A stretch of 37,504 bases of DNA from Clostridia bacterium (lineage in GTDB: Bacteria; Bacillota; Clostridia; Saccharofermentanales; Saccharofermentanaceae). Below, piece by piece: positions 1 to 37,504 of the stretch. Every line of letters begins with the position of its first letter. Positions within the stretch are counted from its first letter, which is position 1. The position numbers and the translations under genes were made by a program. Below the pieces are notes generated by a model. The model worked only from the letters and a program-made list of their open reading frames with translations. It was not told where the DNA came from and made no database searches. The stretch covers positions 1 through 37,504 of the forward strand of contig JAEEIT010000022.1 in the NCBI GenBank assembly GCA_016281535.1, read 5' to 3'.

Positions 1-539
1 GGAGCCGCCCAGTCATTGAGCCGCAATATGAGAAACCTAAGAGACTCCGGATCTTCTTTCAGCGCACGGATACATGCCGCACGGTAATACCCGCTCGGAT
101 GAAAGGTACCAATACGCAAGATCCAGAAATACTCTTCATCGTTTCCGATCACAGGTCTTAAGAGCTGCGGATCAGCCTTGCTCCAGTCCACAGAATAAGA
201 AAGAGAGGTTCGGTCGCGGAATTGTTCATCCAGTTCCTTACACTCTGCATACTTCAGATCTCTGACACAGGACGAGATGGTACGGGAGGCTTCCCTTACT
301 ACTTCATCTGAATCGGATGCCAAATACAGATACACACTCGGGAGTGCATGCCTGTCTCCGGAAGAAGCCGCCCGGATGAGTTCATCGAAACGGTCTGTAT
401 AGTATGAAGACAATTGCATGCGGAAAGATGCTTTCGTAATCGTATGGGAAGACGTCTCCGAAAGCGTATGGGAAGACGCCGGATCCGGCTTCACCTCTTT
501 ACTTCCCTTCCCGAACAGCCAATCTAAAAATCCACTCAT
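1..539 (-). CDS. HEAT-like repeat protein, 3' part outside window
   Basis: The minus strand is open from an ATG at 539 to the window edge, giving 179 residues with no stop, so the C-terminus is missing. The protein starts MSGFLDWLFGKGSKEVKPD. A Ser/Thr-rich stretch holding a small tandem duplication (SSHTLSE/SSHTITK) follows. After it come alternating helices with the spacing of HEAT/armadillo-type repeats (DELIRAASSGDRHALPSVYLYLASDSDEV, and later YYRAACIRALKEDPESL). Such repeats usually bind other proteins; no catalytic motif is visible. A purine-rich stretch (GGAAGAGG) lies upstream of the start. The gene diverges from the zinc-ribbon gene at 705 across about 165 bp. The coding call is good from composition; the HEAT assignment is tentative. 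Confidence 0.7.
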   Translation of the reverse strand, partial: MSGFLDWLFGKGSKEVKPDPASSHTLSETSSHTITKASFRMQLSSYYTDRFDELIRAASSGDRHALPSVYLYLASDSDEVVREASRTISSCVRDLKYAECKELDEQFRDRTSLSYSVDWSKADPQLLRPVIGNDEEYFWILRIGTFHPSGYYRAACIRALKEDPESLRFLILRLNDWAA

Positions 540-704
540 GACCCTAACCTCTTCCATTCATTTGCCATCTGAAAAACATTGTATTTTCATCCACGTCGAC
601 TTGTCAATGAAACATCGGTCAAGAGCTATGCTATTATATTAATGGGATACTGGTATAGCACATTGGGGATCGGAAACTTAAGTTCAGATCAGAAAGGATC
701 ACAT

Positions 705-1922
705 ATGTCTGCTTTATGTAAGAATTGCGGTGCATCACTCTTCTTCAACCCGGCAACACAGAAAGTCTCCTGCCGTTCATGCGGAAGCGCATGGGAACCT
801 GAAGAACTGGAAGGAAGCGATACGGGTTCGACTTCCGCAGACGCAGATACACCGATGCCGGCAGATCGGAACCGTGCACGGCAGAAGGTCTATGACTGCT
901 ACGTATATACCTGTAAGAACTGCGGTGGCAGCATCCTCGTTACCGGTTCGGAGACCTCGACGACATGTGCATACTGCGGCAGCGCGAACGTGATCCTAAG
1001 CCGGTTCACTAAGGAGAAAAGCCCCGATTATATCCTGCCGTTTCAGTTCTCGAAGGAGACGGCCATAAGGAAGATCAAGGAGATCTCCGAGATGAGAATA
1101 CTCGTACCGGATGCTTTCCAGAATCTGGATCCGGAATCGGTCCACGGGATCTATGTTCCCTACTGGCTGGTGAACGTACACCATGCAGAGGCCGGCGTTT
1201 TCCAGGGGGAAGAGGGCGACGGAGAAGAGACAAGAGTATATTACTACGGAAGATCGGCATCGATGAAGTTTACGGATCTTCAGATCGAAGCTTCCGAGGC
1301 GCTGGATGACGTATGCACAGAAAGACTTGACGTATTTGATACGACGAAAATGAAACCATTTCATGAGAATTACCTTCTCGGTTTCTATTCCGACCGTTCG
1401 GATATCCATTTCGTCAATATGCGCAGGGCCATCCGGAAGAAGACACTTCCCCTCTTCACCTCGTACTGTTTACCCACGATCCGTGCGATGAATAAGAGAC
1501 TATATAAGGAAGAACATGAGACGATCATCGATAAAGACATCCGGTATGTGCTGTTCCCCGTCTGGTTCGTCACGGTGAAATATCAGAATGTAGACTACAC
1601 GATCCTTGTCAACGGAGAATCCGGGAAAGTCGCGAGCGTGATTCCTGCCGACCAGGCTACATTCCGTAAATGGGTTTTCGGAGGAGGTCTTGCGATCGGT
1701 TTCTTAAGTGCGGTTCTGGCCTTGATCATTCGTGACTATTCCGGCATGAGTGCTTCCGGATCCGAACTGACATCACTCATCACGCTTTCCATTATCGTAA
1801 CCCTGATCCTCAGCACCGTTTTCATCTTGCTGGGGAAGATCCTGTCACACTCCATCGATAAACTCAATAGTGTCACGCAGAACCCGCGCGCATATAAATT
1901 CACCAAGAAGAGGGAGGGATGA
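705..1922 (+). CDS. Double zinc-ribbon protein with two C-terminal TM helices
   Basis: This is a 405-residue protein of unknown function. I start it at ATG 705, not at the upstream in-frame ATG 579, because AGAAAGGA sits just before 705 and the zinc ribbon begins at once (MSALCKNCG). Two CxxC...CxxC ribbons are visible, C5/C8/C23/C26 and C70/C73/C88/C91, with an acidic Ser/Thr linker between them. A soluble domain of about 230 residues follows, then two hydrophobic helices near residues 325-345 and 355-380 and a short basic tail. The likely topology is ribbons in the cytoplasm with membrane anchoring at the C-terminus. The next gene starts 3 bp downstream and is probably co-transcribed. Five further ribbon-bearing proteins occur in this window. 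No enzyme motif is seen, and DNA, RNA or protein binding by the ribbons is equally possible. Confidence 0.88.
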   Translation: MSALCKNCGASLFFNPATQKVSCRSCGSAWEPEELEGSDTGSTSADADTPMPADRNRARQKVYDCYVYTCKNCGGSILVTGSETSTTCAYCGSANVILSRFTKEKSPDYILPFQFSKETAIRKIKEISEMRILVPDAFQNLDPESVHGIYVPYWLVNVHHAEAGVFQGEEGDGEETRVYYYGRSASMKFTDLQIEASEALDDVCTERLDVFDTTKMKPFHENYLLGFYSDRSDIHFVNMRRAIRKKTLPLFTSYCLPTIRAMNKRLYKEEHETIIDKDIRYVLFPVWFVTVKYQNVDYTILVNGESGKVASVIPADQATFRKWVFGGGLAIGFLSAVLALIIRDYSGMSASGSELTSLITLSIIVTLILSTVFILLGKILSHSIDKLNSVTQNPRAYKFTKKREG

Positions 1923-1925
1923 AAC

Positions 1926-2240
1926 ATGTCAGAGACGACCACTTTTTTCTTTTATTTCGTTCTCGGCTCGATCGTAGGTGCCTCGATTGTCTATTGTCTC
2001 GTCTTATGGCGTCTCCGGAGACAGCTCCGTTTCACCCCCAGGAAGAAATCCTATCTGACCAAGAAGGAGATCCGGGTCGAAGTGCAGGAGGATCATATTC
2101 AGCGCTCCTCCAATGTTGTCAATCAGTTCATCAAGGATAACCTTCAGTTGATTCTTCACCGCGAGGATTATGCACGCGCCAAGGATCGTGCACTTGTCAT
2201 GAAGGATTCGGATGAAGTGAGACGCATCTCGGAGGAATAG
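1926..2240 (+). CDS. Small N-terminally membrane-anchored protein
   Basis: A 104-residue protein starts 3 bp after the zinc-ribbon gene, so the two are almost certainly translated from one message; GAGGGATG at the end of the upstream gene can act as its ribosome site. One hydrophobic helix (about residues 7-30) is followed by a basic stop-transfer segment (LWRLRRQLRFTPRKK). A charged, helical cytoplasmic tail with possible coiled coil makes up the rest. No recognised domain. The gene ends 2 bp from the convergent lipoprotein stop, leaving no room for a separate terminator. Co-expression suggests it works with the upstream membrane protein, which is inference. Confidence 0.8.
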   Translation: MSETTTFFFYFVLGSIVGASIVYCLVLWRLRRQLRFTPRKKSYLTKKEIRVEVQEDHIQRSSNVVNQFIKDNLQLILHREDYARAKDRALVMKDSDEVRRISEE

Positions 2241-2242
2241 GA

Positions 2243-3673
2243 TTACTCATCACTTACCGAGAAACCGGAAAGAAGATCCCGCATCTTCTCTTCTTTATCC
2301 GCATCGAGAGTTGCAATATAGCATACCTCTTCATTTCCGATCATCATGACGCCCCAGTAATTCCTTATCTCGTCGCCGTCCATTTCCATGATGACACACA
2401 CCGGGAAGTTGTCCTGACCGACCGTGACAGTCGTCTGCTCTTCTTTATAGTCGAATCCCCGTTCTTCGATCCCGTTCCTGATGGCATCCGTTAATTTATC
2501 GAAGGCCGCTTTCGCTTCTTTCGACATCATGTTCATCTCCGGAAGATAGTAAAGGGAGAAACTCGAAAGAGCATAGATCGAATCATCGGCATAGAGGATG
2601 AGGTTCATCGGATTTCCTCGTTCCATAGTATCGCGTATGCTGTCATAGGTCTCATCCCGGAACGTCATCGTCATCGGCAGGGACACCTTGACCTTCATCC
2701 CCGGGATCACGGTCTCGTTAGTATTCGGGCAATAGAATGTGATCTCATCGGGATCAACGGCACCGGCCGGGGTAGGTGTCGGTGAAGGAGTAGGTGTCGG
2801 CGCTTTCTTCTCTTTCACGGAAACCGACCAGGCACCGAGAAGAGACCCGTCCTCCAGATAGAAGCTGACCGTGTAGATCCCTTCCGACAGGACATCTCCC
2901 GTGATGGCATAATCAGCTTCCAGGTATTCCGGCTGTTCTTCTTTCAGCACATCGGTCGTATAGAGGACCCGGTCTTCACACGTGATCTCGTAATAGTATA
3001 GCCACGTGAGTTTCTGCCCGTCGCCTAAGACTTCGACCCGAAGATTGATATCACCTGTGTTGGTATACACGCCGGTAGACGGATCATATTCGGTTCCGCT
3101 GAAGGTTCCGAATCCCAGATAGGACATCCTTGACTTGGCGAGAGGGAACTCCACATCAAAGTACGGGAAAAGCACTTCCAGTTTATTGATGTTCGTGCAT
3201 ACGATCTTATCTTCTTTCTTCTCGAAACTCAGTGTGACCGTCTCTTCTATTCTCGATTTACATTTCTTCACTGCGGAGGAAAATTCTTTCAGATCGGCGT
3301 AGACCACATCGTCCGAGAGCAGTTTCTCATAATCGACGTAAGTAAACACGATATCCACACTGCCCCGTTCACCATTCGACTTTCCTTCGTAGGTATTCTC
3401 ATCTATGGTGTACGAAAGCGTATCGGCGATATATGTTCTTGCCTTCTTCTGGATTTCATCTCCGGTCGGATCAAGAATCATCTTCTCAGAAAGATCGTCA
3501 TCGCCACCGGAAGCATGCTTCAGAAGTTTCTTATAATCCCTTGCCACGACAAACCCGGCGATACTATTCGCCGCTTCCAGGATCTCTCCCTTCGAACTTT
3601 TATGACAGGCGCACATGCCAAATACCATCGTCACGCTAAGAAGCAGTGCCGCCATTTTCTTAAGCGATCTCAT
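2243..3673 (-). CDS. Modular lipoprotein with Pro-Thr linker
   Basis: A 476-residue exported lipoprotein. The signal peptide (MRSLKKMAALLLSVTMVFG) ends in a lipobox-like MCAC with C23 as the likely lipidated cysteine. Residues of about 28-180 have the alternating pattern of NTF2-like lipoprotein domains (DUF4878/DUF5105 type). A beta-rich segment follows, then a low-complexity linker (PTPTPSPTPTPAG) and a C-terminal domain of about 170 residues. The linker is typical of surface proteins that need to span the cell wall. A ribosome site (AAGGA) precedes the ATG. The gene follows the flavodoxin-like gene after 31 bp on the same strand, so co-transcription is possible. It converges on the gene ending at 2240. 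Domain names are by pattern only; no enzymatic residues are evident. Confidence 0.85.
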   Translation of the reverse strand: MRSLKKMAALLLSVTMVFGMCACHKSSKGEILEAANSIAGFVVARDYKKLLKHASGGDDDLSEKMILDPTGDEIQKKARTYIADTLSYTIDENTYEGKSNGERGSVDIVFTYVDYEKLLSDDVVYADLKEFSSAVKKCKSRIEETVTLSFEKKEDKIVCTNINKLEVLFPYFDVEFPLAKSRMSYLGFGTFSGTEYDPSTGVYTNTGDINLRVEVLGDGQKLTWLYYYEITCEDRVLYTTDVLKEEQPEYLEADYAITGDVLSEGIYTVSFYLEDGSLLGAWSVSVKEKKAPTPTPSPTPTPAGAVDPDEITFYCPNTNETVIPGMKVKVSLPMTMTFRDETYDSIRDTMERGNPMNLILYADDSIYALSSFSLYYLPEMNMMSKEAKAAFDKLTDAIRNGIEERGFDYKEEQTTVTVGQDNFPVCVIMEMDGDEIRNYWGVMMIGNEEVCYIATLDADKEEKMRDLLSGFSVSDE

Positions 3674-3704
3674 TCTTCAGTTCCTTCTTTACTGCTAAGA
3701 TGAA

Positions 3705-4322
3705 TTATCGGATGAAATGCGTCCCCTGCCAGGGTTCTTTCTCCGGAAGGCCGTATTTTTCCTTCGCCAGTGCGATACCGCGCATGAGGAACACCATATT
3801 CCGGGCAAGGGTACGCATGGTCTGAAGCCCCTCGAGATCCTTTCCGGCTTCTCCCTTTTCTCTTCCGTGCACACTGTTCCAGTACTGGCTGCCGGCGATC
3901 GGCATACCACTGATGCCGAAGTATTTGTTCAGCATGTCATAGGTTGCGGAAAGTCCGCCTCTCCTGGCCACGACCACACTGGCACCGACCTTCATGGTCT
4001 TGTCGAAATGCGTGCTGTAGAAAAGCCGATCGAGGCAGGCGATGAGTGTCGCATTCGCCGAAGCATAGTAGACGGGGGACGCCAGTACCAGCCCGTCCGC
4101 CGCTTCAAACTTCGGGGACAGTGCATTTACCACGTCATCGAAGACACACTTACCGGTCTTGCCGCATGACCCGCAGGCGATGCATCCCCGAACATCCTGA
4201 TTGCCGATCTGGACATTCTCGACCTCGACACCCTCCGCTTCGAAGATCTTCACCATCTCTTCCAAAGCCAGGGATGTGTTTCCGTTTACTCTCGGGCTTC
4301 CGTTAATGATCAGTACTCTCAT
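3705..4322 (-). CDS. Flavodoxin-family NAD(P)H-dependent FMN reductase with CxxC..C motif
   Basis: A 205-residue flavodoxin-fold protein. The start at 4322 (MRVLIINGSPR) is preferred over the upstream in-frame ATG because AGGAGG lies 6 bp before it. The N-terminal strand followed by GSPRVNGNTS is the FMN phosphate-binding loop of this family, and LVLASPVYYASANATL is the second flavin loop. Three cysteines in CIACGSCGKTGKC (about residues 46-58) recall iron-sulfur flavoproteins and related NADPH-dependent reductases; spacing C-x2-C-x2-C-x4-C would suit a 4Fe-4S cluster, as in archaeal iron-sulfur flavoprotein. The likely role is electron transfer or reduction of quinones or other small oxidised compounds. 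A short inverted repeat lies upstream at 4401-4418 and a leader hairpin (CAACCGC/GCGGTTG) at 4349-4368. Substrate unknown. Confidence 0.88.
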   Translation of the reverse strand: MRVLIINGSPRVNGNTSLALEEMVKIFEAEGVEVENVQIGNQDVRGCIACGSCGKTGKCVFDDVVNALSPKFEAADGLVLASPVYYASANATLIACLDRLFYSTHFDKTMKVGASVVVARRGGLSATYDMLNKYFGISGMPIAGSQYWNSVHGREKGEAGKDLEGLQTMRTLARNMVFLMRGIALAKEKYGLPEKEPWQGTHFIR

Positions 4323-4400
4323 GTCTTGCCTCCTGATGGTATTCCACACAACCGCATCCGAGCGGTTGCCGTATTGTCTAACTGATTCAACTATACAAAC

Positions 4401-4418
4401 ATTCTCCTATTTGAGAAT
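4401..4418. promoter_or_regulatory. Candidate operator upstream of the flavodoxin-like reductase
   Basis: ATTCTC-CTATTT-GAGAAT is a perfect 6-bp inverted repeat about 80 bp upstream of the reductase start, in AT-rich DNA where its promoter must lie. Small reductases of this kind are commonly controlled by MarR- or HxlR-type regulators that bind such palindromes. No regulator gene for it is adjacent. Confidence 0.4.
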
Positions 4419-4480
4419 ACACTAAGTCAATAGCAAAAATCAGAGTTTTTCCGTCAAAAAATAGAATTTCTCTGAATAAT

Positions 4481-4509
4481 TTGACAAGGTGCAATAATAA
4501 CGATATGAT
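4481..4509 (+). promoter_or_regulatory. Near-consensus sigma-A promoter of the short lipoprotein gene
   Basis: TTGACA (4481-4486) and TATGAT (4504-4509) are separated by exactly 17 bp. The site is 62 bp upstream of the ATG at 4572, in AT-rich DNA. It is one of the two best promoters in the window, in line with high expression of the downstream gene. Confidence 0.87.
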
Positions 4510-4571
4510 AATTTCGTATGAAGATTCCATCTTCAGGAATAGAAACTATAGAAGTATAGAGGAGAAATGTT

Positions 4572-5036
4572 ATGAAAATTGTAAAGAGAATTGTTGCAGC
4601 TGTTGTTGTAAGTGCTATGGCTCTGTCTCTCGCCGCTTGCGGTGGCAGCAAGGCGAAGAAGATCTCTGCTGAGGATTTCCAGTCCAAGCTCGAGAAGGAG
4701 AATTACACCGTTACAGAGACTCCGTCCGGTGATGAGAAGGTCACCAAAACAATGATCGCTTATAACGAAGACATGAGCGTCATGGTTACCTACTCTCTCT
4801 ATGGCAACAAGGATGATGCGAAGAAGGCTTTCGATGATTTCAAGGATGGTGCTGAGGAAGCAAAGAAGTCCGGCGAGATCGAGAAACTGAGCACAAGTTC
4901 CAGCAAGATCACAGCTACTAGCGAAGGTCAGTGTGTTATCGTTGTATATGCTGAAGATATGATTGTTATGTCCACTTCCCTCTCCGGTGATAACGAAGAT
5001 GGCGCGAAGGCTGCTATTAAGGCTCTCGGTGTGTAA
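4572..5036 (+). CDS. Short, probably abundant lipoprotein of unknown function
   Basis: A 154-residue lipoprotein. The signal peptide MKIVKRIVAAVVVSAMALS leads into lipobox LAAC with C23 lipidated and a GGSK start of the mature protein. The mature part (about 130 residues) is rich in Lys, Asp, Glu and Ser, and looks like a small alpha/beta fold with no catalytic motif. A strong ribosome site (GAGGAGA) precedes the ATG. The gene is a single-gene transcription unit: a near-consensus promoter in front and a 10-bp GC-containing hairpin plus T-run behind. Its codon use (many GCT, GTT, AAG, GGT) differs from its C-ending neighbours, as expected for a highly expressed gene. Possible roles are a substrate-binding or surface-protective protein; neither is shown. 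Confidence 0.9.
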   Translation: MKIVKRIVAAVVVSAMALSLAACGGSKAKKISAEDFQSKLEKENYTVTETPSGDEKVTKTMIAYNEDMSVMVTYSLYGNKDDAKKAFDDFKDGAEEAKKSGEIEKLSTSSSKITATSEGQCVIVVYAEDMIVMSTSLSGDNEDGAKAAIKALGV

Positions 5037-5061
5037 TCGTTAGTTGATTGAAGATTCTTTT

Positions 5062-5094
5062 AGAAGGACTGTCGTAAGGCAGTCCTTCTTTTTA
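5062..5094. terminator. Intrinsic terminator, possibly used from both sides
   Basis: AGAAGGACTG (5062-5071) pairs perfectly with CAGTCCTTCT (5080-5089) around an 8-nt loop, followed by TTTTT. It lies 26 bp past the lipoprotein stop. The convergent MocR gene ends 60 bp away at 5155, and the A-rich 5' flank could serve that strand as well. Confidence 0.9.
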
Positions 5095-5154
5095 TGCGCG
5101 AAGCAGAAGAAAAAAAGGATCGGCCGCTTCCTGTCCTTCCGCACACTGTCCCGA

Positions 5155-6297
5155 CTACTTTCTTCTTCTTCTCCTCACGCGGTTGATGTGCCGCTCGAAG
5201 TCTCCGCTTCGAAGGAGCTCGGCCAGGACGTACTGCTCGAAGATCGGAACGGTACAGGAATAAAACCCGAGTTTCTCCTGGAATGGCTGTACGAGTTTCT
5301 TCGGCAGGATCATGTAGCCGATACGCATCGACGGCGCCAGCGTTCTTGAGAATGTATTCAGGTAAATCACATTCACTTCAGGATCCATCGAGAAGATCGG
5401 CTCCTCCGCCTTCTTCGATACAGTCAGTTCTGAATCATAGTTATCCTCGATAAGGATCCCTCCCCGCTTCTTCGCCCAGAGAAGGTACTCGAGTTTCTTC
5501 GAGATATCGACCGTTACGCCGGACGGGAAACTGTGAAACGGCGTCACGTGAAGAACTTTCGCCTTCGTCTTCCGAAGCGCCGGTGAGGAAATACCATCCG
5601 GTGTCATCGGAAGAAGATCGCATCGTATCCCCATGGCCTCATAGACCAGACGGATCTTCTTATAGGACGGATCTTCGATGGCAAAGAGAGGCCTCGAATC
5701 CGGTGTCACGCCGTTCTTCCCTGTCTGATTCCCTCCGAATGTATCCCTTCCGTCAAGTCCGATCAGAAGCTGCGCGATCAGGCCGTAGAGATACTCGGAA
5801 CCGGAGCCTACGATGACCTGGGACGGCTCGACGCTAATACCACGGCTTCGGGCAAGATACATACAGATCTCGTTCCGAAGCTCTGCACAGCCGTGGTTCG
5901 GAGATTTAATAAGAATATTCTCCCCATGATCGAGCAGGACCTTACGCATGGTTTTCGAAAGAACCGAGAAAGGAAATTCGCCGAAATCGCGGGGGCTCTC
6001 GTCCTGATCGAGTACGATCGGATCCGCCTTTCCGGATTCCTGTCCGAGGAAATCCTCGCCTCTGTAGGTCACGAATACCCCGCTTCTCTCGCGGCAGTGG
6101 ACGTACCCTTCTTCTGAAAGAAGGGTCAGTGTGTGCTCGACCGTGATGACACTGACACCGGTCTCATCGGCGATCACACGCTTACTGGGAAGTTTAGCAC
6201 CGTGGGGGTAGATCCCCGCAGCAATATCTCTGACGAAATGGTGATAGAGCTGGATATATGCCGGTTCTGCAGAATGCTTATCGATCGTATAGTTCAT
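5155..6297 (-). CDS. MocR/GntR-family regulator, C-terminally short, PLP lysine replaced by Arg
   Basis: A 380-residue protein with a GntR winged helix (about residues 8-75: QLYHHFVRDIAAGIYPHGAKLPS, then RVIADETGVSVITVEHTL) joined to a fold-type I aminotransferase-like domain. MocR proteins are normally about 450-490 residues and bind PLP through a lysine in a motif of the form SFSKTLxPxLRLGY. Here the same place reads TFSRTLAPSMRIGY: the residue is Arg318 (codon 5344-5346, AGA). The protein ends in ERHINRVRRRRRK, where relatives continue for roughly 80-100 residues. The other reading frames beyond the stop show no remnant. Catalysis or Schiff-base PLP sensing therefore looks lost. It diverges from an ECF transporter S component, the likely target. 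A functional repressor or activator and a decaying gene are both possible. Confidence 0.85.
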   Translation of the reverse strand: MNYTIDKHSAEPAYIQLYHHFVRDIAAGIYPHGAKLPSKRVIADETGVSVITVEHTLTLLSEEGYVHCRERSGVFVTYRGEDFLGQESGKADPIVLDQDESPRDFGEFPFSVLSKTMRKVLLDHGENILIKSPNHGCAELRNEICMYLARSRGISVEPSQVIVGSGSEYLYGLIAQLLIGLDGRDTFGGNQTGKNGVTPDSRPLFAIEDPSYKKIRLVYEAMGIRCDLLPMTPDGISSPALRKTKAKVLHVTPFHSFPSGVTVDISKKLEYLLWAKKRGGILIEDNYDSELTVSKKAEEPIFSMDPEVNVIYLNTFSRTLAPSMRIGYMILPKKLVQPFQEKLGFYSCTVPIFEQYVLAELLRSGDFERHINRVRRRRRK

Positions 6298-6333
6298 CTT
6301 CCTGTTCCTGTCCTTATTGAACGAAATCTAATC

Positions 6334-6378
6334 TGGTCATATATAATTCTTCAGATTTGGTCATTTCTATATGGTCAG
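6334..6378. promoter_or_regulatory. Three TGGTCA direct repeats between mocR-like gene and ECF S component
   Basis: TGGTCA occurs at 6334-6339, 6358-6363 and 6372-6377, all in the same orientation, with starts 24 and 14 bp apart. They lie in the 128-bp divergent intergenic region. MocR-type regulators characteristically bind direct repeats, so these are good operator candidates. GATACT at 6385-6390 may be the -10 of the S-component gene, which would put the repeats over its -35 region. Confidence 0.6.
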
Positions 6379-6425
6379 TTCAATGATACTATGGGCGGCA
6401 TAGGAAGTAAAGGAGAAACACAACT

Positions 6426-6968
6426 ATGAAAAAAGAAATCTACACCCCCACGATCCGCATTACCATTACAGCTGTCTTTATGGCCCTGACGATCGCCATG
6501 GCCTCGTTCGGCATTCCCGTACCGGGAGGACACCTGTATCTCTGTGACGTCATCATCTGCCTGGCTGCGATCCTTCTGAATCCGTTCGAGGCATTTCTCG
6601 TCGGCGGGCTCGGCTCCTTCTTCGGCGACCTTATCTTCTACCCGCTTCCGATGTTCGTGTCTCTCGTGACACACGGGCTTCAGGCCATCGTCATCTCACT
6701 CATTTCCCATAAGACTATGAAGGACCATCCGAAGATCGCTTCCGGTATCGGTGTTTCCGTCGGTGCCGTGATCATGGTCGTCGGGTATACCCTTGGCAAG
6801 ATCTTCGTGTACAGTACTTTTGAATATGCGATGATGAAGCTCCCCTACGAGATCGCGCAGGGAGCCCTCGGCGCCGTCCTCGGCATGATCCTGTGCTGGC
6901 GATTCGGGATCAGGAAACTGTTCCTTTCCCTCGTCGAGAGAAAGAAGAGAAACGAAGTTACGGCCTGA
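6426..6968 (+). CDS. ECF-type vitamin transporter S component (COG4720/PdxU-like)
   Basis: A 180-residue integral membrane protein with five or six hydrophobic helices and a basic C-terminal tail (RKLFLSLVERKKRNE). The N-terminal MALTIAMASFGIPVPGGHLYLCDVIICLAAILLNPFEAFLVG pattern matches the substrate-binding (S) subunits of energy-coupling factor transporters, nearest to those annotated for pyridoxine or related vitamins. Such proteins borrow a shared EcfA/EcfA'/EcfT module, not encoded in this window. A ribosome site (AAAGGAGA) precedes the ATG. The divergent MocR-like gene and the TGGTCA repeats suggest vitamin-B6-linked control, because MocR/PdxR regulators are known to govern B6 genes. 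Substrate is inferred from context; hydroxymethylpyrimidine or another vitamin remains possible. Confidence 0.8.
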   Translation: MKKEIYTPTIRITITAVFMALTIAMASFGIPVPGGHLYLCDVIICLAAILLNPFEAFLVGGLGSFFGDLIFYPLPMFVSLVTHGLQAIVISLISHKTMKDHPKIASGIGVSVGAVIMVVGYTLGKIFVYSTFEYAMMKLPYEIAQGALGAVLGMILCWRFGIRKLFLSLVERKKRNEVTA

Positions 6969-7133
6969 TCACTCCGCCTTGATGTGCATGACCATTTTGT
7001 TCCTGCGCTCCCCCTCATCGGACCAGAAGTACGAAACATCGGACAGTGCATTTCTCACCAGTTTCACGGACAGATCGTTCCCTTCTGTCATGAAGTCATA
7101 CTTGTCGCCGTTATATGTCGTCGTAAGAATCAT
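6969..7133 (-). CDS. Small hypothetical protein (54 aa)
   Basis: This short frame (MILTTTYNGDKYDF...) ends directly against the stop of the convergent S-component gene. Its composition (balanced charged and aromatic residues, KLVRNALSDVSYFWSDEG) looks protein-like. The frame is open further upstream to 7292, but that extension is Arg/Cys-rich and reads as non-coding, so I start at ATG 7133. The ribosome site there is poor (TTGGGG), which keeps confidence low. No family recognised. Confidence 0.45.
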   Translation of the reverse strand: MILTTTYNGDKYDFMTEGNDLSVKLVRNALSDVSYFWSDEGERRNKMVMHIKAE

Positions 7134-7280
7134 GCTATGTACCCCAAGAAGAATACAACTGGCAAATTCTTCCGCCCTTTTCTCCGCGCGAGGCGCTCTT
7201 TCTGCACAGGCTTCTTCTATCCTGCAACAGATCCGGAGTCTTCTTCGTCTTATAGACAGCGAAAGCTTCTGGAGGCATAT

Positions 7281-8111
7281 ATGAAAAGACACAAGACTTC
7301 TTCGATATTCATTCTCTCTCTTGCCGTACTCTCCGGCTCTTTCCTGTTTTCAGGCTGCCGGGATACGGAAGACACCACGAAGAAAAAACGTATCAGCAAG
7401 AGCCGCTCTTCGGCGACCACAGAAGACCCGGACGAGGATGCCTCCGATCCGAAAGAACCGGATCGGGATACTGACGGGATCCAGCTTCCGACATCAAGTG
7501 ACAGTGACGACGATTTCTCTTCTCAGTCGGATCCTTCTCCGACTACTTCCATCGACACCACTCTCAATAATGGTCACTCCATTTCCGAGAGCGGCGAGAG
7601 ATACCGGGAGATCCGCAGAAGCACGGACGTCATACTCAGTGCAGATGAGGCACTGGAGTACTTACAGGACAGCGTGACCCTTCAGAACGATATCCTGGAT
7701 TTCCGTCTTCTCACTTCCACACCGGAAGATGACCCGTATGCCTATCAATGGTATCGGTTCTGTGTATACTGTAATGATGTCCGCGTGGAGAACGCCACCT
7801 TCGACGTCGTCTGCTTCTACGATGGGACACTTGTAGAGGGACGTATGGAGATCCTTTCCTGTAACTTCAAGCACGATACCAACATCATCACGCCCGACGA
7901 GGCTCTGGAAGCCTATAACCAGAGCTCCTCCAATACGAAATCATACACCTATAAGGAGATGTGCTACTTCTTCTCCGGCAAAGAAAGAGAGATGGTTCCT
8001 CTGGTCTATGTCTACCGTCACGAATCCAAAGATCCTACCAAAGCCTATACGCTTCTGCTGGATGCAGAAACCGGTGAGGCGGTAGGCTACTGGCCGGACG
8101 CGATTACGTAA
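7281..8111 (+). CDS. Lipoprotein with Ser/Asp-rich linker and C-terminal PepSY-like region
   Basis: A 276-residue lipoprotein. The start at 7281 is set by CTGGAGG seven bases upstream and by the signal peptide, which begins MKRHKTSSIFILSLAVLSG and ends in lipobox FSGC (C26). The upstream in-frame ATG at 6984 would bury the signal. Residues of about 30-100 form a hydrophilic, disordered linker dense in Ser, Thr, Asp and Lys, as in proteins that cross the cell wall. The rest is folded, with two segments that begin ADEALEYL and PDEALEAY. The last segment ends LLLDAETGEAVGYWPD, the pattern of PepSY-like repeats (x-DAxTGE). PepSY domains often inhibit peptidases or bind ligands. No partner gene is adjacent. 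Confidence 0.85.
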   Translation: MKRHKTSSIFILSLAVLSGSFLFSGCRDTEDTTKKKRISKSRSSATTEDPDEDASDPKEPDRDTDGIQLPTSSDSDDDFSSQSDPSPTTSIDTTLNNGHSISESGERYREIRRSTDVILSADEALEYLQDSVTLQNDILDFRLLTSTPEDDPYAYQWYRFCVYCNDVRVENATFDVVCFYDGTLVEGRMEILSCNFKHDTNIITPDEALEAYNQSSSNTKSYTYKEMCYFFSGKEREMVPLVYVYRHESKDPTKAYTLLLDAETGEAVGYWPDAIT

Positions 8112-8138
8112 GAACGACAGGTACATAGAAACGACCGG

Positions 8139-9419
8139 TCACAGAAGAAACCCGGAAAGAAGCACCCTCTCGATTCCCAGTGCCGCCGCATAAAGCCTTC
8201 TCTCATCGGTGCCATACAGGATCAGGGCCCGTCTTACTCCATGCTCGTCCTTCTCACTGGCCGCCACCGTGACAGACGGAAGTCCGCAGAAATGCATCAC
8301 ATTCGTAGGACCGGTCATGATCACCGCATCCACGTCCGAGATCTCCGTCTTCACCTCCTGTATCCGGTTCTTCCGGTATCGAAGCGCCTCCAGGTACTCC
8401 TCACCCAGTAATCCTCCGGGCGTCTCTTCCAGTGCTGCCCGGAGATATCCGTGTCCGTATTTCATCATGGTATCGGGGTTCTCCTCGTAGTACGAGACGA
8501 TCTCGGCAAGCGTCTTTCGCTTCGCCGTGGAAGAAGAAAGATACTTCTCGAGCATCGGACCGAATTCCCATTTCATCACCGTCTTCAGGTACGGTTCCTT
8601 CTCCTGGCAGAGTTCCGTGAATGTTGCTCCCGCTTCCCGGAGCGTCGCGATGGTTCTTCTAAGGAAGTCCTGCTGTCCCGGTTCCACCTTACCGGAATTG
8701 GCCCGATTGACCGAAAGGCGGAGTCTTCCGGGGGATATGGCCCGCACATCGGGAGAAGCTTCATCCCGCATGGCGCGGTACATGCGGAGCGCATCGAGGA
8801 ACGTGTCCGCCATGGGGCCAGCCGAATCCAATGTCCGTGAGACAGGTATGATCCCGTCGGTAGGAAGCACCCCCACCGGCGGTTTAATGGCGCAGATGCC
8901 GTTCAACATGGCACAGGCCGTAATGGAGAATGATGTATCCGTTCCGACAGCCATCGAGACGATACCGGCACTGACCGCCACCGCCGATCCCGTTGACGAT
9001 CCGCCCGGCTCCGCCAGTTCCGAGATGGCGTGACGCACCTGCCCGCCTCGGGAGCTATAGCCTCCGGGCATGTCGGGCGACACGTAGTTGGCGAACTCCG
9101 TCATGTTCGTCTTTCCGAGGATCACCGCACCATGGCGGCGGAGATTCCGGATCACCGGGGCGTCCGACAGGGCCAGATTATCCGATAGTGCAAGACTTCC
9201 CGCCGTCGTGTGAAGGCCCTTGACATCGATGTTATCCTTCACGAGGATCGGAACACCGCGAAGAAGCAGCTCTCCGGGCATACCGGAGCCTTCCGAGGGT
9301 TTCCGGCTCTGATACGCCGCCTCTTCCAGTGCCGCTTCGTTTATTTCTGCGATGCAGTTCAGCGCATCTGGGCCGCCCAGACGCTCCGCTCTTCTGATCG
9401 CTCTCTGTGTCCGGTGCAT
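8139..9419 (-). CDS. Amidase-signature family hydrolase
   Basis: A 426-residue amidase-signature protein (GatA/fatty-acid amide hydrolase fold). The Ser-cisSer-Lys triad is readable: Lys61 in LVKDNIDV, cis-Ser141 in GGSSTGSA and nucleophile Ser165 in GTDTSFSI. The 24-residue Ser-Ser spacing equals that of the family. The usual GTDTGGSIRxPA around the nucleophile is altered to GTDTSFSITACA, so the oxyanion loop and substrate range may be unusual. No gatB or gatC is near, and the length is below GatA, so a stand-alone amidase is more likely than the tRNA amidotransferase. AAGGAG lies 10 bp before the ATG and overlaps the stop of a small upstream frame. The ordinary substrate could be an amide, a lactam or a short peptide amide. 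Confidence 0.88.
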   Translation of the reverse strand: MHRTQRAIRRAERLGGPDALNCIAEINEAALEEAAYQSRKPSEGSGMPGELLLRGVPILVKDNIDVKGLHTTAGSLALSDNLALSDAPVIRNLRRHGAVILGKTNMTEFANYVSPDMPGGYSSRGGQVRHAISELAEPGGSSTGSAVAVSAGIVSMAVGTDTSFSITACAMLNGICAIKPPVGVLPTDGIIPVSRTLDSAGPMADTFLDALRMYRAMRDEASPDVRAISPGRLRLSVNRANSGKVEPGQQDFLRRTIATLREAGATFTELCQEKEPYLKTVMKWEFGPMLEKYLSSSTAKRKTLAEIVSYYEENPDTMMKYGHGYLRAALEETPGGLLGEEYLEALRYRKNRIQEVKTEISDVDAVIMTGPTNVMHFCGLPSVTVAASEKDEHGVRRALILYGTDERRLYAAALGIERVLLSGFLL

Positions 9420-9434
9420 CGTATCTTTTTCTCC

Positions 9435-9678
9435 TTAACTCTCCGAATATTTCTCCCATGTTTCCCCGCCCGGCGCAGGGAACCCTTCAGAAGGCACGAC
9501 CAGATCGCCCGTATAGATTCGGAAATTCATTATACCAATCATCAAAGAAAAGATCCTCCTTCATCTTCTCAAGATCGAGGTGCCATTTCTCGGCCACCGG
9601 TTCGAAAGCCTCGAAATTCTCGAATACATATTTCCCGCAGTGTCCATCGGGCAGTTCGATGTAGCTGGCGGTTTCCAT
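9435..9678 (-). pseudogene. Possible frameshifted small gene upstream of the amidase
   Basis: Two minus-strand frames join into one protein-like sequence. Frame one starts at ATG 9678 (METASYIELPDGHCGKYVF) and runs credibly to DDWYNEF near 9530, then turns into PNLYGRSGRAF and stops at 9487. The frame shifted by one base continues credibly from MNFRIYTGDLVVPSEG (9530) to a TAA at 9435, next to the amidase ribosome site. The combined sequence of about 80 residues has good composition, so a frameshift in a real gene, a sequencing slip, or two overlapping short genes are the options. No family recognised. Confidence 0.4.
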
Positions 9679-9719
9679 CTGTTGCGTAAATCCGCTCTTC
9701 CATTTCCGAAATTTTGTTC

Positions 9720-9781
9720 TATAATACTAGAAAAGCACTTGATATGTGCTTCACTTCGCAGCGGCATGTCCCGCTGTTTTT
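9720..9781 (+). promoter_or_regulatory. TATAAT element and attenuator-like hairpins in the helicase leader
   Basis: TATAAT (9720-9725) has only a weak -35. A transcript from it would open with hairpin AAGCAC/GTGCTT (9733-9751). A terminator-like stem CAGCGG/CCGCTG (9759-9776) with five Ts follows, still 38 bp before the helicase ATG. As no plus-strand gene lies upstream, this terminator-like element sits in the helicase 5' leader and could attenuate it. Confidence 0.5.
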
Positions 9782-9818
9782 CCGACCACCACTATTGTAC
9801 CACGAAGAGGACGCATCC

Positions 9819-11504
9819 ATGATCTCGCACGAGGGACTGATCCCCTACGACAAGTTAAGACCGTATCAGCAGGAGTGTGTACACACGCTGAATTCTCTGC
9901 GCGCAGGCTCTCATCTGGTGGCCATGGCCACGGGACTTGGGAAAACGGTCGTCATGCCTTTTATCAAGAGCCGGGGACGTGTCCTGATCCTTTCACACCG
10001 GGAAGAACTGGTCAACCAGCCCGTCAAATACTTCAGCGTGCCGGTCGGTTTCGAGCAGGCGAAGCGCCGCTCGAACGGCGAGGAAGTCGTCTGTGCCAGT
10101 GTCCAGTCCCTGGTCCGCCGCCTCCACCGCTTCTCCCCTGACGACTTCGATGTCATCATCACCGATGAGGCACACCATGCGGTCGCGCCGACCTATAAGA
10201 AGATCTACGACTACTTCCACCCGCGTCTCCATTTCGGCTTCACTGCCACACCGAACCGTGGCGACAAGCAGGGACTCGGCGAGATCTATTCCGACATCGT
10301 CTTCGAGCGGGATATCAGGTGGGGCATCAAAAACCACTTCCTAACCGATATCCGATGCCTTCGTATCGACATCGGCTACGATATCTCCTCTGTAAAAAGG
10401 CAGAAAGATGACTTTAATCTTTCCCAGCTCGCCGCTGCGGTCGATATCACGGAGCAGAACGAAGCCGTCGCGAAGGCCTACTATCAGTACCACGTCGGCC
10501 AGACCCTGATCTTCGCCACCACGGTCCAGCACGCCCACAACATCGCCGATCTCATCGAGGGGGCCGTCGTGGTCTCGGCCGAGACACCGAACCGTGAGCA
10601 GATCATCAAGGATTTCACGGACAGGAAGATCCCCTGCATCGTGAACTGCATGGTGTTTACGGAAGGCACGGATATGCCTCTGATCGAGACCATCATCATC
10701 GCACGCCCGACCCATAATCCGAGCCTGTATATGCAGATGGTCGGAAGAGGCCTGCGTCTATATGACGGCAAACCCCACCTGACGCTTCTGGACTGCGTCG
10801 GCGTCTCCGGCAAGCTCGACATCTGTACCGCCCCGTCGCTGTTCGGCATTGAGCTCGACGAGACGAAATACAGAAATCTCGGAATCAAAGAAGACGAGGG
10901 CATCATGCTCACCGATATCGAGCCTTCGATCACGAGGCATTTCGCGTGGAAAGTCAGTGCCAGAGAGATCCGCCTCTTCGAAGAAGAGACCGGTATCAAG
11001 ACTCTGGGTGTCAATTATACGAAGATGCCTTCCGGCGACTTCGTACTCTTCATGTCCGGAAAGCTCATCAAGAATCCGGACGGAAAACTGTCCTCGTATA
11101 ATCCGATGGATAAAGGAAAGCCCACGGTCTATGCAGCCATCAAGATCACCGTCAAGGCCATAGACCTGACCGGGAAAACAAGGATCATCATCGAGCAGAA
11201 CGTCGGCGGGAAGCGCTTCTTCAAGCAGAGTGATCCCATCGATCCCCAGCTGGCCTTCCAGGTCGTCAGGAAGAACCTCGACACCCAGCCGATCTATAAG
11301 AGTTTCGCGTCGCTTTGGGATGTGGAGCGTACGATCTGGAAACACGAACCTGCCTCTCCGAAGCAGATCGAGATGATCAAGAAGAAGATGGACCCGACCG
11401 TCATCGAAGGCGTAGATTATGGCCGCCTCACCAAGGGCGAAGCGGCCAATATCCTGAATATTCTTGAGAACAGCCGAAGCGCTTACGGCTTCCGTCCGCA
11501 TTAA
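9819..11504 (+). CDS. Superfamily 2 DEAH-box helicase (SSL2/COG1061-like)
   Basis: A 561-residue ATP-dependent helicase. I start at ATG 9819, where the conserved LRPYQQECV Q-motif region begins 13 residues later; the longer frame from 9714 would run through the leader hairpins. Motifs in order: Walker A ATGLGKT (K42), motif Ia SHREELV, Walker B DEAH (116-119), motif III TAT (142-144), and motif VI QMVGRGLR near residue 310. The C-terminal 180 residues are not a known helicase core. They end with SPKQIEMIKKKM and LTKGEAANIL, a small helical module seen at the end of various helicases and nucleases. Relatives act on duplex DNA in repair or defence. No nuclease or methylase neighbour supports a restriction role here. 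Confidence 0.9.
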   Translation: MISHEGLIPYDKLRPYQQECVHTLNSLRAGSHLVAMATGLGKTVVMPFIKSRGRVLILSHREELVNQPVKYFSVPVGFEQAKRRSNGEEVVCASVQSLVRRLHRFSPDDFDVIITDEAHHAVAPTYKKIYDYFHPRLHFGFTATPNRGDKQGLGEIYSDIVFERDIRWGIKNHFLTDIRCLRIDIGYDISSVKRQKDDFNLSQLAAAVDITEQNEAVAKAYYQYHVGQTLIFATTVQHAHNIADLIEGAVVVSAETPNREQIIKDFTDRKIPCIVNCMVFTEGTDMPLIETIIIARPTHNPSLYMQMVGRGLRLYDGKPHLTLLDCVGVSGKLDICTAPSLFGIELDETKYRNLGIKEDEGIMLTDIEPSITRHFAWKVSAREIRLFEEETGIKTLGVNYTKMPSGDFVLFMSGKLIKNPDGKLSSYNPMDKGKPTVYAAIKITVKAIDLTGKTRIIIEQNVGGKRFFKQSDPIDPQLAFQVVRKNLDTQPIYKSFASLWDVERTIWKHEPASPKQIEMIKKKMDPTVIEGVDYGRLTKGEAANILNILENSRSAYGFRPH

Positions 11505-11519
11505 CGGTGTACATGTTCC

Positions 11520-11563
11520 TTCCGCTTGTAGCGGAATATATATTTCCCCTGCCGCTCTTGCGG
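11520..11563. terminator. Weak hairpins between convergent helicase and zinc-ribbon genes
   Basis: TTCCGC/GCGGAA (11520-11536) with a 5-nt loop is followed by TATATATTT. A second small stem CCGC/GCGG lies at 11552-11563. They fill the 77-bp gap between two convergent stops and are the only terminator candidates there, though no clean T-run follows. Confidence 0.4.
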
Positions 11564-11581
11564 AGCAAGCCACCTGCGTCC

Positions 11582-12475
11582 TTAAATACAGTCGTAGAAG
11601 CGCAGCGGGAATCCATTGACACCTTCGGACATACTCTCGCTGTCGATCACCTCTTCGTAGAGAAGCTCGGGATCGAATCCTGCACGCCAGAACGCATCAT
11701 AATCCGAGGCTTCCCGGCTCTCCACCCTGGTAGAAGTCAATTCTACATTTCCTTTCCGGTCTACCTTCAGATCCGAGAACGTCAGGCAGTGGAACAGTTC
11801 TTTTTCCCGGCCGTCATCGGTGGAAAGTGTCACCTTGACGATCGTAAAAAGAAGATTGTCCTTATCCGTCGTGATCAGTACCGAACGGACGATTTCCGGA
11901 TCGCCTTCATACTTCCAGTTATCCTCTTCGGACTCGAACACCGGATCTCTGTATTCTTCCTCTTCGAAATCGCAGATCATCTCGTAGATCTGCTCCTTCG
12001 CCTCCTCATCGGAAGCAAGCTCCGAACCGGTTACACGGAAAGACGTGGCTGCCGCGGCTTTCTCTGCCTGCACGGTCTTCTGTCCGGTCCTTCTCTCTTC
12101 CGAACTCTTTCTCAGGTAATCCGCTAAAATGGTAATACCTAAGCCTATGACGGCTATGATGATGAGTGTCTTGATCCAGCCGAGTATCGTCTTCTTTCTT
12201 CTGGCAAGTGCTCTCTCTTTCTCTTCCTGGAGCTTTCTTTCCTCTTTCCGAAGTTTCTCTTCTTCCTGCTTCCTGTAATATTCCTGCATGCGGGTGGTCG
12301 TCTCCGTAAGGGATTGCACGATATAGGCTTCGGCATTGACAGTCTTCTCGTACTCGACATCACTTTCATCTTTCTCGATGTCGAAGGTACCGCCGCAGAA
12401 GGCACAGACCAGTTTCTCGCCTTCCAGGTGCAGAGGGGCATTACAGTTTCTACAGTTCATGACTTTCAGTTTCAT
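11582..12475 (-). CDS. Zinc-ribbon/coiled-coil/TM protein, paralogue 3 of a tandem trio
   Basis: A 297-residue protein. The start at 12475 overlaps the upstream stop as ATGA and has GGAGGGA before it. An N-terminal zinc ribbon (C8/C11/C24/C27) is followed by an acidic segment with DVEYEK. A long Glu/Lys/Arg coiled coil comes next (about residues 65-100), then one TM helix (TLIIIAVIGLGITILADYL) and an outer domain of about 160 residues. Positive charge before the helix implies ribbon inside, C-terminal domain outside. The outer domain shares with its two neighbours a beta-rich block and a closing segment (here FWRAGFDPELLYEEV). It is the last gene of the three-gene set. Function unknown; signal transfer across the membrane is a guess. 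Confidence 0.88.
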   Translation of the reverse strand: MKLKVMNCRNCNAPLHLEGEKLVCAFCGGTFDIEKDESDVEYEKTVNAEAYIVQSLTETTTRMQEYYRKQEEEKLRKEERKLQEEKERALARRKKTILGWIKTLIIIAVIGLGITILADYLRKSSEERRTGQKTVQAEKAAAATSFRVTGSELASDEEAKEQIYEMICDFEEEEYRDPVFESEEDNWKYEGDPEIVRSVLITTDKDNLLFTIVKVTLSTDDGREKELFHCLTFSDLKVDRKGNVELTSTRVESREASDYDAFWRAGFDPELLYEEVIDSESMSEGVNGFPLRFYDCI

Positions 12476-13356
12476 GCTCTTCCCTCCTTCCACGTATCCG
12501 GGATCTCGATCTCCTCCGGTTTGAAAGAGCTCTTCGCTGCCGAGAACATTTCCCGGATCAGCTGGTCCTTGTCGAAATAAGCCGTATAATACATATCTCC
12601 ATGGACGCCTTCCTTGGGGAAATACTCCTCCACCATATATCCGTAATCATCTCTCTTGAGATCGGTAAGTTCAACGCAGTCATAAAGTGTGAAGATCTCT
12701 CCTGTATCCTCGTACTCGTAGCTGAAGCGATAGATCAGAAGAAGTCCTGTGGAATTGTATCCGCTGGTCCGGATAATATAAACACTATCGATCGTCGCAT
12801 CGTTTCTGTAGATCGCGGTACGGTCTTCGTCATACCGGCCGTCGGATATCGGCTCCTGGCGGCGCAGATCGACGAGTCTCTGTCCTCCGGCGACGGCGTT
12901 CTCCAGAAAATGCATATCTTCCGTGACCGTCTCGACCAGCGCCGTCCGTTCCTGTTCCCGCTGCTCATCCAGTTTCCTGCTGCTTCTGCTGAGTGTCCGC
13001 ACCAGATATACAGAAGTGAGGATCATCGGGATTATGGAGATGACCAGTGCAACAATATACATGCCTATACCGGCCGCGCCCTGCTTGACGGCCTTCTTGC
13101 GCTGACGGGAGATCTCCCGCTGCTGCTCGTTTCTTGCCATCTGCTCACGAAGGACGTAGTCGGTCTGCATGACGTTCACATCCTTCTGGAGCAGCATCTT
13201 CGTTCTTTCCGCTTCAGTGATGAGCTGGGTGTACTTCACATCGTTTTCGTCATAATCGACGGCGAAGGCCGAACCGCAGCTGGTGCAGAAGAACATATCC
13301 CTTTCCTGGTTCAGAAGGCCATTACACTGTGGACAGTTTAAATTCGTAAGTTTCAT
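12472..13356 (-). CDS. Zinc-ribbon/coiled-coil/TM protein, paralogue 2 of a tandem trio
   Basis: A 294-residue protein of the same build: ribbon C8/C11/C24/C27 (LNCPQCNGLL...FFCTSCG), the link FAVDYDENDVKYTQ, a charged coiled coil (about 50-90), one TM helix (GMYIVALVISIIPMILTSVYLV) and an outer domain. The outer domain begins with a second charged helix (RSSRKLDEQREQER), then a beta-rich part with GLLLIYRFSYEYEDTGEIFTLYDCVEL that aligns by eye with both neighbours. It starts 18 bp after the stop of paralogue 1 and overlaps paralogue 3 by 4 bp, so the three are translationally coupled or nearly so. Tandem duplication followed by divergence is the plain reading. Function unknown. Confidence 0.9.
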   Translation of the reverse strand: MKLTNLNCPQCNGLLNQERDMFFCTSCGSAFAVDYDENDVKYTQLITEAERTKMLLQKDVNVMQTDYVLREQMARNEQQREISRQRKKAVKQGAAGIGMYIVALVISIIPMILTSVYLVRTLSRSSRKLDEQREQERTALVETVTEDMHFLENAVAGGQRLVDLRRQEPISDGRYDEDRTAIYRNDATIDSVYIIRTSGYNSTGLLLIYRFSYEYEDTGEIFTLYDCVELTDLKRDDYGYMVEEYFPKEGVHGDMYYTAYFDKDQLIREMFSAAKSSFKPEEIEIPDTWKEGRA

Positions 13357-13374
13357 GTGATTCCCTCCTCCCCT

Positions 13375-14262
13375 TTATTCCTGCTTCGCGCCGGAAAGGA
13401 TCTTCTCCGGCATGGTGAAAGGCTCACTCTTCACGTCGTCACCATAGGACAGACACTCGGACATAAGTGTATCCATATCTTCGAAACCGCCGTGAAGACC
13501 GGCATACCCGTAGTACACGTCCGGTTCGTAATCGGAATAGATCTTACCCTCAGTGTCCACACCGGACACAATGATCGTGACCGGAACATAAAGTGTCTTC
13601 TCTTCACTTCCATCCTCAGAGGAAAAGTCCAGTGCGAAGACCATCGTCAATTCAGTTCTTTCGAAGCGGTACACCAGGAAAGCTTCTTCGTAACTGGCAT
13701 GTCCCGTGTAGGTCAGTATTCTTTCCGGATCTCTCAGTTTCGCCTCCTGCTTCACCAGATATTTCACCGCATAGAGGTTCGCATCGTAGGCCGTTTCCAG
13801 AAAGTCTTCATCTTTCAGGATCTCTTTCCCTTCGATGACCCCGCTTCTGACCTGTAGCTGCTGCTTGGTATTCGATTTCGTCCCTCCCAGGAGATTCGTG
13901 CTCTTGATACTCTTGGAGAAAATCCGAAGCCCCACAAAGAAGAGAACATAGAGGAGGAAGAATCCGCCGAGAATGACGGCGAGCCTCACGAACATATTCT
14001 CGAAGATCTGATAGCCTTTTCTTCTTTGGCGCTGCATCTCATTGTACTGTTGCTGCCGGGCGATCTGTGCGCGTGTCAGGGATAATGTCAGATCCCTGTC
14101 AAGCTGGGCCTGGTTTCTCTCCTGCTCGGTTTCTTTCTCCGCGCGGGCCACATCTTCCTGTCCCCAGTCGACCGCATACTCGGTGCCGCAGTTCGGGCAC
14201 TTGTATTTCCCGTCGATCATGGCCAAAGGTGTCCCGCAGTTTCTGCAGAAATTATTTGCCAT
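13375..14262 (-). CDS. Zinc-ribbon/coiled-coil/TM protein, paralogue 1 of a tandem trio
   Basis: A 295-residue protein and first gene of the trio. Start 14262 is chosen because GGAGGGG is 6 bp upstream and the ribbon opens directly (MANNFCRNCG, C6/C9/C22/C25); the frame extends further upstream without coding character. The order is ribbon, FEYAVDW-like link (TEYAVDWGQEDVARAEK), coiled coil, TM helix (LAVILGGFFLLYVLFFVGLRIF), outer domain. An extended -10 (TGCTATAAT, minus strand, -10 hexamer at 14359-14364) lies about 100 bp upstream and may drive all three genes. The outer domain ends with a helical segment (DMDTLMSECLSYGDDV), as in the others. No catalytic motif. Confidence 0.88.
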   Translation of the reverse strand: MANNFCRNCGTPLAMIDGKYKCPNCGTEYAVDWGQEDVARAEKETEQERNQAQLDRDLTLSLTRAQIARQQQYNEMQRQRRKGYQIFENMFVRLAVILGGFFLLYVLFFVGLRIFSKSIKSTNLLGGTKSNTKQQLQVRSGVIEGKEILKDEDFLETAYDANLYAVKYLVKQEAKLRDPERILTYTGHASYEEAFLVYRFERTELTMVFALDFSSEDGSEEKTLYVPVTIIVSGVDTEGKIYSDYEPDVYYGYAGLHGGFEDMDTLMSECLSYGDDVKSEPFTMPEKILSGAKQE

Positions 14263-14451
14263 CTTGCCCCTCCTTCTACTCCTTTGAGAGTCTGTCTCCT
14301 CTTTCTCAGAAGCACATAGTTCCCCTGTACTTCCACAAGACCTCAAACATCCATGATTATTATAGCATGAAGTATTTCTGCCATAATATGGGAACGAAAC
14401 CATTTATCTGCCTCTATTCTGAAGGTGCAGACGGAATACCGGCCGGGTTAT

Positions 14452-14500
14452 ACCCATTCTTTACTGATCCGGATCAAACCCATTCTTTACTGATCCGGAT
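14452..14500. repeat. 23-bp direct repeat across the end of the P-type ATPase gene
   Basis: A 23-bp sequence (14452-14474) recurs exactly at 14478-14500, a 26-bp period. One copy codes for the last residues (RISKEWV), the other lies past the stop. The period is not a multiple of three, so duplication changed the frame and may have set the present stop. Confidence 0.85.
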
Positions 14501-17104
14501 ATAGACGGATTTCAGGATCTGGGCCAGAAGCATATACGCCACCATCAGAAGGATCAGCCAGATGCCGAAGGACGGGATCATGACCGGAAGGTCGAAGAGT
14601 GTAGAGATCCCGGTAAATCCGATCAGAAGTGTGGCCATGACGACGGCCAGCGTCGAGATCGTCAGCTGCACCGAGGCACGGTCCTGGATGAACGGAAGCT
14701 TCGGCGTACGGATCGTGTGGATCACGATGGTCTGCGAGATGATGCCGAACATGAACCAGCCGCACTGGAAGAGTCCTGCCTTCTCCACGGAGTTGAATCC
14801 GAGGATATACCACATCACCAGGAAGCACAGTACGTCGAGCACGGTACTCAGAAGGCCGAAGATAAACATGAACTTCTTGATCCCGTCGATATTCCATTTC
14901 TTCGGAAGAAGGATGCTCTCCTTCTCCACATGGTCGAAGGGCATACCCAGCTGGGCGAAGTCATTGAGGATATTCTGCACCAGGATATGGATCGGAAGGA
15001 GCGGCAGGAACGGCAGGAATATGCTGGCGATCAGGACCGAGAACATATTACCGAAGTTACCGCTGACCGACATCTTCAGGTATTTACTCATATTGGCAAA
15101 GGTGCGGCGTCCTTCGATCACGCCCTCGTCAAGGACATTGAGATCCTTCTCGAGGAGGATGATGTCGGCGACCTCCTTCGCGATATCGACGGCGTTATCT
15201 ACTGAGATGCCGACGTCCGCCTGCTTGAGCGGAAGGCTGTCATTAATGCCGTCACCCATATATCCGACCGTGTGTCCGTTGCTCTGAAGCGCACGGACCA
15301 CGCGCTGTTTCTGGTAGGGAGAGAGCTTACTGAAGATATGGCATTTCTCGACGGCTTCTTTCAGTTCTTCATCGTTCATGGCCTCGACCTTCGCACCGGT
15401 CAGGGTGTACTCGGTCGGGATGCCGAGACGCCCGCAGATGTTGATGGCAACGCCCTCGGAGTCACCGGTCAGAACGACGGTCTTTACGCCGTTCTTCTTC
15501 AGGGCAGCGATCGCCGGGCCGGCCGACGGCTTCGGCGGATCCAGGAAACCGACAAAACCGATCAGGACCATATCGGCCTCATCGCCCACACCGAAGGTAG
15601 ACACGTCGTGGATCTCGTTCTTCTGGGCGACGGCAATGACACGAATGCCCTCAAGGTTATTCGCATCCGCGATCTTCTTGGCATTTTCTTTCAGTTCTTC
15701 GGTGATCGGACGGACCTCGCCCTCGTACTCGATGAAGCTGCAGATCGACAGGATCTCCTCGACGGCACCCTTCGTGATCAGCTGCCGCTTCCCCTTCTTA
15801 TCGCGGAGCACGACGCTCATACGGCGGCGCGAGAAATCGAACGGGATCTCATCTTCTCTTACATACGCTTCCTTCAGTTCGGACAGTTCTTCTTTCTCGC
15901 CGCGGTTGATGATCGCCACATCCATGAGGTTCTTAAGTCCCGTCTGGAAGAAACTATTCATGAAAGCGTGACGGAGGACGCGTTTATCTTCATTTCCGTG
16001 CACGTCCATGTACTTCTCGAGAATGATCTCGTCCTGTGTCAGCGTGCCGGTCTTATCCGTGCAGAACACATCCATCTCACCGAAGGTCTGGATCGCGCCG
16101 AGACGCTTGACGATGGTTTCTTTCTTCGACATGTTGACCGCACCCTTGGCAAGCGAAGAGGTCATAATGACCGGAAGCATCTCCGGCATCAGGCCGACAG
16201 CGATCGTAATACCGAACATCAGGGATTCGAGCCAGTTGCCCTTCGTCAGGAAATTGGCCACAAAGATGATCGGTACCATGACGATCATGAAGGAGATCAG
16301 AAGCTTACTTATCGAGTTGATATTCGTCTCGAAGCTACTCTTATCGTTATAGGTGTTGAGGCTCTTGGCCATGCAGCCGAAATAAGTAGAGTTTCCTGTC
16401 GTGAGGATCACGGCTTTCGCCGAGCCGGAAACAATATTACTTCCCATGAAACCAAGATTATTCAGTTCCGAGATCTCCGATCCCGTCGGATCCGGGCCCG
16501 CGAATTTCTCTACGGGATTGCTCTCGCCCGTTAGCTGGGACTGATCGATAAAGAGGTCCTTCGTCTCGATGAAACGGACATCGCCCGGGAGCATGTCTCC
16601 GGAGGCAAGCTTCACGATATCGCCGGGCACCACTTCTTCCATATCGATCTCCATCACGTTATCGTTACGGATGACATCGATCTTATTACTGATCATCTTC
16701 TGAAGTTTCGTGGCCGCGGAATTGGATTTCTGGGCCTGCACGAAGGAGATGACCGCCGAGATCACGACGACGAAAATAAGCATCAGGAACGTCAGCCAGC
16801 TTGGTTCATCGGCGATGATGACATCGGTAACAAGTGTCACCCCCGCCACTACGAGCAGTACGATATTAAACGGATTGATAATGGCCTCGCGAACTCTCTT
16901 AAGCAGGCTGTTCTCGTTTCCTGCGTCGATGATGTTCCTTCCATACTCTTCGAGCCGGTCACTGGCCTCGACCTGGTTTAAGCCTTCTTCCGAAGTCTGA
17001 AGTTTCTCATACAGTGCCTCATCGCTGATCGCACTTAATGCCGCCAGTTCCTGCTCAACATGGATCTTACGTTCTTCTGTCTTCGCGTCGTTCTTTCTGC
17101 CCAT
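14474..17104 (-). CDS. mgtA: Magnesium-translocating P-type ATPase (MgtA/MgtB type)
   Basis: An 876-residue P-type ATPase. The start at 17104 (MGRKNDAKT) is set by GAGAGGG 6 bp upstream. Motifs in order: actuator loop LTGES (191-195), the TM4 ion-site signature GLMPEMLPV (about 304-312), phosphorylation site DKTGT (Asp350), and hinge GDGIND (617-622). About ten hydrophobic helices match type III P-ATPases. The PEMLP form and the absence of heavy-metal domains point to Mg2+ import, as in MgtA/MgtB, which bring Mg2+ in under limitation. There is no mgtC neighbour and no obvious Mg2+-sensing leader was recognised. The last codons overlap a 23-bp direct repeat. It precedes the zinc-ribbon trio by 211 bp on the same strand, but the trio appears to have its own promoter. 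Confidence 0.93.
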   Translation of the reverse strand: MGRKNDAKTEERKIHVEQELAALSAISDEALYEKLQTSEEGLNQVEASDRLEEYGRNIIDAGNENSLLKRVREAIINPFNIVLLVVAGVTLVTDVIIADEPSWLTFLMLIFVVVISAVISFVQAQKSNSAATKLQKMISNKIDVIRNDNVMEIDMEEVVPGDIVKLASGDMLPGDVRFIETKDLFIDQSQLTGESNPVEKFAGPDPTGSEISELNNLGFMGSNIVSGSAKAVILTTGNSTYFGCMAKSLNTYNDKSSFETNINSISKLLISFMIVMVPIIFVANFLTKGNWLESLMFGITIAVGLMPEMLPVIMTSSLAKGAVNMSKKETIVKRLGAIQTFGEMDVFCTDKTGTLTQDEIILEKYMDVHGNEDKRVLRHAFMNSFFQTGLKNLMDVAIINRGEKEELSELKEAYVREDEIPFDFSRRRMSVVLRDKKGKRQLITKGAVEEILSICSFIEYEGEVRPITEELKENAKKIADANNLEGIRVIAVAQKNEIHDVSTFGVGDEADMVLIGFVGFLDPPKPSAGPAIAALKKNGVKTVVLTGDSEGVAINICGRLGIPTEYTLTGAKVEAMNDEELKEAVEKCHIFSKLSPYQKQRVVRALQSNGHTVGYMGDGINDSLPLKQADVGISVDNAVDIAKEVADIILLEKDLNVLDEGVIEGRRTFANMSKYLKMSVSGNFGNMFSVLIASIFLPFLPLLPIHILVQNILNDFAQLGMPFDHVEKESILLPKKWNIDGIKKFMFIFGLLSTVLDVLCFLVMWYILGFNSVEKAGLFQCGWFMFGIISQTIVIHTIRTPKLPFIQDRASVQLTISTLAVVMATLLIGFTGISTLFDLPVMIPSFGIWLILLMVAYMLLAQILKSVYIRISKEWV

Positions 17105-17197
17105 TTCATTCCCTCTCATCTTTGTCCCGGCATGTGAAGATATGCACTTCCCTGTTCCCCAACAATGAAGCATCGGCACTTCCGTGCCTTCCGTATC

Positions 17198-17225
17198 TTT
17201 ACAGGTATTTAAGATATACTATAAT
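17198..17225 (+). promoter_or_regulatory. Promoter of the patatin-like gene
   Basis: TTTACA (17198-17203) and TATAAT (17220-17225) are 16 bp apart, 51 bp before the ATG. A small stem GGCAC/GTGCC just upstream is of unknown meaning. Confidence 0.65.
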
Positions 17226-17275
17226 GAATCGTATGTAAATATTCGGAAGAACCGCAGTAGGAGGAGTCGTCGCGT

Positions 17276-18136
17276 ATGGAGTCTAACCGTTCAGCACTGA
17301 TCATGGAAGGCGGCGCCATGCGTGGGATGTTCACCTGCGGCGTCATCGACGTACTTATGGAGAACCACATCGATTTCGACGGAGCGGCAGGGATCTCTGC
17401 CGGGGCGGTCTTCGGCTGCAATTTCAAATCCCGGCAGATCGGACGTCCCATACGATATAACAAGACTTTCAGCAGAGATCCCAGGTATGCGAGTTTCCGT
17501 TCTCTTCTTAAGACCGGCGACTACTTCGGCGCCAAGTTCTGCTATGAGACGCTCCCCTTCGAGCTGGATATCTTCGACACGAAGACATTCGCCGAGAATC
17601 CTCTGGCGTTCTATGTCGGCGCCACGGATGTACATACCGGCAAGGCCGTCTATCACCTTTGTACCGACGGGAAAGATACGGATCTTCTGTGGATGCGGGC
17701 ATCTGCATCGATGCCGCTTCTGTCCCACGTCGTCAAGGTAGACGGCTACGAACTTCTCGATGGCGGCATCTCCGATTCTGTCCCCTATGCCTATATGGAA
17801 AGTCTCGGATATAGAAGAAACGTCATCGTGCTCACACAGCCGAAGGGGTACAGGAAGGACAAGGGGCACGGTGGACTGCTGTTCGATCTGGGACTTCGGA
17901 AATACCCGGCTGTCGCGAAAGCCATGAAGGAGCGCTATGCGATGTACAACCGGCAGATGGATGAGATCGATGCACGGCAATCGCGTGGCGAGTCCATCGT
18001 GATCCGGCCGCCGCAGGATCTGGGGATCGGGCGTACCGAGAAGGACCCCGAAGAGCTCGAACGGATCTATCAGATCGGCCGGCAGGAAACCGAGAAGAAA
18101 CTTTCTGAGATCCGCGCATTTCTTAAGGAGAAGTGA
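17276..18136 (+). CDS. Patatin-like phospholipase (YjjU/RssA-type)
   Basis: A 286-residue patatin-fold hydrolase. The oxyanion loop GGAMRG (12-17), nucleophile elbow GISAG with Ser41, and catalytic DGG (Asp162) give the complete Ser-Asp dyad. The length fits bacterial patatin-like proteins of the YjjU kind. There is no signal peptide, so it acts in the cytoplasm or at the inner membrane face, with lipid acyl hydrolase activity the family role. GGAGGAG precedes the start. The next gene (aldo/keto reductase) follows after 109 bp and has its own -10-like element, so operon membership is uncertain. The physiological substrate cannot be read from sequence. Confidence 0.92.
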   Translation: MESNRSALIMEGGAMRGMFTCGVIDVLMENHIDFDGAAGISAGAVFGCNFKSRQIGRPIRYNKTFSRDPRYASFRSLLKTGDYFGAKFCYETLPFELDIFDTKTFAENPLAFYVGATDVHTGKAVYHLCTDGKDTDLLWMRASASMPLLSHVVKVDGYELLDGGISDSVPYAYMESLGYRRNVIVLTQPKGYRKDKGHGGLLFDLGLRKYPAVAKAMKERYAMYNRQMDEIDARQSRGESIVIRPPQDLGIGRTEKDPEELERIYQIGRQETEKKLSEIRAFLKEK

Positions 18137-18245
18137 CCGGCCGCACGACCCGGAAAGAAAGAACAGAACCGAAGAGACAGTGCTTTTCTCGAAGAATACG
18201 ATTTGTTAGAATGAAGAAAAGACATCGCATATGGGGGGATGATTT

Positions 18246-19433
18246 ATGCAGACACGGAACGGATTCCCTATCTTAGGCTTCGGGTGCATGCGGTTTGCCA
18301 CGAAGGGCAGGAGCATTGACTTCGAGAAGGCGGAAGCGCAGCTTCTTCGTGCGATCGAGCTGGGTGTGACGTATTGGGATACAGCATATATTTATCCCGG
18401 CAGTGAAGATACCATCGGACGTGTCATGGAGAAGCACGGACTGCGCGACAAGATCATCCTGACAACGAAGCTTCCGCAGTATCTCGTGAAGAAGCGCGAG
18501 GATCTGGATAAATATCTGGACGAGGAACTCAGACGCCTTCGCACCGATCACCTCGACTATTATCTTTTCCATCACATGACGGATGTTGCGCAGTGGGAGC
18601 GGCTGGAAGCGCTCGGTGTGCGCGAATGGATCGCGGAGAAGAAATCGCAGGGCAAGTTTCTGCATGTGGGTTTCTCCTTCCACGGGAATACGGAGATGTA
18701 CCTGAAACTTCTGGATGCGTACGGCTGGGAGCTCAGTCTCGTGCAGTACAATTATATGGATGAGCATTCGCAGGCCGGGCGTGAAGGGATCTGCGCCGCT
18801 TACGCCAAGGGCGTGCCGGTGTTCATCATGGAACCGCTTCGTGGCGGCAAGCTCGTCGATCTTCTTCCCGAGAAAGCCAAGAAACAGATCGCTTCGGACT
18901 CCCATGGCTGGAGCCCGGCCGAGTGGGCATTCCGCTGGCTGTGGAACCAGAAGGAGGTCACCTGTGTGCTCTCGGGCATGAATTCCATCGAGATGCTCGA
19001 GGAGAATGCCCGCATCGCATCAGATGTCAAAGCCGGTGCCTGGGGCGAAGACGAGAACGCCATGATCGACAGGATCCGCACATATATCAACGAGAATACG
19101 AAGGTCGGCTGCACCGGCTGTAAATACTGTCTCCCCTGCCCTCGAGGCGTGGATATTCCGGGCGTTTTCTCCTGCTATAACCATATGTATTCGGAGAGCA
19201 AAGGCTCCGGGAGGAAGGAATACTTCCAGACGATCGCGCTGCGTCTTCAGCCGGCTGATGCCGCGCGCTGTGTGGAGTGCGGGAAATGCGAGCAGCACTG
19301 TCCGCAGAATATCCCGATCCGGCAGAAACTGAAGGAGGCCTCCCGGGCACTTCAGCCCATGCCATATAAAGTGGCGGCGAAGTTCGCGCGCCGTTTCCTC
19401 GTCGGAAAGAAGAAAGCCACGTCTGACAACTGA
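18246..19433 (+). CDS. Aldo/keto reductase with C-terminal 4Fe-4S ferredoxin domain (COG1453)
   Basis: A 395-residue two-domain oxidoreductase. Residues 1-275 form the aldo/keto reductase barrel, with the family residues Asp45, Tyr50, Lys75 and the His pair at 109-110 visible. Residues 285-360 carry two cysteine clusters: C289/C292/C295/C298 followed by P, and C342/C345/C348/C352 followed by P (CxxCxxCxxxCP). These are the motifs of a two-cluster ferredoxin-like domain and mark the COG1453 branch common in anaerobes. The likely activity is reduction of a carbonyl with electrons passing through the clusters; the substrate is unknown. A GGGGGGA ribosome site precedes the ATG. The 9-mer AGTGCTTTT (18179) and TAGAAT (18207-18212) lie upstream. 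Confidence 0.93.
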   Translation: MQTRNGFPILGFGCMRFATKGRSIDFEKAEAQLLRAIELGVTYWDTAYIYPGSEDTIGRVMEKHGLRDKIILTTKLPQYLVKKREDLDKYLDEELRRLRTDHLDYYLFHHMTDVAQWERLEALGVREWIAEKKSQGKFLHVGFSFHGNTEMYLKLLDAYGWELSLVQYNYMDEHSQAGREGICAAYAKGVPVFIMEPLRGGKLVDLLPEKAKKQIASDSHGWSPAEWAFRWLWNQKEVTCVLSGMNSIEMLEENARIASDVKAGAWGEDENAMIDRIRTYINENTKVGCTGCKYCLPCPRGVDIPGVFSCYNHMYSESKGSGRKEYFQTIALRLQPADAARCVECGKCEQHCPQNIPIRQKLKEASRALQPMPYKVAAKFARRFLVGKKKATSDN

Positions 19434-19479
19434 GCGTAAAGATACCGTTCTCGTAGGGGATGTGCCTCACCGCCGGGGA

Positions 19480-20712
19480 TTACTTCTCTTCCGGTTCTTT
19501 CACATGCGCCTCGATCGCATCGCGCATCTGCTCGAGATAGCCGTTCGGGCCCATCGAAGCCGCGCTCTGATCGATATAGGAAATCAGTTCCCGCGCCAGT
19601 TCGTCTGAGATCTGCGGCGGCTTCGCTCCTCCGGGCGGATTCTTCGCACGCCCGGCATCACCCAAGCCACGATCCCCGTTCTCCCCGCGGCCATCAACGG
19701 AAGCACCTTCTCCTGTCCCGTCAGATTCGTTCTCCTCTGCCGGTACAGCAATCAGCGGACGAAGAGCAAAAGCCAGAATTACCATCGCCAGGATCCATAC
19801 CCCGCCCATGATCATCGAAAGATTCCGGACCGACACACGCCATGCCTGAAGCTTAGCGGATCCATCCTCGAAGAGAATATATGTACGAGCGAATTCCGAG
19901 ACGCCAGTCTCTTCCGTCGATTTCTCTTTCCCATCCTCCTCGAAAGGAAGATTCCATTCCCCATCCTCCTCGAAAGGAAGATTCCATCCGGATTCATAAG
20001 AACCAAAGCCAATAGATACAAATTCCCTGGACCAGGAACAGTAGCGGTACTCTCCATGCCATCCGATGCGATTTCCCTCCGCCATCAGTTCATCCGCTGT
20101 AGTAGAAAGATCTGTGTCATCCGTAAAGCTCAGGTCATTATATCCACCGAAAGAATCATAAGTATATTTCTTCGAAGTCTCTGATCTATACCGTTCGCCG
20201 ATATAGAAATACCCGACTGGCGATATCACCAATTTACTGTCCCAGAGAATGATCTGATCCCCATCTTCATCCGTTATCACGGTCGTCGAGATCGGCCTCA
20301 GGTTCTCATAGTCCTCTTCAAGCGTATAACCCTGGCCTTCTTTCCGGAGCGTGCAGGATGGCACATACCTTGTCTCAGCATGTATACTGAACTTCGCCTC
20401 GCCCATCTGTGCATGAAACCGATTGGCTGAATCGATAGCCTCCGTTCGAATGTAGTTCCATTCTGTTGTGTAAACCATCTCGTCTTCCAGACTGTAATCC
20501 TGACTGTAGATCACATTCCCGCGGGTTTCGTAGTAATCGATGATCTCGATATACTTCCGGACGCGGCGATGAAGCTTCTCGTCCAGTGCTTCCTCAAGAG
20601 ACTTCTTATCTCCGATGGCCTTTACTGCGACGGCAGAAGCACTGACCAGAAGCAGTACAGCTCCGATCAGAAGTAAAGACAGTCCATAGGCATGCCGGGT
20701 TCTCTTCTTCAT
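19480..20712 (-). CDS. Two-TM protein of unknown function, second of a paralogous pair
   Basis: A 410-residue membrane protein. One TM helix at residues 10-32 and another near 300-320 enclose an outer domain of about 260 residues. The cytoplasmic tail begins with a Gly/Pro/Asp-rich low-complexity stretch and ends in a conserved helix, SMGPNGYLEQMRDAIEAHV. That tail, an outer block IGWHGEYRYCSW and ITDEDGDQI all have counterparts in the upstream gene, with which it overlaps by 4 bp (ATGA). A 30-bp in-frame tandem duplication gives WNLPFEEDGE/WNLPFEEDGK near residue 245. The topology is that of a sensor (two TM helices, large outer domain), but no kinase, cyclase or methyl-accepting domain follows. 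Function unknown. Confidence 0.87.
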   Translation of the reverse strand: MKKRTRHAYGLSLLLIGAVLLLVSASAVAVKAIGDKKSLEEALDEKLHRRVRKYIEIIDYYETRGNVIYSQDYSLEDEMVYTTEWNYIRTEAIDSANRFHAQMGEAKFSIHAETRYVPSCTLRKEGQGYTLEEDYENLRPISTTVITDEDGDQIILWDSKLVISPVGYFYIGERYRSETSKKYTYDSFGGYNDLSFTDDTDLSTTADELMAEGNRIGWHGEYRYCSWSREFVSIGFGSYESGWNLPFEEDGEWNLPFEEDGKEKSTEETGVSEFARTYILFEDGSAKLQAWRVSVRNLSMIMGGVWILAMVILAFALRPLIAVPAEENESDGTGEGASVDGRGENGDRGLGDAGRAKNPPGGAKPPQISDELARELISYIDQSAASMGPNGYLEQMRDAIEAHVKEPEEK

Positions 20713-22004
20713 GAATCTTCCTCCGGTTTCTCACGTGACGCACGGCGGGAATCGATCTCATCACGCAGCTGGTCAAGATAGCCGTTCGGCCCCATCGACT
20801 GTTCCACGTCCGTTATCTTAGAAAGGAGCACTTTCGCCACCTGATCCGGGATGTGGTCATCCTCTTCTTTATGACCGTCAGATCCGGCTTCTTCCCATTC
20901 CGGAATTTTCGATTTACGAAGTTCGATCGCCACGGCGCCCGCAAGGATCAGGACATAGGCAACCGCAGCATAAACGGATACGCGCCTGACCTGATTCTTT
21001 AAGGTCTTTAGCTGTGGGGCAGCATCTACGAAGAGTATCATGGGCGTCCGGCTTTGGGATTGGAACAGAAAACCGGAATCGCTTGTAGTCAGATACGTTT
21101 CTTCTGACAGGAAAGGACCTGCAGCCTGGATATCCGCGGAATCAAAAGAAACGCTGTATGTCCCGTTTCCGTACGGTTCAATCGACACATCTCCGGTCAC
21201 TGGATCTTCCGAATAAGAAAAAATCTCATTCGGAAAGGACAGAATTGGCGTGAGCCAGGTGCTTTTTTCCACAACGGTGAAACTGATGTACCTATAGTCG
21301 CCACACCAGCCGATCTCACTATAACTCTGCCATGGGTTCTCATCCTGCTTGACCAGAATTCTTTGTGCAATTTCCGTGCCCGCCTCGGCAAGAGACGCAT
21401 TCGCCTCGCTTTCTTGATTCAGGCCGAGGCAGATATCCACGATTTCCTTCTTCTCGCTGTCATACCCCTGACTCAGCTTATATGTAAGTCCTCCGTATTC
21501 GATGATCGGAGAATCGCCGAGCATATATGCTCTATCCCCGTCCGGATCGGTAATGATCCCTCCTGCGATACGGTTGATCCGGGACGAATCGATATAACGC
21601 AATTCGTCCATACTAAAGTGCGGAAAATCACGGGAATTCTCTTCACTGCTCATATAGGAGTCGGTCATGCTACCAGGATAGACAATGTATTCCGGCGTTT
21701 CTTCCGGTTCTTCATAATCTTCGGGATTCATTTCCACTTCTTCTGTCTTCGCTTCCATCATCAGATTCTTCCAATTAACGAAAGTGATGCATTTCGTTCT
21801 CCGGATCTGAAGCTTCTCATCGATCTCCGATACGATCCTGTTCTTCATCCACTTTGATCCAAGCAAGATGGACGGAATCAGGATCACCGGCAGCACGATT
21901 GCGATAAACAGTGACACTTTCAGGGGGAGTCTGCGATGTTTCTTTTTCTTCTTTTCCGGAACCTGGATTTCCGAGGGTTCCGAAAGATTCATCTCGTTTG
22001 CCAT
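20709..22004 (-). CDS. Two-TM protein of unknown function, first of a paralogous pair
   Basis: A 431-residue protein. A short cytoplasmic start with a lysine/arginine patch (KKKKKHRRLPLK) leads into TM1 (VSLFIAIVLPVILIPSILLG). An outer domain of about 280 residues follows, with acidic Pro/Glu stretches and the block IGWCGDYRYISF. TM2 (SVYAAVAYVLILAGAVAIEL) and an acidic cytoplasmic tail close it, ending SMGPNGYLDQLRDEIDSR. This last motif is nearly identical in the paralogue while the rest has diverged, so it is the likely functional contact. GAGGAAAG precedes the start; a TGATATGAT extended -10 (hexamer at 22097-22102, minus strand) is a promoter candidate. Sensor-like topology, no recognised output domain. 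Confidence 0.87.
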   Translation of the reverse strand: MANEMNLSEPSEIQVPEKKKKKHRRLPLKVSLFIAIVLPVILIPSILLGSKWMKNRIVSEIDEKLQIRRTKCITFVNWKNLMMEAKTEEVEMNPEDYEEPEETPEYIVYPGSMTDSYMSSEENSRDFPHFSMDELRYIDSSRINRIAGGIITDPDGDRAYMLGDSPIIEYGGLTYKLSQGYDSEKKEIVDICLGLNQESEANASLAEAGTEIAQRILVKQDENPWQSYSEIGWCGDYRYISFTVVEKSTWLTPILSFPNEIFSYSEDPVTGDVSIEPYGNGTYSVSFDSADIQAAGPFLSEETYLTTSDSGFLFQSQSRTPMILFVDAAPQLKTLKNQVRRVSVYAAVAYVLILAGAVAIELRKSKIPEWEEAGSDGHKEEDDHIPDQVAKVLLSKITDVEQSMGPNGYLDQLRDEIDSRRASREKPEEDS

Positions 22005-22181
22005 AACACACTTTCCTCATTTTCCTTCTTCCGTCTCCGGGATCCTCCCACTTCGGAGATTCCCGCCCCCATTACGGAAGGCTACTCTATATTATCATCA
22101 TATCAGATAATTCGCGCACACGTTACTATTAGGACAGAATATTTATGACAGGAATCACTTCTTCCCAAGCGGCGGATGCTT

Positions 22182-22187
22182 TATAAT
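22182..22187 (+). promoter_or_regulatory. -10 element of the TerB-like gene
   Basis: TATAAT lies 30 bp upstream of the ATG at 22217. No good -35 is seen at the right distance, so only the -10 is proposed. Confidence 0.45.
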
Positions 22188-22216
22188 ATAGAAAAACACA
22201 TCTTAAGGAGAGAACT

Positions 22217-22915
22217 ATGCTTGGTAAAATGTTAATGCGTTCTGTTACCCGTGATCTGACCGGAGGTTTCGTCGGCGGACTCGGCCGCGCCGCAGCTTTC
22301 GGCGCCGGAGCGGCGCTCGTCTCCGAGCTTCTTTCCGGAAACCAGTCCCGTACGGCGGCCCCTGCCGGAAACTATATGCCCGGACAGGCCAATACCACTC
22401 CGAACAGCAATACCACCAATGTGGCGAATATCGCGCTCGCGAGGATCGCGCTGTGTTACTATATCGCGAAGTCCGACGGCCGCATCTCTCCTGAAGAGCA
22501 GATGGACCTCGACTATATGTGCTCGAGCCTGATGAATAATCCGAACGCATCGAGCAACTTCAGAAACGAACTGCAGTCCATCGTCAATGACCGTTCGATG
22601 AATTTCATGAACGTCGAGAAGTATCTTAACCGCCTGGATGTCAATACGCTGAATCTTCTGCTTGCCGATGCGCAGCGTATCGCGGAGCTGACCGACGGCG
22701 TGACGGAGAATGAGCGGAAAGCCATGACGGTCTTCCAGAACTACATCTACGGTAAGCAGGGCTTCCCGGGCGGCAACATGAACGCCCAGTTCGCCGGCAC
22801 CGCTCGTGTGATCAACCTCAAGTGCACCGGCTGCGGCGCGGATCTTCAGATCAATGACAGCCGCACCGAGACATACTGCCCGTATTGCGGAAGCAAGCAG
22901 ATCATCATGCACTGA
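22217..22915 (+). CDS. TerB-like helical domain protein with C-terminal zinc ribbon
   Basis: A 232-residue protein. A glycine/alanine-rich N-terminus (GGFVGGLGRAAAFGAGAAL) may form a membrane-inserting or helix-packing hairpin. A Pro/Asn/Thr linker follows, then a helical domain (about 70-185) with the acidic SDGRISPEEQMDLDYM pattern of TerB-like proteins; this loop can bind metal in TerB relatives. A zinc ribbon closes the protein (C203/C206/C221/C224, ending CPYCGSKQIIMH). TerB homologues are linked to tellurite resistance and stress response, but no other ter gene is here. AAGGAGAG precedes the start. It stands alone between divergent and terminator signals. Domain call moderate, coding call high. 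Confidence 0.85.
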   Translation: MLGKMLMRSVTRDLTGGFVGGLGRAAAFGAGAALVSELLSGNQSRTAAPAGNYMPGQANTTPNSNTTNVANIALARIALCYYIAKSDGRISPEEQMDLDYMCSSLMNNPNASSNFRNELQSIVNDRSMNFMNVEKYLNRLDVNTLNLLLADAQRIAELTDGVTENERKAMTVFQNYIYGKQGFPGGNMNAQFAGTARVINLKCTGCGADLQINDSRTETYCPYCGSKQIIMH

Positions 22916-22948
22916 TACGAAGCCTGTCATCCATAGAAGAAACTGATC

Positions 22949-22974
22949 CAAAAGCACTGGCAACAGTGCTTTTG
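22949..22974. terminator. Perfect 11-bp hairpin terminator made of two AGTGCTTTT 9-mers
   Basis: CAAAAGCACTG (22949-22959) pairs with CAGTGCTTTTG (22964-22974) around GCAA. The A-tract and T-tract lie inside the stem, so it can end transcription from either side; it is 33 bp past the TerB-like stop. The same 9-mer recurs alone at 22995-23003. Confidence 0.7.
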
Positions 22975-22994
22975 CTATGCAAGCCTCCTCGGAC

Positions 22995-23025
22995 AGTGCT
23001 TTTGCATCGTAAAACGTTTTAGTAT
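22995..23025 (+). promoter_or_regulatory. AGTGCTTTT element 16 bp upstream of a -10-like TAGTAT
   Basis: AGTGCTTTT (22995-23003) is followed after 16 bp by TAGTAT (23020-23025), 56 bp before the MATE start. The same layout with TATAAT is found in front of rsfS, so the 9-mer may supply a -35-like element (TGCTTT, 17-bp spacer). Confidence 0.4.
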
Positions 23026-23080
23026 TTCTCTTTTCTGCACAAAGAGTTGACCTGCGCGAAAGTCCCTACTTCATGGTAGA

Positions 23081-24496
23081 ATGCCTGCTATGGCCCATGT
23101 AAGAAGTAACAATCATAATATCGATATGATCCATGGTAAAGTCCTGGTTCCGCTGATCCTTTACAGCGTGCCGATCGTGCTGACGCAGGTCCTGCAGCTT
23201 CTCTTCAACGCTGCGGACATCGTTGTCGTCGGACAGTTCGTCGGGGATTCGGCCGTCGCAGCGGTCGGTTCCTGTGCGCCGCTTATCAACCTGATCATCA
23301 ACCTTTTCATCGGCGTTTCACTGGGTGCAACAGTCGTTCTCGCCTCGACATTAGGCGCCAACCAGAAGGACAGGATCCACGATCTGACTCATACGATCTT
23401 CTCTCTGGGGATCATCTTCGGCGTGATCACCGGTCTGATCGGCGTGATCTTCGCGCGTACGTTTCTCGAATGGATGGGTACGACAGCGGAATCCATCGAT
23501 CAGGCGACCCTCTATCTGCGCATCTATTTCCTGGGAAGCCCGGCCTTCATGATCTACACCTTCGGGCGTGCGATCATCGTGGCCACAGGCGACACCCGCC
23601 GGCCTCTTACCTATCTGACGATCTCCGGCCTTCTGAATGTGGTACTGAACCTCATCCTCGTCGCCGGCTTCGGCCTCGGTGTGGCCGGTGTAGCCATCGC
23701 CACCGTCGCCTCCCAGATCCTGTCCGCCATACTCATGAGTACAGCGCTCTGCCATCTGAATGGAGAATGCCGGATCTTCCCGTTCGAGCTGCGTATCCAT
23801 AAGGCACCGCTCCGGCGGATCCTGAAGCTCGGTCTTCCGGTGGGATTACAGAACACGCTCTTTTCTTTCTCGAACGTCATCATCCAGTCCTCGGTCAACT
23901 CCCTCGGGACAGCCTGCATGGCCGGCAACTCCGCCTGTATGAACATCGATTCTTTTATCTACGCCGGCATGAACTCCTTCACTCAGGGCTGTATGACTTT
24001 CGCCGGTCAGAACTACGGCGCGAAGCGGTACGACCGTCTGAACGCGATCTACCGCGCATCCCTTCTGAGCATCACCTTTATCGGTCTTTCTCTGGGCGTG
24101 CTGTCTTACCTTCTCGGCGAGCCGCTCCTGCGTCTGTATCTCCCCGACTCCCCTGTCGGCGTCACCTTCGGTCTGGCCCGTATGATGGTCGTCGTTATAC
24201 CGGACTTCCTCTGTGGCATCATGGACTGCGGCTCGGGCATGCTCCGCGGCATCAAGCGCTCCGTCTTCCCCATGATCGCCACGGTCATCGGAAGCTGCGG
24301 ACTGCGTCTGCTGTGGGTCTTCACCGTCTTTGATCACTTTCAGGAGAACGCCACGCCCTTAAGCGCCTACAAGATCCTTCTGATCTCCTATCCGGTGTCC
24401 TGGGCACTTACTTTCTTCGTACTGTTCGGCTACTACGTCTATGTCCGTAAGGTACATCTTCCGAACCCGGATCCCGCCACCATCAGTGACACGTAG
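23081..24496 (+). CDS. MATE-family multidrug/Na+ antiporter
   Basis: A 471-residue, 12-helix transporter of the MATE (NorM/DinF-like) family. The opening LILYSVPIVLTQVLQLLFNAADIVVVGQFVG is the usual first helix pair, and the second half repeats it (LGLPVGLQNTLFSFSNVIIQSSVNSLG), reflecting internal duplication. MATE pumps export cationic drugs or metabolites in exchange for Na+ or H+. The start is uncertain: ATG 23081 and ATG 23090 are both in frame and neither has a good ribosome site. A large hairpin at 24543-24596 ends the unit. A second, different MATE gene lies at 30872. Substrate unknown. Confidence 0.92.
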   Translation: MPAMAHVRSNNHNIDMIHGKVLVPLILYSVPIVLTQVLQLLFNAADIVVVGQFVGDSAVAAVGSCAPLINLIINLFIGVSLGATVVLASTLGANQKDRIHDLTHTIFSLGIIFGVITGLIGVIFARTFLEWMGTTAESIDQATLYLRIYFLGSPAFMIYTFGRAIIVATGDTRRPLTYLTISGLLNVVLNLILVAGFGLGVAGVAIATVASQILSAILMSTALCHLNGECRIFPFELRIHKAPLRRILKLGLPVGLQNTLFSFSNVIIQSSVNSLGTACMAGNSACMNIDSFIYAGMNSFTQGCMTFAGQNYGAKRYDRLNAIYRASLLSITFIGLSLGVLSYLLGEPLLRLYLPDSPVGVTFGLARMMVVVIPDFLCGIMDCGSGMLRGIKRSVFPMIATVIGSCGLRLLWVFTVFDHFQENATPLSAYKILLISYPVSWALTFFVLFGYYVYVRKVHLPNPDPATISDT

Positions 24497-24542
24497 CGGC
24501 TTCACGTTTCAGGTACTGCACCCTCGTTTCGTATAAAAGAAG

Positions 24543-24600
24543 AACTTCCCCGGATCCTTTCGTGTTAGGTGAGATCACGAGACATCCTGGGAAGTTTTCT
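24543..24600 (+). terminator. Large structured terminator after the MATE gene
   Basis: AACTTCCC (24543-24550) pairs with GGGAAGTT (24589-24596); past one mismatch GGAT pairs with ATCC and inside that CGTG with CACG. TTCTT follows. It is bigger and more branched than the other terminators here. Confidence 0.75.
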
Positions 24601-24819
24601 TATATCAGTCACTTGCGCCTTAGGGATTTAAGAGGTTTAAGAGGGGTGGCGCAAACAACTCGTAAGTAGTAATGAGAGCAGGCGCTGCCGCAGCGGGCCG
24701 GAGGGGGGAGACCCGCTGCGTCGCGAGTGCCTCATGTATATGTATCTGCGGCGGTCTTTCTGCTGATTTAGGAGGGTACATAAAGGAGGCCGCATGAGAG
24801 GGGTATGCTGTGTTTCGGC
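24601..24819. other. Gene-free stretch with a GC-rich inverted repeat
   Basis: Between the MATE terminator and the ATPase stop I see no credible gene. It holds a near-tandem TTTAAGAGG pair (about 24628-24646) and a perfect 9-bp inverted repeat CGCAGCGGG/CCCGCTGCG (24689-24697, 24712-24720) with a 14-nt G-rich loop and no T-run. It could be the 3' end structure of the minus-strand ABC operon. Confidence 0.5.
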
Positions 24820-25596
<777 letters not shown>

Positions 25597-25612
25597 TTTC
25601 TTTCCTCTTTCT

Positions 25613-25724
25613 CCCGCCTCCGCGGGCCTTTCCTTCCCGCCTGAATGGCGGGGCTGTTGCTTATTCTTTTCTTCCCGCATGATGCGGGGCTGTTGTTTAT
25701 TCTTTTCTTCCCGCATGATGCGGG
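25613..25724. repeat. Array of four stem-loops with 36-bp tandem repeat, between permease and ATPase
   Basis: Four CCCGC...GCGGG stems follow one another at 25613-25626, 25636-25652, 25674-25688 and 25710-25724. The last two are identical and sit in a 36-bp tandem repeat; the second is a diverged copy with compensating changes (CCCGCC/GGCGGG), which keeps pairing. Spacers are T-rich on the plus strand and thus A-rich in the mRNA. Confidence 0.85.
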
Positions 25725-25730
25725 GCGTTC

Positions 25731-28256
25731 TTATTCGTACTTCAGCTGCTCGGCGATCTTCATCTTCCGGATGTTACGGATCGGCATCAGAACGGTGCCC
25801 AGGAAGAGGACGAACATGCCTCCGATAAACATCATGGTGGATGGGATATCCACTGCCAGTCCGAAATTCATCTCCAGCATCTCCAGCGCTCTCTGAAACA
25901 GAACGGTGGTCAGGGCCGCGAACGGGATGGATACGACGACTGCCAGAAGGCTTGAGACCAGGTTCTCTGTGAAGAATGCCTTCTTAAGTTTCCCACGGCT
26001 CATCGCGGTGGATGTCAGAACGGCACACTCTCTTCTTCTTCCGGAGAAGCCGATGATCTGGTTACTGACTACGGCGATGAATGTCAGCAGCACGCCCATG
26101 ATGATCAGCATATACAGTACGGTGCTGATGCCGGCGCCTTCGTTCTTCAGCTGTTCCGCATATTCATCCATCGTATAGCAGGATTCCATCGTGCAGGCCG
26201 AGCGTTCCTTAATGGTCTCGATCGTCTTCTGCGGATCCTCGCATCGGATAAATGCGCGGGAAGGATAATCACGGAAGACCGATGTGTAGTTATTGAGGCT
26301 GATTACGTAGACCGGCGTTCCGGTTGCGAACTTGATGGTATCGCAGTAGCCTGCAAGTTTCAGTGTCCGGGAAAGAGCATCCGGATGATTCGGCGCGATG
26401 ATCATCGGGATCTCGTCGCCGACCTTATAGCCGAGGCCGTTGGCGACATCTTTATCCATATAGATCTCATCGTCGGCAATCGTTTCCGGAAGACCGGAGA
26501 TCGACTGGAAGAGCTCGTAGCTTCCCGGTGTACCGACCAGTACGGCACTGTGGTAAAGCTCCTTCATGCGCTTGCTGTTCGCAGTTTCGAATTCCTTTAC
26601 GTTCTCTTCTCCGAGTACGAAGTTCACGCCCCAGTTGTAGTAGAAGTATTCAACATCTGTCACTCCGTCAAGATCCTCTACGTAGCTGTACATTTCCCTC
26701 TGTTCGGAAAGGCCGTCGATCACGACATCGGCGTCGGCCGGTCTGTGGTCAAGAATGGCGAGGTAGGACGAGGACAGGACGAAGAGTGTAAGACCGATCG
26801 TGACGGCCATGGTGCAGAGTCTGCAGATACCGACGGAAGCTTTCTTCGTTCTGGCCTGCACACAGGAGAATGCAGCGATCGGGCAGTTGGCCTTGGTGAA
26901 GAGTTTCTCAAGAAGGATCGAGACCGCACGAAGGATGAACGGGAATCCCAGGAAGAGTCCTGCTACGAGAAGGATGATCGTTCCGAAGATCAGTCCGAGA
27001 TTATTGACGGTCTTCGTGAGGACCAGTACCAGGCCTACGATGGCCGGAACGGTCATGACGACTGATGCGATGAGAGATCTCTTCAGATACTTATAGTCTG
27101 CATCCTTATTGTCGAAGATCAGGTCACGGATCGAAGTTCTGGTAGCCTTAAGAAGTTCTTTGATCGGGCAGAGACACTCGATCACGATGGCACCGATGAC
27201 CACTGCGATGAAGGTCACGACGGAAATACTGCCGAGGTTCATCTCGAGCTTTATATCCGATCCGGAGTTCAGCGAGAACATATTGTTGAAGATCGGGTCA
27301 CGGGTCGCGACGTAGAGGGAACTACCGATCAGGCCGCCGATCAGGCCGTAGAGTGCATTCTCGAAGAGAACGATCTTCGCGGTGGTATTCGGCGAGACGC
27401 CCAGACTTCTTAGTGTTCCGACCGTGCCCATTCTCTCGACCATGATGCGCTCCGACAGCGAGATCGTAACGAAGATGACCAGCATCAGACAGATCATAAA
27501 GAGGATCGCGAAGAGGCTCGTGATCGAATTGATCTGGGAGGTGATCATCTCACCGTTGATCAGATCTTCGAGCTCAGCGCCCTGCGTCTGCTCTTCCATC
27601 TTCTCGCAGAATTCCTTTGTCCTGCTCTCATCCAGTACTTTTACGAAAGCACCGCCCAGGACGAGTTCTTCGTCGCCGAGCATTCTACTGTACCCTTCGT
27701 AGGACATCAGAACATTAAACTTCGAGGACAGGATACCCTTGTAAGGAAGGATCGACTTGACCTGATACTCCCTTGCCACCTCATCTTCGTCGTAGAACTC
27801 GATGGTGTCACCGATCTGAAGGTTCAGCTCTTCAGAAAGCGCCTTCGGAATCGCGACTTCGTTCTCCGTAAGTTCCACATCCGAAGCAAGAAGGTTCAGC
27901 TTCGATGCTTCTTCCGGGTCGGCACAGTAGATCAGGATGCTCTTCTCGTTGAAATACTTGTACGTGGTATTCCCTGGAACGTTAAATGTTGTGCTGCCGT
28001 TCGAGATCAATACCTTCTCATGCTCCGGTAATCCTTCAAAATCGCTGTCGCTCAGGCCCATCGGGGCGGTGACCATGACGTTGCTGTCTCCGAACATCGT
28101 GAGGAAAGCGGACTTGAGGACATTTCGGATCGAGTTGCTCATGTCGAATGTCATCATGCCGGCGAAGGAACAGATCACGATGCACAGCATCAGCATGATC
28201 GTCCGGAACGGCTTCGAAAACATATTCTTTAATGTGTGTTTAAAAATGACTCCCAT
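25731..28256 (-). CDS. Large FtsX-family ABC permease
   Basis: An 841-residue permease with the build of large MacB-like ABC permeases: TM1 near residues 18-38, an outer domain, three helices around 240-370 (first FtsX domain), a further TM pair near 400-450, a second outer domain of about 230 residues, and three closing helices (about 700-830, second FtsX domain). It partners the ATPase encoded downstream. AGGTG lies before the ATG. Related Firmicute systems move antimicrobial peptides, lipids or lipoproteins rather than small nutrients. The padR, HAAS and DUF4097 genes upstream support an envelope-related role. No extra sensor kinase is nearby. Confidence 0.92.
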   Translation of the reverse strand: MGVIFKHTLKNMFSKPFRTIMLMLCIVICSFAGMMTFDMSNSIRNVLKSAFLTMFGDSNVMVTAPMGLSDSDFEGLPEHEKVLISNGSTTFNVPGNTTYKYFNEKSILIYCADPEEASKLNLLASDVELTENEVAIPKALSEELNLQIGDTIEFYDEDEVAREYQVKSILPYKGILSSKFNVLMSYEGYSRMLGDEELVLGGAFVKVLDESRTKEFCEKMEEQTQGAELEDLINGEMITSQINSITSLFAILFMICLMLVIFVTISLSERIMVERMGTVGTLRSLGVSPNTTAKIVLFENALYGLIGGLIGSSLYVATRDPIFNNMFSLNSGSDIKLEMNLGSISVVTFIAVVIGAIVIECLCPIKELLKATRTSIRDLIFDNKDADYKYLKRSLIASVVMTVPAIVGLVLVLTKTVNNLGLIFGTIILLVAGLFLGFPFILRAVSILLEKLFTKANCPIAAFSCVQARTKKASVGICRLCTMAVTIGLTLFVLSSSYLAILDHRPADADVVIDGLSEQREMYSYVEDLDGVTDVEYFYYNWGVNFVLGEENVKEFETANSKRMKELYHSAVLVGTPGSYELFQSISGLPETIADDEIYMDKDVANGLGYKVGDEIPMIIAPNHPDALSRTLKLAGYCDTIKFATGTPVYVISLNNYTSVFRDYPSRAFIRCEDPQKTIETIKERSACTMESCYTMDEYAEQLKNEGAGISTVLYMLIIMGVLLTFIAVVSNQIIGFSGRRRECAVLTSTAMSRGKLKKAFFTENLVSSLLAVVVSIPFAALTTVLFQRALEMLEMNFGLAVDIPSTMMFIGGMFVLFLGTVLMPIRNIRKMKIAEQLKYE

Positions 28257-28282
28257 ATCTTTTTCACCTGTTATTTTTCTTT

Positions 28283-28368
28283 TTCACCAGGCGGTGAAGC
28301 TGCCCTTCTTTTCTCCGTTTTTAGGCAAAGCTACCGCCAACGCTGCTGTTTTTTCTTTCTTTGCAGCG
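28283..28368. repeat. Inverted repeats between DUF4097 gene and permease
   Basis: The 143-bp gap holds TTCACC/GGTGAA (28283-28298), the alternative pairing GGCGGT/ACCGCC (28290-28295 with 28333-28338) and CGCTGC/GCAGCG (28341-28346 with 28363-28368). The first two are mutually exclusive, as a switch would be, though this may be chance. Confidence 0.5.
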
Positions 28369-28399
28369 CTCTTCTGTCTCTTTATGAAGAGGGTTCTTC

Positions 28400-29302
28400 T
28401 TAGTTATTCGTGATGTCTACGGATCCGGCGGAAGCATCGACGCTCAGGATAACATCATATCCTTTCTTCTCCTCGTACTCATCGCCCTTCTTCTCTCCGT
28501 TGATCTTGGCTGTGCCGGCCGACATATCGAAGTCATAGCCGATCTCCTGCCCGTCTACGAACTTGATGGTCACGGATCCTGCGGACATATCCATCGAGAA
28601 GCTCTTCGTCAGGATCAGTTCTTTTGCCGTGAAGGAACCGGCGGACATATCGACCTTACCACCGTCGACGGTGCAGTTATGGAGTTCTACGTCACCGGCC
28701 GACATGTCGAAGATGCTGTTTCCGAATGTGCAGTCTGTTGCGGTAAAATCGCCGGCGGACATATCCACATCGAGTGCACCGTTTACGTTCGAGATCGTCA
28801 CGTCACCGGCCGAGATATCCAGGCTGAGCTTGTTGCAGTCGAAGCCCTTGTCGATATTGACATCACCGGCGGAAACATCCAGCGTGATGAGATCAAAGTC
28901 CGCACCCTTCGGATAGTATACGTTCACGAAGTAGTCCTCACTCGACCAGTTGATACCGAAATTGATATGGAATTTCTTCGTGTCCGTATCGACAGTCAAC
29001 GTGCCGTTTTTCGATTCACACTTGACTTCTCTGGCATTGAGCTTGTACTCGACGGCATATTCATCGCTCTCGATGAAATGGATTTCTGATGCAGGAACAT
29101 CGATCGTCACACTTGTGAAATCGTCCACGACCATCTTCTCCTGCTCGAAGACCTTTCCTTCGTTATCGATGTGGAATCCATGATCATAGTACATATAGAT
29201 CGGCTTGCCTTTATTTGCAATTGCACCGATCGTGGTCAATGCGATGCCGGCCGACAGTGCTACTCCTCCGATGATCAAAGCAACTTTCGTAAATGTTTTC
29301 AT
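28400..29302 (-). CDS. DUF4097-family beta-solenoid protein with eight SAG repeats
   Basis: A 300-residue protein with an N-terminal hydrophobic helix (VALIIGGVALSAGIALTTIGAI) that anchors or exports it. After a linker, residues of about 135-300 repeat a unit of some 20 residues built on DxSAGD/S (LDVSAGDVNI, LDISAGDVTI, VDMSAGDFTA and so on), eight in all. This is the putative adhesin or DUF4097 fold, a right-handed beta-solenoid. Such genes regularly accompany HAAS (DUF1700) and PadR genes in Firmicutes. The repeats are unusually regular. Its job is probably extracytoplasmic binding or sensing. A hairpin GATCCG/CGGATC (29329-29352) lies just upstream. Confidence 0.9.
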   Translation of the reverse strand: MKTFTKVALIIGGVALSAGIALTTIGAIANKGKPIYMYYDHGFHIDNEGKVFEQEKMVVDDFTSVTIDVPASEIHFIESDEYAVEYKLNAREVKCESKNGTLTVDTDTKKFHINFGINWSSEDYFVNVYYPKGADFDLITLDVSAGDVNIDKGFDCNKLSLDISAGDVTISNVNGALDVDMSAGDFTATDCTFGNSIFDMSAGDVELHNCTVDGGKVDMSAGSFTAKELILTKSFSMDMSAGSVTIKFVDGQEIGYDFDMSAGTAKINGEKKGDEYEEKKGYDVILSVDASAGSVDITNN

Positions 29303-29328
29303 TTTGTGTTTCTCCTTATCTCTTATCT

Positions 29329-29352
29329 GATCCGCTTACCTTGTGCCGGATC
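29329..29352. repeat. Inverted repeat between HAAS and DUF4097 genes
   Basis: GATCCG (29329-29334) pairs with CGGATC (29347-29352) across 12 nt in the 69-bp gap. It is the shortest of the hairpins that mark each non-overlapping junction of this operon. Confidence 0.5.
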
Positions 29353-29371
29353 TTCTCTTTTATCTTTTCTC

Positions 29372-30181
29372 TTATGCCATTGCCTGCGCGGCCTTATTCT
29401 TTCTGTTCTTCTTATGAACGATCCTTCCGAAGCACTTCGCCAGGCCGTTCGCACACACTCTCATAAGAGCGATCGAACCGATGGTGAAGAAAATGCCCAG
29501 GCCGAAGAGAACCAGTCCGGAACCAAGGATCACCATGGCGGCGATCGGATTCAGGAAGAATGCGACGAATCCGCATATTGCCATGACAAAACCGCCTACT
29601 AAGTACAAGAAGCCTACGATAACGAATGTGATCAGTACGACGAACAGTACGAAGATCAGTGTGCACGCCACGATCAGGAGGGCGAAGATCACCGGAGAGA
29701 GCGGCAGTGCGAAGATCGCAGCCAGCACGATCCAGAGTGCCTTCAGCGAGGAGGTCTTCTGCTGCTGCGCCTGCGGCTGCGGCTGATACTGCGGGACCGC
29801 TGCGCCCTGCGCACCATTCGCCGCGTACTGCGCGCCATCGGCCGTATACTGCGCACCCGCCTGTTCTGCACTGACTACCGGTGCGGCCACAACAGCGGCG
29901 TTCGTGCTGTCACCCGCGATCGGCTGCGAAGGCACCGTGACCAGTGCATTTTCCGAAGAAGAAGCCGCCAGGCTCTCTTCATATTTTCTATCCACGACAT
30001 CGACCAGGATCTTCTTCGCAAGGATCTTCGGCTCACCTAATTCCGCGATCACATTCTGCTCATTCTCCACGCCGGCTTCGTCGAAGTACTCTTCGTAGAA
30101 CTCGACCGCCTCGTCACGATCGAACTGCGGCAGGATCTTCAGACCTTTTCTCAACTCCTGCAAATATAATTCCTTATTCAT
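29372..30181 (-). CDS. HAAS/DUF1700-domain membrane protein
   Basis: A 269-residue protein. The N-terminal 65 residues (YLQELRKGLKILPQFDRDEAVEFYEEYFDEAG...IAELGEPKILAKKIL) are a clear HAAS (DUF1700) domain, which is known to occur next to PadR regulators. An Ala/Gln/Pro-rich low-complexity linker (about 90-145) joins it to a membrane part with four or more hydrophobic helices. It overlaps the PadR gene by 8 bp, so the two are translationally coupled. The family is thought to act in envelope signalling, perhaps by contact with the regulator. GGAGGGG precedes the ATG within the padR coding end. Confidence 0.92.
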   Translation of the reverse strand: MNKELYLQELRKGLKILPQFDRDEAVEFYEEYFDEAGVENEQNVIAELGEPKILAKKILVDVVDRKYEESLAASSSENALVTVPSQPIAGDSTNAAVVAAPVVSAEQAGAQYTADGAQYAANGAQGAAVPQYQPQPQAQQQKTSSLKALWIVLAAIFALPLSPVIFALLIVACTLIFVLFVVLITFVIVGFLYLVGGFVMAICGFVAFFLNPIAAMVILGSGLVLFGLGIFFTIGSIALMRVCANGLAKCFGRIVHKKNRKNKAAQAMA

Positions 30182-30491
30182 TTGTATCCCCTCCTAATAA
30201 TGAATCAACTGAATCCTTATACTTGTTCCATTCCTCTAAGTAGTAACTGTAGAGCTCCCGCCCTCGATCCGTGATCCTGTAATATCTTCGGTTGCGGCCC
30301 TGATAGGGCTCGTCGTAAGTTTCAAGTGCGAAATCTTTCTGGAGTCTGCGCAGGACCGGATACAGTGTCGACTCTGAAATATCCAGTACCGTCTTGACCT
30401 GCTGCGTAAGTGTATACCCGTACGCATCACCTTTGGTCAGGACCGCCAGTACGCAAGCATCCAATAAAGTTGAACCTAATTGGAAAACCAT
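30174..30491 (-). CDS. PadR-family transcriptional regulator
   Basis: A 105-residue winged-helix protein of the short PadR subfamily. LLDACVLAVLTKGDAYGYTLTQQV and ESTLYPVLRRLQKDFALE are the recognition parts, and the wing RRYYRITDRGREL is typical. It heads a five-gene minus-strand operon. PadR proteins usually repress their own operon and are released by a ligand or drug. The promoter at 30528-30556 is overlaid by a perfect 9-bp inverted repeat, a strong autoregulation candidate. Ligand unknown; the ABC transporter downstream suggests an envelope-active compound. Confidence 0.95.
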   Translation of the reverse strand: MVFQLGSTLLDACVLAVLTKGDAYGYTLTQQVKTVLDISESTLYPVLRRLQKDFALETYDEPYQGRNRRYYRITDRGRELYSYYLEEWNKYKDSVDSLLGGDTNE

Positions 30492-30525
30492 ATACTATTT
30501 CTCCTTCCATATTGTATCGTTGGCT

Positions 30526-30556
30526 ATATTATACGGCGTATAATATTGTGTGTCAA
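30526..30556 (-). promoter_or_regulatory. Promoter and operator of the padR operon
   Basis: On the minus strand TTGACA (30551-30556) and TATAAT (30528-30533) are 17 bp apart. ATATTATAC (30526-30534) and GTATAATAT (30538-30546) form a perfect inverted repeat covering the -10 and spacer. Further ATACAATAT-like sequences flank it, as expected for PadR sites rich in ATAC/GTAT. Confidence 0.82.
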
Positions 30557-30777
30557 TACAATATTGCATGATTTTCTTTTCTTTTTTCAAAAGCACTTGT
30601 AACGGCGCTGTGGCAGTGGTTTCCGCTGCTTCGGAATTGCCATCCTACAATAAAATAGTACCTCTACCGCGGCCGAAATGCTTGAATTATCTCTTATATG
30701 ACTCTTAATTATTTCTTAAATTGCGGCAACAGATCCTCGACGCGATCTGCTCGCCGTAACCCCGCAAGAGAATTAGC

Positions 30778-30817
30778 CTGCTCGTCTATTGTGGAAACGA
30801 GGCAGATTTGATACAAT
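30778..30817 (+). promoter_or_regulatory. Promoter of the second MATE gene with overlapping inverted repeat
   Basis: TTGTGG (30789-30794), a 17-bp spacer and TGATACAAT (extended -10, hexamer 30812-30817) form a plausible promoter 55 bp before the ATG. CTGCTCGT (30778-30785) and ACGAG-G-CAG (30797-30805) form an inverted repeat with one bulged G over the -35, a likely operator. The rest of the 380-bp region back to 30492 holds the padR promoter and one AAAAGCACT copy; no gene seen. Confidence 0.55.
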
Positions 30818-30871
30818 GCTCAAACTGACCTAAGAATCATTCATATATCTATATATAGAGCGAAAGACAAA

Positions 30872-32260
30872 ATGACTACTACACTACTGAATAAAGAGGA
30901 TAAACAGATATATAAGAAGCTCCTTCTGATCGCCATCCCCATGATGGTCCAGAACGGCATCTCCAACTTCGTGAACCTTCTCGACAACCTCATGATCGGC
31001 GACCTGGGCACGAACGCGATCTCCGGCGTGGCCATCGCCAACCAGCTGATCTTCGTCTTCTACCTGCTGACATTCGGCGCCACCGCCGGCGTCGGCATAT
31101 TCACCGCGCAGTACCACGGCAAAGGCGACAACGAAGGCATCCGCCAGTCCTTCCGCTTCAAGATCATCCTCAACACGATCCTCTCTGCCATCAGCATCCT
31201 TCTGTTCGCTGTAGCCTCCCCTTTCCTGGTCAAACTGTTCCTGCAGGGCGAAGGCGATCCGGCCGACGCCGCCGAGATCCTCGTCATCGGCGTCGACTAC
31301 ATTAAGGTCATGCTCATCGCGCTGATCCCCATCGGCCTCACCCAGGCCTACGCCGGCACGCTCAAGGACCTCGGCCGCACCAAGGTCCCCATGCTCTCCT
31401 CACTGTGCGCGATCTTCGTCAACCTCATCGGCAACTACCTCCTGATCTACGGACACTTCGGCTGCCCCGCCCTCGGCGCAACCGGCGCGGCCATCGCGAC
31501 CGTCATCTCCCGATTCGTCGAGCTAGCGATCCTCATCGTCTACACCGGGAAGCACGCCGAGACCTTCCCGTTCATCAGCGGCGCTTTCCAGAGCTTCAAG
31601 ATCCCCAGAGATCTTGCTAAGAAGTACTTTGTAAAAGCACTGCCCCTCATGGCGAACGAGACGCTCTGGGCCCTCGGCATGACCATGATCAACCAGAGCT
31701 ACTCCTACAGAAGCCTCGACTCTGTCGCCGCCATCAACATCGAATCCACGATATGGAACCTCATGGGCGTCTCCTTCATCGCCATGGGTGAAGCCGTCGG
31801 CATCGTCATCGGCCACATCCTCGGAAGCGGCGAACTGTCCGGCGCGAAGAAGTCCGCGTACAAGATGCGCCGCTTCACCGTCCTGTGCGGACTCATATTC
31901 GGCGCCCTGATGATCGGCATCGCACCCTTCTTCCCGCTTCTGTACGAAACCACCGACTACATCCGGCACATGGCTACAGGCTTCATCATGATCGCCGGTG
32001 CGACCATGCCGCTCTGCGCCTACTCCCACGCCTCGTACTTCATCATCCGCGCCGGCGGTAATGCATTTATCACCGTGATCTTCGACGCCGTCTACACCTG
32101 GGCCGTCGTCGTCACCACCGCCTACTGCCTGAGCCGCTTCACGACACTCAACATCACCTGGATGGTCGCCATCGTACGCTCACTCGAAATCTTCAAAGCC
32201 ATGATCGGCTTCTTCATGGTCCGCTCCGGCATCTGGGTGAAGAACATCGTCAAGGAATAA
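30872..32260 (+). CDS. MATE-family efflux transporter (second copy)
   Basis: A 462-residue, 12-helix MATE transporter, only distantly similar to the one at 23081. It has the helix-1 pattern LIAIPMMVQNGISNFVNLLDNLMIGDLG and the matching second half (ALPLMANETLWALGMTMINQSYSYRSL). Codon use is strikingly C-ending (ATC, GGC, GCC, CTC) relative to most neighbours, and stretches of the gene are more GC-rich, which could mean transfer or strong codon bias. The ribosome site is poor (GAGCGAAAGACAAA before ATG). A near-perfect terminator follows at 32345. Expected activity is Na+- or H+-coupled export of cationic compounds; substrate unknown. Confidence 0.92.
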   Translation: MTTTLLNKEDKQIYKKLLLIAIPMMVQNGISNFVNLLDNLMIGDLGTNAISGVAIANQLIFVFYLLTFGATAGVGIFTAQYHGKGDNEGIRQSFRFKIILNTILSAISILLFAVASPFLVKLFLQGEGDPADAAEILVIGVDYIKVMLIALIPIGLTQAYAGTLKDLGRTKVPMLSSLCAIFVNLIGNYLLIYGHFGCPALGATGAAIATVISRFVELAILIVYTGKHAETFPFISGAFQSFKIPRDLAKKYFVKALPLMANETLWALGMTMINQSYSYRSLDSVAAINIESTIWNLMGVSFIAMGEAVGIVIGHILGSGELSGAKKSAYKMRRFTVLCGLIFGALMIGIAPFFPLLYETTDYIRHMATGFIMIAGATMPLCAYSHASYFIIRAGGNAFITVIFDAVYTWAVVVTTAYCLSRFTTLNITWMVAIVRSLEIFKAMIGFFMVRSGIWVKNIVKE

Positions 32261-32344
32261 CGGCCGCCTGCCGCCGCGAGCCCGGGCACCACCGCTCCAC
32301 TCCGCACGAAACCCCAGGCACCACCGATCTAACCCGAAACAGAA

Positions 32345-32396
32345 AAATACCATTTCACGCCCCGGCAATCACCTTACTCCACGTGAAATGGTATTT
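32345..32396. terminator. 15-bp perfect stem, bidirectional terminator between MATE gene and rsfS
   Basis: AAATACCATTTCACG (32345-32359) pairs fully with CGTGAAATGGTATTT (32382-32396) across a 22-nt C-rich loop. A-tract and T-tract at the two ends let it serve both convergent genes (stops at 32260 and 32441). Confidence 0.88.
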
Positions 32397-32440
32397 CTTA
32401 TTGTTCTACTTTATTACAATTACAGCCGCAGAAGAAGCGC

Positions 32441-32779
32441 TTACTCCTCGACCTTCTTCATCGCCCAGAGCTTCTCGAGATTATAGTTCGCACGCTCCTC
32501 CGGATGGAAAACATGCACGACCACATCCTTATAATCCAGAAGGATCCATCTCCCGGACTCTCTGCCCTCGATATGATCCGGCGCGATGTCGTAATCACGC
32601 TTGAGCATGAACTCCACCTCATCGGCCAGCGCCTTAATATGCGTGGTAGACGTACCGGAACAGATCACGAAATAATCGGCGAGCACCGTCTTCTCCGCCA
32701 CCGGGATCAGCTCGATGTCCACGCCCTTCTTATTGTCCAGGATCTCCACGATTTTCTCAGCCAGCTCTTTAATCTCCAT
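32441..32779 (-). CDS. rsfS: Ribosome silencing factor RsfS
   Basis: A 112-residue RsfS/YbeB/Iojap protein. KTVLADYFVICSGTSTTHIKALADEV is the family core and SGRWILLDYKDVVVHVFHPEER its second half. It binds ribosomal protein L14 (uL14) and blocks subunit joining when nutrients are scarce. GGGAGGA precedes the start. It follows nadD-yqeK, its customary neighbour, but with a 110-bp gap that contains a TATAAT, so it can be transcribed separately. Confidence 0.96.
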   Translation of the reverse strand: MEIKELAEKIVEILDNKKGVDIELIPVAEKTVLADYFVICSGTSTTHIKALADEVEFMLKRDYDIAPDHIEGRESGRWILLDYKDVVVHVFHPEERANYNLEKLWAMKKVEE

Positions 32780-32830
32780 TTATATCCTCCCTATTGACCG
32801 CGCCCATCGCGCATATTTCAATCTAAATTC

Positions 32831-32861
32831 ATTATACACATTTTTCATGGTGAAAAGCACT
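32831..32861 (-). promoter_or_regulatory. Candidate rsfS promoter with AGTGCTTTT element
   Basis: On the minus strand AGTGCTTTT (32853-32861) is followed after 16 bp by TATAAT (32831-32836), 52 bp before the rsfS ATG. The layout equals that at 22995-23025. If real, TGCTTT takes the -35 place with a 17-bp spacer. Confidence 0.5.
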
Positions 32862-32889
32862 ATTCACGCACATTTCTTCAGTAGAAGCC

Positions 32890-34101
32890 TCACGCCTCCC
32901 CGCCCTTCTCTCCGCGGTGCGCCCGGATATACGCCAGGGACTTCTTCGTATCCTCATGGATCTCCATCCCCTTCTTCCCGAAGCTCTCCTTGATCGCCAG
33001 ATAGCACTCGATCATCGCCGCATCCAGATCCGTCTCCGCACAGCGCCGAATCTCCGTCAGATCATCATAATCCCGGGCCGGCTCCAGCTTATCCGCCAGA
33101 TACACGATCTTATCCGTGATCGTCATCACTTCCCGCCCCACGGTATGGAACTGGATCGCATCGAGCACCTCCTGGTCCTCGACACCATAATGCTCCCGCG
33201 CATAGACCGCCCCCGCCGGCGAATGCAGGATCTGTTTGCCGGGAATATACCCGTGGATGATCTTCGCCGCCAGATCGATCTGTACCTTCTCAGGAAGCTC
33301 CTTCGCACAGTCATGAAGAAGCGCAGCCAGCGCACACTTATCCGGATCCGCCCCGAAACGCATCGCATACCGGGTCGCCAGCACGCACACGTTCATACTG
33401 TGCAGCAGCCTCTTCCCGGAAAGCTCACGGAAAAGCGTAAAACAATGCTTCATCAGCGTCTGATACATCTCATCGGAAACATGCAGTAGCGGTGCATCCT
33501 CACAATAGAGGTCATGGCACTTGATAAACTCTCTCACTGCATCCGGGATCCCCTTCTCCGACGACCAGTCTGCACGGCTGCGGATCGCAGACGACGCGAC
33601 CTCCACCCCGTCGATCTGGAAGAACTTCACTTTCGTCCCGAAGATCTCCTCCAGATGGGCAGCCTGATTTCTCGCCTGTCCCTCATCGATCCCCGGACGA
33701 AGCGCACAGAGAAGCTTCGCCTGCGCAAGGATCTCCTCCGGAAGGTACCAGGACTCGAACTCGAAGAGAAGATCCGAACCACACATCAGGAACAGCTCAT
33801 CCTTATCCGAGACGACCTTCTCCTTCCGAAGATTCTTAAGCGTCTCCACCGTATAGCTCTTCTCCCCGAAGACCTGCTCGATGTCACACACCTCGCACTT
33901 CGGCTCATCCTTCAGCGCCGCTTTCACCATATAGAACCGATAAGGAGACAGCGTCACCTTCCTCGCCGGCTTGAAACAAGGCATCCCCGTCGGGATCACG
34001 AGCACACGGTCGACCTTCTTGCTCTTGATCGCCCCGCGGATCATGGACAGATGTCCGTTGTGAAATGGATCAAATGCGCCGCCGTAAATGCCGATTCTCA
34101 A
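32890..34101 (-). CDS. nadD: Fused nicotinate-nucleotide adenylyltransferase (NadD) and YqeK HD phosphatase, TTG start
   Basis: A 403-residue fusion. The start is read as TTG at 34101: GGAAGGAG lies 7 bp before it and the NadD strand (LRIGIYGGAFDPFHNGHL) begins there; the ATG at 34152 would add 17 unrelated residues. Residues 1-200 are NadD, with GGAFDPFHNGHL for ATP and the late SSAIRSR motif. They turn nicotinate mononucleotide and ATP into deamido-NAD. Residues of about 215-400 are YqeK (HSMNVCVLATRYAMRFG...LLHDCAKELP), an HD-domain hydrolase that splits diadenosine tetraphosphate. The two are adjacent separate genes in most Firmicutes and fused in some. The next gene downstream is rsfS. 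Confidence 0.95.
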   Translation of the reverse strand: MRIGIYGGAFDPFHNGHLSMIRGAIKSKKVDRVLVIPTGMPCFKPARKVTLSPYRFYMVKAALKDEPKCEVCDIEQVFGEKSYTVETLKNLRKEKVVSDKDELFLMCGSDLLFEFESWYLPEEILAQAKLLCALRPGIDEGQARNQAAHLEEIFGTKVKFFQIDGVEVASSAIRSRADWSSEKGIPDAVREFIKCHDLYCEDAPLLHVSDEMYQTLMKHCFTLFRELSGKRLLHSMNVCVLATRYAMRFGADPDKCALAALLHDCAKELPEKVQIDLAAKIIHGYIPGKQILHSPAGAVYAREHYGVEDQEVLDAIQFHTVGREVMTITDKIVYLADKLEPARDYDDLTEIRRCAETDLDAAMIECYLAIKESFGKKGMEIHEDTKKSLAYIRAHRGEKGGEA

Positions 34102-34218
34102 GTTCTGTCTCCTTCCATCGCCGTAAGGAGAAGAACTGTTCCCCGCGGCCATTTCCCAAATTTCGCAGCCGGACGCGCCCTCTCAGAAGAAGTGCCCCGG
34201 CACGCACCTTCGTGCTTC

Positions 34219-35472
34219 TTATCCCAGCGTTCTGCCGATATCCGTTCTATAATGTGCTTTCTCGAAGGAGATCTTCTTCACGCCTTCGTAAGCAGAATCA
34301 ATGGCCTCATCCATCGTTGCGCCGTCTGCATAGACACAGAGCACACGCCCACCGGATGTCACGAGCTTCCCGTCCTTCAGCGCCGTTCCCGCCTGGAACA
34401 CCAGATGTCCACAAGTACCGATACCCGTGATCTCGTAGCCCTTATCATACTTCTCCGGATAACCGCCACTGGCCATCACCACGACACAGGAGCAGCCCGG
34501 CTTCCACTTAAGATCCACCTGATCAAGTGTCCCGTCGATGCAGGCATCCACCAGCTCCATGAGGTCGTTCTCCATACGCGGCAGTATCGCCTGGCACTCC
34601 GGATCCCCGAAGCGGGCATTATACTCGACGACCTTCGCGCCTTCCTTGGTCAGCATCAGGCCGAAGTAGATAACTCCCTTAAACGGACGGCCCTCTGCGG
34701 CCAGCGCCTTGATGGTCGGCTCCACGATCGTATCGTAGATCTTCTTTTCTTCTTCCGAAGTCAGATCCGCGCCGGGTGTCACCGCACCCATACCGCCGGT
34801 ATTAAGGCCTTCATCATGGTCATACGCACGCTTATGGTCACGGGAAGAGATCATCGGAATAACGGTCTTGCCATCAGCAAAAGCCAGAAGTGTCATTTCC
34901 GGACCCACCATGCATTCCTCGATCACGACTGTGCTGCCGGACTTACCGAAAACGCCCTCACTCATCATGGAGATGACCGCTTTCTTCGCTTCTTCCAATG
35001 TCTGGGCAATAATAACGCCCTTACCGAGCGCCAGTCCGTCCGCCTTGATCACGATCGGCATATCCTGCGTCTCGAGGTACGCGAGCGCCTCATCCTGAGA
35101 CGTAAACGTCTGGTACTTCGCCGTCGGGATATTATATTTCTTCATCAGTTCCTTGGAGAACGCCTTCGACGCCTCAACGATCGCCGCATTGGCATGCGGA
35201 CCGAACGCACGAAGTCCTGCTTCTTCCATCTTATCGACCATACCCAGCGCCAGCGGATCATCCGGAGCCACGAATACCAGATCGAACTGCTCCTTCTTCG
35301 CAAACTCCACCATCGCCGGCACATCCGTCGCCTTGATCGGCACGCAGGTCGCGATCTCCGCGATACCTCCATTACCCGGCGCACAGTAGAGCTCCGTCAC
35401 TCTCGGACTCTGCTTCAGCTTCCAGCAAATTGCATGTTCACGGCCACCGCCGCCTACGACTAAAACCTTCAT
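34219..35472 (-). CDS. purD: Phosphoribosylamine-glycine ligase (PurD)
   Basis: A 417-residue ATP-grasp enzyme for the second step of purine synthesis, joining glycine to phosphoribosylamine. VLVVGGGGREHAICWKL is the N-terminal Rossmann segment; the ATP-grasp core shows VIKADGLALGKGV, HDEGLNTGGMGAVTP and EYNARFGDPECQ. The length is normal. CGGAGGT precedes the ATG. The leader has an extended -10 (TGATATAAT; hexamer 35545-35550, minus strand) and one AAAAGCACT copy (35512-35520). No other pur genes are adjacent, so purD stands alone here. I see no purine riboswitch in the 70 or so bases between promoter and start. Confidence 0.97.
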   Translation of the reverse strand: MKVLVVGGGGREHAICWKLKQSPRVTELYCAPGNGGIAEIATCVPIKATDVPAMVEFAKKEQFDLVFVAPDDPLALGMVDKMEEAGLRAFGPHANAAIVEASKAFSKELMKKYNIPTAKYQTFTSQDEALAYLETQDMPIVIKADGLALGKGVIIAQTLEEAKKAVISMMSEGVFGKSGSTVVIEECMVGPEMTLLAFADGKTVIPMISSRDHKRAYDHDEGLNTGGMGAVTPGADLTSEEEKKIYDTIVEPTIKALAAEGRPFKGVIYFGLMLTKEGAKVVEYNARFGDPECQAILPRMENDLMELVDACIDGTLDQVDLKWKPGCSCVVVMASGGYPEKYDKGYEITGIGTCGHLVFQAGTALKDGKLVTSGGRVLCVYADGATMDEAIDSAYEGVKKISFEKAHYRTDIGRTLG

Positions 35473-35591
35473 GGGTCTACCTCCGGGTAATCAAACATAA
35501 ACTTATTGTCCAGTGCTTTTTCATCGGAAAATGCCGGACAACTCATTATATCAGAACATGGGCGAAATCGCACTTATTCCGCGGCCGTTTC

Positions 35592-36848
35592 TCAGGTCTG
35601 CACAAGCAGGACCTGGCTTACGACCCAATTGTCCTCGATCAGGGAATACTCCGCGCCGCAGTACGGGCAGGTCGTGACATGGATCGCATCGAAGGAACCG
35701 CTGCATTTCTTGCAGTTGACCGCATGGATCGTAAATCCCAGGTCTTCCTCTTTCACCTTCTTCGCCAATATCATGGAGAACGTCTGCTTCCGGAAAAACA
35801 CATATCCGTTCTCATAGTACGCGCAGACGACATAGGCCTTCACACTGACACGCAGGATGTTATTGATCACACTGTGCCCGACATACTCCACCGCACCGCG
35901 GTACTCAACGTCCACGATATTATCCATGAATGAAAGATCGTCCGCGCCATCGTAGATCGTCAGTTTCTTTCTGTCATCAGAGAACACGATCCCCCGAAGA
36001 AGAGAGATCACCTTCTCCTCGAAGAACTCATACGAGAAATCCGGAATATACCGCTTCAGATCTATCTCCATCCGTTCTTTCGTCCGCATGGCAGACTGGA
36101 CGGGTGCCACCTCCGTCTGCTGGGCAATCTTCTTGCCCGCCAGAAGCGGACCCGACATGAGAAGGAAGAAAAGAAAGACGAAGAACAGGAGGCCGCCGGT
36201 AAAGATGATGATGGCGAATATCGTCATCGCAATCGTTCCGCCAATGCTGTATCCCTGTTCCGAGGAAATACTCAGCCCGGCCACCAGGCCGAAAAAGATG
36301 CCCAGAACGGTGAAGATCAAGAACAGGAACTTGCTTGCCCCTTTCGCCACCTTCTTATTCAGAAGCGTCGGCCGCGTGTAGTAACCGGACACACAGGGAT
36401 AGGACTGTACCATCTCATAAGTGGTCCCGCACATCGGACAGCCGGACTTAAAGTTCGAGAGAAGATCCCTGTGCCCGCAGTTCTTACAGGTGCATGACTC
36501 CTGTCCCTGGTCTTTCTTCTCCAGGATCCCCAGGTACAGCGTTTCTTCCTCCAGATCGGAGCGCGACAGGTACTTCCCGCTCCCGTCGTAGAACTCCGTG
36601 ACGTAGTTACAGAAGTTCGAATCGACCGTATAGGTATACGGGTGTTTCTGGTACTGCCAGACAAATTCTTTCTCCGGGCCCGCATTGTCGAACCTTTTAC
36701 TCATCCGAAGTCCGAATTTACGCACCCGTTCTCTCTGGCACGCCAGACCGAACCGAAGGTCCGCCGATGAGTCCTGCGGAAAAGCACCGTCCTGATAGAA
36801 GTGTGTCAGTTCAGCTGTGTATTTCCTGCGAATCTGTGAATAATCCAT
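35592..36848 (-). CDS. Double zinc-ribbon membrane protein, possible Tim44-like domain
   Basis: A 418-residue protein. After an N-terminal soluble part comes one ribbon (C121/C124/C137/C140). Two TM segments follow near 170-195 and 205-240, rich in Phe. Residues of about 255-375 resemble a Tim44-like or NTF2-like fold (IPDFSYEFFEEKVISLLRGI...VKAYVVCAYYENG), a tentative call. A second ribbon closes the protein (C379/C382/C394/C397, CPYCGAEYSL). With both ribbons on one side, an inside location is simplest. It starts 12 bp after the 42-codon ORF at 36861-36989, likely co-transcribed. It belongs to the set of ribbon-bearing membrane proteins in this window. Function unknown. Confidence 0.87.
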   Translation of the reverse strand: MDYSQIRRKYTAELTHFYQDGAFPQDSSADLRFGLACQRERVRKFGLRMSKRFDNAGPEKEFVWQYQKHPYTYTVDSNFCNYVTEFYDGSGKYLSRSDLEEETLYLGILEKKDQGQESCTCKNCGHRDLLSNFKSGCPMCGTTYEMVQSYPCVSGYYTRPTLLNKKVAKGASKFLFLIFTVLGIFFGLVAGLSISSEQGYSIGGTIAMTIFAIIIFTGGLLFFVFLFFLLMSGPLLAGKKIAQQTEVAPVQSAMRTKERMEIDLKRYIPDFSYEFFEEKVISLLRGIVFSDDRKKLTIYDGADDLSFMDNIVDVEYRGAVEYVGHSVINNILRVSVKAYVVCAYYENGYVFFRKQTFSMILAKKVKEEDLGFTIHAVNCKKCSGSFDAIHVTTCPYCGAEYSLIEDNWVVSQVLLVQT

Positions 36849-36860
36849 GCTGTCTGTTCC

Positions 36861-36989
36861 TTAATCCTTATTGACCGGGATCGGCGGAAGTTCGTCATCT
36901 TCCGGCACTGTCGGGCTTTCCGTGATCACATCGATGTTCTCGAAATAAAGGATCTCCAGATCTAATTCTTCATTTCCCTTACGTGCCAT
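36861..36989 (-). CDS. 42-residue acidic small protein
   Basis: A short frame with a perfect TTAGGAGGA ribosome site 8 bp before its ATG (36989) and TAA at 36861, 12 bp before the zinc-ribbon membrane protein. It begins MARKGNEELDLEILYFENID and ends ELPPIPVNKD: basic start, Leu/Ile-rich middle, acidic Pro-rich tail, no Cys, no TM helix. The strong ribosome site and tight spacing argue for real translation. It could be a partner peptide, a leader peptide for coupling, or a peptide precursor. No family recognised. Confidence 0.65.
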   Translation of the reverse strand: MARKGNEELDLEILYFENIDVITESPTVPEDDELPPIPVNKD

Positions 36990-37038
36990 AAGCAATCCTC
37001 CTAATCCAAAAACACCCGATTCCCTAAATCCTCAAAAT

Positions 37039-37044
37039 ATTATA
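37039..37044 (-). promoter_or_regulatory. -10 element for the small ORF and zinc-ribbon gene
   Basis: TATAAT on the minus strand, in very AT-rich DNA, 50 bp upstream of the ATG at 36989. The -35 is weak (TTTTCT, 17-bp spacing). Confidence 0.5.
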
Positions 37045-37092
37045 ACATATTCATATTCAAAAGAAAAAAGAAACAGAATGTTCTTATTATGA

Positions 37093-37504
37093 TCAGGAGA
37101 CACCCAGCTCCAGCGTGATCAGGAGATGCTCGTTGGCGATATCGTTATAGACCTTGCCATGGCACCCTTTGAGATCATAGACATGCACAATCTCCGACAG
37201 ATCCAGTTCTTTTTCAAAGGAGGAGATCAGATCCGGAAGAGTCTCGAGTTTTTCGGGATAGAAATGGATCGTCTTGGCATCATGGAAGATGGCCGTGTAG
37301 AGGATCTGCGCTTCGACGAGGTCCTGGAAGATATGGCTTCCGTACGAAAGTTCCGGGTTATATCCGGCCCGCGATTCTTCCGTCTCGCATATTATTTCAA
37401 AAGCACTGATATCCGAAAATGCGGTTGGCACCCCGAGTTCCGGTGATGTCGTCCCAACCCGTCCCGGCACGATGAGCATCATGTGTTTGCCGAGATCTCT
37501 GAAA
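37093..37504 (-). CDS. PEP/pyruvate-binding (PEP synthase-like) protein, C-terminal part only
   Basis: The frame is open through the window edge, so only the last 137 residues are seen. FRDLGKHMMLIVPGRVGTTSPELGVPTAFSDIS, followed by YGSHIFQDLVEAQILYTAIF, is the tail pattern of proteins with a PPDK/PEP-synthase N-terminal-like domain, in which relatives read GPGRWGS..LGVP..Y.DI and GSHFFQDLVE. An internal ATG at 37482 is not the true start. The whole protein may be a signalling fusion or stand-alone PEP/pyruvate-binding protein; the missing N-terminus decides. Confidence 0.65.
   Translation of the reverse strand, partial: FRDLGKHMMLIVPGRVGTTSPELGVPTAFSDISAFEIICETEESRAGYNPELSYGSHIFQDLVEAQILYTAIFHDAKTIHFYPEKLETLPDLISSFEKELDLSEIVHVYDLKGCHGKVYNDIANEHLLITLELGVS

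Follow-up and report, generated by a model that had tools for sequence, protein, structure and literature searches.

The locus described here raises the question of whether a regulator of the MocR type can still serve a vitamin gene once it has lost both the lysine that carries its cofactor and the small lobe of its sensor domain. In the MocR regulators described so far, the aminotransferase domain has two lobes and PLP is bound to it as a Schiff base. In a 37,504-nucleotide stretch of DNA from a Clostridia bacterium, analyzed as a whole and referred to below as the window, a regulator gene facing a vitamin transporter component encodes arginine at the place of the PLP lysine and ends early; a first-pass annotation had offered two readings, ligand sensing without a Schiff base and gene decay. 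The features of the regulator and of its 3′ side are listed here.

5155–6297, minus strand: short PdxR/MocR-type regulator of 380 amino acids, with a winged helix-turn-helix and a large PLP domain and without the small C-terminal subdomain (ORF, Pfam, profile alignment)
6070–6258, minus strand: GntR-type winged helix-turn-helix, residues 14–76 (PF00392, 47.5 bits)
5344–5346, minus strand: codon of Arg318, which occupies the PLP-lysine position (GabR Lys312; alignment)
5158–5193, minus strand: basic end of the helix that leads toward the absent small subdomain (RHINRVRRRRRK), where the protein stops (sequence, alignment)
5062–5089, plus strand: terminator-like hairpin that follows the neighboring gene, 3′ of the regulator (with 12 pairs and a run of T; shuffles of the region also yield about one such site)

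The N-terminal DNA-binding domain is intact, as first annotated, and is followed by an AAT-like large PLP domain (PF00155, 38.8 bits, and a profile alignment with PdxR and GabR). The motif that would carry the PLP lysine reads TFSRTLAPSMRIGY, with Arg318 in the lysine column and no gap in the alignment around it, and 62 residues follow before the stop, so that both the substitution and the early end reported earlier were borne out. A profile of 59 sequences, the window protein included, aligned up to residue 373 of 478 in PdxR (PDB 7pq9, which we take to be the B. clausii protein) and residue 374 of 479 in GabR (PDB 4n0b); about 105 C-terminal residues, including the equivalent of GabR Arg430, are therefore gone, and with them the small subdomain. 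PdxR 7pq9 was the closest solved relative (278.8 bits), and the PdxR model NF052282 matched with 344.1 bits against a cut-off of 320, over profile positions 1–358 of 448 only. The stop point, RHINRVRRRRRK, takes the place of the GabR basic patch at 362–368 as given in PMC6677901, where the basic linker helix is counted in the conserved MocR core. The regulator stop is considered real, because the neighboring gene on the 3′ side ends at 5036, leaving a gap of 118 bases in which the lost 105-residue lobe could not fit, and because close relatives stop at the identical place.

Relatives were collected at several depths (L and G numbers denote loci and genomes, respectively). Within the family, 35 of 115 genomes matched the regulator at 1e-40, and five of these matches (G001, G002, G004, G006, and G007) were full-length paralogues with frames of 471–545 codons. 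From a scan of genome contigs the best 80 of 159 loci were picked by likeness to the window; 40 further regions and 30 full-length loci were added, giving 181 loci and 164 distinct proteins once L002 (a weak partial match) and exact duplicates had been left out. The number of residues after the lysine column was 61–81 in 120 of these proteins and 137–176 in the other 44, with none between. On a quick maximum-likelihood tree (unrooted, with the lysine column masked, columns beyond residue 372 excluded, and 60 of 161 inner branches drawn open), the 120 short proteins make up one side of one branch with an SH-aLRT support of 100. As drawn, they are placed among the full-length rows, which had been chosen by likeness to the PdxR family or to P0001. 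The short clade adjoins full-length PdxR and shares a single end at the domain boundary.

An even class-wide sample returned the short form in 30 of 291 genomes, from 15 family codes; the frames of these 30 best matches measured 349–410 codons, and the other listed matches 436–569, apart from a 252-codon fragment at a contig edge. When 398 genomes were drawn from the whole phylum, 35 matched at 1e-75, four of them with short frames (G000, G636, G248, and G225), and G636 lies outside the class. Records not labelled as MAGs are also present among the short proteins (L046, L052, L053, L074, L080, and L111); of these, L074 belongs to Thermoclostridium caenicola and bears the lysine, and L111 belongs to Clostridium aminophilum and lacks it. 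Judged from the tree and these samples, loss of the small lobe is an event that probably happened once, and the short regulators are widespread and conserved in gut-type Clostridia.

The lysine has a different history. Its column holds Lys in 49 of the 120 short proteins, Arg in 50, Gly in 8, Gln in 6, His in 3, Val in 2, and Met and Asn in one each; among the 44 full-length proteins the residues are Lys (38), Arg (3), Gln, Thr, and Ala (one each). The six lysine-less full-length PdxR-family proteins are L125, L141, and L177 (Arg), L174 (Gln), L178 (Thr), and L181 (Ala). Within the short clade, 14 changes between lysine and its absence were counted on the best tree, 5 of them forced by well-supported branches. 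The proportion of 71 of 120 overstates how frequent the loss is, because loci resembling the window had been selected; of the 30 short proteins in the even sample, 24 kept the lysine and 6 had lost it. On the tree, lysine was lost repeatedly among short PdxRs. The first-pass annotation had treated Arg318 and the missing lobe together; both are real, but they are separate events, the lobe having apparently been lost once and the lysine repeatedly. The order we infer is truncation first, with lysine loss later, repeated, and enriched near the window's lineage.

The lysine column changes 24 times on the tree, at the 66th percentile and so like an ordinary column, and Asn314 and Arg325, which flank it, never change. 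Neither a true lysine elsewhere in the homologues nor one shifted nearby was found: the motif aligns without gaps around the column, and 71 of the 120 short proteins have no Lys there. A replacement lysine was likewise rejected, as no column has Lys in the lysine-less proteins while lacking it elsewhere, the top excess being at position 7 (54% versus 12%). Asp286 occurs in 25 of 49 lysine-bearing versus 8 of 71 lysine-less short proteins, which is a raw difference; for co-variation of lysine loss with positions 286, 257, 287, 214, and 167, tree-aware pairs were too few to support a link (at least five on supported branches, median p of 1). Lys267 is invariant in the short clade and present in 7% of full-length rows.

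What remains of the pocket was assessed using the residue roles in GabR PLP contacts given in Table 2 of PMC6917764. The window protein keeps Tyr212, Phe257, Asp285, Tyr287, and Arg325, equivalent to GabR Tyr205, Phe250, Asp279, Tyr281, and Arg319, respectively. Tyr212, Asp285, and Arg325 are kept in all 71 lysine-less short proteins, position 257 is F or Y in 71/71, and position 287 is Y or F in 69/71; the phosphate-contacting Arg325 is kept in all 120 short proteins. Across 11 pocket columns (five from the published table, with 165–167, 314, 315, and 317 as our own additions), the lysine-less clades had 18 changes, where random sensor columns would give 74.9 (ratio 0.24, P 0.002); the ratio was 0.17 in the lysine-bearing short clades and 0.32 in the full-length clades. 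Part of this conservation may be structural, because Asp285 is also kept in 44/44 full-length rows, the six lysine-less ones included, and its conservation alone would be weak evidence of PLP binding.

Substitution rates were compared in seven lysine-less pairs with dS below 0.8, for which dN/dS was 0.036–0.16 (L018/L020, 0.036; L024/L026, 0.044; L046/L047, 0.056; L023/L025, 0.063; L066/L076, with Gly, 0.090; L044/L045, 0.114; L099/L104, with His, 0.160). Some pairs at dS 0.8–1.2, a range near saturation, had higher values, up to 0.60 (L099/L146), among the 40 of 70 pairs listed. In the close lysine-less pairs, these ratios show that the sensor is under purifying selection.

The intergenic region and the gene opposite contain the following features.

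6333–6340, plus strand: putative operator half-site 1, CTGGTCAT, direct (sequence pattern)
6357–6364, plus strand: putative operator half-site 2, TTGGTCAT, direct, 24 bp on (sequence pattern)
6371–6378, minus strand: putative operator half-site 3, inverted (minus-strand reading CTGACCAT; majority sequence of relatives)
6385–6390, plus strand: GATACT, similar to a –10 element, in the S-component promoter, identified by eye (sequence)
6426–6968, plus strand: divergent S component of the ECF type, PF07155 (a family that includes PdxU and PdxU2/HmpT), with B6 uptake as its likely role (Pfam, 97.0 bits)

The divergent vitamin S component and the repeats named in the first-pass annotation are thus both present, with the half-sites lying between the two genes, and the combination of direct and inverted repeats known from PdxR operators can be read in the sequence. 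A consensus promoter scan made no call at GATACT, and its sole call, on the minus strand at 6411–6383, was no more than shuffles give. The majority operator sequence among the relatives is CTGGTtATAT, with a second direct half-site 24 bp on and then an inverted half-site with a CAg end. Two direct half-sites about 24 bp apart were found in 94 of 120 loci versus 0.4 in composition shuffles (57 of 71 lysine-less loci versus 0.24, and 37 of 49 lysine-bearing loci versus 0.16), these shuffles preserving only base composition; a stricter pattern found them in 61 of 120 versus 0.18, 60 of them at exactly 24 bp, both patterns having been written after the sequences were inspected. Half-site 1 abuts the regulator start codon in 88 of the 120 short loci, and an SD-like sequence is present in only 32 of 120, which together suggest a leaderless mRNA and tight autorepression. 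The window copy (6295–6340) has 35 extra bases with an SD-like AGGAAG, and its half-site 1 does not abut the start.

The S component matched PF07155 far above its cut-off of 26.7 bits, and its closest solved relative was chain S of 4hzu (3.6e-9), presumably HmpT. The substrate of a PF07155 protein is not readable from the family, because this is the closest structure and PdxU2/HmpT is written as one in PMC9997740, the family comprising PdxU and PdxU2/HmpT. Divergent genes were counted across the 120 short loci, and in 93 the regulator is linked to a PLP synthesis, salvage, or likely uptake gene, namely a PF07155 S component, a B6-type kinase, or PdxS. The gene opposite is a relative of the window S component in 79 loci and of pyridoxamine kinase in 11 (phmmer, 1e-4), PdxS in two, and a further PF07155 protein in one (L166). 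The one kinase scanned, opposite L150, matched NF005491 (287.6 bits versus 231); of the two PdxS genes, that at L108 was scanned (PRK04180, 510.9 bits) and that at L159 was recognized by eye. An S component, B6 kinase, or PdxS was absent opposite 23 of the 120 loci, and four loci have fewer than 350 bases to the contig end. In a tally that counted frames cut by a contig end, L083, one of these four, has a piece of an S component.

Of the genus genomes, 23 were listed: 15 have both the regulator (at 1e-40) and the S component (at 1e-12), and 8 have neither. Neither PdxS nor PdxJ was detected in the family genomes (0/115 each; 62 genomes at ≥90% completeness), and both known routes to B6 therefore seem closed to these bacteria. 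Seen in this context, and with the shared operator type, the S component is likely a B6 importer. Riboswitch control was rejected, as the window has no Rfam match at gathering score.

Elsewhere in the window, one ORF (32890–34152) combines a cytidylyltransferase-like domain (PF01467) with an HD domain (PF01966), an arrangement that we take to resemble a NadD–YqeK fusion. Cys-X2-Cys zinc-ribbon motifs were noted by eye at 579–1922, at 35592–36848, and in three proteins in a row at 11582–14403; the one scanned (11582–12493) had no Pfam match. At 18246–19433, an aldo-keto reductase with a C-terminal 4Fe-4S domain is encoded.

Among known systems, the closest likeness is to PdxR of B. clausii, C. 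glutamicum, L. monocytogenes, and streptococci, which shares the divergent pdx arrangement and the direct and inverted operator repeats. PMC5320631 describes PdxR regulons that include pdxST, pdxK, and pdxU and has the apo form activating its pdx target, an effect that PLP switches off; in the Streptococcus PdxR–PdxKU locus, PdxR likewise lies beside B6 salvage genes, including the PdxU permease (PMC11619246). The window protein differs from PdxR in lacking about 105 C-terminal residues, and the PLP lysine is lost in 71 of the 120 short proteins, the window protein included. With GabR it shares the winged helix and AAT-like large domain, the aromatic cage, the pyridine-contacting Asp, and the phosphate-contacting Arg, whereas the equivalents of Lys312, which forms the aldimine in GabR, and of Arg430 in the small subdomain, which contacts GABA (PMC6917764), are both absent. 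A precedent for a lysine-less MocR is the EnuR Lys302His laboratory mutant, which still dimerizes; that protein was made by mutation and is locked as a repressor, whereas the short PdxRs are natural. In natural EnuR the lysine is conserved in 278 of 278 proteins inspected (PMC8739950), and Lys312 is conserved across all MocR clusters according to PMC6677901. No earlier description of a short or lysine-less PdxR was found in the open-licence literature searched, and the words "lysine" and "truncated" do not occur in PMC5320631. The window regulator probably works like PdxR and descends from it; we do not file it as a canonical MocR, because the small subdomain and the PLP lysine, two defining features, are missing.

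We consider it reasonably probable that the conserved short PdxR controls B6 uptake and that, where the lysine is gone, it binds a phosphorylated B6 vitamer non-covalently. The decay suggested in the first-pass annotation, or a frameshift, sequencing, or assembly error hiding a longer frame with Lys, might be suspected from an assembly that is 80.75% complete in 201 contigs. Its probability is negligible: 119 further distinct short proteins, the non-MAG records among them, form one conserved clade with the window protein, dN/dS in the closest lysine-less pairs is well below 1, only 118 bases separate the stop from the next gene's end, and the operator sequence and co-occurrence with the S component are maintained. 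More weight attaches to a regulator that is locked in its apo, activating state, with lysine loss giving constitutive B6 uptake in an auxotroph and the sensor domain serving only as a platform for dimerization and activation. Lysine loss can indeed mean loss of sensing, since EnuR Lys302His loses PLP and, while keeping its dimer, is locked in the PLP-free state as a repressor (PMC8739950); PLP is the anti-activator of PdxR (PMC5320631), PdxS and PdxJ are missing from the family genomes, and the lysine column changes like any ordinary one. This suits an auxotroph yet leaves the constrained pocket without explanation: the change ratio is nearly equal with and without lysine (0.17 and 0.24), the equivalents of Tyr205, Asp279, and Arg319 are kept in 71/71 lysine-less proteins, and L108, whose lysine column holds Asn, lies opposite PdxS, and feedback should be worthwhile for a biosynthetic gene. 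We regard it as rather unlikely.

The retained pocket could instead hold another small molecule, such as an unphosphorylated vitamer or a non-B6 substrate of the transporter itself. Such a ligand would fit an S component whose closest solved relative is 4hzu chain S, in a family where PdxU2/HmpT is written as one (PMC9997740), and the S component of the L009 type gives scores below cut-off with other S-component families. It is nevertheless improbable, given the phosphate-contacting Arg in 120/120, the pyridoxamine kinase-type kinases (11 loci) and PdxS (2 loci) that the same clade faces, and the lack of an Rfam match at gathering score in the window. Formation of the Schiff base by a different lysine is a very remote prospect. 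Lys267, present in all short proteins but in few full-length ones, and Lys214, present in 86% of lysine-less rows, would be the candidates, but both are about as common in lysine-bearing short proteins (100 and 88%, respectively), and Lys267 falls in the first helical turn at GabR position 260, a residue that is not listed as a PLP contact.

Under non-covalent B6-phosphate binding, the favored explanation, short PdxR would have arisen from full-length PdxR by a single loss of the small subdomain, the protein being cut at the domain boundary that follows the basic linker helix. Keeping the DNA-binding head, the large domain, and that helix, it would do PdxR's job with a smaller machine, binding the three-part operator between its own gene and the gene it controls, here the PF07155 S component. 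As in known PdxR, scarcity of B6 would probably lead to activation of the target, and the regulator's own gene would be repressed. In lysine-less proteins, PLP or another B6 5′-phosphate would most likely be held, without a Schiff base, by the retained aromatic cage, the Asp that contacts the pyridine, and the Arg that contacts the phosphate, and this binding would alter the dimer or the linker so that activation stops. Signalling as in GabR is questionable for short PdxR, because GabR's response is considered to include a shift of the small subdomain (PMC6917764), a lobe that short PdxR no longer has. The earlier proposal of sensing without a Schiff base therefore stands in part: the PLP pocket retained in lysine-less clades fits it, and sensing itself is an extrapolation from sequence. 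Tentatively, and with more doubt than confidence, the lysine-less short PdxRs might be natural sensors that bind B6 phosphates non-covalently on an aminotransferase fold reduced to one lobe; with no aldehyde required any longer, they could perhaps respond to the total of PLP, PMP, and PNP rather than to PLP only.

In a natural clade that has shed the small lobe and, repeatedly, the lysine, while selection has kept the rest of the pocket, the binding of PLP is set apart from its chemistry; close relatives with and without lysine offer material for a direct test. In gut Clostridia apparently unable to make the vitamin, the clade further points to genes likely to serve B6 uptake, and its short PdxRs may sense vitamin B6 in a new way.
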